Source: Haloplanus sp. HW8-1 (GTDB lineage Archaea > Halobacteriota > Halobacteria > Halobacteriales > Haloferacaceae). Taken from it: 64,000 bases of DNA. Of the stretch, positions 1 through 64,000 are shown one piece after another (the first letter of the stretch is position 1; every line of letters begins with the position of its first letter). The translations under genes and the position numbers were made by a program. The notes beneath the pieces are model-generated. The model was not told the DNA's origin. It made no database searches and worked only from the letters and a program-made list of their open reading frames with translations. The stretch covers positions 62,001-126,000 of the forward strand of contig NZ_CP098518.1 of the NCBI RefSeq assembly GCF_023703795.1, written 5' to 3'.

Positions 1-388
1 GAAGGAGTCCCGTTCCTACGACACGTCGGGGTCGCCCCACGGGTACGACCGCGGGACACAGACCCTCGACTACCACGCCGCCGACGACTTCCGGGAGGGT
101 GGCGAACCGACCGAAGGCGACGTGACCGCCACGACCCACACCGAGGACATCGAGACGACCATCGACACCGTCCGGGACACCGTGCGCACCCACTACGACG
201 CCGGCCGCGCCGAGGTGCTGTTCGCGGAGGTTCGGGGGGCGGGCGGCGCCCCGGTAGATACCTTCCTCGCCTTGCTCTTTCTGGCCCACCGTGGGGAGAT
301 CCATCTCCGGCAGGACGACCTGTTCGGGGACCTGTGGATCCGCGACCCGTCGGCGCCGACGGTCGGCGACGAGGCGGTCGCGGACTGA
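1..388 (+). CDS. scpA: Segregation and condensation protein ScpA, C-terminal part
   Basis: The reading frame is open from base 2 and ends with TGA at 386-388, so only the last ~128 residues are present. The C-terminal winged-helix end is recognisable: a helical stretch with FLALLFLAHRGEI followed by DDLFGDLWI, which is typical of the kleisin ScpA of haloarchaea. ScpA bridges SMC heads in chromosome condensation and segregation. A GTG at 122 could be mistaken for a start, but coding continues upstream of it. The partner smc would be expected upstream, outside the window. The 3' end of the gene is partly duplicated just downstream. Confidence 0.8.
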   Translation, partial: KESRSYDTSGSPHGYDRGTQTLDYHAADDFREGGEPTEGDVTATTHTEDIETTIDTVRDTVRTHYDAGRAEVLFAEVRGAGGAPVDTFLALLFLAHRGEIHLRQDDLFGDLWIRDPSAPTVGDEAVAD

Positions 389-436
389 GACCGCAGGCGT
401 GGCGTCGACGGTCGGCGACGAGGCGGTCGCAGACTG
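358..436. repeat. Direct duplication of the scpA 3' end
   Basis: Bases 358-387 and 407-436 are the same 30-base sequence with one mismatch, offset by 49 bases. The first copy contains the ScpA stop codon; the second lies in the intergenic space before the next gene and is not read in the same frame. It looks like a small slippage or tandem duplication. Confidence 0.75.
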
Positions 437-517
437 TACGGCCGGCCCCGAACGGATCGGTGTCCGATAAGCCGGTTCCGTCGATGGAAATATGTGTGAC
501 GATACCAACCCACGACC

Positions 518-2698
518 ATGGTCTCTCGATCGCCGGGCGACATCTACGCCGAGACGCTGGCCGTCTTCGATCGGGACCGGTACGAACCGCTCACGACGCC
601 TGAGGTGGCGGCGGCACTGGACGCCGAACGCCGGACCGTGTACGAACGGCTGCGAACGTTGGCCGACCGTGGCGAGTTGGAGACGAAGACGACCGGTTCG
701 AACTCCCGCGTCTGGTGGCGACCGCCGACGGAAGATGGGACACGCGACGGCCGGGACTCCGAACCGCGGTCCCGGGCCATGGCCTCCGTCATGGACGGCG
801 TGGGCATCGTCGGCGAGGACGGGACGTACCGCTACGTCAACGAGCCCCACGTGGAGGTGTACGGCTACGACGACCCGGAGGACTTCGTCGGCGAGAACTG
901 GCGGATGTGCTACGACGAGGCGGAACTGGACCGGTTCGAGGCGGAGATCCTCCCGACGCTCTCCGAGGAGGGGTCGTGGCGGGGCGAGACGATCGGTGAA
1001 CGCAAGGACGGCTCGACGTTTCCGCAGGAACTCTCCCTGACCGTCGCCGACGACGGTGGGATCCTCTGTGTCGTCCGCGACATCACCGACCGCAAGGAAG
1101 ACGAACGGAAACTCCGCGACGCCCGCCGGTTCAACGAGGAACTGGTCGAGAACGCCCCCTTCGGGATGTTCCGCCTCGACGAGGACCTCCGAATCACCTA
1201 CGAGAACCCGCGTGCGGAGGAGATCATCGGCCTGCCCGACGGGAAAGCGGAGTCGGACGCCATGGGTGTGGACATCAGCGAACTCCCGCCGATCGTCGAG
1301 ACGGGGCAGGCCGACCTGTTCAAACGACTGCCGAACGGCGAGACGATCGAGTTCGCGTTCCCCTTCGAGTCGATCTACGGCAAGGAGGCGTACTTCACGG
1401 GGCGTGCCGTCCCGGTGTATCGCGACGGCGAGTTCGACGGCGCGATCCTGATGGCCACCGACATCTCGGAGCGCAGACAGTACGAACGGGAACTGGAACG
1501 CCAGCGCGAGCAGTTGGCCGCACTCGACGAACTCAACGACGTCGTGCGTGGCATCACCGAGGCGGTCATCGAGCAGTCCACCCGTGAGGAGATCGAACAG
1601 GTCGTCTGCGAACGCCTGGCGGACTCCGACTCGTATCGTCTCGCCTGGATCGGCGCGGTGAGGGCTGGACCGGAACTGGAACCACGGGTAGAGGTCGGGA
1701 CCGACGGCTACCTCGACGACCTCCCGTTCTCGCCCGACCCGGACGGGGCGACGGATCGAGGGCCGGTCGGCGACGCCCTCCACAGTCAGGAGATCCGGAT
1801 CGTCCGGAACGCCCGCGAGGCCGACGACGAGTCGGTCCGGGAGCGTGCGCGTGCGTTCGAGTACCGGTCCGCGGCCGTGATCCCGATCGTCCATCAGGAG
1901 GCGCTCTACGGGATCCTCGGCGTCTGCTCTGAGCGCCCCGACGCGTTCGCCGAGGCGGAGCGGGAGGTCGTCGGGCAGTTGGGTGACGTGATCGGACACG
2001 CCATCGCCGCGATCGATCGGAAACGCGCGCTCATGAGCGAGGAGGTCGTCGAACTCGACATCCGGGTACCGAGGCTGCTTCAGTCCCACGGCCTCCCGGC
2101 GCCGAACGACGGCGAGATCACGATCGAGCGGCTGACGCCCCTGGCCGGCGACGAGTATCTCGCGTACGGGACCGCGACCGGCGACGCCACGACGACGCTT
2201 CCCCTCTTCGGCGAGCACCTCCCGAACTGGACCGACGTGCGCACGTTCGACGAGACGGGATCCCAGGTGCGGTTCGAGGGACGTCTGACCGGTGCGCCGA
2301 TGACCTCGATCCTCGCGGACCACGGGGGGAACTTCGAGCGCGGACGGATCGAGGACGGCAGCTACGCCGCGACGATCCAGCTACCACCCGGGACGGACGT
2401 ACGGCGCGTCGTCGACGCCATCCAGGAGACGTACCCGACCGTTCGCGTCGCCCGTCAGCAACGGGTCGCACGCGAGGCGCCGTCGTCGGAACCGTTGCTG
2501 AGCGTCCTCGCGGAGGACCTGACCGAACGACAGCGGGTGGCGCTCGAAACGGGGTATTTCGGGGGCTTTTTCGACTGGCCGCGGCTCAGATCCGGCGAGG
2601 AGGTCGCGGATTCGATCGGCATCGGCGCCTCGACTTTCCACCAGCACGTGCGAAAGGCGGAGAAGAAGCTCCTCGATGCGGTGTTCGCCGACCGATAG
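518..2698 (+). CDS. PAS-PAS-GAF regulator with Bat domain and C-terminal HTH_10
   Basis: A 726-residue multidomain regulator of the bacterioopsin-activator type. Residues ~1-67 form a winged-helix segment with a TPEVAAALDAERRTVYERL recognition region. PAS domains lie at ~85-190 (ending DITDRK) and ~205-320 (ending DISERR), a GAF domain at ~335-495, a Bat-associated domain at ~510-640 and an HTH_10 domain at ~660-715 (LTERQRVALETGYFGGFF, then GIGASTFHQHVRKAEKKLL). Such proteins are thought to couple light, redox or ligand signals to transcription. An N-terminal DNA-binding segment in addition to the C-terminal HTH is a less common layout. The ATG at 518 fits the domain start. The target genes cannot be seen. 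Confidence 0.85.
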   Translation: MVSRSPGDIYAETLAVFDRDRYEPLTTPEVAAALDAERRTVYERLRTLADRGELETKTTGSNSRVWWRPPTEDGTRDGRDSEPRSRAMASVMDGVGIVGEDGTYRYVNEPHVEVYGYDDPEDFVGENWRMCYDEAELDRFEAEILPTLSEEGSWRGETIGERKDGSTFPQELSLTVADDGGILCVVRDITDRKEDERKLRDARRFNEELVENAPFGMFRLDEDLRITYENPRAEEIIGLPDGKAESDAMGVDISELPPIVETGQADLFKRLPNGETIEFAFPFESIYGKEAYFTGRAVPVYRDGEFDGAILMATDISERRQYERELERQREQLAALDELNDVVRGITEAVIEQSTREEIEQVVCERLADSDSYRLAWIGAVRAGPELEPRVEVGTDGYLDDLPFSPDPDGATDRGPVGDALHSQEIRIVRNAREADDESVRERARAFEYRSAAVIPIVHQEALYGILGVCSERPDAFAEAEREVVGQLGDVIGHAIAAIDRKRALMSEEVVELDIRVPRLLQSHGLPAPNDGEITIERLTPLAGDEYLAYGTATGDATTTLPLFGEHLPNWTDVRTFDETGSQVRFEGRLTGAPMTSILADHGGNFERGRIEDGSYAATIQLPPGTDVRRVVDAIQETYPTVRVARQQRVAREAPSSEPLLSVLAEDLTERQRVALETGYFGGFFDWPRLRSGEEVADSIGIGASTFHQHVRKAEKKLLDAVFADR

Positions 2699-2755
2699 CG
2701 ACGATCACATATTTTGGGCGCCTGAATTATGCGCCTGTGCAGTGTGTCGTCTTGC

Positions 2756-3424
2756 ATGGACAGTGAGCCGGAACCACCTCGGGGGGGGACGGAGTATCCT
2801 GCGGTGTCGTCGATACTCGGGGACCGCCGCCACCGTCTGACGGTCGCGATTTTACTGGAGCGGTCACGGCCAACGACGATCCACGACCTCGGCGTTCGAC
2901 TCGCAGCCCGGGAGGCCGACGTCCCGCCGGCTGACGTCACCGCCGCGGAGAGCCGCTCGATTCGTGTCGACCTCGAACATCGGTGTCTCCCGAAACTCGA
3001 AGCGGTCGGCTGGATCGAACGCCGATCCGAAGGGGTCGTCGCCGCCGAGCCACCGTCTCTCGGGATCGAGGCGCTGTCGCTCCCCGACTTTCGGGACCCC
3101 GACCATCCCTCGTGGGACGCCATCGGCGTCCTCCTCGCACGGCCGCGTCGGCTGGATCTGGTGGCGATCCTGGCCGACCGGCGGCACCCACTCTCCCTGG
3201 ACGATCTGATCGCCGAACTCCGCTCGTCCTCCCACCGGGACTGGCCCGACGACGACCGCACCCTGTCGACGACCCTCCACCACGTCGATCTGCCGGCGTT
3301 GGCGGCGGCCGGGCTGATCGAGTACGACGCCGACGACGGGATGGTCGCCCGCACCCGTCGCCTGTTGACGTTCGTCGAGCGGACGGCGTTCGATACCGAC
3401 GCGCTCGAACTCGCGTCGGGGTGA
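2756..3424 (+). CDS. Protein with two tandem winged-helix (DUF7344-like) domains
   Basis: About 222 residues made of two similar halves. The first begins ILGDRRHRLTVAILL and ends with GWIERRSEGVVAA; the second begins LLARPRRLDLVAILADRR and ends with GLIEYDADDGMVA. Each matches the haloarchaeal small winged-helix pattern in which a DR-R---ILL motif is followed by an H--LPKL/LPAL helix and a wing. It is probably a DNA-binding regulator that acts as an internal dimer. An alternative ATG at 2729 adds nine residues, but a TATA-like catatttt around 2707 sits too close to it, so 2756 is preferred. The DUF number is from memory. Its target is unknown. Confidence 0.7.
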   Translation: MDSEPEPPRGGTEYPAVSSILGDRRHRLTVAILLERSRPTTIHDLGVRLAAREADVPPADVTAAESRSIRVDLEHRCLPKLEAVGWIERRSEGVVAAEPPSLGIEALSLPDFRDPDHPSWDAIGVLLARPRRLDLVAILADRRHPLSLDDLIAELRSSSHRDWPDDDRTLSTTLHHVDLPALAAAGLIEYDADDGMVARTRRLLTFVERTAFDTDALELASG

Positions 3425-3477
3425 TCGACGTGGGCGGCGTCTCCGCCCGCCCGTGTCCTGCGATGTCGGCGGCCCGA

Positions 3478-3714
3478 CTACTCCCGCGTGGGGACGCTGT
3501 CGGTGACGACGAGCAGAATGACGAGTCCGAGGAGCGCGAGCAGGACGACGGCGACTCGGACGTCAAGCAACAGGTCGACCGCGGCGGTGATGCCGGTCTC
3601 GTGGGCGATCTCGACCGTCTCACTCCGGACGACGCCGAACGGCGGGACGTGGACGGCTGTCAGGATCGCGACGACGACGACGAGCAGATAATCGAGACCG
3701 TCTCTCTCGCGCAT
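3478..3714 (-). CDS. Small two-helix membrane protein
   Basis: A 78-residue ORF with two hydrophobic segments: ~9-25 (YLLVVVVAILTAVHVPPF) and ~50-70 (VAVVLLALLGLVILLVV), joined by a short polar loop, with a charged N-terminus MRERD. It lies between converging and diverging neighbours and has no recognisable domain. Small membrane proteins of this kind are common and uncharacterised in haloarchaea. The strand choice is supported by the hydrophobic pattern; the overlapping plus-strand frames read as Arg-rich shadow. Confidence 0.6.
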   Translation of the reverse strand: MRERDGLDYLLVVVVAILTAVHVPPFGVVRSETVEIAHETGITAAVDLLLDVRVAVVLLALLGLVILLVVTDSVPTRE

Positions 3715-3761
3715 TCGTCCGACATGGGTCGGCCCCCGGCTTAAACGTCGTGGCCCGCGTC

Positions 3762-4721
3762 TCAGAGAAGTATCCCCGACTGTAGGAGGGCGATGAGGGC
3801 CGTGAGGAGGGGAACGCTCAGGATCGTCGTGACGAGGACGGTCGTGCTGACGAACTCCGCGACAGAGAGGCCGTCGACGGTGGACTCACCCCCGAACTCG
3901 ACGACGAGCAGAAGGGGGGTGATGGCCGCCGGCGTCGCACACTCGAGGACGAACGTGCGTGCGACGGTGGGGTTCCCGAACCCGACGAGAAGGGCGATGC
4001 CGGCGCCGACGACGGGCGCGACGACCATCTTCAGGAGTGTCGCCGTACCGACGCTCGACAGCGCCGCTCCGAAGTCGGTGTCCGCGAGTTGGATACCGAG
4101 AATCAGGAGGAGCAGCGGAATCGCGGCGTTACCGACGAGTTCGACCGTCGCCATCGCAGTGCCGTCGACGGGCGGGACGAGTCCGAAGTAGCGCGCGAGG
4201 AGGGCGGCGACGACGGCGTAGACGAGCGGAATCTCGAGGGCGCGCTTCATGCCGGCGAGTCCGCGGGACCCGCCGCTTCGCTGGGCGATGTAGATGCCGC
4301 CGGTGTAGACGAGGATCGCCTGGACGGTCAGGTAGATGACCGCGGTGTTCCGTCCGTCGGGGCCGAAGGCGAACCCCGAGAGCGGGATGCCGTAGTTGCC
4401 GGAGTTGGGGAAGGCGCTGACGAGGACGAGTGCGCTCAGGATGGGTTCGCGCACGTCCGTGAGTCGGCCGACGGCCTCCGCGACGACGACCATCACGAAC
4501 AGGTAGGCCGCGGTGGCGACGCCGATGCGGGCCAGCGTCGATCCCGCGAGCGTCGCGGTGGTGATGCTGTGGAAGATGAGCGCGGGGACGAGGACGTACA
4601 CCGTGACGGTGTTCAGGGGCGCGATGTCGACGTCGCGGAGGCGACCGAGAGCTACCCCGACCCCCGCGAGAGTGATGATGGGAAGGATCGCCGTCGCGAA
4701 GATCGAGAGCAGCGAACTCAC
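3762..4721 (-). CDS. AEC-family (auxin efflux carrier-like) transporter
   Basis: About 319 hydrophobic residues with roughly ten membrane helices in two halves, which is the size and fold of AEC/MTR-type permeases. Family features include an N-terminal LPIITLAGVGVALG helix and a central FPNSGNYGIPLS motif, typical of the unwound helix of this family. These proteins export or import organic anions in bacteria and archaea; the substrate here is unknown. The start is placed at GTG 4721, giving VSSLLSIFATAILP; an upstream ATG at 4763 would add a 14-residue polar tail that is not typical. Confidence 0.8.
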   Translation of the reverse strand: MSSLLSIFATAILPIITLAGVGVALGRLRDVDIAPLNTVTVYVLVPALIFHSITTATLAGSTLARIGVATAAYLFVMVVVAEAVGRLTDVREPILSALVLVSAFPNSGNYGIPLSGFAFGPDGRNTAVIYLTVQAILVYTGGIYIAQRSGGSRGLAGMKRALEIPLVYAVVAALLARYFGLVPPVDGTAMATVELVGNAAIPLLLLILGIQLADTDFGAALSSVGTATLLKMVVAPVVGAGIALLVGFGNPTVARTFVLECATPAAITPLLLVVEFGGESTVDGLSVAEFVSTTVLVTTILSVPLLTALIALLQSGILL

Positions 4722-4796
4722 GCGGGGGCTCCCGGGGGGAACGCCGTCTGTCGTCCCCGCCACGAGGGCGGCGCCGTTCGGCGCGGGTGGCGCACG

Positions 4797-5486
4797 TCAG
4801 GCCAGTTGCCAGGCGCCGTCCGCCGATTCGACGACGCCCCGGCGCTCCATCTCCGCGAGCACCTCGTCGAGGCGGTCGGGTTGAGCGATCTCCATCTCGA
4901 TGCGCTGGATGTCGTGGTAGGTCGCCAGATAGCGCCGGATGTCCGCCCGTTCGAACCGCTTGTCGTCGGCGCGTTCCATGACCCCCTGGATCAGGTCGAT
5001 CATGTCCTCGATGAAGTTCCACGGGTAGACGATCCACGCCCACTCCTCTAGGCGCTCGCCGACGAAATCGGGGTCGAACTCGCTGGTGTCGAGGAGTTGG
5101 AGGGTGGCCGTCCGGACCGCCGAGGGGTCGCGCTCGACGACGTACTCGTGGGCGTGGTGGAGCGACTCGCCGGTGTCGGCGATATCGTCGACGATCAGTA
5201 CGTCCTTGCCCTCGACGCTCCCCTCGGGCATCGGATACCGCACCTCGGGATCGGACGCCTTCGCCGCCGTGCCGACGTAGTGTTCCATCTTCAGGCTGGT
5301 GAGGTCGTCAAGCCCGAGGAAGTCACAGCAACACCGGCCGGCGAACCAGCCGCCGCGGGCGAGGGCGACGATCACGTCCGGGTCGAACTCCGCGCTCCGA
5401 ACCTCGTCGGCGACGTCCCGACAGAGGCCGTAAATGTACTCCCAGTTGGTGATCGTGCAGGTGAAGTCGTCCGGGAGGTCGCTCAT
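4797..5486 (-). CDS. Phosphoribosyltransferase family protein (HGPRTase/GPT-like)
   Basis: A 229-residue type I phosphoribosyltransferase. The PRPP-binding loop VLIVDDIADTGES is at residues ~96-108, preceded by a VIVALARGGWFAG segment near residues 38-50. The C-terminal extension, from about residue 165, is a helical segment with a KRFERADIRRYLATYHD stretch and a winged-helix-like end. Haloarchaeal relatives are annotated as hypoxanthine/guanine or xanthine salvage enzymes, but the purine specificity cannot be read here. The start ATG at 5486 is chosen because domain homology begins there, although the frame is open much further upstream, over the divergently transcribed phzF-like gene. Confidence 0.82.
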   Translation of the reverse strand: MSDLPDDFTCTITNWEYIYGLCRDVADEVRSAEFDPDVIVALARGGWFAGRCCCDFLGLDDLTSLKMEHYVGTAAKASDPEVRYPMPEGSVEGKDVLIVDDIADTGESLHHAHEYVVERDPSAVRTATLQLLDTSEFDPDFVGERLEEWAWIVYPWNFIEDMIDLIQGVMERADDKRFERADIRRYLATYHDIQRIEMEIAQPDRLDEVLAEMERRGVVESADGAWQLA

Positions 5487-5573
5487 GGACACGACTCCCA
5501 CGCGCGTCGGGTAAGGGTTTACGGGACGCGCCGAACCCCCAACGTCTTGTCCTCCGCGCCACAGGACGGTGCC

Positions 5574-6479
5574 ATGGATCTGGATACGCGCCGGACGCTC
5601 CTGATCGACGCCTTCACGGACGAACCGCTCGCCGGCAACGCGGCGGGTGTCGTCCCTGACGCCGCGGGTCTCGCCGCCGACCAGATGCAGGCCATCGCCC
5701 GCGAACTCTCGGCCAGCGAGACCGCCTTCCTCACCGACGATGCCGACGCCGACCGCCGGATTCGCTACTTCACGCCGACCCAGGAGGTCGACCTCTGTGG
5801 CCACGCGACCGTCGCGAGTCTGGCCCTCCTCCACGAGGAGGGCGCCCTCGACGCCGGCGAGGGGTCGCTCCGGACGAACGTCGGCGTCCTCGACGTCGCG
5901 GTGACCGAGGACGGGGTAGCGTGGATGACCCAGGACGAGCCGACGGTCGAGGTGGTCGATCTGGACCACGACCACGCTGGCTCGGCGCTCGGCGTCGATC
6001 CGGCGGCGCTGCGCGACGTGGGCGCCGACCTCCCCGCCGCCGTCGCCTCGACGGGCCTCCCCTTCCTGATCGTGCCGGTGAACTTCCTCGAACACCTCGG
6101 AAACGCCGACCCCGACATGGACGTACTGGCGGCGCTGGCGGCCGATCACGGCGCTACGGGGGTCTACGCCTTTACCTTCGATACGCTGGAGGCCGACTCG
6201 ACGCTGCACGGGCGGATGTTCGCGCCGGGCGCCGGCGTGCCGGAGGATCCCGTCACTGGCACCGCGAGCGGTGCCTGCGGGGCGTACCTCCACGCCGTCG
6301 ACGCCTTCGACGACCCGCCCGACGAGATGCGGTTCGAGCAGGGACATTTCGTCGACCGGTCCGGGATCGTCAGGGTGCGCGTGGCCGACGACGTCCGCGT
6401 GGGCGGGCGCGCGGTGACGGCACTCGACGGATCGATCACCGTCCCGCCGGCCGACGAGGACGACATTCTGGAGGCGTGA
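5574..6479 (+). CDS. PhzF-family isomerase/epimerase-like protein
   Basis: A 301-residue protein with the two-lobed PhzF/diaminopimelate-epimerase fold. Visible motifs are an N-terminal GNAAGVV, the LSASETAFL segment carrying the family glutamate, VDLCGHAT, and a C-terminal PVTGTASGACGAYL. PhzF enzymes isomerise trans-2,3-dihydro-3-hydroxyanthranilate in phenazine producers, but most archaeal members have unknown small-molecule substrates and no phenazine genes are nearby. The gene is divergent from the phosphoribosyltransferase. The ATG at 5574 starts the fold directly. Confidence 0.85.
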   Translation: MDLDTRRTLLIDAFTDEPLAGNAAGVVPDAAGLAADQMQAIARELSASETAFLTDDADADRRIRYFTPTQEVDLCGHATVASLALLHEEGALDAGEGSLRTNVGVLDVAVTEDGVAWMTQDEPTVEVVDLDHDHAGSALGVDPAALRDVGADLPAAVASTGLPFLIVPVNFLEHLGNADPDMDVLAALAADHGATGVYAFTFDTLEADSTLHGRMFAPGAGVPEDPVTGTASGACGAYLHAVDAFDDPPDEMRFEQGHFVDRSGIVRVRVADDVRVGGRAVTALDGSITVPPADEDDILEA

Positions 6480-6589
6480 CGACGCCGGGGTCCGGCAAAC
6501 GGTCGATCGCGGGCTATCGCCGCAGAGAGTTCCTCTTCCGCCGGATACGTTCGTCGATCCCGGACCCGGCCGATGGCCGCCGTTGCGCG

Positions 6590-6634
6590 GTTCGAAACCT
6601 TCTTTATCGCTCTGGTGGGAGTTGCGGATACCAA
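6590..6634 (+). promoter_or_regulatory. Promoter of PEP synthase gene
   Basis: A BRE/TATA-like run, ttcgaaaccttctttatc, lies at 6591-6608, with the TATA core tttatc about 27-32 bases before the ATG at 6635. The spacing predicts a leaderless or nearly leaderless transcript, as is common in haloarchaea. Confidence 0.55.
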
Positions 6635-8923
6635 ATGGCTGTAGCTTGGCTGGAGGACGTGCGATCCACCGATCTGGGGACGGTCGGTGGGAAGGCGGCG
6701 TCGCTCGGCGAACTCACGGAGGCCGGGTTGCCCGTCCCGCCGGGATTCGTCGTGACGGCCGACACCTATCGAACGTTCATCGAGGAGGCTGGCATCGACG
6801 AGGAACTGTTCGAGGCCGTCGACGTCGACAGCGAGGATTCGGCGGCGCTCGCGGCGGGCCACGAACGCGCCCACGAACTCATCACGGGGACGGACGTTCC
6901 CGCGTCGGTGCGTGAGGAGATCCTCGACGCCTACCGGTCGATCGGCGACGGTGAGGCGTTCGTGGCCGTCCGCTCGTCGGCCACGGCCGAGGACCTCCCC
7001 GACGCCTCCTTCGCCGGGCAACAGGAGACGTTCCTCAACGTCACCGAGGACGACCTCGTCGAACGGGTCAAGGAGTGCTGGGCGTCGCTGTTCTCCCAGC
7101 GGGCCATCTACTACCGGAACAAGCAGGGGTTCCCACACGACGAGGTCGACATCGCCGTCGTCGTCCAGACGATGGTCGACGCCGAGAAGAGCGGCGTCAT
7201 GTTCACGAGCCACCCCTCGACCGGCGATCCCCGGATCATCATCGAGGCTGCGTGGGGCCTCGGCGAGGCGGTCGTCTCCGGTTCCGTCTCCCCGGACAAC
7301 TACGTCGTCGACCGGGAGACGGGCGAGGTCGAGACGGCGACCATCGCCACGAAGAAGCTAATGCACGTCAAAGACGACGAGACGGGCGAGACCGTCGAGC
7401 GCGAGGTGCCTGCGGACAAGCGGGACCAGCGCGTGCTCACCGACGCCGAGATCGAGCGACTGGTGGAACTCGGCAGGCGGGTCGAGGACCACTACGGCGA
7501 CCCACAGGACGTGGAGTGGGCGGTCGCGGGCGGCGAGGTGTACATGCTCCAGTCCCGACCGATCACGACCATCGACGACGACGCCGGCGACGAGGCCGAC
7601 GCGGGCGACGAGGGCGACGGTGACCACCTACTGACGGGACTCGGGGCCAGTCCGGGGACCGCGAGCGGCGCCGTCCGGATCGTCACGAAACTCGACCACC
7701 TCGATCAGGTGAGCGACGGCGACGTGATCGTCACCGAGATGACGATGCCGGACATGGTGCCCGCGATGAAACGGGCGTCGGCCATCGTCACCGACGAGGG
7801 GGGGATGACTTCCCACGCGGCCATCATCTCCCGGGAACTGGGCGTGCCGGCGATCGTCGGCACCGGCAGCGCCACTCGCGTCCTCGAGGACGGACAGGTC
7901 ATCACCGTCGACGGCGAGCGGGGGACCGTCCGCGAGGGCCAAAGCGTGGCGGCCGACGCCGCGCCCACGACCGAATCGGCGCCGGCCGAGTCGGGGAGCG
8001 ACGGTCCGTCGGCGGCCCCGGCCTCGAAGCCCACCCCCAACACGGCCACCGAGGTGAAGGTGAACGTCTCCATCCCCGAGGCCGCCGAACGGGCGGCCGC
8101 GACCGGCGCCGACGGTGTCGGCCTCCTGCGGATCGAGCATCTGGTCCTCTCGCTCGGCAAGACGCCGGAACGGTTCATCCGGGACGAGGGCGCCGACGCC
8201 TACGTGACGGCGCTGACCGAGGGCGTCCGGAAGGTGGCCGAGGAGTTCTATCCCCGGTCCGTCCGGGTGCGCACGCTCGATGCTCCGACCGACGAGTTCC
8301 GGCAACTCGAGGGTGGCGACGAGGAACCCCACGAACACAACCCGATGCTCGGCTACCGGGGGATCCGCCGTAGCCTCGACCGCCCCGACGCGTTCGAATA
8401 CGAACTCGAGGCGTTCAAGCGCCTCTACGAGAAGGGCTACGAGAACCTCGAGATCATGTTCCCGCTCGTCAACGACGGCACCGACGTCGCTCGCGCCCGG
8501 GAACACATGGCGGCAGTCGGCATCGACCCCGAGAAACGCGAGTGGGGCGTGATGGTCGAGACGCCGGCAAGCGCCATCGGGATCGACGACATCGTCGACG
8601 AAGGCGTCGATTTCGTCTCCTTCGGGACGAACGACCTCACCCAGTACACGCTCGCGGTCGACCGCAACAACGAACACGTCTCGGATCGGTTCGACGAACT
8701 CCACCCCACGGTGCTCGATCTGATCGGCGAGGTCATCGAGAGCTGTCGGGCGGCGGACGTGGACACGAGTATCTGTGGCCAGGCCGGTTCCCATCCCGAG
8801 ATGGTCGATTTCCTCGTCCGGAAGGGTGTCACCTCCATCAGTGCCAACATCGATGCGGTCGGCGATGTACTGGAGACCGCCGACAAGGTCGAGCGGCGTC
8901 TGATCCTCGAATCGGTGCGCTGA
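6635..8923 (+). CDS. ppsA: Phosphoenolpyruvate synthase (pyruvate, water dikinase)
   Basis: The 762-residue enzyme converts pyruvate, ATP and water to PEP, AMP and phosphate, opening gluconeogenesis. In order: an N-terminal ATP-grasp/nucleotide-binding domain (GGKAASLGEL, VRSSATAEDLPDASFAGQQE), a central swivelling domain with the phosphorylated histidine in EGGMTSHAAII (H394), and a C-terminal PEP-binding TIM barrel (VSFGTNDLTQYTL and SICGQAGSHPEM with its catalytic cysteine). Between the His domain and the barrel is an Ala/Ser/Pro-rich acidic linker, residues ~445-475. The length fits the family. The ATG at 6635 follows a TATA box at leaderless spacing. Confidence 0.95.
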   Translation: MAVAWLEDVRSTDLGTVGGKAASLGELTEAGLPVPPGFVVTADTYRTFIEEAGIDEELFEAVDVDSEDSAALAAGHERAHELITGTDVPASVREEILDAYRSIGDGEAFVAVRSSATAEDLPDASFAGQQETFLNVTEDDLVERVKECWASLFSQRAIYYRNKQGFPHDEVDIAVVVQTMVDAEKSGVMFTSHPSTGDPRIIIEAAWGLGEAVVSGSVSPDNYVVDRETGEVETATIATKKLMHVKDDETGETVEREVPADKRDQRVLTDAEIERLVELGRRVEDHYGDPQDVEWAVAGGEVYMLQSRPITTIDDDAGDEADAGDEGDGDHLLTGLGASPGTASGAVRIVTKLDHLDQVSDGDVIVTEMTMPDMVPAMKRASAIVTDEGGMTSHAAIISRELGVPAIVGTGSATRVLEDGQVITVDGERGTVREGQSVAADAAPTTESAPAESGSDGPSAAPASKPTPNTATEVKVNVSIPEAAERAAATGADGVGLLRIEHLVLSLGKTPERFIRDEGADAYVTALTEGVRKVAEEFYPRSVRVRTLDAPTDEFRQLEGGDEEPHEHNPMLGYRGIRRSLDRPDAFEYELEAFKRLYEKGYENLEIMFPLVNDGTDVARAREHMAAVGIDPEKREWGVMVETPASAIGIDDIVDEGVDFVSFGTNDLTQYTLAVDRNNEHVSDRFDELHPTVLDLIGEVIESCRAADVDTSICGQAGSHPEMVDFLVRKGVTSISANIDAVGDVLETADKVERRLILESVR

Positions 8924-8963
8924 GAGCGGAACGGCTATACCCCGCCGTCGGTAGCCGTTAGGT

Positions 8964-10028
8964 ATGCAGCAGGCGGCTCCACAGTCGTTCGATCGCGTCC
9001 TCTCGAGCATGTGTACGCGCCCCCACCCGACCGCGCGCGACGCGGCCGAACGATTCCTCGCGACCAACCCCGGCGATCCCGACACCTACCGGACCGTCGC
9101 CGACCTGGAGACGAGGGTGATCGCGGGGCTGGGCGAACTGACGGGGCTCGCCGACCCCCAGGGGTACGTCGCCAGCGGCGGGACGGAGGCGAACGTCCAG
9201 GCGGTGCGGGCGGCCCGCAACCGCGCCGACGCCGTCACGCCGAACGTCGTCGTCCCCGAGAGCGTGCACTTCAGTTTCCAGAAGGCCGCCGAGGTGCTCG
9301 ACGTGTCGCTGCGGACGGTCCCCGTCGACGCCGATCGGCGGGCCGATCCGGACGCGATGGCCGACCGGATCGACGCCGACACGGTTCTGGTCGTCGGCGT
9401 CGCCGGCACCACGGAGTACGGCCGGGTCGACCCCATTCCGGCGCTCGCGGACCTCGCGGCGGACGCCGACGCCCGCTTCCACGTCGACGCCGCGTGGGGC
9501 GGGTTCGTCCTCCCCTTTACCGACCACGACTGGCACTTCTCGGATGCCCACGTCGACACGATGGCCATCGACCCACACAAGTTCGGGCAGGCGGCCGTGC
9601 CGGCGGGGGGATTTCTCGCCCGCGAGGCGGCGACACTCGACGCGCTGGCGGTCGAGACGCCGTATCTGGAGTCGACGTCCCAGGCGACGCTCACGGGCAC
9701 CCGGAGCGGCGCGGGCGTCGCCAGCGCGGCCGCCGCCCTGGACGCCCTGTGGCCCGAGGGGTACCGCGAGACCTACGAGCGCGCGCAGTCGAATGCGGCG
9801 TGGATCGCCGACGAACTCGACGCCCGGGGGTTCGACGTCGTCGATCCCGTCCTGCCGCTGGTTGCGGTCGACCTGCCCGGGCACCTGTTCGACGCGCTGA
9901 CCGAGCGTGGGTGGCGCCTCTCGCGGACCGCCCGCGGGGAGCTTCGACTCGTCTGTATGCCCCACGTCACTCGGGAGACGTTGCGCGAGTTCGTCCGGGA
10001 CCTCGACGCGTGTCGCGATGCCCACTGA
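8964..10028 (+). CDS. mfnA: PLP-dependent L-tyrosine/L-aspartate decarboxylase (MfnA type)
   Basis: A 354-residue group II PLP decarboxylase. The cofactor lysine is K206 in [16 protein letters not shown], and [12 protein letters not shown] is the upstream PLP-aspartate motif. In methanogens MfnA makes tyramine for methanofuran; in haloarchaea, which lack methanofuran, the family is believed to supply beta-alanine for coenzyme A by aspartate decarboxylation, so an aspartate role is likely here. The gene follows ppsA by 40 bases in the same direction but has no obvious pathway link to it. The start at 8964 gives [16 protein letters not shown], usual for the family. Confidence 0.88.
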
Positions 10029-10069
10029 GTCGGGCGGTCGGCGGAACCTGAAAGACTTACGTCGCCCCC

Positions 10070-10636
10070 GTGGGAGAGTGGGGTGTGGAGACATTGGTCC
10101 CCCTCGTCGCGTTCGACCCTCCCGGACTCCACTGGTTGACGCGCCTCGTCGAGACGGCCACCGGCTGGGGCGGTCTCGCGATCATCTTCGTCTACTCGTT
10201 TCTCATCGCGTTCGCGCTCCCGGGCGTCAGCGAGGTGGTCCTGCTCGCCCCGCTCGACCTCGGTCTGTCGACCGAACTCCGACTGACGATCATTATCGTC
10301 GTCTCGGCGCTCGGCAAGGCCGCCGGCAGCGTCTTCGCCTTTCACATCGGACAGGAGGCCAAGGAGTCCGGCCCGCTGATCCGGTGGCTCCGGAACTCCC
10401 GCTTCGACGTGATCGGGTGGTCTGAACGCCGGACCGTCGAACTCGCGCGTCGCTGGGGCTACGCCGGCCTCGCGGTCGCGCTTTCGGTCCCCTTCTTCCC
10501 CGACACGCTCTCCATCTACGCGTTCGCTGTGTTGGAGGAGGATTACCTGCGCTTCGCGGCGGCGACTTTCGCCGGGAGCGTGGGGCGGTTGCTGGTGACA
10601 CTTGGGTTGAGCGCCGGCGTGGTGGCCATCGTCTGA
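10070..10636 (+). CDS. VTT/YqaA-like small integral membrane protein
   Basis: About 188 residues with four to five hydrophobic segments. Sequence such as SFLIAFALPGVSEVVLLAP and a C-terminal FAGSVGRLLVTLGLS resembles the YqaA/SNARE-associated (VTT/DedA-like) family. Members are thought to act in lipid or ion homeostasis in the membrane, but no function is assigned in haloarchaea. The GTG at 10070 is taken; another GTG at 10085 is equally possible and removes five residues. The gene converges on the receptor-kinase gene, with 36 bases between them. Confidence 0.7.
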   Translation: MGEWGVETLVPLVAFDPPGLHWLTRLVETATGWGGLAIIFVYSFLIAFALPGVSEVVLLAPLDLGLSTELRLTIIIVVSALGKAAGSVFAFHIGQEAKESGPLIRWLRNSRFDVIGWSERRTVELARRWGYAGLAVALSVPFFPDTLSIYAFAVLEEDYLRFAAATFAGSVGRLLVTLGLSAGVVAIV

Positions 10637-10672
10637 GGCGCGCGGTCGCCGCCGCCCGGGGCGGACCGACGC

Positions 10673-13558
10673 TCAGTCGCCCCGGAGGCGCTGGAGTTCG
10701 TTTCGCAACAACAGCACCGACTCGAACCGGTCGCCTTTCTCCTTTTCGAGTGCCGTGAGGAGCACGTCGTCGAGTTCGGGCGGCAGGGCCGCCACCTCGC
10801 TCGGGGGCGCGGGCTCCTCGTTGAGCACGCGGTGCATCGCCTCGGCGGGGGCTGTACCCTCGAACGGCGGCCGTCCCGTGAACAGTTCGTACAGCACCGC
10901 GCCGAGCTGATAGACGTCCGTGATGTCGTCGGCCGCCCCCCGGTCCGTGTCGAACTGTTCGGGCGCGGCGTACTGGGGGGAGAGCCCCTCGACGCTCTGG
11001 GAGTGGTCGAGCAGGTGCTTCGAGAGCCCCCAGTCGGCGACCTTGGGGACGTCCCACGCGCCCTCCACGCCGCGGAAGAGGACGTTCGCCGGCTTGAGGT
11101 CGAGATGGGCGACCCCGCGCCGGTGGGCGTGCCGGACGCCTTTGGTGATCGCGACGGCGGTCCAGAGCGCCTGGTCGAACTCGAGGTCGCCCGCCCGCTC
11201 CGAGAGGTCACCCCCGTCCATGTACTCCATGGCGATCCAGGGGACCGGCTGGGCGCCGTAGTCCACGACGCCCACGACGTGGTCGTGATCGTCGAGTTTG
11301 TCCCACGTTTCCGCTTCGTCGAGCATTCGATCGATCGCGTCGGTGTGGAGGGTTCCGCTCATCCGTGGCCGCTTGATCGCGAGGGTCACGTCACCGTTCG
11401 TGGTAGGAAGGGTCGCCCGCACCACGTCTGCGTTGCCGCCGGCACCGATCGGCTCCTCGTCGGTCAGCGCGTCGTAGTCGACCCTCACCGCCGGCGCTCG
11501 CGGAATCCGCGTCGGGGGACCGCCGGTCAGCGACGCCTCCGCGTCGGCCAGGAGGGAAGCCCGCTCGGATTCGAGGGCCGCCACCGTCTCCTGCAGGTCG
11601 TCGAAGCCCATCTCGCCGGCCCGGTCACCGAGGGCGCTGATTCGCGATTCGAGGGTCGACAGGCGCTCGCTGGCCCGTTCGGGGTCGTCGTCGACGCGGT
11701 CGGCGGCGTGGTCGAGGTCCGCCCGCAGCGCGTCGCGGCGGGCGGTCAGGCGGTCCCGACGGATCTCCCGACGGTCGTCGTCGACGGCCGTCAGTCGCCC
11801 CTCCGCCTTGCCGGCGTCGAGTCGGTCGGTCGAGCGCGCGGCATCGAGGGCGTCGAGGTACGCCGTCTCGGCGTCGTCGAGCCTCGCGAGCGCCTCGCGG
11901 TGGTCGCCGCGGTCGGCCAACGCCGCCGCCTCCTGCCGGCGCTCGTCGCCCGTTTCGAGGGCGTCGGCGTGTGTGTCGACGCCCGGTGGTGGCGAGTCGT
12001 CGACGACGGCGGCTCCCGCCGACCCTCCGCCCGGGGACCCCGTGTCGACGCCGCCCGATCCGGGGCCGTCGTCCGGGGTGGTCGCCGTCCGCGTCCCGCC
12101 GCCCGAGGTGTCCGCCGCCCGCGTCCCGCCGCCCGGCCGGTCGTCGGCGTCGGACTCCGTACTTCCCTGTCGCCGCCAGTACCAGAGCCCACCGAGGGCG
12201 GCGATGCCGCCACCGAGGGTGAGAATCGCTTCGGTCTGGCCGCTGCCGCCCGTGTCGCCACCGCCACCGCCACCGCCTCCGCCGCCCTCGCCGTCGCCGA
12301 ACTCGTCGTCCGCGGGGACCGGGGTCGCCGTCGGCTCCGGCGTCGGCTCCGGCGTCGGCGTCGCGGTCTCGCCGGTCAGCGCGTACACGTTGCTGTCGTT
12401 GGCACCGATGTAGACGGTGCCGTTCGCCACCGCGGGCGACGAGACGACCGACTCCTCGCCCGTCCCGAAGGACCACTGCTCCGTCCCGTCGTCCGCCGAC
12501 ACCCCCACCACCTTTCCGCTGTCGTCGCCGACGTAGACGGTGCCGTCGACGACGGCCGGCGACGAACTCGGTCCGAACCCCGTATCGAACGACCAGCGTT
12601 CGGTGCCGTCGTCGGCGTCCAGTGCGTACAGATGGTCGTCCCAACTCCCGACGTAGACGGTGCCGTTGGCGACCGCCGGCGACGACTTTATGGTGTCGTC
12701 GGTCTCGAACGACCAGCGTTCGGTGCCGTCGTCGGCGTCCAGTGCGTACACGCTGTTGTCGCCGCTCCCGATGTAGAGCGTGCCGTCGACGACCGCGGGC
12801 GACGACTCCCATATCCTGTCGCCGGTCTCGAACGACCAGCGTTCCCGTCCGGTGTCCGCGTCGAGCGCGTACACGGTGCTATCGCCGCTGCCGATGTAGA
12901 CGGTGCCGCCCACGACGGCCGGCGACGAGCGGACCGACGCCCCCGTTTCGAACGTCCAGCGTTCCCGTCCGGTGTCCGCATCGAGCGCGTACACCCGGCC
13001 GTTGCTGGACCCGACGTAGAGGGTGCCGTCGACGACCGTCGGCGACGAGTCGATGTCGTTCGGCCCCGACGCCGATTCCGAGAGATACTGCCACTGCTCC
13101 TCGCCGTCCGCCGCGTCCAGCGCGTACACGGAGTCGTCACTGCTTCCGATGTAGACGGTGCCGTCGGCGACCGCCGGCGACGACGTGACGCCGCCGTTCG
13201 TGACAAATCGCCACTCCTCGGTGCCGTCGTCGATGTCCACCGCGTACACCGTGTTGTCGACCTTCCGTCCGACGTAGAGCGTGCCGTCCACGACGGCCGG
13301 CGACGACCACTCCGCTCCGTCTTCTCCCAGGTTTTCCGACGTCTCGAAGACCCACTCCGGGGAGACGTCGGCTACCGGTCCGACGTTGCCCGGTGCGTTC
13401 CCCGTCCGCGAGTCGTCGTACCTGAACTGCGGCCACGACTCGCCGGTCTGACCGGTCGCGACGTCGGCAGTCCCCGACACCAGCGCCCCTCCGACCAGCG
13501 AGCCACCGATCGTCCGCAGCGTCCCCCGACGCGTCCACTCCGTCCCCGAATCGGCCAT
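10673..13558 (-). CDS. Tat-exported PQQ-propeller transmembrane Ser/Thr protein kinase
   Basis: A 961-residue protein. The N-terminus holds a twin-arginine signal (TRRGTLRTIGG, residues 9-19). Eight repeats with SSPAVVDGTLYVG and VYALDADDG cores at ~85-395 make a PQQ-type beta-propeller, followed by a Pro/Thr linker, a Gly run and one membrane helix at ~443-461. The cytoplasmic half has a charged helical region (~520-660) and a kinase domain (695-961): P-loop GAGGNADVV, lysine K729 in AIKRP, catalytic loop HLDLKPANV (D820) in place of HRD, DWG (D842) in place of DFG, and an APE motif at 865-867. The metal and base aspartates are present, so activity is plausible. An outside sensor coupled to an inside kinase is inferred from the domain order. 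Confidence 0.88.
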   Translation of the reverse strand: MADSGTEWTRRGTLRTIGGSLVGGALVSGTADVATGQTGESWPQFRYDDSRTGNAPGNVGPVADVSPEWVFETSENLGEDGAEWSSPAVVDGTLYVGRKVDNTVYAVDIDDGTEEWRFVTNGGVTSSPAVADGTVYIGSSDDSVYALDAADGEEQWQYLSESASGPNDIDSSPTVVDGTLYVGSSNGRVYALDADTGRERWTFETGASVRSSPAVVGGTVYIGSGDSTVYALDADTGRERWSFETGDRIWESSPAVVDGTLYIGSGDNSVYALDADDGTERWSFETDDTIKSSPAVANGTVYVGSWDDHLYALDADDGTERWSFDTGFGPSSSPAVVDGTVYVGDDSGKVVGVSADDGTEQWSFGTGEESVVSSPAVANGTVYIGANDSNVYALTGETATPTPEPTPEPTATPVPADDEFGDGEGGGGGGGGGGDTGGSGQTEAILTLGGGIAALGGLWYWRRQGSTESDADDRPGGGTRAADTSGGGTRTATTPDDGPGSGGVDTGSPGGGSAGAAVVDDSPPPGVDTHADALETGDERRQEAAALADRGDHREALARLDDAETAYLDALDAARSTDRLDAGKAEGRLTAVDDDRREIRRDRLTARRDALRADLDHAADRVDDDPERASERLSTLESRISALGDRAGEMGFDDLQETVAALESERASLLADAEASLTGGPPTRIPRAPAVRVDYDALTDEEPIGAGGNADVVRATLPTTNGDVTLAIKRPRMSGTLHTDAIDRMLDEAETWDKLDDHDHVVGVVDYGAQPVPWIAMEYMDGGDLSERAGDLEFDQALWTAVAITKGVRHAHRRGVAHLDLKPANVLFRGVEGAWDVPKVADWGLSKHLLDHSQSVEGLSPQYAAPEQFDTDRGAADDITDVYQLGAVLYELFTGRPPFEGTAPAEAMHRVLNEEPAPPSEVAALPPELDDVLLTALEKEKGDRFESVLLLRNELQRLRGD

Positions 13559-13633
13559 TACGTCACCGTGTCACACGATCCATAATAAGTGATTCCCCGT
13601 CCGACGCCGTCGCGTCGGGGCCCCGTCGCGCCG

Positions 13634-13891
13634 TTACTCCACCAGCGCCTCGGGCGGCCCGCCGGGCAGTCGGTCCCGGTCGTGACCCTCGGTGAAGTCG
13701 ACGTCCGGACCGACGGGAACCAGTCGCTTCGGGTTCACGTCGCCGTGGCTCACGTAGTAGTGCCGGACGATGTGGTCCATGTTGACGGTGCGCTCGATAC
13801 CGGGCGTCGTGTAGAGGTCCTTCGTGTACCCCCAGAGGTTGTCGTACTCGTGGATAGCCCGCCGGTTGCATTTGAAGTGGGTGTGGTAGAC
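13634..13891 (-). pseudogene. Displaced C-terminal fragment of the GST-like gene
   Basis: The minus-strand frame from 13891 down to TAA at 13634-13636 encodes 85 residues: VYHT, then HFKCNRRAIHEYDNLWGY, then TVNMDHIVRHYY, ending near PEALVE. This is the canonical C-terminus of the glutathionyl-hydroquinone reductase-like GST family whose N-terminal part lies 8.7 kb away at 22620-23336. It has no start of its own; the frame runs out into the element. The element inserted at the VYHT codons, so this fragment was the original 3' end of the gene. Confidence 0.85.
13881..13891. repeat. Left attachment site core
   Basis: The 11-base sequence gtgtggtagac is identical to 22609-22619. Read on the minus strand it encodes VYH plus the first two bases of the following Thr codon of the GST-like protein. 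To its left is host GST 3' sequence; to its right are element sequence and the integrase promoter. Confidence 0.8.
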
Positions 13892-13953
13892 TAACGCCAC
13901 TACTTTGTGAATAGTCCCTAATCTATAAGCCCCTCCGGTGTAACTGTGCGACC

Positions 13954-15285
13954 ATGACGACGCCACGGGAGAACCTTCGTGAAGCCAAAGGAACGCTTCG
14001 CCGCGCCGCGGAGAGAGGCGACGTGTCGGAAGCCGACGCCGACCGTATTGGGGAACTGTGCGCCGCCTTCGACCCCGACGACATGACGACGCCGCTCCCA
14101 AGTGACGGGGAGTATGCCGAGGACACCAAGCCCAAGCAACCGAACACGCTCCGCGGCTGGATGCAGTACCTCAAGCGAACCGCCGAGCGACTTCAACGGG
14201 GCGAGTTCGATACCACCCTCTCCGACGCCGGCGCCGACACGATCAACCAGTTGATGACCGATATGCGGAGGGGGAACCACCCGGATGTGAAAGATAGCGG
14301 ACTCTCGAATAACTCGATTCGGAACTATCAGGCGGCCGCCCGGCGGTTCTATCGCTATCACTCCGACCTCGGGGTCGACGCGCAGGATATTGTGCTCATC
14401 ACGGGCGACGACACGCACGTCGACGACCGGGATATGCTCACGAAAGACGAGATTGAGGCCATTCGTGACGCCGCCGAACACCCCCGCGACTTGGCGATTT
14501 TCGACCTCCTCCTCTACACGGGGCAACGGAACACGGCCATCCGGTCGCTTCGGATCAAAGACATCGACTTGGACGAAGGTGTGTACTATCTGAACACCGA
14601 CGCGGAAGGACTCAAAGGCGCCGACGAAAACGGGACGAAGCGCCCGCTCCTCGGTGCCGTGGGATCGATCCGCGAATGGCTCCGGTATCACCCTGCGCCC
14701 GACAACCCGGACGCCTACCTCATCACGCAAAAGCCGCGTTACCGGAACACGGACGGGACGGAGATGGTGTCGCGGAACACGCTCAACTACGCCATGCAAC
14801 AATTGAAGGAGAAAGCCGAGGTGGACAAGCCGCTTAACCCTCATAGCGTCCGACACAACTTCGTCACGATAGCCAAGCGGGAATACAAGATGGACGACGC
14901 GACGGTCAAGCACCTTATCGGTCACTCTCCGGATTCGGACGTGATGGAATCGACGTATTCACACCTCTCCGACGAGGACCACATCCGCGCCGCCGAGGAG
15001 GCGGCCGGGATTCGTGACCCCGAGGAGCAGAGTAGCCTGTCGCCCGACATTTGTCACTGTGGCGAACCACTCCCGGACGCCGCGGCCGCGTGTCCGCGCT
15101 GTGGAACGGTCTACCGGCCGGACGCCCAAGCAGCTCAAGAGCAGATTCAGGACGACGTGAAACAAGACTACCGCGACACCGACCCCGAGGACACGGACAC
15201 CCAAGACAAGATCGACACGCTTGACGAACTACTTGACGACCCCGAGGTGAAGGCCGCCCTGTTAAAGAAACTCAACGAGGAGTAG
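13954..15285 (+). CDS. int: Tyrosine recombinase (integrase) with C-terminal zinc ribbon
   Basis: A 443-residue phage-type integrase. The N-terminal SAM-like, core-binding helices (~75-165) are followed by the catalytic domain. The expected residues are all present: R192 (TGQRNTAIRSL), H297 and R300 (HSVRHNF), H324 (HLIGHS) and Y335 (STYSHL). After the catalytic domain comes a zinc-ribbon pattern (CHCGEPLP, then CPRCG) and an acidic helical tail to ~443. It should catalyse integration at the 11-base repeat. A TATA-like ctataag lies at ~13922-13928, upstream of the ATG. The position next to the left attachment site is classic for such elements. Confidence 0.93.
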   Translation: MTTPRENLREAKGTLRRAAERGDVSEADADRIGELCAAFDPDDMTTPLPSDGEYAEDTKPKQPNTLRGWMQYLKRTAERLQRGEFDTTLSDAGADTINQLMTDMRRGNHPDVKDSGLSNNSIRNYQAAARRFYRYHSDLGVDAQDIVLITGDDTHVDDRDMLTKDEIEAIRDAAEHPRDLAIFDLLLYTGQRNTAIRSLRIKDIDLDEGVYYLNTDAEGLKGADENGTKRPLLGAVGSIREWLRYHPAPDNPDAYLITQKPRYRNTDGTEMVSRNTLNYAMQQLKEKAEVDKPLNPHSVRHNFVTIAKREYKMDDATVKHLIGHSPDSDVMESTYSHLSDEDHIRAAEEAAGIRDPEEQSSLSPDICHCGEPLPDAAAACPRCGTVYRPDAQAAQEQIQDDVKQDYRDTDPEDTDTQDKIDTLDELLDDPEVKAALLKKLNEE

Positions 15286-15816
15286 CTACTCGTCGGCGAT
15301 ATCAAACTCTTCGCGGATATTATCATCTGGACCATACATTCCTGCGTTGCTGTCAGATATGATCTGGTCACGGATACGGTTGATCCGATCCCGATATTTA
15401 TCTGGTTTTGCTCCCTGTAGATCAAACATCTCGGTTATGGTGAGCGATTTTATCCCCTCACGTTCGATCTTCTCCTCTAAGGATGCTATGTATCCCTTTT
15501 TTCCTCTTCGCACACCTGTCTGTATTGCACCTTCTACGGCAAAGCCAGGTTTCGCGTCTCCAAGAAGATACAGCACGGTCACCAAGCTACTAATCCCCTC
15601 GGTCAATTCGGAGGGGGTGAAATCTTTCACTACTGTATTCTCATTAAGCTCGCCCTCCTCGAAAGCGTCTGCAATAAGTTCGGCGTCGGAAGTTATAGCC
15701 GCCCGGACTCGCTTATAAATTCTCTTCCGCATCTGCCGCTCATGCGCGACATCTTCGCCTTCCAACCACGCCCGTTGTGAATCCGTGAGGATCGAAGCAC
15801 TATCGTCGTTTGCCAT
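15286..15816 (-). CDS. Haloarchaeal mobile-element protein, unknown function
   Basis: 176 residues, starting at the MANDDS ATG (15816), transcribed toward the integrase and ending next to its stop. The N-terminal pattern ILTDSQRAWLEGE followed by an Arg/Lys-rich helix (RQMRKRIYKRVRAAI) is one I associate with a recurring family of uncharacterised haloarchaeal proteins on mobile elements. There is no catalytic motif. The gene is clearly more AT-rich than its neighbours (many ata, tct and tta codons), which suggests a different origin. It is divergent from the AbrB gene across a 53-base gap, so the two may share regulation. Confidence 0.65.
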   Translation of the reverse strand: MANDDSASILTDSQRAWLEGEDVAHERQMRKRIYKRVRAAITSDAELIADAFEEGELNENTVVKDFTPSELTEGISSLVTVLYLLGDAKPGFAVEGAIQTGVRRGKKGYIASLEEKIEREGIKSLTITEMFDLQGAKPDKYRDRINRIRDQIISDSNAGMYGPDDNIREEFDIADE

Positions 15817-15869
15817 ACACGATATTCTGTATACGCATAATAATAAATGTACGGTACATACGTATTCGT
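15817..15869. promoter_or_regulatory. Divergent promoter with palindromic operator candidate
   Basis: The 53-base AT-rich gap between two divergent genes contains a TATA-like cataataataaatg and the perfect odd palindrome ATGTACGGTACAT at 15847-15859, followed by the overlapping dyad tacg-tatt-cgta at 15859-15870 on the AbrB start codon. This is a likely operator for autoregulation by the AbrB-like protein. Confidence 0.45.
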
Positions 15870-16010
15870 ATGCCAGAGGCGCCAACCCGAGTCATCGAAG
15901 ACGGTCGGATTACGATACCGGCTCATGTACGACGAGACCTCGGATTAGAGAAGGGCGACTACGTCATGGTCGACGTTCGTCCTCTTGAGGAGGCGAATGT
16001 CGATGATTGA
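15870..16010 (+). CDS. AbrB/MazE/SpoVT-type DNA-binding protein
   Basis: 46 residues starting MPEAPTRVIEDGRITIPAHVR and continuing RDLGLEKGDYVMVDV, the swapped-hairpin AbrB fold in nearly minimal form. Such proteins serve as antitoxins or as repressors of mobile elements. The next ORF starts inside its last codons (ATG at 16003), so the two are translationally coupled. The in-frame ATG at 15810 is rejected because it would run through the divergent promoter. It probably controls its own operon and the opposite gene. Confidence 0.75.
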   Translation: MPEAPTRVIEDGRITIPAHVRRDLGLEKGDYVMVDVRPLEEANVDD

Positions 16011-16119
16011 GGCTGTCGAACGGAACCGCGACGACCTCGAAACCCTCGCCGAGCGTGACGACTTGCGGGTGTCGAAGTACGCTGAGGCACTCCTCGAAAT
16101 GACGGAGACGGAGGGATAG
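16003..16119 (+). CDS. 38-aa micro-ORF coupled to the AbrB gene
   Basis: Encodes a 38-residue, mostly helical charged peptide beginning MIEAVERNRDDLETL and containing VSKYAEALLEM. The ATG overlaps the AbrB stop region by eight bases, which suggests coupled translation. It is too short for domain assignment. A role as a partner of the AbrB-like protein, such as a tiny toxin or co-regulator, is possible but unproven. Confidence 0.5.
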   Translation: MIEAVERNRDDLETLAERDDLRVSKYAEALLEMTETEG

Positions 16120-16123
16120 TCGA

Positions 16124-16216
16124 ATGGCCCGAAAGACGACGGCCGTGGGCGCGGCCGCCACCGGCGACGAAGTTGAGGACGACGACGTACACCGCCGGAG
16201 GTGTCTGCCGTCGTGA
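16124..16216 (+). CDS. 30-aa micro-ORF
   Basis: The ATG, four bases after the previous stop, reads MARKTTAVGAAATGDEVEDD, then a basic end (HRRRCLPS). Its TGA at 16214-16216 overlaps a GTG at 16213, which opens the next micro-ORF. The Lys/Arg start followed by acidic residues recalls the MTRK proteins further along the element. Evidence is limited to position and overlap, so it may not be expressed. Confidence 0.35.
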   Translation: MARKTTAVGAAATGDEVEDDDVHRRRCLPS

Positions 16217-16326
16217 ACGAGTACACACGCCGACACTTTGAAGATTGCGACGCTTCCCCAAGCGCCGGCTGGCGCGGCGTGTACGCCGCCATGCACGTTT
16301 CTACGGGAGGTGATGGCGGTGAGTGA
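16213..16326 (+). CDS. 37-aa micro-ORF overlapping the primase start
   Basis: The GTG at 16213 (GTGA overlap with the previous stop) gives VNEYTRRHFEDCDASPSAGW, then RGVYAAMHVSTGGDGGE. It ends at TGA 16324-16326, inside the first codons of the primase gene. The chain of 4- to 8-base overlaps from AbrB to primase suggests one polycistronic unit. Its 3' half contains a hairpin-forming gcggcgt-gt-acgccgc (16274-16289), related to motifs downstream of the primase. No function can be assigned. Confidence 0.4.
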   Translation: MNEYTRRHFEDCDASPSAGWRGVYAAMHVSTGGDGGE

Positions 16327-18820
16327 CGACCGTCCACCTCGGCCGACTCCGCTCGCGTTCTCTCCCGACCCGATCCCCGATGAACTACGCCGGCGCGAGC
16401 AGTGGGTCGCATGGCGCTACGAGTGGGACGCCGACCGCGACGAATGGACGAAAGTCCCGGTTGACGTCGACACCGGCAGGTACGCCTCGTCGATGGATTC
16501 GGACACATGGGCGTCTTTCGAGGACGCCGTCGCCTATCACGACCGTGACGGCATCGACACGGACGGTGTGGGATTCGTGGTATCTGACGATGACCTCCTC
16601 GTCGGGATTGACCTTGATGACTGTCGCGCCCCCGACACGGCTGCCTTCGAACCGTGGGCCGAGGAGTTAGTCGACGATGTCCCGACCTACGCCGAGGTGT
16701 CACCGAGCGGAACCGGCCTTCGACTATTCGCGTTCGGATTCGTCCCGGACGGAGGGAGCCGTGACGATGTCGACGGCGCGGAGGGTCACCTCGAAATGTA
16801 CGACTCCGGCCGTTACCTGACTGTCACCGGCCACGCGCTCGATGACGCACCGGCGGATGTCCGTCAGGTGAACGATGAAATCAGCGAGGTTCATGCCGAG
16901 TATATCGCTGACGGACAAGCGGACGCTGAAGCGACGACGCCAGCCAGCGACGGCGGTGTGCAAGCCGATACTCCGGCCCCAAACCCTGGGCTTGAGGCTG
17001 GCGGATCGGGTTCCGGCGACGGGCCGGACGCCCTTTCCGACGACGAACTACTCCGGCGAGCGAAACGCGCCGATAATGGCGAGAAGTTCGCCCGCCTGTG
17101 GAACGGAGACACGTCGGCCCATCCATCTCACAGCGAAGCGGACTTGGCGCTGTGTTCGATGCTGGCCTTCTGGACGGCCGGCGACCGCGGACGGATCGAA
17201 CGCCTGTTCCGCCGAAGTGGATTGTGTCGGGACAAATGGACCGAGCGAGAGGACTACCGCCGGCGCACAATCGACACGGCGTTGGACGGCGTTAGCGACG
17301 CCTACGATCCCGACCGCGACAACGGAGGCGACGTGTCGACGGCGCTCCCGAACGACCCCACACCACCGGAGGGCGCCGTTAGCGACGACGGTACGGGCAC
17401 CGAACTACGTCCAACGACGGTGAAAGCCCAAGCGTCTCTCGGGGAGGACGGTCAGGTGTCAGACCTTAACGACCGGGAGAAAGCCGCGTGCGTGTGGGAC
17501 TTGCTCAAGCACAGCGACCGCTATCACGTCCGCGTTCGGCGGGATAACGGATCGTTGTGGGCCTACGACGACGGCGTTTGGACGGCAACGGGCGAGCGGG
17601 CGCTCCGTCATGCGGGTCGGCAGGCGCTGGGGTCGATGAACTACGGATCGAACGTCTTGGGCGAACTGAAAGCCCAGGCGCGAGGTGACCCGGTGGCCGA
17701 AGTGGCGGCCGACGACTTCGGCGTGCAACCCGGAACCGTCGCCGTCGAGAACGGACTACTCGACCTTGACGCCGCCGCCGAGAACCACGGGACAGACGCA
17801 CTCCGTGACCTTCGGCCCGACGACTACGCGCTTGCACAGCTGCCCGTCGAGTACGACCCGACCGCCACATACGACGAGTGGGCCGACTACGTCGACGAGT
17901 GGGCCGAGGACGGCCGTGCTGACGCGCTGCAAGAGTACGTCGGGTATTGCCTTCACGTCGGTGCCATGCCGATCCACCGGGCGCTACTGCTCGTCGGTTC
18001 GGGTGCGAACGGGAAGGGGACGTTCCTCTCGGTGGTCCGTGCCTTACTGGGGCGGGAGAACACGTCGTCTATCGAACTACAGACGCTTGCGAACGAATCG
18101 GACGCCGTGGCCGACTTCTACGGCTCCGTGGCGAACATCGACGACGACCTGTCCGCTCGAAAACTCGGCGCCGGCCTGGGGATGTTCAAGAAACTCGTCG
18201 CCGGCGACCGCGTGCGGGCGCGACGACTCTACGAAAACGGCTTCGAGTTCGACGCCACGGGGAAACACCTCTACGCCGCAAACGAAGTCCCCGACGTGAA
18301 CGTCCCGGACGAGGACGAAGCGTTTTGGCGACGGTGGCTCCTCGTTGAGTTCCCGAACCACTACCCGCCGAACGACCGTGACCCGACCCTTCGGGACGAA
18401 TTGACCACCGACGACGCCTTGTCCGGTGTGTTGAATTGGGCTATCGCCGGTTGGAAGCGCCTACTGGAACAGGGCCACTTCACGAACGAAGATCACCACG
18501 CCCACGCCAAACGCGAACGCTGGCAGGCGTGGGGTGACTCCGTTGAGCAGTTCGTTAGCGAGTGTGTTGAACACGACCCCGACGCGCCTCGGCTCACCAC
18601 CCGTCAAGCCCACCGTCGTTATACGGCGTGGTGTCGGGCGAACGGCGAGGAGCCTGTCGGACAGCAGAAATTCACGAACACGCTCAAGAACGAAGATGTC
18701 GGCTACGGCCGCCACCGGATCGAGGGCAAAAGCCAGCGTGGGTACAAGGCGCTCGGCCTGTCCGACGATGTTCCCGATCCCGACGACGGTCCCGACGGAG
18801 GGCAGACGAATCTCACATGA
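16319..18820 (+). CDS. Primase-polymerase/SF3 helicase replication protein
   Basis: About 833 residues. The N-terminal third resembles the NrS-1/AEP-type primase region: EQWVAWRYEW, VGFVVSDDDLLVGIDLDDC with an acidic metal-binding cluster, and SPSGTGLRLFAFG. The C-terminal half is a D5/P4-type superfamily 3 helicase: Walker A GSGANGKGT (residues 560-568), a VANIDDDLS Walker B-like strand, and a LYAANEVPDV sensor region. A winged-helix-like tail, from ~740, ends the protein. It should initiate and unwind replication of the excised element. GTG 16319 is preferred because ggaggtgatg precedes it at normal Shine-Dalgarno spacing; ATG 16313 would be only a base or two from that sequence. Confidence 0.88.
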   Translation: MSDDRPPRPTPLAFSPDPIPDELRRREQWVAWRYEWDADRDEWTKVPVDVDTGRYASSMDSDTWASFEDAVAYHDRDGIDTDGVGFVVSDDDLLVGIDLDDCRAPDTAAFEPWAEELVDDVPTYAEVSPSGTGLRLFAFGFVPDGGSRDDVDGAEGHLEMYDSGRYLTVTGHALDDAPADVRQVNDEISEVHAEYIADGQADAEATTPASDGGVQADTPAPNPGLEAGGSGSGDGPDALSDDELLRRAKRADNGEKFARLWNGDTSAHPSHSEADLALCSMLAFWTAGDRGRIERLFRRSGLCRDKWTEREDYRRRTIDTALDGVSDAYDPDRDNGGDVSTALPNDPTPPEGAVSDDGTGTELRPTTVKAQASLGEDGQVSDLNDREKAACVWDLLKHSDRYHVRVRRDNGSLWAYDDGVWTATGERALRHAGRQALGSMNYGSNVLGELKAQARGDPVAEVAADDFGVQPGTVAVENGLLDLDAAAENHGTDALRDLRPDDYALAQLPVEYDPTATYDEWADYVDEWAEDGRADALQEYVGYCLHVGAMPIHRALLLVGSGANGKGTFLSVVRALLGRENTSSIELQTLANESDAVADFYGSVANIDDDLSARKLGAGLGMFKKLVAGDRVRARRLYENGFEFDATGKHLYAANEVPDVNVPDEDEAFWRRWLLVEFPNHYPPNDRDPTLRDELTTDDALSGVLNWAIAGWKRLLEQGHFTNEDHHAHAKRERWQAWGDSVEQFVSECVEHDPDAPRLTTRQAHRRYTAWCRANGEEPVGQQKFTNTLKNEDVGYGRHRIEGKSQRGYKALGLSDDVPDPDDGPDGGQTNLT

Positions 18821-19244
18821 TCCCAACTCTCTCCGCATACCGACCGGCCCACTCCGGCAATTCGTGTCTGCAATCCGATAGGTGTGTGCGGCGTGTACGG
18901 CCTGGATTCACCCCTTCGCGTGACGCGCGCGGGAAATCTCCAGAAAAGAAGTATTGGCTTGTCCCCGTACACGCCGTACACACTTCTCCTTGTGTGACGA
19001 CGTTCGAGCGACAGCGACGGCGCCCGCCACGGAGGCGCCAAACAAATATCTGGGGTCGTGCCGGCTTCGGCCGGTATCGTCGCCAGGGGCCGCCTCGTCA
19101 CCGGCCCCTCGCTCATATCATGTCACGTCGGGAAGTCGGCCCCCGGTCAGGGTCCCCGGGCGGCCGCTCCCCGTCTCCCCACGCCGCGCCAGCCGGGTTC
19201 AACTCCCGGCGACGCGACGACGTTCAACCAACCAACTCACAACC
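18821..19244. other. 424-base non-coding region with inverted motif, candidate origin
   Basis: No credible gene. A 19-base inverted repeat (18 of 19 match) pairs 18882-18900 with 18965-18983; its core cggcgtgtacg also occurs at 16275-16285, upstream of the primase. A T-arm-like ccggg-ttcaact-cccgg is at 19193-19209. The position directly after a replication initiator gene and the presence of repeated binding-site-like motifs make it a candidate replication origin or control region. Confidence 0.45.
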
Positions 19245-19697
19245 ATGACGACCGGACAAACACCCACTGAATCGGTTGTAGAGGATTGTGACGAGCCGAA
19301 CTACTCGGCCGTTGACCTCCCCTCGAAAGACCGGACGGAGTACAGCTACGTCGAACGCCGCGCCGAGTTGCTACAACTCATCAAAGAGGCCGGCCACCCG
19401 CGAGCACTCAACCAAACGGAGGTGGCCGACCGCTACGGCGTCAGTCAGCAACAAATCTCGAAAGACCTCGACCGACTTGCCCGCCATATCCGCGAGCGTG
19501 TGGCTGACCGGAGTCGGCGGGCCTTCGTCGTCGACGCGACGGTCAACCGTGCGATCCGCGGGTTGCTCGACGAAGGCGAGTATCGGAAGGCCGCCCGGAC
19601 GGCGATGGAATACGACGAGTGGGCGACCGAGTTCGCGGACTTGGAACGTCTCCAAGCCGAAGTGGACCGACTCAAAGAACGACAGGAGGACACCTAA
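19245..19697 (+). CDS. HTH DNA-binding protein of the element
   Basis: 150 residues. A clear helix-turn-helix, TEVADRYGVSQQQISKDL, lies at ~residues 59-76, preceded by an acidic N-terminus and followed by a basic stretch (RHIRERVADRSRR) and a C-terminal coiled coil (LERLQAEVDRLKERQED). It resembles small replication or partition regulators of haloarchaeal plasmids and viruses. The stop TAATG overlaps the start of the next gene by one base; this opens a tightly packed five-gene operon. The ATG at 19245 is chosen because the upstream frame translates to Arg/Ser/Pro-rich shadow. Confidence 0.75.
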   Translation: MTTGQTPTESVVEDCDEPNYSAVDLPSKDRTEYSYVERRAELLQLIKEAGHPRALNQTEVADRYGVSQQQISKDLDRLARHIRERVADRSRRAFVVDATVNRAIRGLLDEGEYRKAARTAMEYDEWATEFADLERLQAEVDRLKERQEDT

Positions 19698-19972
19698 TGA
19701 CTCGAAAGAGCCGACGCGACGTAGAGCGTGACCTTGACGCACTCAGGGACGGAGACGAACAGACGGAGACATTCATCCAGCAGGCGCTTGCCGTCGCGGC
19801 TGACGAGCGTGAACAGGTGACTGTCTCACCGCCGTCCAAGGACTTCCTCACACTTGTCGCGGCGGTCGCAAAGGCGGGTAGCGTCTCCCTTGCCGACGCC
19901 CACGCCGCGGTTGCGACGGCCGACGGTGTCGAACCGGAACCACTCGCTGACTTCACGGAGGCAGATACGTGA
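19697..19972 (+). CDS. MTRK-type small protein 1 (91 aa)
   Basis: Starts MTRKSRRDVERDLDALRDG, a basic tip leading into an amphipathic helix that is shared in pattern by the next two proteins. The rest is acidic and helical (FIQQALAVAADEREQ, then TLVAAVAKAGSVSLADAHAAV). It overlaps the HTH gene by one base and the next gene by four (GTGA). I recognise no family. The common N-terminus suggests docking to the same nucleic acid or protein partner. Confidence 0.65.
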   Translation: MTRKSRRDVERDLDALRDGDEQTETFIQQALAVAADEREQVTVSPPSKDFLTLVAAVAKAGSVSLADAHAAVATADGVEPEPLADFTEADT

Positions 19973-20175
19973 CCCGGAAAACCCGGCGGGAGATAGAGGA
20001 GACACTTGAGGAGTTAGAGGAGGAGTTAGATTCGGATGAGGAGTTCGAGGCCATCGCACTGACTCCCGAGGAAAAAGAGTGGCTCGCCGAGGAGTTCGAC
20101 GTAGACCCGTGGGAGGAGGGCAAAGAGATGGGGCTAACCGACCTCCTACTTGACGACAATACGGAGGACGCATGA
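19969..20175 (+). CDS. MTRK-type small protein 2 (68 aa)
   Basis: The GTG start overlaps the previous stop (GTGA). The N-terminus reads MTRKTRREIEETLEELEEE, followed by a very acidic segment and LTPEEKEWLAEEFDVDPWE. About a third of the residues are Asp or Glu. It ends with an ATGA overlap with the third protein. No known family is recognised; a charged helical adaptor is the most that can be said. Confidence 0.65.
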   Translation: MTRKTRREIEETLEELEEELDSDEEFEAIALTPEEKEWLAEEFDVDPWEEGKEMGLTDLLLDDNTEDA

Positions 20176-20438
20176 CCCGACGCTCAAAGCGGGAGTTAGA
20201 GCGCGCGCTCGACGACCTCGCCGGCGACGCCGATGACGACACCGATGCCGACGAGTACAACGTCACCGCCGACTGGGTCGAGTACGACGACAACGGCGAC
20301 GACGCCGAGGTGGTGGCCAACTATCAGGTGGTCATGCGACGCGAGCGAGCCGAGCGCGAAGGGGTTGAGATACTGGGGCCGGTGGACGGCCCCGGCGATT
20401 TGGTTCGGATCGACTGGGACGAGAGGGCCGACCAGTGA
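20172..20438 (+). CDS. MTRK-type small protein 3 (88 aa)
   Basis: The N-terminus MTRRSKRELERALDDLAGD is the third copy of the basic-helix pattern. An Asp-rich middle follows, then a strand-like C-terminal part (YNVTADWVEYDDNGDDAEV, VANYQVVMRR, GDLVRIDWDE). It overlaps its neighbours by four bases on both sides. No function can be assigned from motifs. Confidence 0.65.
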   Translation: MTRRSKRELERALDDLAGDADDDTDADEYNVTADWVEYDDNGDDAEVVANYQVVMRRERAEREGVEILGPVDGPGDLVRIDWDERADQ

Positions 20439-21436
20439 AATTCAGACCCACCCGCGCCGTTGGGTACGACGCCGTCCTCCCCATCGACCCGAGTGTCTAC
20501 GAAATCATCGAGGACGCCCGTGGCCGGGCCTACTGTTTCGACCTGGAGGAGAAGCGTGGGGCTGTCGGCGACGCTGTCCGTCGGGCGCTCGGCGACCATG
20601 CCGAGGCCGTCGAACGCCTCACTATCGAACCAGGCTACCTTCGGGTTAGGTACGCCCCGCGTGGCGACCCTGACCTGTCAGGATTCCTCGACTCGCTCAA
20701 ACAGGTTGGAAGCGTCTACAACGATCACCATGCCAGGCGGGCGGACCTCGACGGCCTGACGGTTGACCGGGCGAACATCTACGTCGGCGCCTACACCCCC
20801 GAGGACACCCCGAGCGCCGAGGCGTTCCTCAACCGTCGCGTGACCGACGACCGCTATCCCGACGGCGACGACCCGGTGTATACCTACGAGCGCGATAGTG
20901 ACAGAGACGTGTTTGGCGGCCCGCGCCGGTTCCGGTATCGGTTCCTGCTTCCCTTCGACCCGGAGATGTACGTTCCGAGCCAACCAAACAAAGTCGAAAC
21001 GCCACCGGTGGACTGGCGCCGTGACGCTGTCCGCGACGCGCTGGAGAAAACAATCCAGCGGACCCCCGAGTGGCCAGGCTTGCCGAAAAGCTACCCTCGA
21101 ATAGCGGTGTATCGGTCACACGTCGCCGTCAATCACTACACCTCCAGCCTCCAGGACCCCGCGGTCCGGGCGGCCAGGGCCGCCGGCGCGCTGCTGTGGT
21201 ACAATCGCGTGCGACCGGAGCGGCCGGAGCTGGGTCCCGAAGACATGACGGTTCAACACTCCCCGTTGTCGTTCGCGAACAAACTATACCTCGGGGTTGT
21301 GGAGGGGCCAGGCACCGAGGAGTGGATTAGCGACCACGGTCTTGACGCTGTTGACGGCGAACCCTTCGACCCCGAGCCGGAGGACGCCGAGCAGAGCGAC
21401 GACACGGGCGGGGTACTCAGTCGCTTCACCGGCTGA
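20435..21436 (+). CDS. Unknown 333-aa protein closing the element operon
   Basis: The GTG start overlaps the previous stop (GTGA). The protein is a soluble alpha/beta type without membrane segments: MKFRPTRAVGYDAVLPIDP, RAYCFDLEEKRGAVGDAV, a central YRFLLPFDPEMYVPSQPN, and DMTVQHSPLSFANKLYLGV near the end, followed by an acidic tail. No nuclease, ATPase or methylase motif is apparent. Being the last and longest gene after three MTRK proteins, it may be the effector or structural product of that operon. I do not recognise the family. Confidence 0.6.
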   Translation: MKFRPTRAVGYDAVLPIDPSVYEIIEDARGRAYCFDLEEKRGAVGDAVRRALGDHAEAVERLTIEPGYLRVRYAPRGDPDLSGFLDSLKQVGSVYNDHHARRADLDGLTVDRANIYVGAYTPEDTPSAEAFLNRRVTDDRYPDGDDPVYTYERDSDRDVFGGPRRFRYRFLLPFDPEMYVPSQPNKVETPPVDWRRDAVRDALEKTIQRTPEWPGLPKSYPRIAVYRSHVAVNHYTSSLQDPAVRAARAAGALLWYNRVRPERPELGPEDMTVQHSPLSFANKLYLGVVEGPGTEEWISDHGLDAVDGEPFDPEPEDAEQSDDTGGVLSRFTG

Positions 21437-21489
21437 ACAGGCCGCGCCGAGGGCCTGCTCGAAATTCTCGGGATACTGGTATAGGAGAG

Positions 21490-21529
21490 TTAACCAACAA
21501 TCTGCCTACGACTATCGGGTGTTGGTTAA
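21490..21529. terminator. Inverted repeat after the element operon
   Basis: A perfect 10-base dyad: ttaaccaaca (21490-21499) and tgttggttaa (21520-21529), separated by 20 bases and located 54 bases after the stop of the 333-aa gene. It could be a transcription end structure or a protein-binding site. No T-run follows it, so the terminator reading is tentative. Confidence 0.35.
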
Positions 21530-21644
21530 GACATATTTTGACCACCGCTCCGTTTCCATCGGCGTGGCTATCGGCCTCAACGAGGGATACCTTTCGGGCA
21601 GGAAGTGGAAACAGATGGCCTACGTTCTAATCAGGATACGGTGG

Positions 21645-22307
21645 TCACAACTCTGCCATCGACGCGTCAATAGATTCGTCTTTTTCAAATTCAATATGTA
21701 AGCTTGAGTCGTAATTGGCTGTGTAGTATTGATTCTTTTCTGCGATTAACGACGCTTCTGACACAGTGTCAGGGACACCCGTAAGAAGCCATCCGTTGTC
21801 ACTCTCTCCCGGCTCAAGTAATGCACTTCCGAGTTGGTGTTTACCGAGAGGCATGTCGAACGTGTAGATCTGACCGGCCGCTTGAAGACCAAAAATGGCA
21901 CTTACCAAATCGACATTTTCCTCACCGATGTTTTCAACGGACGCTCTCACAAGCACTAATTTCTCACTATCAGACGATTGAAACCCACCATTCATAAAAT
22001 CAGGATTGACCGAGTTTTGGGTATTTGAATTGAAGTCGACTGTAAGTCGATAGATAGCATTACTATCGATTAAATCAACTGGGGAGACAGTCACCGAGTC
22101 GATATTGGGTGCTTCAGTTGTTCTAATGGGTGTGTCTGTTTCGGTTACAGTGTTGGTCGGCATATCTTGGGAAGTAGCGGACGGGGCGTCAGTTAGTGTC
22201 TTGGTTTCGGTGTCGGTGGCCGTCGGTTCCGGCGTTTCACTCTCCCCCCCACTACTACAACCAGCTCCTAACGCGCTAATCACCCCAAGGAATGCGCGCC
22301 GATCCAT
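21645..22307 (-). CDS. Secreted lipoprotein carried by the element
   Basis: 220 residues with an RR-containing signal and lipobox (MDRRAFLGVISALGAGCSS; the Cys is the anchor), then a Thr/Glu/Pro-rich linker and a beta-rich domain similar in character to DUF4352-type lipoproteins (LVLVRASVENIGEENVDL). It points opposite to the main operon and is much more AT-rich than the rest of the window, with codons such as ata, aat and tta. It is probably an independently acquired cargo gene that modifies the host surface. The ATG at 22307 directly starts the signal. Confidence 0.75.
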   Translation of the reverse strand: MDRRAFLGVISALGAGCSSGGESETPEPTATDTETKTLTDAPSATSQDMPTNTVTETDTPIRTTEAPNIDSVTVSPVDLIDSNAIYRLTVDFNSNTQNSVNPDFMNGGFQSSDSEKLVLVRASVENIGEENVDLVSAIFGLQAAGQIYTFDMPLGKHQLGSALLEPGESDNGWLLTGVPDTVSEASLIAEKNQYYTANYDSSLHIEFEKDESIDASMAEL

Positions 22308-22352
22308 GTGGGGTACTGATCTGTCGTTTGATAAAAACGTGTCCCTGGCAAT

Positions 22353-24368
<2,016 letters not shown>

Positions 24369-24373
24369 GCCCG

Positions 24374-25132
24374 ATGGTCGAGACGGTCACGCTCTATCGC
24401 GCGCCGACGACGGCCGCGGACGCGGACGCCATCGCCGAGTGGCTTCGCGACCGGATCGACGCCGACGTCCGGGTGCGGGACCGACTACTCGGGCGTCTCG
24501 CCGGCGACGACCTCCCCGAGGCGCTGGCGGCGGCCCGCGTCACCGATCCCTACGATCGGGAGACCGGGAACACGATGGTCGGTATCGTCCGCTACGAGGA
24601 GCGGGCGCTCTCGGCCCCGGAGCGGGCGGGCGGCGTCGTCTACGACGGCCGCGCGGTCCAGCGGGCGCTGAACGCCCGCCTCCCCGGCGAGCAGGGACTC
24701 GATCACCTGCACGTCCCTCTGCTCGACCGGGTCATCGGAACTTGGGGCGAGCACGACGGCCGCTGGCACAAGCGCGTGGCCGTCCTCGGCCAACCGGCGC
24801 TCGTCTCGGTCCCCGGGCTCTACGAGGCGCCCGCGAAGCCGGAGGCCTACTACGAGGCAAAGAGCAAACACGCCATGCTGACGGGCGACGCGCCGCCCCG
24901 CGAGGTGCTGGAGGCCGAAATCGAGGGTGAGTTCCTCGTCGCCGACGACCCTCGGACGACCGAGGCGCTCCGGGGATACGTCCTCGCGGCGGTCGACTTC
25001 CTCGAGACGGGGACGGCGTTCTGTGACGAGGCGGACTGTCGGCTGTACGACGCCCACCGACAACCGGGCGTCGTGCGGGCGCAGTTGCGCGACCCCTCCT
25101 TCTGTGCGGCTCACGCCGCGCGGTACGGGTAG
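24374..25132 (+). CDS. Conserved archaeal protein, possible DUF6775-type metallopeptidase
   Basis: 252 residues beginning five bases after thi4, so probably co-transcribed. The C-terminus contains GTAFCDEADCRLYDAH and then FCAAH, a Cys/His set that could bind zinc, and the centre has LDHLHVPLLDRVIGTWG. I associate this organisation with DUF6775, described as a putative metallopeptidase related to archaemetzincins, but no clean HExxH is visible here. The family assignment is from memory and tentative. No link to thiamine synthesis is evident apart from position. Confidence 0.55.
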   Translation: MVETVTLYRAPTTAADADAIAEWLRDRIDADVRVRDRLLGRLAGDDLPEALAAARVTDPYDRETGNTMVGIVRYEERALSAPERAGGVVYDGRAVQRALNARLPGEQGLDHLHVPLLDRVIGTWGEHDGRWHKRVAVLGQPALVSVPGLYEAPAKPEAYYEAKSKHAMLTGDAPPREVLEAEIEGEFLVADDPRTTEALRGYVLAAVDFLETGTAFCDEADCRLYDAHRQPGVVRAQLRDPSFCAAHAARYG

Positions 25133-25148
25133 CCGTTCCCGGGACGGG

Positions 25149-25835
25149 CTACCGACGCCCGGCGCTCAGGTAGGCGAAGCCGCCGGCCCGCGTTTCGTGA
25201 TCCGTCTCGACGCAGGCGTCGAGTACCGCCCGGTGTGCGGCGGCCACGCGCCGGTCGAGCACCCGGACGGGCGCGTCGTCGTGGTGGTCGCGCGTGCCCG
25301 GGGGCGCCGTCGCGGCGACGACGGCGCCGAAGGCGTGGTTCAGCGGGCGGCCGGGGAAGCGGTGGCTCCGGGCGAGATCGAGGAGGACGATCCGGTCCGG
25401 GTCGACCTCCGTCAGCCACGTCTCGACCGTCGCCCCCGGATCGGGAAGCATCCCCACGAGGAAGGTCGCGAGAACGGCGTCGGTGTCGTCGAGGGGAAGG
25501 CGGGTGGCGTCGCCCCGACAGACGTGGACGTTCTCCCACTCGGTCCGGGTCACGTAGTCGCGGGCCCGGGTCACGGCACCCGGAGCGAAGTCGACGCCGA
25601 GGACGGTCCCCGTCGGCCCCACCTGCTCGCGGAGGTGCGGGAGGTTCGCGCCCGTCCCACAGCCGACGTCGACGACGGTCTCACCGGAAACGAGGTCGAG
25701 GGTCGCGACGGCGTCGCGTCGGAGGCGGCGGACGCCCGGTGTGTGCCGGGCGAGTCCGTCGTAGAGACGCGCCCACCGCGAATAAAATCCCTGGGCTGCG
25801 GCCGCACGGTCGAGGTCGGGCGTCGCTCCCGTCAC
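25149..25835 (-). CDS. SAM-dependent methyltransferase (class I)
   Basis: 228 residues with motif I ETVVDVGCGTGANLPHL, motif II TVLGVDFAPGAV, a VCRGDATRLPLDD post-motif and an ILLDLARSHRFPG segment. It resembles the UbiE/COQ5-like methyltransferases of haloarchaea; the substrate is not predictable. The GTG start at 25835 overlaps the stop of the ThiR gene by four bases (GTGA), making it the third gene of the dcd-thiR operon. Confidence 0.82.
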   Translation of the reverse strand: MTGATPDLDRAAAAQGFYSRWARLYDGLARHTPGVRRLRRDAVATLDLVSGETVVDVGCGTGANLPHLREQVGPTGTVLGVDFAPGAVTRARDYVTRTEWENVHVCRGDATRLPLDDTDAVLATFLVGMLPDPGATVETWLTEVDPDRIVLLDLARSHRFPGRPLNHAFGAVVAATAPPGTRDHHDDAPVRVLDRRVAAAHRAVLDACVETDHETRAGGFAYLSAGRR

Positions 25836-26761
25836 CGTCGGCAGTGGTCGCGGACGATCCGGGCCACCGCGGGGGCGTCGTCCCCGAGGACGTAGGTTAT
25901 GGGTTCGATGCCGAAGCCGCCGGTCTGATAGAGGACGAACGGTGAGTCGGGACCGGCGTCGCCGACGGCGTCGACGACGCCCGCCCGGGTAGTCTCGCCG
26001 TCCTCTCTCCCCTCGCGCTCGACCGTGAACTCGACGGTTCGGTAGCCGGCCGCGCGCAGGTCCGCGATCAGGTCGGGATCGTAGCGGAGGTTGACCGCCC
26101 CCCGAACCGGCGCGCCGGCGGCGCGGGCCGACAGCAACACCGAGGCGACGTGTTCGCTGACGCCGAACTCGGGGTCTGAGGGCACCGTCGCGGTCCCCCG
26201 TACGTCGAAGATGCGCCCGGGGACGGCCGCCACGTCCTCGACGTCCGTCGCGTCGGGGAGACACTCGACGAGGTTCGACCCGACGTTGGGGACGAGAGCG
26301 GCGAACCCCGAGGTGTTCCGCAGGATGCGAAGTCCCCGACGCACCGACGAGCGGACCTCCTCGGTCGTTCGCACGGCGCTGTCAGGGTCGTGGACGTCGA
26401 AGTCGCCGCCGTGTTCGCGGAGTTCGGGCATGACCTCGCGGTGACGCTCGGCTAGGAGGTCACCGTCCTCCAGTCGGCGGATCGCTACCTCGATTTCGAC
26501 CAGCGCCTGCACGCGGCTCATATCGCCCGTCGCCAGTCCCGTGCCGACCCGCTCGACGAGGTCCTGCACCCGGTCGTCCCCGCTGATCGCATCGCTCGTG
26601 GTCACGTCACCGTGGGCGTACTTCGAGACGGCGGACTGCGAGATCCCGAGGGCGTTGGCCACCTCGCGCTGGGTGAAGCCGCGGTCGCGGAGATCGGCCG
26701 CGAGCATGGAGCGGACCGTGGGCAGGAACTCCTCGACGACGATCTCCTCGATGAACTTCAT
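25832..26761 (-). CDS. thiR: ThiR-type transcription regulator (HTH plus ThiN domain)
   Basis: 309 residues. An N-terminal [23 protein letters not shown], lies at ~33-52; the C-terminal part (~125-309) matches the ThiN thiamine-phosphate-synthase-like domain ([39 protein letters not shown]). ThiN fused to an HTH is known as the archaeal thiamine regulator ThiR, which senses thiamine phosphate and represses thi genes. It overlaps dcd upstream (ATGA) and the methyltransferase downstream (GTGA). The nearby thi4 is a natural candidate target; no operator was identified by eye. Confidence 0.88.
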
Positions 26762-27339
26762 GGCTCGAACTCGGGATCGTCACCGATGCGGGAGGCCTGT
26801 GGCCCCTCCTGGTCTTGGTACTTCGAGCCACGGTCGCTGCCGTAGGGACGGTCCGCCGGCGAGGAGAGTTCGGTGAAGACGAGTTGGGAGACGCGCATGC
26901 CGGGCGTGAGCGCGACGGGTGCGGTGCCGAGGTTCGACAGTTCGAGGGTCACCTGGCCGCGGTAGCCGGGATCGACGAAGCCGGCGGTGGCGTGGACGAC
27001 GACCGCGAGTCGGCCGAGCGAGGAGCGGCCCTCGACGTTGGCGACGAGGTCACCCGGCATCTCGATGCGCTCCCGGGTCGTCCCCAGGACGAAGTCACCG
27101 GGGTGGAGGATGAACTCCTCGCCGTCCTCGACGACCGTCTCGGCGATGTACTCGCTGACTTCGCCCTCGCGGGTGGGATGGATACAGGAGATGTTCGTCC
27201 GCTGGAACTCCAGGAACTCCGCCCCCAGACGGAGGTCGACGCTGGCGGGCTGGACCTGCTGATCGACGTCGTCGAGCGGGTCGATCACGAGGTCACCCTC
27301 ACCGAGACGAGCGAGGATGTCGGTGTCCGACAGGATCAT
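26758..27339 (-). CDS. dcd: dCTP deaminase
   Basis: 193 residues, the family length. It starts [19 protein letters not shown] and contains [11 protein letters not shown], the trimer-interface motif [28 protein letters not shown] with the catalytic Glu region, and LTLELSNLG-like strands. It deaminates dCTP to dUTP for thymidylate synthesis; some archaeal members also hydrolyse dUTP, and that cannot be decided here. It is first in the dcd-thiR-methyltransferase operon, with a four-base overlap to thiR. Confidence 0.93.
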
Positions 27340-27525
27340 ACCTAGGCCGTAGCGCCGAGCGGTAAAATCTCCCCGGTCGACGGGGCGACGATCCCGGTCC
27401 CGGCTCCGGTACCGCCCCGGTCCGCGAGGCGGAGTGGTCCCCCGACTGCCCGGCGGTCGCGTTCGTGACGACGGAGTGAGGGGAAACGGCAACGCTTTTT
27501 TGAGACGGTTCGAAATCGGTAGGGT

Positions 27526-28662
27526 ATGTCTGACGAGGTCAAGCGGGGGCTGGATGGCGTGACCGTCTCGGAGTCCCGGCTGAGCTACATCGACGGCGAG
27601 GCCGGCGAGTTGGGCTACCGCGGGTACGCCATCGAGGACTTCGCACGCGAGGCGAGCTACGAAGAGGTGCTGTCGTTGCTCTGGAACGGCGAGTGGCCGA
27701 CGCGGTCCGAACGCGACGCGTTCGCCGCCAGACTGGCCGACCAGCGGACGCTCGACCCGGCCGTCCACGACCTCATTGCGGAACTCGCCGATCGAGACGC
27801 GAACCCGATGGCGGCGATGCGGACGGTCGTCTCGACGCTCTCGGCGTACGACCCCGACATCGGGGCCGATCCCGACGACCGAGAGGCCAACCTCTCGAAG
27901 GGCTGTCGGATCACCGCCAAACTGCCGACGGCACTCGCTGCCTTCGCCCGTCGTCGCAACGGCGAGGATCCCGTTTCCCCTCGGGCGGAACTGGATCACG
28001 CCGCGAACTTCCTCTACATGCTGAACGACGAGGGGCCCGAGGACGTGGCGGCCGAGGCGTTCGACACGGCGCTCGTCCTGCACGCCGACCACGGGTTGAA
28101 CGCGTCGACGTTCTCCTCGATGGTGACCACGTCGACCATGTCCGATATCCACAGCGGCGTCACGAGCGCCATCGGAACGCTGGCCGGGGCCCTCCACGGC
28201 GGCGCCAACCAGAACGTCATGCGGATGCTGAAAGAAATCGACGACAGCGGGAAGGAACCCCGTGAGTGGATCGAGGATGCGGTCGCGGCGGGCGAGCGCG
28301 TCCCCGGATTCGGGCATCGCGTCTACAGCGTCCGCGACCCGCGGGCGGCCATCCTCGAAACCTACTCGAAGCGACTCGGCGAGACGGCCGGCGATCCCCG
28401 GTGGTACGACTACTCCGTCACCATCGAGGAGTATATGGCCGACGAGAAAGGTCTCTCCCCCAACGTCGACTTCTACTCCGCGTCCATGTACTACCAGATG
28501 GGGATTCCGATGGATCTCTATACGCCGATCTTCGCGGTCTCACGCGTGGGTGGTTGGATCGCTCACATGCTCGAACAGTACGAGGACAACCGCCTGATCC
28601 GGCCCCTCGCCCGGTACGTCGGCGAGCGCGACCGCGAGTTCGTCCCCATCGACGAGCGATAG
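27526..28662 (+). CDS. citZ: Citrate synthase
   Basis: A 378-residue type II-like archaeal citrate synthase that condenses acetyl-CoA with oxaloacetate. Motifs include an N-terminal [24 protein letters not shown] with a catalytic His, [27 protein letters not shown], and a C-terminal Asp/Arg region ending RPLARYVG. The ATG at 27526 follows a weak TATA-like tttttt. It stands alone between the dcd operon (divergent) and a small GGCT-like gene 13 bases downstream. Confidence 0.93.
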
Positions 28663-28675
28663 CCCGCGGTCACCC

Positions 28676-29068
28676 ATGGACGTGTTCGTCTACGGGACGC
28701 TCACCGAACCGGAGCGGGTGGGGGCCGTCCTCGACTCCTTCGTCTTCGTCGGTGCGGCGGTTCTCGAGGGCTGTCACCCCGTTGCCGGCCGGTATCCGAC
28801 GCTCGCGCCCGGTGGCGAGACGGCCGGCCGTCTCCTCCGAACCGCCGAGGTCGACGCTCTCGACGCCTACGAGGGGGTCGACAGCGGTCTCTACGTGCGC
28901 GTGTCCGCGCCACGAACCGACGGGGGAACGGCCGCCGTCTACGTCGGTGATCCCGACGCGCTCGCGAGCGAGGAGTCGATCACGTGGCCCGGCACGGGAC
29001 CGTTCGCCGAACGGGTTCGGCGCTACTTCGACGGCGGCGAGGTGGTCGTCCGACCGGTCCACTCCTGA
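28676..29068 (+). CDS. Gamma-glutamylcyclotransferase-like protein
   Basis: 130 residues starting MDVFVYGTLTEPERV, the GGCT-like beta-barrel signature (YGTL near the N-terminus), with LDAYEGVDSGLYVRV, where the family glutamate sits. Such proteins cleave gamma-glutamyl amines or peptides to 5-oxoproline; in haloarchaea gamma-glutamylcysteine metabolism is a possible but unproven context. It follows citrate synthase by 13 bases and may be co-transcribed. Confidence 0.75.
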   Translation: MDVFVYGTLTEPERVGAVLDSFVFVGAAVLEGCHPVAGRYPTLAPGGETAGRLLRTAEVDALDAYEGVDSGLYVRVSAPRTDGGTAAVYVGDPDALASEESITWPGTGPFAERVRRYFDGGEVVVRPVHS

Positions 29069-29125
29069 GGCTCCTCCCACGCGCGCCGCTCGTCCGACTC
29101 GCCTCGGATCCCGATGCCGTCGGTT

Positions 29126-29163
29126 ACTTTCACTTTCGCCCCGCCTTCATGACGTTTATATGC
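29126..29163 (+). promoter_or_regulatory. Promoter with TTCACTTTCGC upstream element
   Basis: actttcactttcgccccg (29126-29143) precedes a strong TATA-like tttata at 29155-29160. The same upstream motif at nearly the same distance from a TATA box occurs before the RPA gene at 49527. The predicted start site (~29182) is about 100 bases before ilvA, so a long leader or a small RNA is possible. A second weak TATA-like stretch (cataaac) at ~29247 may serve ilvA itself. Confidence 0.4.
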
Positions 29164-29282
29164 ATCGCCGGTCATTATCCAAGCGCACGTCACACGCGTG
29201 CATTCCCCTTTCGACATCCCCGAGCGGCCGCCGGGGACGTCCGTACATAAACCGTTAACCAGCACCGTCGGGTATAGGGCGT

Positions 29283-30512
29283 ATGCTCACCTTCGAGGAC
29301 GTTCTCGACGCCCGGGACCGGGTGTCGGCCGTCGCCCGCCATACGCCGCTCGAGTACTCCTATGCGTTCTCCGATATGACCGGCGCCGACGTCCACCTCA
29401 AACTGGAGAACTTCCAGCGCACGGGCGCGTTCAAGATCCGTGGCGCGATGAACCGGATCGAGACGCTCGCCGAGACGGACAAAGAGGCCGGCGTCGTGAC
29501 CGCGAGCGCCGGCAACCACGCCCAGGGTGTCGCGTTGGCGGCCACCCGCGCGGGCGTGGACTCGAAGATCGTCATGCCGGACCACGCTCCGGTGTCGAAA
29601 GTCAAGGCGACCGAACGCTACGGCGGCGAGGTCGTCCTGCACGGCGCCGACTACAGCGAGGCACAGGCCGAGGCCCACCGGATCGAAGCGGACGAAGGAC
29701 GCACGTACGTCCACGCATTCGACGACGAGATGGTGATGGCCGGGCAGGGGACCATCGGTCTGGAGATCGTCGAGGACTGTCCCGACCTCGACACCGTGAT
29801 CGTCCCCATCGGCGGCGGCGGCCTGATCTCGGGTATCGCCACCGCGGTGAAAGCCCACGACCCGGACGTGCGCGTGATCGGTGTCCAGGCGGAGGGTGCC
29901 TCCAGTGCGGCCGAATCACTCCGGAAGGGCGAAATCTACGAGCGTGAGGGCGTCGACACCATCGCGGACGGCATCGCGACCCGCCGCATCGGCGACCGTA
30001 CCTTCGAGGTGATCAAAGAACGCGTCGACGAGGTGGTGACCGTCGACGACGAGTCCATCGCCATCGCGCTCACCTACCTGCTCGAACGCGAGAAGGCGCT
30101 CGCGGAGGGTGCCGGCGCCATCTCGCTGGCCGCGTTGCTCTCCGACGCCGTCGAATACGACGAGGGCGAGACCATCGTCCCCGCGCTCTGTGGGGGGAAC
30201 ATCGACCTCAACGTGTTGACGACGGTGGTGATGCGGGGACTGGTGGCCACCGGGCGGTACCTCCGGTTCCGGACCATCCTCAAGGACCAGCCCGGCGCGC
30301 TGGTCGAACTCGGGACGATCATCGCCGAACATCGCGCGAACATCACCGCCTTCCACCACGACCGCACCTCGCGGGACGTGGCGATGAACGACGCACGCGT
30401 CGAACTCGAAGTCGAGACCCGGGGGCCGGACCACGTCGACGAACTGCTGTCCGCGCTCCGGACGGCGGGCTACGAGGTCGAAATCGTCAACGGCTACCAG
30501 ATGTCTGTCTGA
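29283..30512 (+). CDS. ilvA: Threonine ammonia-lyase (threonine deaminase)
   Basis: A 409-residue fold-type II PLP enzyme that makes 2-oxobutanoate from threonine, the first step of isoleucine synthesis from threonine or of threonine breakdown. K51 in TGAFKIRGAMNRI binds PLP; SAGNHAQGVALAA and the Gly-rich PIGGGGLISGIATAV phosphate loop are clear. The C-terminus (~325-405) is an ACT domain (TILKDQPGALVELGTIIAEHRANI), indicating amino-acid feedback control. The ATG at 29283 is chosen. The RidA gene follows, which fits the need to remove the reactive enamine product. Confidence 0.92.
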   Translation: MLTFEDVLDARDRVSAVARHTPLEYSYAFSDMTGADVHLKLENFQRTGAFKIRGAMNRIETLAETDKEAGVVTASAGNHAQGVALAATRAGVDSKIVMPDHAPVSKVKATERYGGEVVLHGADYSEAQAEAHRIEADEGRTYVHAFDDEMVMAGQGTIGLEIVEDCPDLDTVIVPIGGGGLISGIATAVKAHDPDVRVIGVQAEGASSAAESLRKGEIYEREGVDTIADGIATRRIGDRTFEVIKERVDEVVTVDDESIAIALTYLLEREKALAEGAGAISLAALLSDAVEYDEGETIVPALCGGNIDLNVLTTVVMRGLVATGRYLRFRTILKDQPGALVELGTIIAEHRANITAFHHDRTSRDVAMNDARVELEVETRGPDHVDELLSALRTAGYEVEIVNGYQMSV

Positions 30513-30603
30513 TTGGTCCTGCCCCCTCGACCGTGACCGACCGGCGGCGGCAGGAACGGCCGTAGGCGTGTACCTTTAACCGGATCCCGCGTGACTTCGG
30601 GGT

Positions 30604-30984
30604 GTGAAACGAACCATCAGTACCGACGACGCCCCCGCCGCGGTTGGCGCGTACAGTCAGGCGACGACCAACGGTTCGCTGCTCTTTACCGCGGGACAGC
30701 TCCCGCTGACGACCGACGGCGAACTGCTCGACGACGAATCGGTCGCGACACAGACCGAGCAGTCGCTCGACAACGTGCTGGCCATCCTCGCGGAGGAGGG
30801 CGCCGACGCGAGTGACCTGCTGAAGGTGACCATCTTCCTCGACGACATCGACGACTTCGACGAGATGAACGAAACCTACGGGACCTACTTCGACGCGGAG
30901 CCGCCGGCGCGAAGCGCCGTCGAAGTCGGGAACGTGCCGAAGGGCGCGGCCCTCGAGATCGAAGCCATCGCCGACGTGGAGTGA
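30604..30984 (+). CDS. ridA: RidA-family enamine/imine deaminase
   Basis: 126 residues, from GTG 30604 (VKRTISTDDAPAAVGAYSQA). Family motifs AAVGAYSQA, LFTAGQLPLT, and a C-terminal PPARSAVEVGNVPKGAALEIEAIA with the conserved arginine are present. RidA hydrolyses 2-aminoacrylate and related intermediates released by PLP dehydratases such as IlvA, encoded just upstream. A TATA-like ctttaac ~27-30 bases before the start suggests its own leaderless transcript. Confidence 0.92.
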   Translation: MKRTISTDDAPAAVGAYSQATTNGSLLFTAGQLPLTTDGELLDDESVATQTEQSLDNVLAILAEEGADASDLLKVTIFLDDIDDFDEMNETYGTYFDAEPPARSAVEVGNVPKGAALEIEAIADVE

Positions 30985-31187
30985 CGACCCAGCGCACGTC
31001 CAGTCTCCTGTGGGGACTGGTGGGGACGCTCGCCTTCCTCGTGCTCGTGCAGGGATACCGGCTGGTCGTCGGCCCGATCGGTCCGGGGGCACTCGTCCTC
31101 GGCGGCGTCGCCGTCCTCGTCGGCGCCGCGTCTGCGGGACTCACCCACGTGCTGGAGCCACGGATGCGGGGAAACAAAAGGAGTTAA
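30981..31187 (+). CDS. Small two-helix membrane protein after ridA
   Basis: The 68-residue ORF starts with a GTG overlapping the ridA stop (GTGA). Two hydrophobic helices (~9-29, LLWGLVGTLAFLVLVQGYRLV; and ~35-55, GALVLGGVAVLVGAASAGL) are followed by a basic tail (PRMRGNKRS). It is a conserved type of short membrane protein in haloarchaea, without known function. Coupled translation with ridA is likely. Confidence 0.65.
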   Translation: MTTQRTSSLLWGLVGTLAFLVLVQGYRLVVGPIGPGALVLGGVAVLVGAASAGLTHVLEPRMRGNKRS

Positions 31188-31213
31188 AGGGTCGAACGGG
31201 TATCCCTAACTGA

Positions 31214-31294
31214 GCCGGGATGGCCGAGTGGTAAGGCGCACGCCTGGAAAGCGTGTTCCCTCTGGGATCCGGGGTTCAAATCCCCGTCCCGGCG
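31214..31294 (+). tRNA. tRNA-Ser (anticodon GGA)
   Basis: An 81-base class II tRNA. Acceptor gccggga pairs with tcccggc (discriminator G), the D arm is gccgagtggtaaggc, the anticodon stem cacgc/gcgtg encloses ctggaaa with anticodon GGA, a long variable arm (ttccctctgggatc) is present, and the T arm is cgggg-ttcaaat-ccccg. The CCA end is not encoded. No intron. Confidence 0.95.
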
Positions 31295-31300
31295 TTTTTC
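31295..31300 (+). terminator. T-run after tRNA-Ser
   Basis: Five T residues directly follow the mature 3' end (ggcgtttttcc), the usual archaeal oligo-T termination signal for a short structured transcript. Confidence 0.5.
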
Positions 31301-31348
31301 CGTGTAACCCACCCGAACGATGTCTCACGTCCGCGCTGTGTGGTACGT

Positions 31349-31540
31349 GCCGTCACGGATGTGGTGGGACTTGAACCACGCTCGTTCTGTTCTTCGTTTC
31401 ATTCCCTGATTCAAATCCCACGAGGAGTTTAGCGTCCCTCGCTGTCGCTCGGGCACGCCGTCACGGATGCGGTGGGATTTGAACCACGCGAGACGAGCGT
31501 GAGCGAGTCTCGCCATCGGGTTCAAATCCCCGTCCCGGCG
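31349..31540. repeat. Cluster of tRNA 3'-end (T-arm) fragments
   Basis: Bases 31518-31540 exactly repeat the last 23 bases of tRNA-Ser (31272-31294). Two copies of a 33-base sequence with two mismatches lie at 31349-31381 and 31457-31489; each contains ggtgggayttgaaccac, the reverse complement of a T arm. A forward ttcaaatcccac at 31410-31421 is the complement of the second copy. A gcgagac/gtctcgc hairpin is at 31488-31513. The patch has no gene and looks like remains of integration events at the tRNA. Confidence 0.7.
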
Positions 31541-31545
31541 CTTCT

Positions 31546-31737
31546 CTAACTCATCGCGTCGCGTGGCATCACCAGGTCGCCGCCACAGGCGGGACATCGC
31601 GTGAACGACCCCGTCACGCCGGTCGTCGTCCGGTACTCGGCGTAGTCACAGTCGGTACAGACTGCCTCGGCGACGTATCTGCGAACGCCGGCTGGTTTCT
31701 CCTGACCGACCTCGGTCCCGCCCTCTTTCAGTGACAT
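31546..31737 (-). CDS. Small zinc-ribbon protein
   Basis: 63 residues with one CxxC pair in AVCTDCDYAEYRTT and another in TRCPACGGDLVMP, a compact zinc-ribbon. The N-terminus is short and charged. Conserved small zinc proteins of this sort are abundant in haloarchaea, mostly of unknown role, and some affect stress responses or biofilm. The start at 31737 (MSLKEGGTEVG) is the only good one. Confidence 0.7.
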   Translation of the reverse strand: MSLKEGGTEVGQEKPAGVRRYVAEAVCTDCDYAEYRTTTGVTGSFTRCPACGGDLVMPRDAMS

Positions 31738-31896
31738 GGTAACGCTTCACACTCGATCCACTTAACACACACGGCGGGCTTTCGCGGCAGTCGGTGGCTG
31801 ATCGTCGCTCGATCTCGACGATTATCCGCCGATCGAACGGTTCCGTGGGGTCCCGACGCGGAGAAAGGTTCATGTGGTGGGCGCCCGTCTCCTTGT

Positions 31897-32058
31897 ATGA
31901 CAATGCCTGACACGAAACGGGGTCGCGAACAAAACGGCCGGAACAAGCGCGCGCAACTGCGGCGGCGGCTCTACGAGGAAGAACTCGAAACCCTCGACGA
32001 AGATGCGGAACTGCCGGAGTTCGGCGAGGGGGAGGAGGCGGCGTTCGACGAACCGTAG
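31897..32058 (+). CDS. Conserved 53-aa basic/acidic protein
   Basis: An ORF of 53 residues: MTMPDTKRGREQNGRNKRAQ, then LRRRLYEEELETLDEDAELP and an acidic end. A basic N-terminal half followed by an acidic helix is typical of a small conserved haloarchaeal protein that gene finders often miss. A second ATG at 31903 gives MPDTKRGREQ, which fits that family's usual start. No function is known. Confidence 0.6.
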   Translation: MTMPDTKRGREQNGRNKRAQLRRRLYEEELETLDEDAELPEFGEGEEAAFDEP

Positions 32059-32103
32059 TCGGGGTCGGCGCTCTTATGACGGCCCCGTCCCAACCGGTCG
32101 TCC

Positions 32104-32499
32104 GTGCCACCCTGTGCGAACTACGCGACGATGTTCGTCGGCGCGCAGCTCGCGCCGGAGCGCCGGCAACTGGATCTTGACTGGGCCGAGAACGCCGGCG
32201 ACGAGACGGCCGCCCACGAGTTCGAGGTGCCGACCGACGACGCCTTCGACGGCTACGTCGGCATCCAGGCCTTCGACGTCGGCGAGTACGGCCACGACAT
32301 CCTGATCAACGGCGACCCGATGAGCGGGTTCGACATCCCGCCCAACGACGGCTGGCAGTACTGGGTCGACACGTTCGGCGACGCCGTCGAACTCGTCGCC
32401 GGCACCAACGACCTCCGCATCGTCCGCGCCGGCGAGAGCGACGACGCCTTCGCCGTCGGGACGGTCACTGTCCACTGGAAGGAGCCCGAAGCCCCGTGA
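32104..32499 (+). CDS. Conserved haloarchaeal beta-rich protein
   Basis: About 131 residues, from GTG 32104. The alternating hydrophobic pattern suggests a beta-sandwich (FDGYVGIQAFDVGEYGHDI, LINGDPMSGFDIPPNDGW, then FAVGTVTVHWKEPE). No signal peptide or catalytic motif is present. I recall a similar haloarchaeal DUF (possibly DUF7383), but the number is uncertain. It is a monocistronic neighbour of the thermosome gene with no clear functional link. Confidence 0.6.
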   Translation: MPPCANYATMFVGAQLAPERRQLDLDWAENAGDETAAHEFEVPTDDAFDGYVGIQAFDVGEYGHDILINGDPMSGFDIPPNDGWQYWVDTFGDAVELVAGTNDLRIVRAGESDDAFAVGTVTVHWKEPEAP

Positions 32500-32670
32500 C
32501 GGTCCGGCCGCCGTGAACACACTTACTTAAACACCGGTGAGCTGACGAGCGATCGCCACATCCTGGCCTGTGATAACAGTTGTCAGTCGCACCACGAGAT
32601 CACTCACGTCTACCGATTTTTCACGAACGAGCGTGTCTGCTTGATCGTTACCGCTCTGCCGATGACCTCA

Positions 32671-32682
32671 CCTTTTATATAG
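32671..32682 (+). promoter_or_regulatory. Thermosome promoter TATA box
   Basis: ccttttatatag contains the near-consensus TATA core tttatata (32674-32681), about 28-35 bases before the ATG at 32709. This is a strong archaeal promoter, as expected for an abundant, heat-responsive chaperonin. Confidence 0.7.
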
Positions 32683-32708
32683 AAGGACAAACAATCAGTC
32701 GATGAACC

Positions 32709-34370
32709 ATGAGTCAGCGAATGCAGCAGGGTCAGCCGATGATCATTATGGGCGAGGACGCCCAGCGCGTCAAGGACAAAGACGCTCAGGAGTACAACAT
32801 CTCGGCGGCCCGCGCAGTCGCGGAGTCGGTACGCTCGACGCTCGGTCCGAAGGGGATGGACAAAATGCTCGTCGACTCGATGGGCAGTGTCACCATCACC
32901 AACGACGGCGTGACCATCCTCCAGGAGATGGACATCGACAACCCGACGGCAGAGATGATCGTCGAGGTCGCCGAAACACAGGAGGACGAGGCCGGCGACG
33001 GGACGACGACGGCCGTCGCCATCGCGGGAGAACTCCTGAAAAACGCCGAGGATCTCCTCGATCAGGACATCCACCCGACGGCCATCATCAAGGGATTCAA
33101 TATGGCGGCCGAGCGTGCCCGCGAGGAGGTCAACGACGTCGCGGAGCGCGTCGATCCCACGGACGAGGACCTCCTGCGGAAGGTCGCGGAGACGTCGATG
33201 ACGGGCAAGAGCTCGGAACTCGACAAGGATCTGCTCGCCCGGCTGGTCGTGGAGGCGGTGCAGGCTGTCACCGTCGAGGCCGAGGACGGGAGCCACGTCG
33301 TCGACCTCGAGTTCGTCGAGGTCGAGACCCAGACCGGCCGCTCCGCCGCGGAGTCCGAACTCCTCAACGGCGCGGTCATCGACAAGGACCCCGTCAACGA
33401 CGACATGCCCGTCGAGTTCGACTCGGCGGACGTGCTCCTGTTGAACGAGGCGATCGAAGTCGAGGAGACCGACGCCGACGCGTCGGTCAACGTCGACAGC
33501 CCCGATCAACTCCAGCAGTTCCTCGACAGCGAGGAACAGCAACTTCGCGAGAAGGTCGACCAGATCGTCGCCACCGGCGCCGACGTGGTGTTCTGCCAGA
33601 AGGGCATCGACGACCTCGCGCAGTACCTGCTGGCCCAGGAGGGCGTCCTCGCGGTGCGCCGGACGAAGAAATCCGACATGGGCTTCCTGCAGGAGATCCT
33701 CGGCGCCGAGATCGTCTCCGATCTCGATGCCGCCACCGACGCCTACCTCGGCACCGGTCGGATCACCCGCGACGCCGACGCCGGCCTGTTCTACGTCGAG
33801 GGATCGGACGCCCACGGCGTGACGATCCTCCTGCGAGGCTCGACCGAGCACGTCGTCGACGAACTCGAACGCGGGATTCAGGACGCCCTCGACGTGGTGT
33901 CCTCGACCACGGCCGACGGTCGCGTCCTCGCGGGCGGCGGTGCCGTCGAGGTCGAACTCGCCGGTCGCCTGCGTGACTACGCCGACAGCGTCAGCGGCCG
34001 CGAGCAACTCGCGGTCGAGGCCTTCGCCGACGCCGTCGAGGTCGTGCCGCGCGTCCTCGCCAGCAACGCCGGCCTCGACAGCATCGACACGCTCGTCGAC
34101 CTGCGTGCCGCCCACGAGTCGGGCGATACGCGCGCCGGCCTCAACGTCTTCACCGGCGACGTGGTCGACACCTTCGACGCCGGCGTCGTCGAACCCGCCC
34201 ACTCGAAAGAGCAGGCACTCTCCTCGGCCACCGAGGCCGCGAACCTCGTGCTGAAAATCGACGACATCATCGCCGCGGGCGACCTCTCGACCTCCGGCGA
34301 CGAGGACGAGGGTGCCGGCGGTCCCGGCGGCGGCATGGGTGGCATGGGTGGCATGGGCGGCGCGATGTGA
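32709..34370 (+). CDS. thsA: Thermosome subunit (group II chaperonin)
   Basis: A 553-residue CCT/thermosome subunit that forms a double-ring ATP-driven folding chamber in the cytoplasm. Equatorial motifs are intact: [31 protein letters not shown] and the third ATPase aspartate in [11 protein letters not shown] followed by LAGGGAVE. The C-terminus ends in the family's Gly/Met repeat ([11 protein letters not shown]). Which haloarchaeal paralogue (1, 2 or 3) it is cannot be decided. It serves as a good intact reference for the divergent paralogue at 61.9-63.6 kb. Confidence 0.95.
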
Positions 34371-34478
34371 CGTAGGCATACGCCCACCTCCCTCGACACG
34401 TTCGTCCCCCGATCGACGCACGCTTTCTCCCCCGTCTTCGACACAAGGTCCTTACCCCCGACGCCGGTAGCCCGGCCT

Positions 34479-35396
34479 ATGCCCTCCAGCAGACGGACGC
34501 TTCTCGCGAGTATCGGTACCGCGGCCGCGGGATTGGCCGGCTGTCTCGGTCCGTCCGGATCGACCGGGTCGCCGACGTCGACGCCGACATCGACGGCCAC
34601 CCCCGGTTCCCCCGCGTCGGAGCCGGTCCCCCTCGGGCGGTCGGTCGACGTCAACGGCGTGACCGTCACCGTCTCCGACCCCGCCGTGGCCCACTCGGCC
34701 CGGTATCTGTCCGCCCCCGACGCGTTCGACGTCGTCGCGGCCGGCACCGACCAGTTCCTCTTCGTCACCGTGGCCGCGGAAGGCGGGAGCCGTCCCCCAT
34801 CGCCCGACGCGTTCGGCGTCGTCGTTGCCGACGTGCGGTACGGTGCCGGAATCGAGGCGCTCGGTCCGGCGCGCGTCGACGCCCCCGTGAGCGGACGCCG
34901 ATACGGCGACGCGGGGCGACACGGCTATCTCGCCTTCCGTCTCCCGGCCCCCGTCGCGACGACGGACCTCGCCGTCGTCCTCGGCGAGGGGGCGCGGTGG
35001 ACCCTCCCCTCGTCGGCGGCCGAAGCCCTGCGGTCGCCGCCGCCCGCGTTCGAAACCGGCGTCGACGTCCCCGACGCCGTCCCGGCGGACGAACCGATCC
35101 CCGTCACCCTCGACGTGACCAACGCAGGCGACGGCCCCGGCGTCTTTCGCGGGGCGATCAACCACGGGGGACCGCTCTACTCGGCGGCCGGATTCGACCT
35201 GTCGCTCGCGTCCGGCGAGTCGACGACTCACGAGGTCACCGTCGACTACCACGTCGGGAGCGAGACGCCCCCCGACTGCGTCCAGTTCGCGGTGGTCGGT
35301 CCCGGGGTCGACCGGTCGTTCGAGGTGGGTATCGAGGGTGGCGGGACGGGGACCGGGGCCGGGTCGGGCACCGCCACCGGTACCGCGACCCGGTGA
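34479..35396 (+). CDS. Tat-type lipoprotein, unknown function
   Basis: 305 residues. The N-terminus MPSSRRTLLASIGTAAAGL then AGCLG is a twin-arginine signal with lipobox Cys. A Thr/Pro/Ser linker leads to two beta-rich parts (VDVNGVTVTVSDP and IPVTLDVTNAGDGPGVFRG), the second looking like a CARDB/immunoglobulin-type fold. The tail is Gly/Thr-rich. It should be anchored outside the membrane. No ligand can be predicted. Confidence 0.75.
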   Translation: MPSSRRTLLASIGTAAAGLAGCLGPSGSTGSPTSTPTSTATPGSPASEPVPLGRSVDVNGVTVTVSDPAVAHSARYLSAPDAFDVVAAGTDQFLFVTVAAEGGSRPPSPDAFGVVVADVRYGAGIEALGPARVDAPVSGRRYGDAGRHGYLAFRLPAPVATTDLAVVLGEGARWTLPSSAAEALRSPPPAFETGVDVPDAVPADEPIPVTLDVTNAGDGPGVFRGAINHGGPLYSAAGFDLSLASGESTTHEVTVDYHVGSETPPDCVQFAVVGPGVDRSFEVGIEGGGTGTGAGSGTATGTATR

Positions 35397-35438
35397 CTCC
35401 CGCGAAACGGGTAACTCGCCGGAGGCGCTAGGGAGACC

Positions 35439-36434
35439 ATGGAGACCCTGCTTCTGGACGGCGAGACCGTCGAGAACAACGCCCCCATGGAATCGCTCGT
35501 CGACGCCGTCGAGGCGGCCTTCGCAGCCTACGACCGTGGCGACGCGACCATGCCACCGAAGTCCTACGTCGACCTTCCGCAGTACGACGGCGACTTCCGG
35601 TCGATGCCGGCCTACCTCCGGGCCGACGACTGGGACGCCGCGGGCGTGAAGTGGGTGAACTCCCACCCGCACAACGAGGAGCGTCACGGCCTTCCGACGG
35701 TGATGGGGACGATGATCTACTCCGATCCCGAGACGGCGGTTCCCCTCGCGATCATGGACGGCACGGCGCTGACGACCCGGCGGACGGGCGCGGCCGCCGC
35801 CGTCGCCACCGACCATCTGGCGGTCGCGGATGCCACCTCGATGGGACTCGTCGGTGCGGGCGTCCAGTCGGTCGCCCAACTCGACGCCGTCGCGACGGTC
35901 CGCCCTATCGACACCGTCGTCGTCGCCGACGCCGACGCGGACCGGGCGCGGGCGTTCGTCGACGCGGTGAGCGACCGGTTCGACGCGCGCGTCGGGTCCA
36001 TCGCCGAGGCGGCCGACTGCGACGTGCTCTCGACGGTGACCCCCGTCCGGGATCCGATCGTCGAGTCCGTCGGCGACCACACTCACGTCAACGCCGTCGG
36101 CGCCGACGCGCCCGGCAAACACGAACTCGCCGACGACCTGCTGGCGGTCGCGAAACTCGTCGTCGACGACCACGCCCAGTGTACCCACTCCGGCGAGATC
36201 AACGTCCCCTACGGGTCGGGACGGCTCACCGACGCCGACATCCACGCCGAACTCGGCGCGGTAGTGACCGGTACGAAGGCGGGCCGAACCCCCGAGGACG
36301 GCGTCACCGTCTTCGACAGCACTGGCCTCGCCATCCAGGACGTGGCCGCCGCCCACGTCGTCTACGAACGGGCCTCGGCCGCGGGCGCGGGGACGGCCTT
36401 CGACCTGCTCGGTCTCGGCCGTGACTCCGCATGA
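35439..36434 (+). CDS. Ornithine cyclodeaminase/mu-crystallin family protein (alanine dehydrogenase-like)
   Basis: 331 residues. The N-terminal substrate domain has KWVNSHPHNEERHGLPTVMG, and the Rossmann domain starts at MGLVGAGVQSVAQLDAV, with VVVADADADRA behind it. The conserved lysine/arginine region TALTTRRTGAAAAVA is present. Archaeal members include NAD-dependent alanine dehydrogenase and ornithine cyclodeaminase; residues that would decide between them cannot be judged by eye. The gene ends close to a minus-strand remnant and leuS. Confidence 0.85.
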   Translation: METLLLDGETVENNAPMESLVDAVEAAFAAYDRGDATMPPKSYVDLPQYDGDFRSMPAYLRADDWDAAGVKWVNSHPHNEERHGLPTVMGTMIYSDPETAVPLAIMDGTALTTRRTGAAAAVATDHLAVADATSMGLVGAGVQSVAQLDAVATVRPIDTVVVADADADRARAFVDAVSDRFDARVGSIAEAADCDVLSTVTPVRDPIVESVGDHTHVNAVGADAPGKHELADDLLAVAKLVVDDHAQCTHSGEINVPYGSGRLTDADIHAELGAVVTGTKAGRTPEDGVTVFDSTGLAIQDVAAAHVVYERASAAGAGTAFDLLGLGRDSA

Positions 36435-36455
36435 CCGCGTCCAGTACCTCGACGA

Positions 36456-36655
36456 TCAGTTGGGCGAGAACCAGAAACGCGAGCAGGGGGTGAGGAGGGT
36501 CAACATCCCCAAGCAGACACTCCAGCCGACCACGTCCCTCCCGGCGTCGGGCCGGGTGCGAAACCGCCCTCCGGGGGTTCGGTAGCCCGTCCCGCCCGCC
36601 TCGTCGTCGCTCGTGTCCCGTCGGTAGGCCTCCGTCCGACTGAATCCTGATCGGG
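36456..36655 (-). pseudogene. Remnant of a small DUF7535-like membrane protein gene
   Basis: The minus-strand frame directly after leuS reads GGTGYRTPGGRFRTRPDAG, then RDVVGWSVCLGMLTLLTP, the form of a known small haloarchaeal membrane protein, but it then breaks into CSRFWFSPN and stop. Adding one C to the ccccc run near 36487 restores LLAFLVLAQLIVEVLDAV. No ATG, GTG or TTG start is present upstream in frame. Start loss plus a single-base frameshift point to a decaying gene, or to a sequencing error for the frameshift part. The DUF number is from memory. Confidence 0.4.
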
Positions 36656-36658
36656 TGG

Positions 36659-39526
36659 CTACTCGATGTAGATCGCCGGACGGAAGGGGACGGCGTCGCT
36701 CGCCTTCCCGCCCGGATCCGGCGGATCGGCGTCCTCGGCGTACACCGACACCTCGGCGTCGAACTCCCGTTCGAGGAAGGGTACGGCCGCCTCGTAGACC
36801 GCCATCTCGTCGAGGCCGCCCATGGCCGCGACCGTCTCGTCGTCCATATCGCGCACGAGGTCGACGAGTTCGCCCGCGAGGTCGTTGACCGCGTCGCCCC
36901 GTTCGCGCAGGTCGGGGTCGCTCATCGCCTCGCTCATCACCGCGCCCACGTCCGGGCCGACCTCGGCCACCGCGTCGAACACTGCCCGCTTCCAGTCGGC
37001 GGCGACGTACACCCACACGGCGTCGGGGTCGGTTCCAGTCACGTCGACGATGTCGTTGACGTCCTCGGTGAGGCGTTCGATCCGTCGCTCCTGCAGTTCC
37101 GTGTCGGTGCGCTCCAGGTCGGGGTCGGCCTCCGGCCACGGGACGTCCTCGGCCGGGTCGCCCGTCAACCGCTCGTGGAGTTCGTTCGCCATGAACGGGA
37201 CGAAGGGCGCGAGGAGGCGCAGACGTGTCTCGAGGGCGTGGCGGAGCGTCCACTGCGCCCCCGGTCGATCCAGGTCCGTCCGGCGGCGGTACCACCGGAG
37301 CGACTCCTCGAACCCGTAGAAGGCGGTCTGGCTCGCGGTCCGCGTCTCCGCGCCCTCCATCGCCTCGGCCGTCTCGCGGACGGTCCGCTGGAGTTTCGAG
37401 AGCAGCCACCGGTCGATATGTTCGAGGTCCCGTGCCGCGGGGTCGTCGGCGAACGTCGACGCCGGCTCCTCGGGCAGCAGTTCGGTCGCGCGGTTCCAGA
37501 ACCGTTCGAGCTGGTCGCGGACGCTCTCGACCTGGTCGGCGCGCCAGTCGTAGTCCTGCCACGGCTCCGCGGAGTTGAGCAGGAAAAAGCGCACCGTGTC
37601 GGCGCCGTACGCCTCGATGGCCTCGTCCGGAAGGACGACGTGACCCTTTGAGGAGGACATCTTCCGTCCCTCCAGCAGGCCCATGCCCATGATGACGATG
37701 CCCGCCGGCCACTGCGGTTCGTCGAACAGCTCCGCGTGGTGGAACAGATAGAAGGTGAGGTGATTCGAGATGAGGTCGTTCGCCGAGAAGCGGTAGTCGA
37801 CGGGGTACCAGTAGCGCCACTCCTCCCGCAGGTCGAGCGCTCGCGGATCGGGGTCGTCGACGGCCTCGGGCCCGTAAAACAGCGCGTCGAAGAACTCGCG
37901 GTCGAGATCCTCGACGGGAATCTCGCGCAGGCGAGGCGCGAGCGTGTAGTAGGCCATGTAGATCGTCGAGTCCGAGAGGGGCTCGATGACGAAGTCGTCG
38001 TCCCACGGCAGCCGGGTCCCCAGCCCGTAGTTGCGGATGCAGGGCCACTCGTTGAGCCAGTCGATGGTGTGGTCGTACTCCCCGCGGGTGTTCTCGGGGA
38101 TGCACTCCATGTTCTCGACGACCCGCTTGGTCGCTGCCTTCCAGTCCTCGTCGTTGTATCGGAGGAACCAGGTGTCCTGTTCGGCCACCTCGACGTCGCC
38201 GCCACACCGGCAGATCACCTCCTCGGAGAACTCGTACATGGTGTCGAAGTGACCGGCCTCGACACCCGCCGCTCGGTAGGCTTCGCGCACGTCCTCGATC
38301 ACTTCGCCCGCGAACTCGCCGTAGTCGTCGTGGAGGCGACCCGTGTGGAACTCGCGGTTGTACAGTTCCTGGGTCACGTCCTCCAGTTCGGGGTCGTTCG
38401 AGGACGTGACGTCCGCCGACTCGACGGCGTCCCTCGCCGGGATCTTGCCGTACCCCTCGACGCCGAGGATCGGCACCGGATCGATAGCGGCGACGACGGC
38501 GGGGTCGACGCCGTAGCGCTCCATGCGTTCGTCGTCCGCCTTCGCCTCCTGGAGCGCCAGGTAGTCGTCCGGGGAGTGAGCGGGCACCGACATGACGACG
38601 CCAGTGGCGTTGTCGGGATCGACGAACGTCGCCGGCAGGATCGGCACCTCGTCGCCGGTCACGGGGTTGGTGACCGATCGACCGACCAGGTCCGCGCCGA
38701 CGAACGTCTCCGTCACGCTCACGTCGTGTGCCTGTAGGCGGAGTTTCTCCGTTGCCGCCTCGGAGGCCAGCCACGTCTCGTCGTCGACCGTCGCCCGGAC
38801 GTACGTGGCGTCGGGATCGACGTAGGCGTTCGTGACACCCCGGACCGTCTCGGGCCGCAGCGTCGCCATCGGCACCACCGCATCCTCCAGACCGAAGCGG
38901 ATCAGGGTGTACTCCTGGTATTCGGCCTCCTCGCCCTCCAGCAGGTCGTGGGTGGTGACTGGCTGTTCCTCGTTCGTGCAGTATTTGACGGGGTGGAGCC
39001 CCTTCTCCAGGCGGTTACGCTCCCGCAGCGTCTCGTACTGCCAGGTGACGAACTTCGAGTAGCGGTCGTCGTTGGTGGTGAACTCGCGGCGCCAGTCGAT
39101 GGAGAGCCCCAGCGACTTCATCCCCCGCTTGTAATGTTCCTCGATGAAGTAGCGGGCGTAGCCCATCGGCGTCTCCAGGTCCTGGAGGGTGTTCTCGGGG
39201 ACGTCGTAGGTGTCCCGCAGTACCGACAGCTGCTCCGACTCGCCTTTCTTCAGGCGCTCGACGGCGCCGATGATCGGCGTGCCGGTGACGTGCCAGGCGA
39301 TGGGAAAGAGGACGTTGTCGCCCTGCTGTCGACGGTAACGAGCGTACACGTCGGGGACGGTGTACGTCCGGACGTGGCCCATGTGCATCCCACCGCTCGG
39401 GTACGGGTAGGGGACGGTGATGAACGCCGCGTCCTCGCCGTCGCCGTCCGGGTCGGCCTCGTACCGGCCCGTCTCGGCCCAGCGCTCCCGCCAGCGCTCC
39501 TCGATGTCCTGCGGGTCGTAGTCCAT
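36659..39526 (-). CDS. leuS: Leucyl-tRNA synthetase
   Basis: A 955-residue class Ia synthetase charging tRNA-Leu. The HIGH motif is HMGH (residues 48-51, in PYPSGGMHMGHVRTYTV) and the KMSKS motif is GRKMSSSKGHVVL. A large CP1 editing domain lies between them (T-rich VPMATLRPETVRGVTNAY), with zinc-type cysteines in EEVICRCGGDVEV. The anticodon-binding region and C-terminal extension follow to 955. The start is ATG 39526 (MDYDPQDIEERW); the longer upstream frame is not needed. It is the archaeal/eukaryotic-type LeuRS. Confidence 0.95.
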   Translation of the reverse strand: MDYDPQDIEERWRERWAETGRYEADPDGDGEDAAFITVPYPYPSGGMHMGHVRTYTVPDVYARYRRQQGDNVLFPIAWHVTGTPIIGAVERLKKGESEQLSVLRDTYDVPENTLQDLETPMGYARYFIEEHYKRGMKSLGLSIDWRREFTTNDDRYSKFVTWQYETLRERNRLEKGLHPVKYCTNEEQPVTTHDLLEGEEAEYQEYTLIRFGLEDAVVPMATLRPETVRGVTNAYVDPDATYVRATVDDETWLASEAATEKLRLQAHDVSVTETFVGADLVGRSVTNPVTGDEVPILPATFVDPDNATGVVMSVPAHSPDDYLALQEAKADDERMERYGVDPAVVAAIDPVPILGVEGYGKIPARDAVESADVTSSNDPELEDVTQELYNREFHTGRLHDDYGEFAGEVIEDVREAYRAAGVEAGHFDTMYEFSEEVICRCGGDVEVAEQDTWFLRYNDEDWKAATKRVVENMECIPENTRGEYDHTIDWLNEWPCIRNYGLGTRLPWDDDFVIEPLSDSTIYMAYYTLAPRLREIPVEDLDREFFDALFYGPEAVDDPDPRALDLREEWRYWYPVDYRFSANDLISNHLTFYLFHHAELFDEPQWPAGIVIMGMGLLEGRKMSSSKGHVVLPDEAIEAYGADTVRFFLLNSAEPWQDYDWRADQVESVRDQLERFWNRATELLPEEPASTFADDPAARDLEHIDRWLLSKLQRTVRETAEAMEGAETRTASQTAFYGFEESLRWYRRRTDLDRPGAQWTLRHALETRLRLLAPFVPFMANELHERLTGDPAEDVPWPEADPDLERTDTELQERRIERLTEDVNDIVDVTGTDPDAVWVYVAADWKRAVFDAVAEVGPDVGAVMSEAMSDPDLRERGDAVNDLAGELVDLVRDMDDETVAAMGGLDEMAVYEAAVPFLEREFDAEVSVYAEDADPPDPGGKASDAVPFRPAIYIE

Positions 39527-39666
39527 ATGCCGGATCAGGTCCCGCCGACCTAAAATAACTCCTATCCCGTCGGCCGACACGACGCCGGCACCGGCCGTCG
39601 TCGCAGCCCCCCGGATAAGAGTCATTACTCTCGGTCCGCGCGGCGGTAAGCGACCATTATCTATCC

Positions 39667-41133
39667 GTGTTCCCGACACAGGGGTTGGCGAATACAGTCG
39701 TGAGTGAGTCGTCGTCCGGACGGATCGCGGGCGCAGTGGGGCTCGTGAGCCTCGCCGGGGCGGTGCTCGGCGTCTGGATCGTCGCCCTCGACAGCGTGCC
39801 CTGGCGTGCGCTGTCGCCCGCGACCGCCGCGCCCACCGGACTGGTGCTCCTCCTCCTCGTTGCGGCCGGGTGGGTCCTCCGGAGCGACCTCGACGGCACG
39901 ACCGCCCTCCACGTCCCAGTCGCGTCGCTCGCGGGGATGGTTACGTTCGGCGGCTTCGCGCGGGTCGTGATCCTCGATACCCTCGTCTCGGCGACCGGCG
40001 TTCGACCGACGCTGATCGTGTTGAACTTCGTGGGTGCCGGTGGTGCCGCCGGCCTCGTCGCTGGCCTGTTCACGGCGAAACAGTCGGCGACCATCCAGTC
40101 GCTCCGCAACGCCCGAAACGAGTACCGGGACCTCTTCGACGGCATCGGCGAGACGGTGTTCGTCCACGACACACGGGGCCGGATCCTCGCGATCAACGAA
40201 GGTGCGGTCGATCGACTCGGGTACGGCCCCCCGTCGCTCCGTGGCCGGTCCATCGACGACGTGGTGGGGAACGGCGAGGCTCGCGGGCGGTACGTCACCG
40301 ACGACGATCGCATCGTCTACGAAACCGTCCAGCTGACCGCCGACGGGGAGGTCATCCCCGTCGAGGTCAGCGCCAGCGTCGTCCGGTATCACGGCGCGCC
40401 GGCGGTGCTCTCCGTCGCGCGGGACATCAGCGAACGCCGCGCCTCCGAGAACGAACTGGAGCGTGCACGCGACCAACTCCGCGCGCTCAACCGCGTGCTC
40501 CGTCACGACATCCGCAACGACATGCAGATCGTGACCGGGCTCGCCGACCTCCTCGACGAACACGTCGACGAACCGGGACGGGAGTACCTCGATACCATCA
40601 CCGCGACCGGCGAACACGTGGTCGAACTCACCCGGAGTTCCCGGGAACTCGCCCGCACGGTCGCCGGGGAGACGGAACTCCCGCTGGAACCGGTGTCGCT
40701 CGCCGAGACGCTTCAGGGCGAACTCGACCGGCGACGCAAGGCCTTCGACCACGCCACCCTCGCCCTCGACGGCGAGATTCCGGACGTGCGGGTGCAGGCG
40801 AACGATCTGCTCGCCTCCGTGTTCCGGAACCTGCTGAACAACGCGGTCCAGCACAACGACCGCGAGGAGCCCACCGTCACCGTCTCTGCGGACCTGCTGC
40901 GTGGCGACCACCGGGTTCGGGTGCGAGTCGCCGACGACGGCCCCGGCATCCCGGCTGAACTGGAGGGGGACGTCTTCGGTAAGGGGGAGAAGGGCCTCGA
41001 GAGCGCGGGGACGGGGCTCGGTCTCTATCTCGTCGACTCGCTCGTCGATCACTACGGCGGCGAGGTGTGGATCGAGGAGAACGAGCCGCGGGGAACCGTC
41101 GTCGTCGTCGAACTCCCCCTCGCGGAGACCTGA
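39667..41133 (+). CDS. Membrane-bound PAS sensor histidine kinase
   Basis: 488 residues (GTG 39667; GTG 39700 is an alternative). Four hydrophobic helices at ~20-140 anchor it, followed by a PAS domain (~150-260: DLFDGIGETVFVHDTRGRI to VARDISERR), the phospho-acceptor region LNRVLRHDIRNDMQIVTGL with the H-box histidine, and an HATPase domain (NLLNNAVQHN, DDGPGIP, KGEKGLESAGTGLGLYLV). It autophosphorylates in response to an unknown signal. Its ATPase end is nearly the same as that of the second kinase 1.5 kb away. Confidence 0.9.
   Translation: MFPTQGLANTVVSESSSGRIAGAVGLVSLAGAVLGVWIVALDSVPWRALSPATAAPTGLVLLLLVAAGWVLRSDLDGTTALHVPVASLAGMVTFGGFARVVILDTLVSATGVRPTLIVLNFVGAGGAAGLVAGLFTAKQSATIQSLRNARNEYRDLFDGIGETVFVHDTRGRILAINEGAVDRLGYGPPSLRGRSIDDVVGNGEARGRYVTDDDRIVYETVQLTADGEVIPVEVSASVVRYHGAPAVLSVARDISERRASENELERARDQLRALNRVLRHDIRNDMQIVTGLADLLDEHVDEPGREYLDTITATGEHVVELTRSSRELARTVAGETELPLEPVSLAETLQGELDRRRKAFDHATLALDGEIPDVRVQANDLLASVFRNLLNNAVQHNDREEPTVTVSADLLRGDHRVRVRVADDGPGIPAELEGDVFGKGEKGLESAGTGLGLYLVDSLVDHYGGEVWIEENEPRGTVVVVELPLAET
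40972..41015 (+). repeat. 44-base inverted repeat, copy in first kinase
   Basis: This 44-base stretch within the HATPase G2 box is exactly the reverse complement of 42617-42660 in the second kinase gene. It encodes VFGKGEKGLESAGTG in both. Confidence 0.9.
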
Positions 41134-41140
41134 CGGCGGG

Positions 41141-41566
41141 CTACTCCACGTCGATGCGGTGGACGTCGTCGTCGCGTTCGACGGGGATCGTCACCGTGAG
41201 CACGCCGTTCCGGTAGGTCGCCGACGTGCCGTCGTGGTGGCCTCCGGCCGGTAGCTGAATCGTGCGGTGCATCGAGCGGTGGTGGCGCTCGCGGCGCAGG
41301 TAGGCGTCGTCTTCCGACGACTCCTCCAGTTCGGACTCGGCGTGGATCGTCAGGCGGTCGTCGTCGATGGAGACGTCGAGCGCCTCCCGCTCGAATCCGG
41401 GGACGTCCGCCGTCACGACGATTTCGTCGTCGTAGTGGGCGATGTCGACGGCGAAGTCACCGCTTCCCCCGGATCGGCTGCCCGTCCCGAGGCTCCGGTT
41501 CATCCGCTCGAACAGGTCGTCGAACTCACTGACGTAGTTGGGTTGCATGGGGTACGTCACCGACAT
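41141..41566 (-). CDS. hsp20: Hsp20/alpha-crystallin small heat-shock protein
   Basis: 141 residues with an alpha-crystallin domain: FAVDIAHYDDEIVVTADVPGF, LDVSIDDDRLTIHAESE and the end GVLTVTIPVERDDDVHRIDVE. The N-terminal arm is short. It binds unfolding proteins without ATP and forms oligomers. The start at ATG 41566 (MSVTYPMQPNYVSEF) is preferred over the longer frame. It lies tail-to-tail with the first kinase, with only seven bases between their stops. Confidence 0.9.
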   Translation of the reverse strand: MSVTYPMQPNYVSEFDDLFERMNRSLGTGSRSGGSGDFAVDIAHYDDEIVVTADVPGFEREALDVSIDDDRLTIHAESELEESSEDDAYLRRERHHRSMHRTIQLPAGGHHDGTSATYRNGVLTVTIPVERDDDVHRIDVE

Positions 41567-41654
41567 CTCGTACGCTCGATGAGGGGATAAAGCTAGCAGG
41601 ACGGGAGCTATCCACACGCACGGTAGCGGGACTGTACCTCGGAGTCACGCCGAT

Positions 41655-42458
41655 TCAGACGACGTGTCGCGTGTCGTAGGACCCGAGTCGGCGAACCCAC
41701 CCGTTGGCCGCGATATCCTCGACCTCCTCGACGGCGGCCGCGGCGTGGTCCTCGTACAGGCCGGCCTCGAAGTCGATGTGGAAGAGGTAGTCCCCGAGGC
41801 GGTCGCCCGTGGGCCGGGACTCCACGCGGGAGAGGTTGATGTCGCGGTTGGCGAAGGCCTCTAGCAACTCCAGGAGGAGTCCGGGGTAGTTGGCGTTCGG
41901 GTTGACGACGATCGTCGACTTGCCGCCGGCTGTGGACCGCTCCTCGGCGGGCGAGATGACGAAAAACCGGGTGGCGTTCGAGCTTCGGTCTTGGATGTCC
42001 TCGGCGAGGATCTGCAGGTCCTCGTCCGCGTTGTCGGGGTGAGCGATGGCGGCGACGCTTCCGTCCTCGCGGGCGTGTTCGACGCCGCGAGCCGTACTCG
42101 CGACGGCTTCGAGGGTCACGTCGGGGTACTCGGCTTCGAGGAACGTCCGGCACTGGGCGAGCGCCTGCGAGTGACTGGCGACGACGTCGAACGACTCCGA
42201 CTGCGCCAGCAGGGCGTGTCGAATCGGCGTGACGACCTCCTCGACGACGCCCACGTCGTAGTCGGACAGGGCGTCCAGGGTCTCGGTGACGCTTCCCTCG
42301 ATACTGTTCTCGATGGGGACGACACCGCGGCGGTACTCGCCGTCGGCGACCGCCTCGACGATGGCCGTCACCGACTCGCTGAACGTGACCTCGTCGGCGG
42401 CCGCCCGCGCGGCGCGGTGGGAGTAGGTCCCCGCCGGACCGAGCGTGATGGCTTCCAT
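41655..42458 (-). CDS. pheA: Prephenate dehydratase
   Basis: 267 residues. The catalytic domain starts MEAITLGPAGTYSHRAAR and has GVVPIENSIEGSVTETLD, with the TRFF motif in SSNATRFFVIS. The C-terminal ACT domain (NYPGLLLELLEAFANRDINLSRVESRP) gives phenylalanine feedback control. It converts prephenate to phenylpyruvate in phenylalanine synthesis. A monofunctional enzyme, as is usual in archaea. The start is ATG 42458. Confidence 0.93.
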   Translation of the reverse strand: MEAITLGPAGTYSHRAARAAADEVTFSESVTAIVEAVADGEYRRGVVPIENSIEGSVTETLDALSDYDVGVVEEVVTPIRHALLAQSESFDVVASHSQALAQCRTFLEAEYPDVTLEAVASTARGVEHAREDGSVAAIAHPDNADEDLQILAEDIQDRSSNATRFFVISPAEERSTAGGKSTIVVNPNANYPGLLLELLEAFANRDINLSRVESRPTGDRLGDYLFHIDFEAGLYEDHAAAAVEEVEDIAANGWVRRLGSYDTRHVV

Positions 42459-42501
42459 GGACCGAGGATCGCGTGGCGCGGTGAAAAACGCGTCGGGTCC
42501 G

Positions 42502-43923
42502 TCACGTCGCCAGGTCGAATCGGAGGGCAAACACGGTCCCGCGAGGGTCGTTGTCCTCGATCCACACCTCGCCGCCGTAATGATCGACGAGCGTGTACAC
42601 CAGGTGAAGTCCCAGTCCCGTCCCCGCGCTCTCGAGGCCCTTCTCCCCCTTACCGAAGACCGTCTCCTTCCGGTCGTCGGGGATGCCGGGGCCGTCGTCG
42701 GTGACCCGGACGATCACGTCGTCACCCTCGACGGCGGCGGAGACGGTGACAGTGGGTTCCTCGCGATCGCTGTGCCGGACCGCGTTGTTCAGCAGGTTCC
42801 GGAACACCGATCCCAGCATGTCGTTGGCGACGATCTCGACGAGCGGGACGTTCCCCCGGCTACGGATCGCCGCGTCCGGATAGCTCGACTGGGCCTCCCG
42901 CACTTCCCGGTTCAAGACGTACGAGAGTTGCACCGGTTCGAGGGTCGAATCGGCTTCCGCGACGAGCGTCTCCATCAGCTCTCCCATCACGTCCGTCAGT
43001 TCGATCACGTGATCCGTGCGGCTACGGACCGTCTCGAGTTGTGGCCGGTTCGTCTCGCCGACGGCGGTGTCGAGCAGATCGGTCATCCCCTGGATGAGCT
43101 GCATGTCGTTGCGGATGTCGTGGCGAACGATCCGATTGAGGAGTTCGAGGCGTTCGTTCTGCTCTTCCAGCACCCGCTGGTACTCGCGGGTCTCGGTGAC
43201 GTCCTTGATCGCACCGTCGATATACGACTCGCCGTCGGCAGGATCGAACCGACAGACGGTGAGCAGTCCCCAGAAGGTCTCGCCGTCGAGCGTCCGAAGC
43301 TCCAGTTTCTCGGTGACGACGCCGCTCTCGGCCACGGCGTCGAAGAACTCGCGACGGTCGTTCTGGTCGGCGTAGATGTCCGTCACCGGCGTCGAGAGCA
43401 GGCGGCCCCTGTCGTCGGCGCCGAACAGGTCGACCATGGTGGGGTTGACTTCGAGGAAGGTCCCGTCGGGGTCGTCGTGGGCCCGAAAGATGCCCGTCGG
43501 CACGTGTTCGACCAGTTCCTCGAACCGGCCGAGTTCGTCCCGCCGACGCTTCCGGTCGGTCACGTCCCGGACGGTCGACAGGACACACGACTCGCCGTCG
43601 AGTTCCACGGGCGACGCGGAGAGTTCGGCCCAGAAGGACTCCCCGTCGCGCCGGCCCAGTAACCACTCCACCGCCGCCGCGTCGCCTCGGGCGGCATCGA
43701 GCAGTCGGTCGGCGGGGGGTTCCGGTCGCCAGCCGTCGGCGACCAGATCCTCGACGTGTTGGCCGACGAGGACCTCCCGGTTGTACCCGGTCAGGTCGGC
43801 GAACCGACCGTTGGCGGCGCGAACGACGCCGGTGTCCGGGTCGTGAACCAGGACACCGTCCGGGAGCCGCTCGAAGAGGTCGCGGGCGTCGGAGCCGGTC
43901 GCAGTCGCGATCGATTCGTCCAC
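42502..43923 (-). CDS. Soluble double-PAS sensor histidine kinase
   Basis: 473 residues without membrane helices. PAS1 (~12-125) begins DLFERLPDGVLVHDPDTGVV; PAS2 (~135-250) begins LVEHVPTGIFRAHDDPDGTF. The phospho-acceptor helix is LNRIVRHDIRNDMQLIQGM, and the ATPase domain has NLLNNAVRHS, DDGPGIP and KGEKGLESAGTGLGLHLV. It is a cytoplasmic kinase likely sensing redox, light or a small ligand. Its last ~100 residues are closely related to the kinase at 39.7-41.1 kb, which suggests duplication or gene conversion. Confidence 0.9.
   Translation of the reverse strand: MDESIATATGSDARDLFERLPDGVLVHDPDTGVVRAANGRFADLTGYNREVLVGQHVEDLVADGWRPEPPADRLLDAARGDAAAVEWLLGRRDGESFWAELSASPVELDGESCVLSTVRDVTDRKRRRDELGRFEELVEHVPTGIFRAHDDPDGTFLEVNPTMVDLFGADDRGRLLSTPVTDIYADQNDRREFFDAVAESGVVTEKLELRTLDGETFWGLLTVCRFDPADGESYIDGAIKDVTETREYQRVLEEQNERLELLNRIVRHDIRNDMQLIQGMTDLLDTAVGETNRPQLETVRSRTDHVIELTDVMGELMETLVAEADSTLEPVQLSYVLNREVREAQSSYPDAAIRSRGNVPLVEIVANDMLGSVFRNLLNNAVRHSDREEPTVTVSAAVEGDDVIVRVTDDGPGIPDDRKETVFGKGEKGLESAGTGLGLHLVYTLVDHYGGEVWIEDNDPRGTVFALRFDLAT
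42617..42660 (-). repeat. 44-base inverted repeat, copy in second kinase
   Basis: Exact reverse complement of 40972-41015. The two copies flank hsp20 and pheA, so recombination between them would invert those genes. Confidence 0.9.
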
Positions 43924-43968
43924 GTCCTCCCTTCCGACGAGGTCAGTATAAAAATACGGCTCCGATTA

Positions 43969-44655
43969 TCAGTCCGGAGAACAGATGTCGACGAAGTTTC
44001 GAAGGATCGTCAGTCCCGTCTCGCCGCTCTTTTCGGGGTGGAACTGCGTTCCGAAGACGGTTCCGTCATCGTTCGCGATAACGGCGGGGAAGGTGCGCCC
44101 GTGGTCGGTGGTAGCGACGACGGCCCGGTCGTCCTCGGGGACGGCGTAGTAAGAATGGACGAAGTAGGCGTATTCACCGTCGACGGAGCCGCCGCGGTCG
44201 CTCCCCGTGACACCCGTGACCAGCGGGTGATCGCGCTCGACCGACAGTTCGTTCCAGCCCATGTGGGGGACCGTCTGCCCTTCGTCGAACCGCACGTTTC
44301 GGCCGGGGACGAAGTCGAGGCCGACGACTTCGCCCTCGCCGGCGTGGTCGGCCTCCTCGCTCGACGTGAGGAGCATCTGCATCCCCAGGCAGATGCCGAA
44401 GACCGGTTGGCCACGGGACACGGCGTCGGCGAGGGCCTCGCGGTAGGGGCCGGCGTTCTCCATCCCCTCGCGGAACGCGCCGACGCCGGGCAACACGATG
44501 CCGTCGGCGGCGGCGAAGTCGTCGGGGTCGTCGGTGATGGTCACGGCCGCGCCGGCGCGTTCGAGGCCTCGCGTCGCCGACCGGAGGTTGCCGAGGCCGT
44601 AGTCGACGATGACCACGTCCGCGAGCGCCTCCGACGGGGGTTCGGACAGGCTCAT
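43969..44655 (-). CDS. hisH: Imidazole glycerol phosphate synthase, glutaminase subunit
   Basis: A 228-residue class I glutamine amidotransferase of histidine synthesis that supplies ammonia to HisF. It has VVIVDYGLGNLRSATRGLERAG, the nucleophile C89 in VFGICLGMQML, and the His/Glu pair in FGTQFHPEKSG. The start at ATG 44655 (MSLSEPPSEALADV) is chosen over the longer frame to 44724. HisF is not in the window; scattered his genes are usual in haloarchaea. Confidence 0.93.
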   Translation of the reverse strand: MSLSEPPSEALADVVIVDYGLGNLRSATRGLERAGAAVTITDDPDDFAAADGIVLPGVGAFREGMENAGPYREALADAVSRGQPVFGICLGMQMLLTSSEEADHAGEGEVVGLDFVPGRNVRFDEGQTVPHMGWNELSVERDHPLVTGVTGSDRGGSVDGEYAYFVHSYYAVPEDDRAVVATTDHGRTFPAVIANDDGTVFGTQFHPEKSGETGLTILRNFVDICSPD

Positions 44656-44751
44656 ACCCCCCACTCCGTGGGCGGGGGGCAAGTGACTTTTCGTTACGAC
44701 GGCGACTCGTACGTATCGCCGCATCCGTCTCCCGGCGGACGACGGTCCGTC

Positions 44752-45348
44752 TCAGTAGTCGCCAAGCCGCGACTGGCCGCTTCCGTCGGTCGCGGCCCCC
44801 ACGAGGTCGGCCGCCTTCGCCACCGCGTCGGTGAACGCGTCGCGCTGGCTCCGGTCGTACAGCGTCGCCGCCGGATGCAGACAGACGAGGACGCGTCGAC
44901 TCTCGCCGCCGAGACGGGCGTCGACGACCGACCCCGCCTCCGTCGTCACCGCCACCGAGCGATCGAGCAGTCGCTCGCCGGGCACCTTGCCGAGCGTGAC
45001 GATCAGGTCGGGGTCGACGTGTTCGATCTCGCGGTCCAGAAACCCGGCACAGTTGTCGAGTTCCGCGGCGTGTGGATCGCGGTTCTCGGGCGGGCGACAC
45101 CGCACGCAGTTGGTGATGCGGACGTCCGCCCGCGAGAGGCCGGCCTCCCGGAGGGCGTCGTCGAACACCGATCCCGAGCGGCCGACGAAGGGTTCGCCCC
45201 GTTCGTCCTCGTCGGCTCCCGGCGCCTCGCCGACGAACAACAGGGCGGCGTCGGCCGGCCCGACCCCGTTGACGATGCGACTCCGTGACTCGACGAGTGC
45301 CGGACACCGTTCGCAGGCCGACACGTCGGGACCCTCGGATTCCACCAT
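44752..45348 (-). CDS. Family 4 uracil-DNA glycosylase
   Basis: A 198-residue iron-sulfur UDG that removes uracil from DNA. Motif GEAPGADEDERGEPFVGRSG carries the catalytic site, and a C-terminal LHPAA segment is the second motif. Four cysteines expected for the 4Fe-4S cluster are visible: C12, C15 (ACERCPALV), C84 (NCVRCRPPENR) and C100 (LDNC). It acts in base excision repair, important where cytosine deamination is frequent in high-GC DNA. Confidence 0.92.
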   Translation of the reverse strand: MVESEGPDVSACERCPALVESRSRIVNGVGPADAALLFVGEAPGADEDERGEPFVGRSGSVFDDALREAGLSRADVRITNCVRCRPPENRDPHAAELDNCAGFLDREIEHVDPDLIVTLGKVPGERLLDRSVAVTTEAGSVVDARLGGESRRVLVCLHPAATLYDRSQRDAFTDAVAKAADLVGAATDGSGQSRLGDY

Positions 45349-45372
45349 GCCGGGTTGGGGCTCGCCGCCGGC

Positions 45373-45939
45373 TTAAGTGTCCTCGTCCGCCCGGAGGCGT
45401 CGCGCGGCGCGTGCGGCCAGTCGCGCCACTCGGAGCGGTTCCGGCCGCCCACCTTCGGGGGTGAACGCCCGCACCAGGTCGGCGGCGCCCGCGTCGTCGA
45501 CGCCGACGGCCCGGACGTACACGTCCTCGCCGTTTACCTCCAGTCGCCGACGCGGCGGGAGGGCGCGGTAGGTTCGGAGCCGACGGTCGAGGGCGTCCCC
45601 GGAGAACTGTTCGCGGAGCGCCGGTTCGAGGCCGGGACTGGCCTCGAACGACACCGAGAGCACCGGGCGGTCGGCGGCGTCGTGGACCGCCGACAGGTCG
45701 ACGACGTTGAACCAGGCGGGTGCGACCCCCGCGATCAGGAGCGCGCGGACGTCCTCGCGGTCCAGCGCCGACCAGAGGTCCGCGACGGCGGCGGTGGCGT
45801 CGGTGCCACCGACGGTACACGAATCGAAGGCGAAGCCATCGGCGATGCGGTCGCGACGCAGAACGGCACCACAGAGTACGCTTCGATCCGCTTCGGAAAA
45901 GGATTCAGCGACGCCGAGCGCTCGCGCGCCTGACTTCAC
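45373..45939 (-). CDS. DUF99 family protein (possible endonuclease dU)
   Basis: 188 residues, from GTG 45939 (VKSGARALGVAESF). Conserved DUF99 segments are visible: GFAFDSCTVGGTDAT, LLIAGVAPAWFNVVDL, and a C-terminal TPEGGRPEPLRVARLAARA. A DUF99 member from Pyrococcus has been reported as a deoxyuridine-specific endonuclease, which would fit the neighbouring uracil-DNA glycosylase, but activity here is inference. The start overlaps the stop of the following upstream gene by four bases. Confidence 0.85.
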   Translation of the reverse strand: MKSGARALGVAESFSEADRSVLCGAVLRRDRIADGFAFDSCTVGGTDATAAVADLWSALDREDVRALLIAGVAPAWFNVVDLSAVHDAADRPVLSVSFEASPGLEPALREQFSGDALDRRLRTYRALPPRRRLEVNGEDVYVRAVGVDDAGAADLVRAFTPEGGRPEPLRVARLAARAARRLRADEDT

Positions 45940-46112
45940 TCGTCTTTGATCTCTTTGAGACGGTCGATCAGTTCGTCGTTCGACGCCCCGATTTCGAACT
46001 CGACCGACCCCCGGTGGTCGTTCTCGGACGTCTCGACCCCCTCGTTGTCGTCGAGGTCGGCGTCTAACTCCTGGTTCTCCTGTTCGGATTCATCGTAGCT
46101 CCCGAAGCCCAT
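45936..46112 (-). CDS. DUF5786-type small acidic protein
   Basis: 58 residues starting MGFGSYDESEQENQELDAD and ending SNDELIDRLKEIKDE, a pattern I recognise as DUF5786, a conserved haloarchaeal acidic mini-protein. Its stop overlaps the start of the DUF99 gene (GTGA), so the pair is probably co-translated. It may be an adaptor; no activity is known. Confidence 0.75.
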   Translation of the reverse strand: MGFGSYDESEQENQELDADLDDNEGVETSENDHRGSVEFEIGASNDELIDRLKEIKDE

Positions 46113-46210
46113 ACGAGTGAACGTAGCGCGTGCACGACCAAAAAAGATTTGCAGGGCGGGAACCACGTCTATCGGCCCGTTTTTTGTCCCCGGCCCCGGG
46201 AGGCTGTGGT

Positions 46211-46825
46211 ATGGACGTGCACAACGTCACTGCGGACGCCGAGGAGTTCACGTGCAACGCGTATCTGGTCACGGGCGAGTGCCCGGCCCTCGTGGACGCG
46301 GGGTCGATGCCCGGCGTCGTCGACGTCATCGCCGACCACGTCGACGCCCTCGACCGGGTGGTGCTCACCCACCAACACCACGACCACGTCGGCGAACTCG
46401 ACGCCGTCCTCGACGCGTTCGACGCCGATCTGTACGCCTACGCGGACCACCCGCGCCGCACTCACGACCTCTCGGACGGGGACGCGGTCGAGGTCGGCGA
46501 CGAGTCCTTCGACGTCGTCCACACGCCGGGCCACGCCGACGACCACGTCTCCCTGGTGAGCGACCGCACCCTGTTCAGCGGCGACGTGGTCGTCTACAAC
46601 GACGGCGCGTTCGACGACGGGAGTTTCGGCCGTACCGACATGGCCGGCCAGTCGCGCGAGCGCCTCATCGACAGTCTGGGGATGCTCCTCGACCGACTCC
46701 CGGATTCGGTGGCGGCGATGTACGCCGGCCACGGCGACCCATTCCACGCGGACGGCGAGAGCGTCCGAGCGGTGATCGAGCGGGCGCTCACGCGGGCGGA
46801 GCGACGGGAACCGAAGTACGACTAG
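46211..46825 (+). CDS. Metallo-beta-lactamase-fold hydrolase (glyoxalase II-like)
   Basis: 204 residues with the metal motif VLTHQHHDHVGEL (H54, H56, D58, H59), the second ligand in VVHTPGHADDHVSLV, the bridging aspartate in LFSGDVVVYN, and the last His in MYAGHGDPF. It hydrolyses thioesters or related bonds with two metal ions; the substrate is unknown. The ATG at 46211 directly starts the fold. Confidence 0.85.
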   Translation: MDVHNVTADAEEFTCNAYLVTGECPALVDAGSMPGVVDVIADHVDALDRVVLTHQHHDHVGELDAVLDAFDADLYAYADHPRRTHDLSDGDAVEVGDESFDVVHTPGHADDHVSLVSDRTLFSGDVVVYNDGAFDDGSFGRTDMAGQSRERLIDSLGMLLDRLPDSVAAMYAGHGDPFHADGESVRAVIERALTRAERREPKYD

Positions 46826-46828
46826 AAC

Positions 46829-46978
46829 TCAGGCGTTGCGCCGCTCTTTGGCCTTGGGTCGGAGCTTCTTGTATCCGCACTTCCGACAGCTCTCGGCGCG
46901 GGCGGCGTTGCGTGCGTTACACCGCATACAGATCTGTTTCTCGAGGATGCGCCGTTCCGCCTTCTCGAAGGTAGCCAT
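46829..46978 (-). CDS. rpl40e: Ribosomal protein L40e
   Basis: A 49-residue zinc-finger ribosomal protein: [20 protein letters not shown] then [17 protein letters not shown], with two CxxC pairs. The ATG at 46978 gives the standard start [10 protein letters not shown]. It converges on the metallo-hydrolase gene with three bases between them. Confidence 0.95.
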
Positions 46979-47079
46979 ACGCCTGGGTTCCGGGGCGACC
47001 GGCATAACGCTTGCGAGTGCGCGCGACCGGCGGTCGCCACAACGCAAGCGTTTAGACGACCGGTTGAGTACGTCGTGGT

Positions 47080-47547
47080 ATGGCGAACTGTCCGCTCGCC
47101 GACGACTGCCCCAGTTTCTCGGAACGCATCCAGGGTATGGGGTGCCAGCACTACGGTGACCGCGGGGGTGCCGAGTGGTGTAACCACTACGATATGCCCA
47201 TCTCCGACCTGAAACAGCAGCCGGTGAAACCGGGCGAGGAGCTCGTCGTCGAGGTGACCGACATCCACGAGAGCGGGTCCGGCGTCGGTCGCACCGAGGA
47301 CGGCTTCATCGTCTTGGTCGACGGGACGCTCCCGCCGGCGCGAGCACGCGTCCGGATCCACCGGGTGAAGGCCAACCACGCGACCGCCGACGAGGTCGAA
47401 CGTCTCCCGATGGACCCCGACGAGGACGAAACTGAGGGGGACGACGGGGACGCGAGCGCCGAGACCGACTCGGGGACGGCAGGGTCCGACGACGGGCCGG
47501 GTCGTCCCGATCAGCTGGGCAGCCGGGACAACTTCTGGGGCGGATAG
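47080..47547 (+). CDS. TRAM-domain protein with N-terminal cysteine cluster
   Basis: 155 residues. Four cysteines at 4, 10, 22 and 34 ([24 protein letters not shown]) may bind zinc or an iron-sulfur cluster. The TRAM domain covers ~48-110: [56 protein letters not shown] is a beta-barrel that binds RNA. The tail is acidic and ends RDNFWGG. It probably acts on tRNA or as a cold-shock-like RNA chaperone. The Cys cluster is an extra relative to the smallest TRAM proteins. Confidence 0.85.
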
Positions 47548-47623
47548 GCGTCGACGCCCGGACGGCGTCGGGAGCGGACAGTCCGATGTGTAGCTTTTAG
47601 GTGCCGAACGCATACACCGAATC

Positions 47624-48088
47624 ATGGAAGACGACCCGGACGCGGACGCGCTGCTCGAACGCGCCGGTTTCGATCCCGAGGAGAGCGTGTTGACACGTCG
47701 ACAAGCGGAGGTGCTCGCGCTTCGCGAGCGGAACGTACGCCAGTCCACCATCGCGGACCTACTCGGTACGTCCCGCGCGAACGTCTCGAGCATCGAATCG
47801 AGCGCCCGCGACAACGTCGCGAAGGCCCGCGAGACCGTCGCGTTCGCCGAGGCGCTGACGGCGCCGGTTCGCGTCGAGGTCGACGAGGAGACCGACCTCT
47901 ATAACGTCCCCAAACTCGTCTACGACGCCTGTGACACCGCCGGCGTCAAGGTCAACCACACGGCCCCGGATCTGATGAAACTCGTCAGCGACGAGGCGGG
48001 CGACGCGGTCAAGGGCCGGGAGATACAGGCGCCCCTGCTGGTCGGCGTGACCACCGACGGCACCGTCCGCGTCCGGCAGTCGAAGTGA
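47624..48088 (+). CDS. Tfx-family DNA-binding protein
   Basis: 154 residues. The N-terminal HTH, LTRRQAEVLALRERNVRQ then STIADLLGTSRANVSSIE, is followed by a C-terminal ligand-like domain (DLYNVPKLVYDACDTAG, LLVGVTTDGTVRVRQSK). This is the organisation of Tfx, first described as the regulator of the molybdenum formylmethanofuran dehydrogenase operon in a methanogen. Here it is a regulator with unknown targets. Confidence 0.88.
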   Translation: MEDDPDADALLERAGFDPEESVLTRRQAEVLALRERNVRQSTIADLLGTSRANVSSIESSARDNVAKARETVAFAEALTAPVRVEVDEETDLYNVPKLVYDACDTAGVKVNHTAPDLMKLVSDEAGDAVKGREIQAPLLVGVTTDGTVRVRQSK

Positions 48089-48101
48089 GCCGACGACTCG
48101 A

Positions 48102-49148
48102 TCAGAACTCCCCTCGGGACCGTAGCTCGGCCACCAGATCACGAACCCGCTGAGCCGCCGCCTTCGGCACCACGAGCACCCGGTCGTCGTACGCGACGAC
48201 CGCCAGGTCCTCGACGCCGACCAGCGAGACGTGGACGTCGTCGCCCGCGACGACGTTGTTCGTCGCGTCCACCGCCGCCACGGTTGCGTCGCCGGCGACG
48301 ACCGTTCCGTCCCCGTCGGCCGGCAGGAGGCGTTCGAGCGCGTCCCACGTCCCCAGGTCGTCCCACTCGACCGTGAGGGGAACGACGACGACGTCCCCCG
48401 CCCGCTCGAACACCGCGTGGTCGACGCTCACGGGGTCGACCGCCTCGAACCCCGCGTGGTCGACGCTCACGGGGTCGACCGCCTCGAACCCCGCGTCGGG
48501 GTCGTCCCGCTCGAGGGCGTCGACCAGCGGTGAGAGGGGGGAGTCGGCGGCCGCCGACAGGAAGGCAGCGGGCGTCCACGCGAAGAGGCCGGCGTTCCAG
48601 TAGTAGCCCCGGTCGACGTACCGTCGTGCCGTCCGGGCGTCCGGCTTCTCGTGGAACGCCGCCACCTCGGCGTAGCCGTCCCGCTCGGCCCCCGGTTCGA
48701 TGTAGCCGTAGCCGGTGTCCGGGCGTTCCGGCTCGACGCCGAACGTGACCAGCGCGTCCGTCTCGGCGGCCACTCGCGCCCCCCGGCGGGCCGGCGTCTC
48801 GAAGTCGCCCGCGACGTGGTGGTCGCTCGGGAGGACGAACACGACGGGGTCGTCGAACCGTTCCGCGATCCGGTGGGTGGCGTAGGTCAGCGCCGGTCCG
48901 GTGTCCTTCCCCGCCGGTTCGACGAGCACCGACGCCTCGGGCACCGACTCGCGGACGGCGTCGGCGAACGCGGGTCGGGTCGAGACGATCACCTCGTCGG
49001 CGAAGGTGGCGCGGGCGACGGTCCGTTCGAGGAGCGTCTCCTCTCCCGCGAGCGCGAGCAACTGCTTCGGGCGGTGGCTCCGACTCGCGGGGTAGAGCCG
49101 TGAGCCGACGCCGCCCGCGAGCACGACTGCGACGACCGGTCGATCCAT
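48102..49148 (-). CDS. Mannose-1-phosphate guanylyltransferase-like sugar nucleotidyltransferase
   Basis: 348 residues, from ATG 49148 (MDRPVVAVVLAGGVGSRLYP; another ATG at 49157 adds MTA). The nucleotidyltransferase signature is LAGGVGSRLYPASRSHRPKQ; VFVLPSDHHV, GYGYIEPG, and the ManC-type FHEKPD and YYWNAGLFAWTP follow. It makes GDP-mannose or a related sugar nucleotide for glycosylation. Unusual is an exact in-frame duplication of 13 residues (GFEAVDPVSVDHA twice) near residues 215-240, caused by a 39-base tandem repeat. Confidence 0.88.
   Translation of the reverse strand: MDRPVVAVVLAGGVGSRLYPASRSHRPKQLLALAGEETLLERTVARATFADEVIVSTRPAFADAVRESVPEASVLVEPAGKDTGPALTYATHRIAERFDDPVVFVLPSDHHVAGDFETPARRGARVAAETDALVTFGVEPERPDTGYGYIEPGAERDGYAEVAAFHEKPDARTARRYVDRGYYWNAGLFAWTPAAFLSAAADSPLSPLVDALERDDPDAGFEAVDPVSVDHAGFEAVDPVSVDHAVFERAGDVVVVPLTVEWDDLGTWDALERLLPADGDGTVVAGDATVAAVDATNNVVAGDDVHVSLVGVEDLAVVAYDDRVLVVPKAAAQRVRDLVAELRSRGEF
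48413..48490. repeat. 39-base tandem duplication in the nucleotidyltransferase gene
   Basis: Two exact copies of a 39-base unit (48413-48451 and 48452-48490) followed by a few bases of a third. The length is a multiple of three, so the reading frame is kept. Confidence 0.9.
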
Positions 49149-49185
49149 GGCAGTCATTGGGCGATTCGGGACAAAAGGACACCGT

Positions 49186-49458
49186 TCACCACGTCTCGAC
49201 GACGCCCTCACGGACGTCCTCCAGACAGCCCTCGCAGTCGGGGTGGCCGCCCTCGAAACATTCGGGGCGGGCGTCGTCGTCGAGGGCGACGGCGCGACGT
49301 TCGGCCGCCCGGCGACAGACGATCCTGACGCGTCCGTCGTCGTCGTGGGGGAGGTCGACCGACGACTGCCCCTCGCGGTAGGCCCTGCGGGCCTCCGCGT
49401 AGCGGCGGCCGGCCGAGCGGAAGGTCGTCCGCACGAACCGTTCCAGTCGGTCGTCCAT
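49186..49458 (-). CDS. Conserved haloarchaeal protein (DUF7091-like)
   Basis: 90 residues: MDDRLERFVRTTFRSAGRRY, RVRIVCRRAAERRAVALDD, then RPECFEGGHPDCEGCLEDV with three to four cysteines close together at the end. The Cys/His set may bind a metal. I recall this as a haloarchaeal family (DUF7091, number uncertain) without a known role. The start is ATG 49458. Confidence 0.7.
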   Translation of the reverse strand: MDDRLERFVRTTFRSAGRRYAEARRAYREGQSSVDLPHDDDGRVRIVCRRAAERRAVALDDDARPECFEGGHPDCEGCLEDVREGVVETW

Positions 49459-49526
49459 ACACGGCCTTGCAGGGGCGGGCTCAAAGACCCGTCGGCGTCG
49501 TCGCGGGTACGCCACTCCGGCGCCGA

Positions 49527-49563
49527 ACTTCACTTTCGCTCCGGTCGCGGAAGTTTTTATACC
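49527..49563 (+). promoter_or_regulatory. RPA promoter with TTCACTTTCGC element and TATA box
   Basis: acttcactttcgctccg (49527-49543) lies directly upstream of the TATA box tttttatac at 49554-49562. The same upstream element precedes the promoter at 29126. Transcription should start near 49585; the ATG used is 49622, with a GTG at 49583 as an alternative start. Confidence 0.55.
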
Positions 49564-49621
49564 GTCCCGCACCAATCGGCGTGTGCCTCCCCACGAGAAC
49601 AGACCGGAGGCGAGTGAAACC

Positions 49622-50551
49622 ATGACTGATTTGCATACCCACGCGGAGGACATCGTCGCGCAGTTCTCGGATCATCTCGATCTGAGCGTCGACGAGGTCG
49701 AGGAGCGACTCGACAACCTCGTCAACGAGTACCGGGTCCCGGTCGACGAGGCCCGACGGAGCGTCGTGAACAGTTACCTCGACGAGGCCGGACTGGAGCG
49801 TGACGCCCTGGGCGGGGGCGACAACGCCTCCGTCGGTCTCGCCGAGATCGACCAGGACGAACAGTGGCTGGACGTGACCGCGAAGGTCGTCGAACTGTGG
49901 GAGCCACGGAGCGACTCCGTGGCCCAGGTCGGCCTGCTGGGCGACGAGTCGGGCACCACCAAGTTCGTCGCCTTCGAAACGTCTGATCTCCCCCACTTGG
50001 AGGAGGGGTCGGTCTACCGGCTGGAGAACTTGGTGACCGACGAGTACCAGGGCAACTTCTCGGTGAAGCTCAACCGGACGACGACCATCACCGAGGTCGA
50101 CGAGGAGATCGAGGTCGGCGACGACGCCGAAACCGTCGAGGGCGCGCTGGTGGACATCCAGAGTGGGAGCGGCCTGATCAAGCGCTGCCCCGAGGACGAC
50201 TGCACTCGCGTCCTCCAGAACGGCCGGTGTTCCGAACACGGCAGTGTCGAGGGCGAGTTCGACCTGCGAATCAAGGGCGTCCTCGACGACGGCGAGACGG
50301 TCCACGAGGTGATCTTCGACCGCGACGCCACCGAGTCTCTGACCGACATGACGCTGGAGGAGGCCAAGGACATGGCGATGGACGCCCTCGATACGACGGT
50401 CGTCGCCGACGAGATGCGCGCGGACACGCTCGGTCGGTACTACCGGGTGAGCGGGCCGCAGTTCGGCCGGTACGTGCTGGTCGACGAGTTCGAACGACTG
50501 AGCGATCCGGTCGACGCCGAGGCGGCCCTCATCGAAGCGAGGTCGATCTAA
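49622..50551 (+). CDS. rpa3: Replication protein A (single-stranded DNA-binding)
   Basis: 309 residues. An N-terminal helical segment (~1-60, VDEVEERLDNLVNEYRV) is followed by one OB-fold (~75-165: LDVTAKVVELWEP, VGLLGDESGTTKFVAF) and a second region with a zinc finger, RCPEDDCTRVLQNGRCSEHG (C4C, then CxxH). The single zinc finger and ~310-aa size resemble haloarchaeal Rpa3. It protects single-stranded DNA in replication and repair. The next gene, one base downstream, encodes its OB-fold partner. The phosphoesterase often found in this operon is not here. Confidence 0.9.
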   Translation: MTDLHTHAEDIVAQFSDHLDLSVDEVEERLDNLVNEYRVPVDEARRSVVNSYLDEAGLERDALGGGDNASVGLAEIDQDEQWLDVTAKVVELWEPRSDSVAQVGLLGDESGTTKFVAFETSDLPHLEEGSVYRLENLVTDEYQGNFSVKLNRTTTITEVDEEIEVGDDAETVEGALVDIQSGSGLIKRCPEDDCTRVLQNGRCSEHGSVEGEFDLRIKGVLDDGETVHEVIFDRDATESLTDMTLEEAKDMAMDALDTTVVADEMRADTLGRYYRVSGPQFGRYVLVDEFERLSDPVDAEAALIEARSI

Positions 50552-50552
50552 C

Positions 50553-51173
50553 ATGAGTCAGGCACCTTCCCGCGAAGTCGCACGCCGCGCCTTCGCCCGC
50601 GAGTTCAACGACGCGAGTCACACGTTCAAGGAGTCCGAGGACGAACGCGCCCCCGTCTACCTCCTCTTGCCGACCGGCGAGCGTGCCAACCGCGTCTTCC
50701 TCGTCGGTACCCTCACCGAGAAGGAAGACGTCGGCGAAGACGACGAGTACTGGCGGGGACGGATCGTCGATCCGACGGGGACGTTCTTCGTCTACGCCGG
50801 GCAGTACCAGCCCGACGCTGCCTCGACGCTCCGGGACCTCGAACCCCCGGCTTACGTCGCCGTCGTCGGGAAGCCACGCACCTACGAGACCGACGAGGGG
50901 AACGTCAACGTCTCGGTCCGTCCCGAATCGATCACCGCCGTCGACGCTACCACGCGCGACCGCTGGGTGGCCGAGACGGCGACCCGGACGCTCGAACGAG
51001 TCGCCGCATTCGACGACGAGGGAGCGGAGTACGCCCGGATGGCTCGCGAGGAGTACGACCCCGAAATCGACGACTACCGCGGGATGGCCCTCGCAGCCCT
51101 CGAAGGCCTCGACGAATCCGACGAACTCGGCGCCGACGGCGCCGCCGACGCCGACGTGCCCGCCGGGCAGTGA
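50553..51173 (+). CDS. rpap3: RPA-associated OB-fold protein
   Basis: 206 residues, starting two bases after the RPA stop. The N-terminal helix REVARRAFAREFNDASHTF is followed by an OB-fold (RVFLVGTLTEKEDVG, WRGRIVDPTGTFFVYAGQY, PAYVAVVGKPRTYETDEGN) and an acidic C-terminal tail. This is COG3390, co-encoded with RPA in haloarchaea and shown in Haloferax to act in the same DNA repair pathway. It probably forms a specific complex with the upstream RPA. Confidence 0.9.
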   Translation: MSQAPSREVARRAFAREFNDASHTFKESEDERAPVYLLLPTGERANRVFLVGTLTEKEDVGEDDEYWRGRIVDPTGTFFVYAGQYQPDAASTLRDLEPPAYVAVVGKPRTYETDEGNVNVSVRPESITAVDATTRDRWVAETATRTLERVAAFDDEGAEYARMAREEYDPEIDDYRGMALAALEGLDESDELGADGAADADVPAGQ

Positions 51174-51269
51174 ACGACGTCGGCCGCCACGTCAGCCGTC
51201 CGTCGGCGGTCCGTCACCCTTCCGTCTGACAAACCGTTAAGTGAGTCGCGGTTAGAAATCGGGGTGACA

Positions 51270-51677
51270 ATGGGCAACAAAAACAAAACCATCTCGTTTC
51301 GCGTCAACGAAGACGCGTTCGAGACCCTGCGCGAGATCGCCGAGGAGCGCGACCTGTCGCTCTCGGCGGTGTTTCGCGACTACGTCGACATGCTCGTTGC
51401 CCACGACGGCCAGGTCCAGGTCGTCCCCGAACACGAACTGGAGAGTGGATCGGGCGACGGCACCAGCTTCCCACCCAAGGTGGAGGTGCCAAAGAGCTTC
51501 GTTCGTGAGCACGAACGCCTCGAACTCGAAGCCGAGCACCTGCGGGAGCAACTCGACGAGCACAAACGCTACGTCAACCACCTGCGTGAACAGTTGGAGG
51601 AGGGTGGCGAGGACGTCATCCAACTCGAGGACTTGGACGGCGGCGAGCGTGACGAACCGTCTTTCAGACTAGGCTGA
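51270..51677 (+). CDS. Ribbon-helix-helix protein with coiled coil
   Basis: 135 residues. The N-terminal ribbon-helix-helix, NKNKTISFRVNEDAFETLRE then IAEERDLSLSAVFRDYVDM, is of the CopG/Arc type. A coiled coil follows (LELEAEHLREQLDEHKRYVN). It is probably a DNA-binding dimer or tetramer conserved in haloarchaea. GTG 51264 is an alternative start adding two residues. Its end overlaps the stop of the opposing gene by nine bases. Confidence 0.8.
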   Translation: MGNKNKTISFRVNEDAFETLREIAEERDLSLSAVFRDYVDMLVAHDGQVQVVPEHELESGSGDGTSFPPKVEVPKSFVREHERLELEAEHLREQLDEHKRYVNHLREQLEEGGEDVIQLEDLDGGERDEPSFRLG

Positions 51678-52124
51678 CAGGGTCCGGCGCGCCTCCGCGG
51701 CGCGGCGCTCCATCGCGTCGTCGCCCTCGACGGCGGCCAGCGACTCGACCGCCTCCAACCGCCGCACCGCCCGGTCCAGAAATGAGAGTACATCGCCCGG
51801 GTAGGCATAGAGCATATAGTCGTCGCTCATCACGTCGACGATGGCGTCCGGTCCCAGTCCCTGTGCCCGGAGATCCAGCAGATAGCGGACGAACTGCCGC
51901 TCCGGGTAACCGGTATAGAGGTCGTCGGGGTCCTCGCAGTCGAGGAAGTCGGTCGCGAAATCCAGCAGGCGGTCACGGGTAGCGTCGTCGAGTTTCGAGA
52001 GCCCATCGCCGCTGTAGAGCACCTCCATCGTCGCCCCCTTGAACGCCCCCTTGGGGATGGACGTGTCCAACTGTGAGACGATCTGCCGATGGTTCTTCAG
52101 ATAAACCTTGTCGGTGATAGCCAC
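51669..52124 (-). CDS. Conserved haloarchaeal helical protein
   Basis: 151 residues: MAITDKVYLKNHRQIVSQLD, IPKGAFKGATMEVLYSGDGL, a Cys-containing LLDFATDFLDCED, then YTGYPERQFVRYLLDLRAQG and MLYAYPGDVLSFLDRAV. The sequence is well structured and I recognise it as a family conserved across haloarchaea, but I know of no function. No membrane segment or catalytic motif is present. It converges on the RHH gene. Confidence 0.7.
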   Translation of the reverse strand: MAITDKVYLKNHRQIVSQLDTSIPKGAFKGATMEVLYSGDGLSKLDDATRDRLLDFATDFLDCEDPDDLYTGYPERQFVRYLLDLRAQGLGPDAIVDVMSDDYMLYAYPGDVLSFLDRAVRRLEAVESLAAVEGDDAMERRAAEARRTLSA

Positions 52125-52239
52125 TGGTCACCGGTAGGCGACTGTGAAACTAAAACGTCCCGACTCGACCGTGCGCCTCTCCCACATCCTCGTTCCGAGT
52201 CGTAACCTACTTTACTCACAGCGCAGTACGCTACTCCGT

Positions 52240-52312
52240 GTCCGGGTTAGGGTAGTGGTTATCCTTCAGCCTTGTGGAGGCTGAGACGCGGGTTCGATTC
52301 TCGCACCCGGAC
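52240..52312 (+). tRNA. tRNA-His (anticodon GTG)
   Basis: Acceptor tccgggt pairs with acccgga; an extra G at 52240 pairs with discriminator C at 52312, the G-1 hallmark of tRNA-His. The D arm is agggtagtggttatcct, the anticodon stem cagcc/ggctg encloses ttgtgga with anticodon GTG, and the T arm is gcggg-ttcgatt-ctcgc. CCA is not encoded; there is no intron. Confidence 0.95.
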
Positions 52313-52682
52313 TTCTCACGACGACCGCAGGGAAGAGTCGAAAAGCCGTCGCACTCGGACTTCTCCGCGAAGAACGCCGTGGCGAGCGGCCGGTCCACCG
52401 TAAGCGACCCGAAGGGCAGTGGAACGACTGTGGGTCGATTCTCGTATCCGGGCCCTTCGTTCTCGCGTGATCGCTCGCTCTCCCTCTCGCCGGCGTTCCC
52501 CATCGTCGTCGAGAACGGCGCGATGAGTTCGACCTGGCCGCGACACGGGGCCAGTCCGGCATCACTACGTACGGTGACCCCGTGGACGTCGGCGGCGGAG
52601 CGGCCCGTCCCTTCACGACCGAGACGCTCTCCCGAGAACCGACCGGCGCGCAGACACTTCACCACGATTTTTCACCCATGCG
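52313..52682. other. Non-coding stretch with decayed tRNA-His 3'-end copies
   Basis: No credible gene; the ORFs here are low-complexity shadows. Two imperfect copies of the end of tRNA-His are present: tcgcactcggacttctccgcg at 52349-52369 (like 52301-52320) and gggtcgattctcgtatccggg at 52432-52452 (like 52290-52310). They resemble old attachment sites left after elements integrated and were lost. Confidence 0.5.
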
Positions 52683-52700
52683 GTGAATGACCCGGTAGAC

Positions 52701-53804
52701 ATGGACGAACGACGCGCGATCGTCGCCCTCTTCGGATTCCTCGTCATCGCCACCATCGGTTTCATCGCCTACCAGTTCGTCGCCGCTCTCACCATCGCCG
52801 TGTTCGTTTACTATTCGACACGACGATTCTACAGGGCACTCGGTCGCCTCCATCTCCCGAAGCGGGTTCGGGCAGTGGCGGTGATCCTCCTGCTTGCCCT
52901 CCCCTTACTCCTGTTGCTCAGTTACACCCTGGTCTTGCTCGTCACCGAGACGCGTCGGTTCGTCGATACGTATCCGGTCATCGAGACGGCCGCCGCCAAC
53001 GTGGCGTGGCTGGAGGGTATGGAGGACCTTCCTAGCCTCACGTTCGCGGGCGTCGTCGAGGCGTATCGGGCGGGGCAGTTCGACGCGATCATCGACTTCC
53101 TGGTGGAGAACGCTGCCTTCCTGACCAGCGCGATCACGGGCTTTTTCCTCAACCTGTTCATCGTGGTGGTCGTCAGCTACTATCTCCTGATCGACGGCTC
53201 GCGGCTCCACGGCTGGCTCCGACGGTTCGACGACGACGCCATCGTCCGCGAGTTCCTGGAGGCCGCGGACCGTGAACTCGAAGCTATCCTCTTTGGCAAC
53301 CTCCTGAACGTAATCGCCATCGCTCTGATCGGCGTCGGCGCGTTCAAAGGGTACAACGCGCTCGTCCCGGCGGCCGTCGAGGTTCCGTATCCAGCGCTGG
53401 CAGGCGTCCTCACGGGCGTCGCGAGCCTCGTCCCGGTCGTCGGGATGAAGATCGTCTACGTACCCATCGCCGCGGCGATGTCGGCGCCGATCGCCTTCCG
53501 CGGTGAGTACTCTCTGTTGGTGTATGTCGCCGCGTTCATAGCCGTAGCGGTCGTCGTCGTCGACACCATTCCCGACCTCGTCCTTCGGCCGTATCTCAGC
53601 GGCGAGCGAACCCACGTCGGCTTGCTGATGCTCGCGTACATCTTCGGCCCGGTCGTGTTCGGCTTCTACGGGCTCTTTTTTGCACCCATCATCCTCGCCC
53701 TCGGAGTGACCTTCGCCCACACGGCGCTCCCACGGCTCCTCGGCGGCGACGAGGCGGTCGACTCCGGACTCCCGCCGGACCAGCGCCGTCTCGACGACTT
53801 CTGA
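52701..53804 (+). CDS. AI-2E family transporter
   Basis: About 367 residues with seven to eight hydrophobic helices in the AI-2E/PerM/UPF0118 pattern: an N-terminal pair, a soluble loop (~90-135), and a C-terminal block with GFFLNLFIVVVVSYYLLIDG, FGNLLNVIAIALIGVGAF, VVGMKIVYVPIAAAMS and PDLVLRPYLSGERTHVGLLM. Members export small solutes or act as ion antiporters; the substrate is unknown. ATG 52701 (MDERRAIVALFGF) is preferred to GTG 52683. Confidence 0.85.
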   Translation: MDERRAIVALFGFLVIATIGFIAYQFVAALTIAVFVYYSTRRFYRALGRLHLPKRVRAVAVILLLALPLLLLLSYTLVLLVTETRRFVDTYPVIETAAANVAWLEGMEDLPSLTFAGVVEAYRAGQFDAIIDFLVENAAFLTSAITGFFLNLFIVVVVSYYLLIDGSRLHGWLRRFDDDAIVREFLEAADRELEAILFGNLLNVIAIALIGVGAFKGYNALVPAAVEVPYPALAGVLTGVASLVPVVGMKIVYVPIAAAMSAPIAFRGEYSLLVYVAAFIAVAVVVVDTIPDLVLRPYLSGERTHVGLLMLAYIFGPVVFGFYGLFFAPIILALGVTFAHTALPRLLGGDEAVDSGLPPDQRRLDDF

Positions 53805-55103
53805 CCGGGTCGATCGGCGCGGACCGACGCCGGTGACTCTGCCCGCCCGTCCGCTCGCCGTCGAGGAGCGGGCCGTCTATCGGCCGGGCACCGTAGGTTC
53901 ACACTCCACGGGAGGTACCGCACCGCCGTGAGCTCCGACCGTCGCCGTTTCGCTTCGACCGACGAATACATACCAACTTACAATGTATTCTGTAATATAT
54001 ATATAATTCTGACGACGATCACGAACGCCGACACGAGAGAAGAGACCGGGAAAATATGATACAGTAGACAAATATGTTACAATATCCGGGAATAAAAAGA
54101 GAAAACTAGAAATAATGTCTTAATAAAGAAAATATATAAGTTTTGCACGCCTCGTTCTCGTACTGGCGGACATCGGTTCGGAGACTACGCTGTTCGGGAC
54201 GAAAGACTACGAATACAGTGCTTTGGAGCCTGAAACGCTCGGTTTGTCCTCGTTCGTATCCTCTTCGGGGAGATCGACGACGAAGTAGCGACTACATCCC
54301 GCTTTCAGAATAATACAATAGAAAAATCACTACTGACAATACATACAAATACTGGTATATTTATCAGGAGGGGCAACGAGGGCGTCGTCGGCCAGTTGCC
54401 AGTATCTGCCCGGAACTACCGTGTCGCGACGCCGCTGCCATCAAATAACGAGTATAGTTTTGTTAGGATCTTTCTTCCCTGCGGGAACGATCCGGACGTG
54501 TCCGTCGTTCCCTTCGATTCCAAGAGATGCTACCGTGTCACCTAGAAGAGTTCGGCGATACTGAACGATAGGTGTGAACAGTTACGATCGTCGTCCCGAT
54601 CTACAGTGCGCTACTGGCGAAAATTCACGATTATGGGGTAAGACCCCGACTCTCCCATTTGTGAACACTTCGATGCGTGAGTATAACGAACGAACACGAC
54701 CGTGTGTGATAAATAATTAAAGTCACATTGGTGTTTTTGGCGCAAGCATGCCTCGATGTCGGGCCCTATACGCGATCATACTCTATGTTCTTTATATTCA
54801 GAATGGGTGAACAATGTTCCCACTCTAGTGAACGCGTTCCGTACAGCGATCTGATCGGAGATGGACATCCAATACCGTTTCTGGACTGTCTACGTACGAT
54901 ATATCGGTATCAACGCTGGTTTTCGGCGGCACGATCGTAGTCGGTCAGCCGAGCCGCCTACCCCCGTCCGTTCAGTATCGGTGTACGTGTTCGTAGTGGG
55001 TGGTGCTGTGAGAACGATCGCCCTCGAAGCGTTCCGGAGTCGGAACGAACGGGGCGTCTGTCCGCCCGATGATCGAGGAGAGAGACGGAGCAGGTCGGTG
55101 GTG
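53805..55103. other. 1.3-kb AT-rich region without recognisable genes
   Basis: Lies between two converging transcription units. From ~53960 to ~54930 it is strikingly AT-rich, with runs such as tatatatata (~53997) and many stops in all frames. A strong hairpin is at 54483-54512 (gggaacga with tcgttccc; cggac with gtccg). A TATA-like aaatatataag is at ~54128. ORFs of 70-150 residues at 54728-54940 and 54861-55316 have no convincing protein features. It may hold a non-coding RNA or be a decayed insertion. Confidence 0.5.
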
Positions 55104-56285
55104 TTACTCGACGTCGACCGTGCCACCGGTGTCGGGATCGCCGCGGGCGAACCGCTTTCCGGTGGTGGTGTTGAACAGGTACAGCGTCGGTACTTTGGGG
55201 AGGATCGTCGCGTGTTCGTCCTCCGGAATCACCTCTTCGACGGGGACGACGGCGCGCATCTCCCCCTGTGGCCCTTCGAGGTACATGTGTACCTCGTCAC
55301 CGAGTGGCTCGTGTAGGTCCACGGTCGTCTGGATGCCGGGGGTGTCCGGATCGGGGGTTGCCTGAATCTTTCGCGGCCGGAAGCCGAGCTTGATGTCTTC
55401 GCTCGCCTCGTCGGGAAGGTACTCCCCGATGTTGAACGAGAACCGCGGACCGTCGTCGACGTCGACGACGGCCCGTTCGTCGTCGATATCGACGACCGTG
55501 GCGTCGAGCAGGTTGATCTCGGGCGATCCGATGAACTCGGCGACGAACGTGTTGTTGGGGATCCGGTAGACCTCCTCCGGGTGTCCGACCTGTTCGATCT
55601 GTCCGTCGTTCATCACCGCGATCTTGTCCGACATCGTCATCGCCTCCTCCTGGTCGTGGGTGACGTAGACGATGGTGGCGTCGAGTTCCTTGTGGATTCG
55701 GCTGAGCTCCTTGCGCATCTCGCGTTTGAGCTTCGCGTCCAGGTCGCTCATCGGCTCGTCCATCAGGAACGCGACCGGCTCGCGGACGATCGCCCGGCTG
55801 ATGGCGATCCGCTGTTGTTGCCCGCCGGACAGCTCCCCGGGATACTTGTCGAGCAGCCCGTCGATCTGGACGATCTCGGCGGCCGTTTCGACCCGTTCGG
55901 TTCGCTGCTCCCGGGACATGCCGGCCAGCTTGAGCGGGTACTCGATGTTCTCCCGCGCCGTCATGTGGGGGTACAGTGCGATCCGCTGGAACACCATCGC
56001 GAGGTCGCGGTCCTGCGGGGAGGTGTCGATCGCTTCCTCGCCTTCCAGGTAGAGTGTCCCCTCCGTCGCCGTCTCGAGGCCGGCGATACAACGGAGAGTC
56101 GTGGTCTTCCCACATCCACTCGGGCCGACGAGGGTGACGAAGTCACCCTTCTGGATGTCGAGGTCGACGCCGTCGACCGCCACCTCGATGCCCGACGGGA
56201 TGTCGAACTCCTTGCGAAGGTTCTGAAGCGATATCTGTGTCTGGTCGTCCGGCAACGAACTTCGGTTCCGATCTGTTTTGCTCAT
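55104..56285 (-). CDS. ABC sugar-type importer, ATP-binding protein
   Basis: 393 residues of the MalK/UgpC class: Walker A LVGPSGCGKTTTLR, Q-loop VFQRIALYPHM, signature ELSGGQQQRIAISRA, Walker B FLMDEPMSDLD and H-loop YVTHDQEEAM. A C-terminal TOBE/OB regulatory domain (~245-390) follows. It energises import by the two permeases encoded upstream and is the last gene of the four-gene operon, with two bases to the preceding permease gene. Confidence 0.92.
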   Translation of the reverse strand: MSKTDRNRSSLPDDQTQISLQNLRKEFDIPSGIEVAVDGVDLDIQKGDFVTLVGPSGCGKTTTLRCIAGLETATEGTLYLEGEEAIDTSPQDRDLAMVFQRIALYPHMTARENIEYPLKLAGMSREQRTERVETAAEIVQIDGLLDKYPGELSGGQQQRIAISRAIVREPVAFLMDEPMSDLDAKLKREMRKELSRIHKELDATIVYVTHDQEEAMTMSDKIAVMNDGQIEQVGHPEEVYRIPNNTFVAEFIGSPEINLLDATVVDIDDERAVVDVDDGPRFSFNIGEYLPDEASEDIKLGFRPRKIQATPDPDTPGIQTTVDLHEPLGDEVHMYLEGPQGEMRAVVPVEEVIPEDEHATILPKVPTLYLFNTTTGKRFARGDPDTGGTVDVE

Positions 56286-56287
56286 TG

Positions 56288-57184
56288 TTAGAGTCCTCCG
56301 GTGCGGAATCCTTCGAGGATGCTTTCCTGCAACTTGTACACCAACAGGAACGGCGGGATCGACATCAGCGTCGACGCCGCCATGATCTGCCCCCAGTAGA
56401 CGTAGTTCTGCTGGACGAACGTCTGGACTGCGGGTGGCAGTGTCTGCATGGAACTATCCGGGAGCAGGATCGTCGCCATCGTGAAGTCGTTCCAGCTAAC
56501 TGCGAACGTGAAGATGGCCACGGCGACCATTCCGGGTTTCGCCATCGGGATCGCCACGTCCTTGAACGAGTGGAACTGTGAGGCCCCGTTCATCCACGCG
56601 GCCTCCTCGTACGCGATGGGGACCGTCTGGAAGAACTTCCACATCATCCACATCGCGAACGGCAACGAAATGGCGATGTGAGCGACGCTGATCCCGATGT
56701 AGCTGTTCAGCAGGCCCAGCCGCCGCCAGATCTGGTACTGCGGGAACGCCAGCAGGATCGGCGGGAACATGTAGCTGAACAGGATCAGCCGGGCGAAGTT
56801 CTTTCGGCCGCGGAACTGGACCCGGGTCAGGCCGTAGCCCGCCAGCGTGGACGCGCCCACGGTCGAGACGATCGCGATCACGGCCACGAGGACGCTGTTG
56901 AAGTACCAGCGTTCGAAGTTACGGTCGGCGAACACGCTGATGTACGCGTCGATCTGCAGGGCGGCGAGCACCTGCGTCGGGAACCACGTCGGGGTCCGCA
57001 CGATGTGGTCGTACGGCTGGACCGACGCCACCAGCATCCAGTACATCGGGAACATCATCACGGCACACGTCAGGACGACGACGGCGTACAGCGCCACCTT
57101 CCTCACCTGCAGGCGCTCCTGGTAGGGGAGGATTCCCGAGAGGGTCGACTGGATCCGGTTCGAGATCCTATCGGTGAATACCAT
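56288..57184 (-). CDS. ABC sugar-type importer permease (MalG-like)
   Basis: 298 residues, six membrane helices. The cytoplasmic coupling motif is EEAAWMNGASQFHSF then KDVAIPMAKPG, which docks to the ATPase. The C-terminus PPFLLVYKLQESILEGFRTGGL, ending in G-KG-like residues, is typical of the MalG subgroup of carbohydrate importers. Its ATG shares one base with the stop of the other permease gene. Confidence 0.9.
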   Translation of the reverse strand: MVFTDRISNRIQSTLSGILPYQERLQVRKVALYAVVVLTCAVMMFPMYWMLVASVQPYDHIVRTPTWFPTQVLAALQIDAYISVFADRNFERWYFNSVLVAVIAIVSTVGASTLAGYGLTRVQFRGRKNFARLILFSYMFPPILLAFPQYQIWRRLGLLNSYIGISVAHIAISLPFAMWMMWKFFQTVPIAYEEAAWMNGASQFHSFKDVAIPMAKPGMVAVAIFTFAVSWNDFTMATILLPDSSMQTLPPAVQTFVQQNYVYWGQIMAASTLMSIPPFLLVYKLQESILEGFRTGGL

Positions 57185-58140
57185 CAGCGACCCACCTCCT
57201 CAGCGGGGTTGAAGCCGACGAAGTAGACGATGGCGCCAGCCCCGAGGAACGCGAACAGCGTCCCGGCGATCGCACCGGCCTGGCCGAGTTTGAAGTCGAG
57301 GAACGCCACCTCGAAGATGTAGATCGGGAGCGTCGTCGTCGCCGATCCCGGGCCACCGGTGGTCATGATGTAGATGATGTCGAACTTGTTGAACATCCAG
57401 ATGCCCCGCAGCAGCAGCGTGAGCAGAATGACGCCCTTGATCTGGGGAAGTGTGATGTCCCGGAACTTCCGGAGCGGCCCCGCCCCGTTCATCGTGGCCG
57501 CCTCGTAGAACTCGTTGGGGATCGACTGTAGCCGGGCCAGCACCATGATCGTGATGAAGATGGCGAACTTCCAGGAGTTCGCGACGATCAGGGTCGGCAG
57601 GGCGATGTCACCCGACGACAGCCATCCGATGGGCTGGTTGATGAGCCCGATGTCGACGAGGAAGACGTTGATGATCCCGTAGTTCCCGTTGAGCATCAGC
57701 CGGAACACCATCCCGACCACCACGGTCGGAATGAGATACGGGAGGAAGATCATCGCTCGCGCGAGGACGACGCCCCGGAACTCCCGCGAGAGCATCAGCG
57801 CCGTGCCGACGCCGATGACGAGCTGGAGCGCGACCGAGCCGAAGCCGAACGAGACGCTGCGCCAGAACGCGTTCCAGTAAGACGGGCTGTTCAGCACGCC
57901 GATGTAGTTCTCGATACCCACCCACGTCCACGTCGGCGACAGGGCGCCTGCGTCGTAGAGGCTGAGATTGAGCGCCCACAGGATCGGCAGGAACGACGCG
58001 AACAACATCAACAGCGCGGCTGGCCCGACGGTCAACCCGATGAGGGCCTTCTTGTCCCCAAACAGGCTTTCGAGCAGTCCATCCCAGGATTTTTTCGGTA
58101 TTCTGAACCAGTTATTAACTGTGTCTTGTAATGTACTCAT
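57184..58140 (-). CDS. ABC sugar-type importer permease (MalF/UgpA-like)
   Basis: 318 residues, about six membrane helices; the coupling loop is YEAATMNGAGPLRKFRDI then TLPQIKG. ATTTLPIYIFEVAF near the C-terminus is the family pattern of carbohydrate permeases. It pairs with the next gene product to form the channel. The substrate is not determinable; a sugar, oligosaccharide or polyol is likely from the family. Confidence 0.9.
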   Translation of the reverse strand: MSTLQDTVNNWFRIPKKSWDGLLESLFGDKKALIGLTVGPAALLMLFASFLPILWALNLSLYDAGALSPTWTWVGIENYIGVLNSPSYWNAFWRSVSFGFGSVALQLVIGVGTALMLSREFRGVVLARAMIFLPYLIPTVVVGMVFRLMLNGNYGIINVFLVDIGLINQPIGWLSSGDIALPTLIVANSWKFAIFITIMVLARLQSIPNEFYEAATMNGAGPLRKFRDITLPQIKGVILLTLLLRGIWMFNKFDIIYIMTTGGPGSATTTLPIYIFEVAFLDFKLGQAGAIAGTLFAFLGAGAIVYFVGFNPAEEVGR

Positions 58141-58248
58141 GCTTTGTGTGTGTGGTTATCGGACACGTGGGGTTGGTTGTCGATATTCACAATAAAAATT
58201 TGTGGTAACGCTTCGGTCAGCGCGCGGGAGGACTGCGTGAGGCCAGTC

Positions 58249-59766
<1,518 letters not shown>

Positions 59767-60103
59767 AGGTTGCTCGCTATGTGTGACTCCCGTTCGTGGC
59801 AGGCTTTCACACTTCGGAACAACGATAGTGAGGTTGTTATAAAAAAATAACTATTATTTTAGGGTGCGATATGTAGTGATAAAATACAATGTATATCTCG
59901 TCGGCCGGGACGGGAGAAGTAGTAGTCAAACAAGCGAAAAATCTGGGGACTCCGAGACGCCGGGGCGTTCGAGATGTCTCAAACGGTCCCGATCCGTTCT
60001 GACCAGTACCGGACGGGGGTCGTCGGTCGGCCTCCGAATCCACGGTCGCTCGGGCGGGCCGAGGGAGGGACCCGCCGAGTTCCCTTCGCGGCACGCCGAA
60101 CGG
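59767..60103 (-). promoter_or_regulatory. Promoter region of the ABC importer operon
   Basis: A 337-base gap without genes. On the minus strand a TATA-like ttatttttttataac (59836-59850) stands ~70-85 bases before the start codon of the binding protein, implying a short leader. The stretch 59825-59895 is AT-rich. The remainder next to the cupin gene shows nothing recognisable. Confidence 0.45.
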
Positions 60104-60520
60104 CTACTTTTCGAGGTCCGCCGGGTTCCCGTCCTCGTCGACGGTGTACGTATCCCCGTTCAGGACCGCGGGCGAGTGGATGAACATCGCCCGGAACGGC
60201 CCGTCACGGTCCGCCGGATTCCGCGGGTAGTGTGGCACTCCCGGCGGAATGAACACGAGGTGGTCGTCGGCGTGACAGGGCACCGACTCGCCGTCGACGA
60301 CGATCTCACCTTCGCCGTCGAGTCCATAGAAGGTCTCCCCGCTATACCGGTGGACGTGCGGCGTGACCGATTCCCCCGGATCGACGGTGATGATCCCCTG
60401 ATCGAACATCTGCGTGTCGCCCTGATCGACGTTCATCAGGAACTGAATGTCGATCCCGAGGCGGTCTCTGACTTCCGGTTCGTCGACGTCGTAGAGGTGG
60501 TACGACTGCGAGTGATCCAT
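60104..60520 (-). CDS. Cupin-domain protein
   Basis: 138 residues forming a single cupin barrel. Motif 1 is TPHVHRYSGETFYGLDGEGEI with the HxH...E metal ligands; motif 2 is HLVFIPPGVPHYPRN with the last His. It probably binds a metal and may be an isomerase, dioxygenase or regulator of a sugar or aromatic pathway. The start is ATG 60520 (MDHSQSYHLYDV). It lies 94 bases after the MFS gene on the same strand, suggesting a catabolic unit. Confidence 0.82.
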   Translation of the reverse strand: MDHSQSYHLYDVDEPEVRDRLGIDIQFLMNVDQGDTQMFDQGIITVDPGESVTPHVHRYSGETFYGLDGEGEIVVDGESVPCHADDHLVFIPPGVPHYPRNPADRDGPFRAMFIHSPAVLNGDTYTVDEDGNPADLEK

Positions 60521-60614
60521 GGCTCCGGATTCCGTTTGTGAACGGACCGTGTTAACGACTGTCCATCGACGTGATCGGTCGTCGACGCCCCGACTGGCCC
60601 GGCCGACGGGGACG

Positions 60615-61853
60615 TCACTGCACCCGGAGCCAGCAGAGACACGCGGTGCTACCGAGAAAGAACGGCAGGAGCGCCGCGAAGGCGAGTTCGTAACTGAACG
60701 CCTGCGCCACCGTGCCGATGTACGTCGGTCCCAGACTCCCCAGGAAGATGAGGAGCGTTCGGGTGCCGCCGTAGTCTCCACCCATACTCGCGTCGGGAAA
60801 GAGGCCCATGAGATACGCGTTGACGACGGGCGGAAAGCCGGTGATCCCTACCGCGAGCAGTCCCAGACCGACGAGGACCGGTCCCGACGATTCCGCGACG
60901 AACAGGACGAGAAGTCCCGCCATCCCGACCAGCGCCGACCCGATGGCGACCGTAAGATGCCGTATCCGGTCGCCGAGCGCCCCCGCCACGACGCGGGCGA
61001 CCGCACCGATCATGAAAAAGCCGATGAAGGCGTTGTTCGCGAACGTCTGTGGGTAGCCCTTCCCGAACCGGAGAAACGCTGGGAGAAACCCCAGGATGCC
61101 CTGAAAGATGAAACTGTACATAACGTAGGCCACGACGGTCCAGCGGACGAGCGGATTCCCCAGGATCCGCGAGACGGTCCCCCGCACGTTCAGTTCGCAT
61201 CCTCGGATGCCGGTTTCGTAGGTCCCCCGGTGGTGGACGTGGAGCGCCGCGGCGACGCCGACGAGCACGATCACGACCGGAACGAACGAGACGTGCCACG
61301 TCGTCGCGACCGTGATGCCGCCGACCCGCCACGTCGTGACGGCGAGGACCCCAACCGCGAGCGCGCCAGACAGCGACGTGCCCGTGTCGATCGACGACGT
61401 GTAGAGGCCGAACGCCTGTCCCCGGCGCGCGTCGAACAGAGCCGCGAGCTGTGCGTACGAAGACGGCGTGAACAGTCCGGCTCCGAGGCCCATCACGACG
61501 AGGCCGCCGACGAACCCGGCGTACGTCGTGACCTGCGTGAGGAGCACGAACCCGGTCGACATGACCGCCATCGCCCCGATCAGCACCGTCTTGTACGATA
61601 GCTGGTCGGACAACAGGCCGCCGGGATACTGCGTGAGGGCGATCGAGGCCCACATCACGGTGAGTGCGATTCCTGCCTCGGCGGACGTGATGTCGAGCGT
61701 CTCGATGATCGCCGGCAGCAAGGGGCCGAAGATGTTTCGCCCGACGAAGGCGGCGACCGTCCCGACGAGGATCAACGTCAGGAGCCGTCCGGGGTAGCCG
61801 GTCAACAGCGGTTCCCGGTCCGTCTCCGTGTTCGTGGCTGAGTGGTCCGTCAT
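60615..61853 (-). CDS. MFS transporter
   Basis: 412 residues with about twelve membrane helices. MFS signatures are visible: LTQYPGGLLSDQLSYKTVLI between helices 2 and 3, and LGDRIRHLTVAIGSALVG in the second half. The N-terminal tail is short and polar. It probably moves a sugar acid, organic acid or drug; the neighbouring cupin and dehydrogenase genes favour a carbon-source role. Confidence 0.88.
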   Translation of the reverse strand: MTDHSATNTETDREPLLTGYPGRLLTLILVGTVAAFVGRNIFGPLLPAIIETLDITSAEAGIALTVMWASIALTQYPGGLLSDQLSYKTVLIGAMAVMSTGFVLLTQVTTYAGFVGGLVVMGLGAGLFTPSSYAQLAALFDARRGQAFGLYTSSIDTGTSLSGALAVGVLAVTTWRVGGITVATTWHVSFVPVVIVLVGVAAALHVHHRGTYETGIRGCELNVRGTVSRILGNPLVRWTVVAYVMYSFIFQGILGFLPAFLRFGKGYPQTFANNAFIGFFMIGAVARVVAGALGDRIRHLTVAIGSALVGMAGLLVLFVAESSGPVLVGLGLLAVGITGFPPVVNAYLMGLFPDASMGGDYGGTRTLLIFLGSLGPTYIGTVAQAFSYELAFAALLPFFLGSTACLCWLRVQ

Positions 61854-61935
61854 TCTCTGGGTGACAGGTGTGTCGTGTCGCGCGCCGCGTTCGTCACGGC
61901 GTCGGTACGGCCTCGAAGAGCGTGCTGCCGACGGT

Positions 61936-63600
61936 TCAGGCGTCTTCAGGTCCCCACATGTCCTCGGTGGCTGGCGCGTGTTCCTGGAGGTTCGTATCGT
62001 CTCCTCCCGTTCGGGGGAGGATCGCGTCGGTGCGGAGCACCGACGACGCGAACTCCGTCGCGGTGTCGAGCGCGAGCCGTTTGATGCCGATGGGCTCGAT
62101 GATCCCGGTCTCGTATGCCGACGTGACCTCGCCGGTGTCGACGTCGAGCGCGGCGTCGCGCTCGCCCGCGTCGTGGTCGCTTCGCAGACGGGGGAGTACG
62201 TCGAGCGGGTCGTACCCCGAGTTCCGTATCAACTGTGCGACCGGTGTCTCCAGCGCCTCGGCGAACGCGTCGACGGCCAGTTGCTTCTTGCCGGCCGTCT
62301 CGGCCGCCGACGCCCGGACGCCACTGGCGGCGACGAGTTCCGCCGCGCCGCCGCCGGGGATCGCACGCGGATCGGCGGACACGGATGCCAGCGCCCCGAT
62401 CCCCTGCTTGAGGATGCGTTCGGTCAGATCGCCGCCGGTCGCCGTCCCCGCGTTGACGACGACCGACGCGATGTCGGTATCGGCGCAGTCGGCAAACAGG
62501 GTACCCTTGATCGATCCCGAGCCGAGTTCCGTCACCGTCACCCGCCCCGAGTGACCGAGCGTCGCGTCCGCGATACCGCCCGGTGCGGCGACGTCCCCTC
62601 CTACCGCCGCACGGACGCGGTCGAACTTCTCGTCCGTGAGTTGGTGGAACGCGAGGATCCCGGCGTCCGCGAGGGCGGCGAGGGTCTCACCGTTGAGGTG
62701 TCCCGCACAGACGACCACGTCCGCTCCGCTGTCACAGAGCGTTCCGAGAGCCGCCTCGTACTGCTCGTCGCGGGAGTCACTGATCGCGCTCATCGCTTCC
62801 GGTCCGGAGACGTCGACCCCGTCGATCGCGCTCAGATCCTCGACGTCGAGTCGGGAGACCGGGTCGGAAAGCAGGAGGACGTCCGCATCGACGACGTCCT
62901 GTGGCATCCCGTCGTGGGGTACGTCGCTGCGCAGGATCGTCCCCTGGATGACCCGCGACTGGTCGATCCCGAGTCGGATGTCTTGTTCGAAGTGGACGTC
63001 GTCGAGCGAGAAGTCCGGAGCCAGGACGCTGGCGACGTCGATGGACACCTGCCGGAGGTGATCGATCTGCGAGTCGACGAACCGGCCGTTGATCGCGGTG
63101 GTGACGAGTGCGTATCGCTCCCGATCGGTCCGTTCGAGTTGGAGCGCCACGTCGTCGAGGGCTTCGACCGCGGTCGTCGCCGCCCGTTCGTACCCCCGTG
63201 CGACCGTGACGGGAGATACCCCTCGTTCGACGAGTTCCTCGGCCTCGTCGATCAGTGCCGCGGCGAGCAGGACCCCGAAGGTCGACCCATCGGGGAGGCG
63301 GTCGGCGTCCCCACACGCGTCCACGAGCATTCCACCGACCGGATCGCGAACGTCGAGGCGATGGAGGATGTCGGAGCCCTGATTCGAGACGAAGCCGTCG
63401 CCGTGCGGGTCGACCATCAGTTTGTCCCGTCCGTGTGGCCCGTAGGTTGCCCGGACGATGTCCCCGAGGGAACGGACGGCTCCGAACGCTGCCTCCTGGA
63501 AGTCGTCGGCCTCGATGCGTTCCGCCGACGAGATCCGATTTACCTCTCGTTCACTCATCGTCCGGGCCGAGGACACCGAACCATTTGTATGTTCGGACAC
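61936..63600 (-). CDS. Divergent thermosome-like chaperonin paralogue, probably ATPase-impaired
   Basis: 554 residues, alignable over the whole length with thermosome subunits (YGPHGRDKLMVD; IPGGGAAELVAA; ETGIIEPIGIKRLAL). Two of the three ATP-hydrolysis aspartates are changed: NDG is NQG (Q74) and the QDAL aspartate is Gln (Q399, in ERILKQGIGAL). The GDGTT box is PDGST (103-107), keeping D104. The C-terminus lacks the Gly/Met tail. It could be a non-hydrolysing ring member or a free-standing scaffold. It is placed between a dehydrogenase and an MFS gene. The true start could be ATG 63600 or the internal Met15. Confidence 0.85.
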   Translation of the reverse strand: MSEHTNGSVSSARTMSEREVNRISSAERIEADDFQEAAFGAVRSLGDIVRATYGPHGRDKLMVDPHGDGFVSNQGSDILHRLDVRDPVGGMLVDACGDADRLPDGSTFGVLLAAALIDEAEELVERGVSPVTVARGYERAATTAVEALDDVALQLERTDRERYALVTTAINGRFVDSQIDHLRQVSIDVASVLAPDFSLDDVHFEQDIRLGIDQSRVIQGTILRSDVPHDGMPQDVVDADVLLLSDPVSRLDVEDLSAIDGVDVSGPEAMSAISDSRDEQYEAALGTLCDSGADVVVCAGHLNGETLAALADAGILAFHQLTDEKFDRVRAAVGGDVAAPGGIADATLGHSGRVTVTELGSGSIKGTLFADCADTDIASVVVNAGTATGGDLTERILKQGIGALASVSADPRAIPGGGAAELVAASGVRASAAETAGKKQLAVDAFAEALETPVAQLIRNSGYDPLDVLPRLRSDHDAGERDAALDVDTGEVTSAYETGIIEPIGIKRLALDTATEFASSVLRTDAILPRTGGDDTNLQEHAPATEDMWGPEDA

Positions 63601-63687
63601 GCCGAGCGCCGGGCCGGCGCGTGTCGGGTCCGAGACTGGAGCGGCGAGGGGACGACTCGACCGGCGGCCGACCGCTCGTCCCCCCGA

Positions 63688-64000
63688 TCAGGTTTCCGGG
63701 GTGAGCACCGCGTGGGTGATATCCGGCGTGAACTCGTCGCCGGGGAGTTGTTGTTTGATCGCCGTCTCGGCGTCGCTGACCGCGAACTCGTGGGTGTTGA
63801 TCGCCGCGATGTCCTCGCCCCGTCTGGCGACGATGTCCATCGCGCGTTCGACGTTGAGTGCCTGCCCCCGACCGCCGATGAGCATGACTTCGTCGTGGAC
63901 GAGGCTGTCGGTGTCTATCTCCGTCGTCTCCCCGACCAGTCCCGGCAGCACGACCCGTCCCTTGGGCTCGACGACCGACAGGCCGAGCTGGATGGCCTGC
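63688..64000 (-). CDS. Zinc-type medium-chain alcohol/sugar dehydrogenase, C-terminal part
   Basis: The frame is open to the window edge; only ~104 C-terminal residues are seen: AIQLGLSVVEPKGRVVLPGL, HDEVMLIGGRGQALNVERAM, then AINTHEFAVSDAETAIKQQL. This is the end of the nucleotide-binding domain and the last catalytic strands of an MDR dehydrogenase (threonine/alcohol/sugar type). The N-terminal zinc-binding part lies outside. It stands at the head of the cluster with the thermosome paralogue, MFS and cupin. Confidence 0.8.
   Translation of the reverse strand, partial: QAIQLGLSVVEPKGRVVLPGLVGETTEIDTDSLVHDEVMLIGGRGQALNVERAMDIVARRGEDIAAINTHEFAVSDAETAIKQQLPGDEFTPDITHAVLTPET

Follow-up and report, generated by a model that had tools for sequence, protein, structure and literature searches.

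In Haloquadratum walsbyi, identical positions frequently carry unrelated DNA, a situation named deletion-coupled insertion in the available part of PMC3119063. In the accessible text of PMC3528665, haloarchaeal replication origins, for which the vicinity of orc/cdc6 genes was searched, have inverted ORBs with G-strings. The excerpts available from PMC6560208 and PMC3956466 describe small RNAs from intergenic DNA as common in Haloferax volcanii. The gene desert of Haloplanus sp. HW8-1 described here lies within a stretch of 64,000 nucleotides that was analysed as a whole (the window). Like the variable regions of H. walsbyi in PMC3119063, as far as the available part describes them, it lies between flanks that are conserved in two related haloarchaea and may hold unrelated DNA in each of them, and no attachment repeat was found. 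It also resembles the borders of genomic islands, in that a large block which nine congeners lack at this place has its edge here. Unlike in genomic islands, neither an integrase nor a tRNA target nor a direct repeat was found here, and the GC content of the block is chromosome-like. With the orc/cdc6-linked origins of PMC3528665, to the extent that these are described in the accessible text, the desert shares AT-rich intergenic DNA and short repeats, but it has no orc/cdc6 gene nearby and long inverted repeats were not seen. The coordinates of all features are given in Table 1.

Table 1. Features of the desert and its surroundings (window positions unless a contig position is given).
Feature	Position	Strand	Remarks
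Left neighbour, AI-2E family transporter (PF01594), permease	52683..53804	+	
Noncoding gap between the two stop codons	53805..55103	.	1,299 bp, GC 0.51
One more GTGAAC	53897	other strand	
AT-rich core	53960..54785	.	not clearly related to G074 gap
Nested hairpin, 8 + 4 base pairs	54483..54512	+	ordinary
Four GTGAAC hexamers	54574, 54661, 54807, 54828 (54574..54833)	+	
Part related to G074 gap	54786..55078	.	local alignment score 83; adjoins 3' end of ABC operon
Right neighbour, MalK-type ABC ATPase	55104..56285	-	first gene of block
Rest of ABC importer operon	56288..59766	-	two permeases and solute-binding protein
Block of 71 kb	53805 to contig C1 186932		mainly metabolic genes

The initial annotation reported about 1 kb of low GC in a high-GC window, devoid of any plausible gene and situated between convergent units. 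All of this could be confirmed. The GC content of positions 53960-54950 is 0.462. When a sample of 538,001 bp from the genome was cut into 991-bp segments at steps of 100, only a fraction of 0.00019 of them was as low; the other gaps of that sample have a mean GC of 0.62 with our crude gene caller. In length the gap ranks second among 232 gaps of more than 60 bp, a rank which, as all gene lists and gap counts presented here, rests on a crude home-made gene-calling rule. The desert is more than a product of chance. It separates the stop codon of the AI-2E transporter gene on the plus strand from that of the MalK-type ABC ATPase gene on the minus strand. The period-3 signal reaches values of 0.3-1.8 in the gap, which is below the 95% point of shuffled sequences (2.13), in comparison to 7.5-20.3 in both neighbouring genes. 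Searches with the ten open pieces of the gap yielded best E values of 0.078 for Pfam and 0.47 for PHROGs, and for the longest of these pieces (54234-54542) no relative was found among 166 further family genomes. A decayed gene was rejected on account of the absent period-3 signal, the Pfam and PHROGs results and the search for relatives. When 46 six-frame pieces were compared with 1.05 Mb of DNA excluding the desert, three weak matches were obtained, the best one with an E value of 0.006 over 21 residues.

Two other stretches of the window are also low in GC (21501-22500, GC 0.50; 15001-16000, GC 0.53). The longest gap of the sample, L106:14134-16444, comprises 2,311 bp with a GC content of 0.59 and five CTAG tetramers, and may contain RNA genes or genes missed by the caller.

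An AI-2E gene is encoded by all 12 genomes of the genus, and homologues of the ATPase (E <= 1e-100) by eight of them. Apart from the window's genome, the ATPase gene is convergent with and adjoining the AI-2E gene only in one congener, G074, the nearest of the relatives examined, where the ATPase is 88% identical. In G111 and G096 a homologue of 53-54% identity is located 5-8 kb away on the opposite side. The distance between the AI-2E gene and a gene for an M50/CBS protease was compared in 11 of the 12 genomes (G116 was left out). In nine congeners it is between 18 and 3,005 bp, as against 71,135 bp here and 50,470 bp in G074. Since the two genes are near neighbours in nine congeners and far apart in the two carriers, the desert is, as judged from gene order, the seam on the left of a block that is clade-specific and consists mainly of metabolic genes. 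At this place the block is absent from nine out of nine congeners compared.

The block encodes, besides the ABC importer, a chaperonin, galactarate/altronate dehydratases, a RuBisCO-like protein, several dehydrogenases, IclR regulators and hydantoinases. It is collinear with G074 from 117.1 to 163.2 kb of contig C1 (about 46 kb); further on, the window's genome contains extra DNA. No integrase was detected among the 60 block proteins scanned (from 62 places in the crude gene list), the left and the right seam share no sequence longer than 13 nt, and neither a tRNA junction nor an attachment repeat was found for the block. A short frame in a low-GC part of it (L081:18888-19397; C1 164887-165396) matches the DDE transposase family DDE_Tnp_IS240 with an E value of 7.8e-7. 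The right seam of the block (L083:178-932; C1 186178-186932) is likewise gene-poor, with 755 bp, a GC content of 0.59 according to the crude caller and an imperfect palindrome of 29 nt.

The initial annotation proposed a comparison with relatives; of the 12 genus genomes, only G074 shares the convergent pair with the window's genome. The G074 gap between the same genes comprises 1,253 bp with a GC content of 0.58. No match between the two gaps was obtained by blastn, though homology resumes at both stop codons with 86-89% DNA identity. Local alignment revealed that about 300 bp on the right are related and that about 900 bp on the left are not clearly so. The right part (54786-55078) scores 83, a value reached by none of 500 shuffles and none of 2,422 unrelated real windows. 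For the left 895 bp the score was equalled in 40 of 880 real windows, which is borderline, and the piece 54005-54784 is indistinguishable from unrelated DNA (57 of 600 unrelated windows score as high). The first 150 bp of the gap have a good match within the G074 gap, though not in a collinear position (1/200 shuffles as good). Aligned from end to end, the two gaps are somewhat above shuffles, with z values of 3.4 and 3.3. Three other long gaps gave z values of 8.4 (640 bp), 4.1 (423 bp) and 1.9 (352 bp; C1 163246-163599, outer ends guessed), and this comparison is limited to a few long gaps because G074 has almost no gap at most of the remaining sites. Judging from these values, the desert has diverged more than some gaps, yet is not unique in this respect.

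The possibility that the right part is a tail travelling with the ABC operon was also considered. Operons related to this one, with ATPases of 75% and 74% identity, adjoin gaps of 390 bp in G018 and 503 bp in G042. This candidate was rejected as the desert's right part does not match either gap (109/200 and 98/200 shuffles as good); the right part of G074 matches the G018 gap somewhat (1/200 shuffles as good).

Among the explanations offered by the initial annotation, a decayed insertion comes closest to our results. The desert fits this idea as the edge of a block found only here and in G074 (11 genus genomes), and because its left part is not clearly shared, whereas no transposon remnant was found by similarity searches. 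A small mobile element in the gap, either a MITE or a decayed IS, would account for the low GC. It would also agree with the enrichment of CTAG, of which the gap has three (54106, 54542 and 54825), i.e. 2.3 per kb, where the sample has 0.29 and the other gaps have 0.57 per kb, and with a perfect inverted repeat whose 12-nt arms are separated by 401 nt (54556-54567/54969-54980). Pairs of the latter kind can, however, arise by chance in 1.3 kb. In its own genome the desert matches only itself, no match was obtained in the plasmid and phage collections, and no viral, plasmid or repeat signature was found in it. The own genome was among the 148 family genomes searched, with only three candidates scored in each. 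Seventeen of them match at E <= 0.01, and all matches outside the own genome are fragments of 34 bp at most with a best E value of 4.4e-4. The same search with a 291-bp query from another gap of the genome resulted in 11 matches in the own genome, the query itself included. Because such repeats are detected by the search and the desert yields itself only, the desert is not a dispersed repeat; no further copies were found in the genome or in other records. An insertion element was rejected in the absence of a second copy or an outside match, and a mobile element of any kind is an unlikely explanation, though the gap may harbour a lone, fully decayed one. The 291-bp query (L080:817-1107; C1 126816-127106) lies just beyond the right end of the window and contains a MITE-like repeat of about 275 bp, for which no gene is annotated. 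Its 11 own-genome matches have 79-100% identity, it also gives matches in 14 haloarchaeal plasmid records, and G074 has only 18 bp at its site. The hairpin, which was described as strong and nested, does exist, but its strength is not exceptional. Its stability of -16.2 kcal/mol on either strand is reached at 151 distinct places of the 64-kb window, and 19 of 120 shuffled deserts contain a hairpin at least as good. It is not clearly beyond chance, and it was rejected as a significant element on the basis of these stability controls. A small structured or regulatory RNA gene with the hairpin as one part would find some encouragement in the 73-nt hairpin context, where a mild excess is seen (z -2.15; 4/200 shuffles fold as well), and in the abundance of intergenic small RNAs in H. 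volcanii as described in the available excerpts. Folding of the whole 991-nt region is close to that of shuffles, with z values of -1.0 for the plus strand (3/20 as good) and -1.8 for the minus strand (1/20). The Rfam covariance search returned at gathering score only the two tRNAs of the window and nothing in the gap, where matches below that score are at chance level. The hairpin region does not align to the G074 gap, whose best 30-nt hairpins are different ones. The structured-RNA reading of the initial annotation could not be upheld on these grounds, and an RNA gene in the gap is quite improbable.

Could the desert serve as a replication origin? It is an AT-rich gap with short repeats, and the minimum of the window's cumulative GC skew falls into it. 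This turn of the skew, however, coincides with the switch between the convergent genes. All six Cdc6_C matches of the genome are located elsewhere: those on the same contig are at 2.72 Mb (below cut-off) and 2.95 Mb, compared with 0.116 Mb for the desert. Long repeats were not found within the gap, in contrast to the inverted ORBs which the accessible text of PMC3528665 describes, and no orc/cdc6-origin signature was found at the desert. An orc/cdc6-linked origin was rejected as no such gene is nearby, and an origin of replication is altogether extremely improbable. For a chromosome-organising site, as also proposed by the initial annotation, a weak cluster of a putative motif is the only positive evidence. 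The G074 gap contains five GTGAAC hexamers, all on the same strand as the four clustered here, and GTGAAC is the top-ranked hexamer of both gaps taken together, as measured by a first-order Markov expectation with the motif picked after inspection. Four such sites on one strand within 500 bp occur nowhere else in the 538-kb sample. These findings would fit an oriented array of predicted sites for a protein (a regulator, an insulator or a nucleoid protein) between two convergent units. Against this stand the choice of the motif after inspection, the common ancestry of the two gaps and the irregular spacing of the sites. Triplets of sites within 300 bp occur at three other places of the sample, other gaps contain 0.84 sites per kb, and the gaps beside the related operons have none in G018 and one in G042. 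One pair of the hexamers lies inside the related right part; a pattern derived from this pair is found without mismatch only in the two gaps among the 12 genomes, with one match in G106 at two mismatches. Among the matches listed in literature searches, no title or abstract dealt with this locus or with the GTGAAC motif. An oriented array of this kind is highly doubtful, and the clustering may be due to chance or shared descent. A more specific idea is that the cluster, being confined to one strand in both species amid largely unalignable sequence, is a predicted protein-binding array marking or insulating the border of the convergent units at the edge of the acquired block; for this there is a slim chance.

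The desert is probably junction DNA, either without function or under light constraint at most, where the clade-specific, mainly metabolic block has its left edge. This junction-DNA reading agrees with the gene spacing, the collinearity over about 46 kb, the lack of a coding signal, of a second copy and of matches in the plasmid and phage collections, and the fact that the right part is shared but the left part not clearly so. The unrelated DNA at identical positions in H. walsbyi (PMC3119063) provides a haloarchaeal precedent. Several observations speak against it. The left 895 bp are borderline and not clearly unrelated, the first 150 bp match in a non-collinear manner, and the integrase, attachment repeat or tRNA junction of an acquired block was not found. 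Moreover, pure junk is not expected to carry a GTGAAC cluster such as the two gaps share.

We suppose that insertion, or assembly through rearrangement, gave rise to the block in a common ancestor of the window's species and G074. Unrelated DNA would then have taken the place of the gap's left part once the two species had separated, or this part would have drifted beyond recognition because nothing there was selected. The low GC would in that case reflect foreign origin or relaxed selection. In H. walsbyi two strains with single-base edges were compared according to the available part of PMC3119063, whereas here two species are involved, the inner edges are fuzzy and the right part is related, so that drift and replacement are indistinguishable.

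Taken as junction DNA, the desert looks mostly ordinary, a variable seam with leftover sequence rather than a functional RNA. This clarifies what had seemed a striking desert with a hairpin, and the desert places the border of a clade-specific block of 50-71 kb with mainly metabolic genes. Were the shared GTGAAC cluster functional, it would exemplify an archaeal intergenic region in which a motif is conserved although the sequence is not.

Follow-up and report, generated by a model that had tools for sequence, protein, structure and literature searches.

In the 64,000-nucleotide stretch of Haloplanus sp. HW8-1 DNA analysed here (the window), the minus-strand reading frame 61936-63600 is intact and encodes a group II chaperonin, which we named CpnX. 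The gene is co-directional with a dehydrogenase gene upstream and with genes for an MFS transporter, a cupin, a substrate-binding protein (SBP), two permeases and an ATPase downstream. The features are listed below, together with their conservation in the clusters of five CpnX genomes (this one and those designated G318, G435, G436 and G341).

63688-64000, minus strand: Zn-dependent Tdh-like dehydrogenase, continuing past the window end; upstream of cpnX and co-directional, kept in 5/5 clusters
61936-63600, minus strand: CpnX, divergent group II chaperonin (thermosome) paralogue, 554 aa from GTG 63600
60615-61853, minus strand: MFS transporter; downstream of cpnX and co-directional, in this genome and G318 only
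60104-60520, minus strand: Cupin_2 protein, in this genome and G318 only
58249-59766, minus strand: sugar ABC transporter substrate-binding lipoprotein with an RR-type signal, kept in 5/5 clusters
57184-58140, minus strand: ABC permease, whose orthologues above 60% identity are confined to the five CpnX genomes among 170
56288-57184, minus strand: ABC permease 2, kept in 5/5 clusters
55104-56255, minus strand: ABC ATPase, kept in 5/5 clusters

The preferred start of CpnX, according to a codon-model gene call and the orthologues in G318 and G435, is the in-frame ATG at 63558, which gives 540 aa; the residue numbers Q60, D90, T154, R159 and Q385 refer to this form. A scan for promoters and terminators gave no match with its bacterial-type models, which do not cover archaeal promoters. 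On the plus strand, an antisense ORF of 724 aa (61828-63999) lies over cpnX and runs off the window, reaching 988 aa in L004; it is a typical high-GC shadow ORF and not a gene.

The genome encodes four chaperonins, and in alignment CpnX was 31-33% identical to the other three. Two of these are the canonical pair of CCT1/CCT2 subunits (L001 and L002), L002 being the intact thermosome in the window (32709-34370, plus strand) with which the first-pass annotation had compared CpnX. The third, L003, is a divergent chaperonin with every catalytic residue. CpnX matched Pfam PF00118 at 2.9e-98 (330 bits against a gathering threshold of 34.3; residues 46-528 on profile positions 2-486), and since all five CpnX proteins matched this profile, they belong to the Cpn60/TCP-1 superfamily. 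Scores of about 300 bits with the NCBIfam thermosome models, compared with 94 or less with the GroEL models, place CpnX in group II, and its top PDB fold matches in a Foldseek search were all group II. The AlphaFold2 model (pLDDT 86.5, pTM 0.81) has the chaperonin fold, with Mm-Cpn 3rus as its best PDB match (TM 0.84) and the lidless D386A structure 3j02 also among the matches; pLDDT fell below 50 in residues 1-15 and in the tail, 514-540. CpnX thus shares with archaeal thermosomes (PF00118; TIGR02339) the fold, the three-domain layout, the built-in-lid segment, GPxG, the P-loop Asp and GGG. However, it lacks both water-activating aspartates and the Gly/Met tail, and it fell below the cut-offs for canonical thermosomes (TIGR02339, 305.7 against 671.1; NF041082, 300.4 against 450; NF041083, 294.7 against 400).

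The substitutions were located by aligning CpnX with the genome's three other chaperonins. The ITNDG or VTNDG motif of canonical subunits is VSNQG in CpnX, GDGTT is PDGST with D90 kept, and the Asp of ERxxxD, previously annotated as that of QDAL, is Gln (Q385, in ERILKQG). In GroEL terms, D52 and D398 are lost and D87 is retained. The Gly/Met tail is gone, replaced by ...EHAPATEDMWGPEDA. Both primary observations of the first-pass annotation, that two of the three ATPase aspartates and the Gly/Met tail are missing, were therefore borne out, the former by the four orthologues as well. The sites concerned are as follows.

63379-63381, minus strand: Q60 codon, replacing the first catalytic Asp (GroEL D52, Ch-CPN D56); Gln in 4/5 and Ser in 1/5 orthologues
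63289-63291, minus strand: D90 codon, the retained P-loop Mg/phosphate-binding Asp (GroEL D87)
63097-63099, minus strand: T154 codon, equivalent to T157-alpha of the Thermoplasma thermosome, kept in 5/5
63082-63084, minus strand: R159 codon, basic residue of the nucleotide-sensing loop (canonical Lys); Arg in 5/5
62404-62406, minus strand: Q385 codon, replacing the intermediate-domain catalytic Asp (GroEL D398, Mm-Cpn D386); Gln in 5/5
61936-62019, minus strand: C-terminal tail, residues 514-540, without a Gly/Met repeat and predicted to be disordered

Equivalents of these sites in a known structure are provided by Ch-CPN, a bacterial group III chaperonin, in which D56 and D373 are described as activating the attacking water, D87 coordinates Mg, and a basic residue, Arg, contacts the gamma-phosphate (PMC5635000). 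Whereas Ch-CPN has all of its catalytic residues, CpnX has Gln at both activating positions. At the three aspartates that mark an ATP-hydrolysing group II chaperonin (GroEL D52, D87 and D398), CpnX reads Q/D/Q and its orthologues Q or S/D/Q. The intermediate-domain Asp is the one removed in the laboratory mutants GroEL D398A and Mm-Cpn D386A. CpnX differs from these mutants in that its change is natural and conserved, is to Gln rather than Ala, and is accompanied by loss of the D52 equivalent. The conserved loss of both water-activating aspartates across the five orthologues supports the prediction that CpnX is hydrolysis-deficient.

These two aspartates are two among many changes, since each CpnX member keeps 70-75, or only about half, of the 139 columns that do not vary among the canonical subunits. 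All five keep 48 of these columns, and residues of the nucleotide site are well represented in the retained set. The pocket motifs Thr-x-Gly-Pro (GPxG), Asp-Gly-x-Thr and Gly-Gly-Gly are present in 5/5 CpnX proteins, and residue mapping found the equivalents of D87, T90 and the T157 Thr in every one. In the Thermoplasma thermosome, mutation of T157 or of the second P-loop Thr made ATPase activity undetectable, which was read as blocked ATP binding (PMC5983026); both positions are retained in 5/5 CpnX proteins. The Lys of the sensing loop is Arg in all five. CpnX therefore has the residues of an ATP-binding chaperonin (Gly-Pro, P-loop D-G-x-T, the Thr157 equivalent, the sensing-loop basic residue and GGG), except that the T89 equivalent is Ser and the T91 equivalent, the third P-loop Thr, is Phe, as it is in 5/5. 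Judged from these residues, CpnX probably still binds ATP, but the Phe at T91 means that binding, likely but unproven, is possibly weak. The first-pass annotation had offered an ATP-binding-only or an ATP-free ring protein; because the pocket residues are retained in all five, the first of these is favoured and the second has lost ground.

Orthologues were sought in a sample of 391 genomes of the class and 170 of the family. Four were found, all within one haloarchaeal family: in G318, which is of the same genus as our strain (84% identity), G435 (51%), G436 (51%) and G341 (45%). The next matches fell to 32-34%, the level of ordinary paralogues. A bacterial chaperonin from Crossiella (28% identity), the sole match of a single-protein contig search, was rejected as an orthologue. 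The five CpnX proteins form one clade with 100/100 support. Four of them carry SNQG or SKQG with KQG, and that of G341 carries TNSG with AQG. The first Asp is thus replaced by Q, Q, Q, Q and S, and the second by Q in 5/5, with the Mg-binding Asp kept in 5/5. Phylogeny had been proposed as a check on co-conservation of the Gln substitutions; within this clade the second Gln is invariant and the first position is Gln or Ser. The dN/dS ratio was 0.185 between our genome and G318 and 0.115 between G435 and G436; CCT1 and CCT2, compared between these pairs of genomes, gave 0.085-0.139. All five genes have intact frames free of frameshifts. CpnX is under purifying selection and is maintained without decay, and its substitutions, which recur in four orthologues at such ratios, go beyond chance.

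In 5/5 genomes, cpnX is housed in one catabolic sugar-acid cluster. Every copy of the cluster contains the sugar ABC transporter (SBP, two permeases and ATPase), a DRL-domain oxidoreductase, VOC1 and the Tdh-like Zn-dehydrogenase; an aldehyde dehydrogenase, a second VOC, an SDR, a RuBisCO-like protein (RLP) and a kinase are frequent. In G435 and G436, cpnX directly precedes the SBP gene on the same strand. The permease orthologue occurs in the same 5 of 170 family genomes, and DRL in these five plus one incomplete MAG. Since the five genomes represent about three lineages, the co-occurrence is strong, yet should not be counted as five separate events. In genomes beyond the family, DRL and RLP occur without CpnX, so that the pathway does not need CpnX everywhere. 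The linkage itself is genuine and recurs in all five genomes, which supports a role of CpnX dedicated to this cluster. A client in the adjacent dehydrogenase/MFS/cupin group had been suggested; the idea gains from the conserved linkage, but the MFS and cupin genes accompany cpnX only here and in G318. The cluster RLP is nearest OiaX (515 bits against a cut-off of 700) and the kinase nearest OiaK. At L061:8441-11093, the RLP and kinase nearest OiaX and OiaK are below both cut-offs. Such OiaX/OiaK-like genes possibly belong to a haloarchaeal pathway for a branched sugar acid that is as yet unassigned.

When the chaperonins of 14 genomes and of haloarchaeal plasmids were surveyed, divergent ones recurred in uptake or catabolic operons, a behaviour like that of CpnX which the first-pass annotation did not see. 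One group, PairA, lacks both aspartates (Ser at the first position; Ser, Ala or Arg at the second) and keeps the Mg-binding Asp. Its gene usually converges on that of PairB, a chaperonin in which all three are mostly present, and both are found in sugar-acid clusters that also encode ABC transporters and enolase-superfamily dehydratases (L125:10731-14045, L126:9768-13273, L127:9409-12814, L128:9724-13104, L142, L144 and L164). The arrangement resembles a pseudo/active hetero-oligomer. PairA of Haladaptatus sp. QDMS2 has no adjacent PairB (L143:7001-8572), and in two Haladaptatus the second Asp is missing from PairB. PairA resembles CpnX in the loss of both aspartates, retention of the Mg-binding Asp and location in a sugar-acid cluster, but is usually partnered, whereas CpnX is solitary, and the two are only about 30% identical. 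They join at a support of 49/48 in one tree and stand weakly apart in a larger one, so that their double Asp loss may go back to one origin or to separate ones. On a Haladaptatus QDMS2 plasmid, thsB with all aspartates is followed by thsA with Asn/Asn, adjoining a GH88 gene (L158:4131-7575). With Asn at both catalytic positions of L158A and a competent subunit as its neighbour, the thsB/thsA couple is, by its residues, another predicted active/inactive pair.

Other lineages show related features. One that lies inside polyamine-type ABC transporter operons has Gln or Lys at the second Asp (L149, L150, L157, L159 and L160). Chaperonins linked to acetamidase/formamidase (FmdA) occur in several haloarchaeal genera, often with an AmiS/UreI channel (L146-L148 and L151-L154); they mostly retain the catalytic residues, except for two groups without the second Asp. 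In our genome, L003 adjoins a formamidase gene (PF03069; L003:1375-4309). In the larger tree, the first Asp changed at least three times and the second at least eight times, counts that depend on the tree since its deep branches are weakly supported; the Mg-binding Asp was never lost in the sequences read. By our own count of lineages, about 7 of 9 divergent ones lie only a few genes away from an ABC transporter. With 30-82 BPD permease matches per genome, the chance of ABC linkage is 2-5% as a rough estimate, not a computed test. In a search of the open-access literature, no haloarchaeal chaperonins were found described as Asp-deficient or as operon-embedded, a weak indication that they are new.

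On balance, we lean toward the explanation that CpnX, as a maintained group II subunit, is deficient in hydrolysis yet still binds Mg-ATP and is dedicated to the sugar-acid catabolic cluster, possibly of a branched, apionate-like kind, where it would hold or enclose a client through ATP binding. The ring would most simply be a homo-oligomer with a built-in lid, in which binding of ATP, rather than its turnover, lets a cluster-made client be held or enclosed. Release may follow slow loss of ATP, residual hydrolysis or folding of the client, as in GroEL D398A. That mutant binds ATP normally, has 3% of the ATPase activity, and efficiently encapsulates and folds protein (PMC3326522), which shows, by analogy, that a binding-driven machine can work. 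Counting against the proposal, group II rings may need hydrolysis, not binding alone, for closure (PMC5635000). The best candidate clients are the proteins found in all five clusters, namely the SBP, DRL, VOC1 and the Zn-dehydrogenase. The SBP is attractive since its RR-type signal, if it directs Tat export, would require folding in the cytoplasm. The RuBisCO-like protein is a weaker candidate. Its standing as the sole obvious client is weakened by its presence in 8 of 391 class genomes without CpnX, and also by G436, where CpnX is intact while the OiaK-like kinase is only a fragment (L065:12214-12530) and the RLP lies on another contig.

The main rival to this explanation is that CpnX serves as a regulatory, substrate-selecting subunit in mixed rings with CCT1/CCT2 (L001 and L002), the partners hydrolysing ATP while CpnX picks the client. 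Hetero-oligomeric Thermoplasma thermosomes with one hydrolysis-dead subunit, alpha or beta, do assemble as alpha8-beta8 and retain ATPase activity and part of their refolding capacity (PMC5983026), and the doubly Asp-deficient PairA and L158A are usually encoded beside an Asp-keeping partner, with PairA of Haladaptatus QDMS2 as the exception. The cpnX cluster encodes no such partner, but the genomes always have canonical subunits. Since those subunits are encoded elsewhere in the genome and are only 31-33% identical to CpnX, we consider a mixed ring unlikely, though a serious contender. A non-folding scaffold or cage for cluster proteins, working without a nucleotide cycle, has a precedent in human MKKS, BBS10 and BBS12, paralogues whose hydrolysis residues are altered and whose Gly-Pro dipeptide is kept, as in CpnX; MKKS was reported outside a TRiC-like complex (PMC2846930). 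Unlike these proteins, CpnX is archaeal, lies in a catabolic cluster and keeps the Asp of the GDG motif (D90, retained in 5/5), whose loss in GDGT marks the MKKS/BBS type, and a common origin is unsupported. Moreover, the Mg-binding Asp, the sensing-loop basic residue and the two ATP-binding threonines, all kept in 5/5, would be needless in a nucleotide-free scaffold, which makes this alternative improbable.

Appreciable hydrolysis by CpnX itself, in which Gln or other residues would place the water for attack, is less probable still. Single-Asp mutants are partly active, as the 3% of GroEL D398A illustrates (PMC3326522), but CpnX lacks both water-activating aspartates and has the second fixed as Gln in 5/5. 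The strong divergence of CpnX from canonical subunits might also suggest a redundant paralogue in random decay, and decay with frameshifts was the outcome against which the first-pass annotation had set its reading. The orthologues refute this, with frames intact in 5/5, dN/dS of 0.115-0.185, and conserved synteny and replacements, and we regard decay as scarcely credible.

Beyond the hydrolysis-deficient, cluster-dedicated CpnX favoured here, we tentatively propose, with slightly more doubt than confidence, that haloarchaea have repeatedly evolved pathway-dedicated chaperonins in uptake and catabolic operons (sugar, xylan and polyamine-type ABC transporter, formamidase and RLP clusters). Several of these lineages would be natural ATP-binding-only chaperonins, CpnX standing alone and PairA and L158A usually beside a linked, mostly ATPase-competent partner. 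Work on whether group II chaperonins need ATP hydrolysis, or binding alone, to help their clients has relied mainly on laboratory mutants. In CpnX and its analogues, such mutants have counterparts that arose in nature under selection and adjoin a small number of candidate clients, which makes the question directly testable in vivo in haloarchaea. If true, operon-embedded chaperonins would change how archaeal chaperonins, now viewed as general housekeeping machines, are understood.
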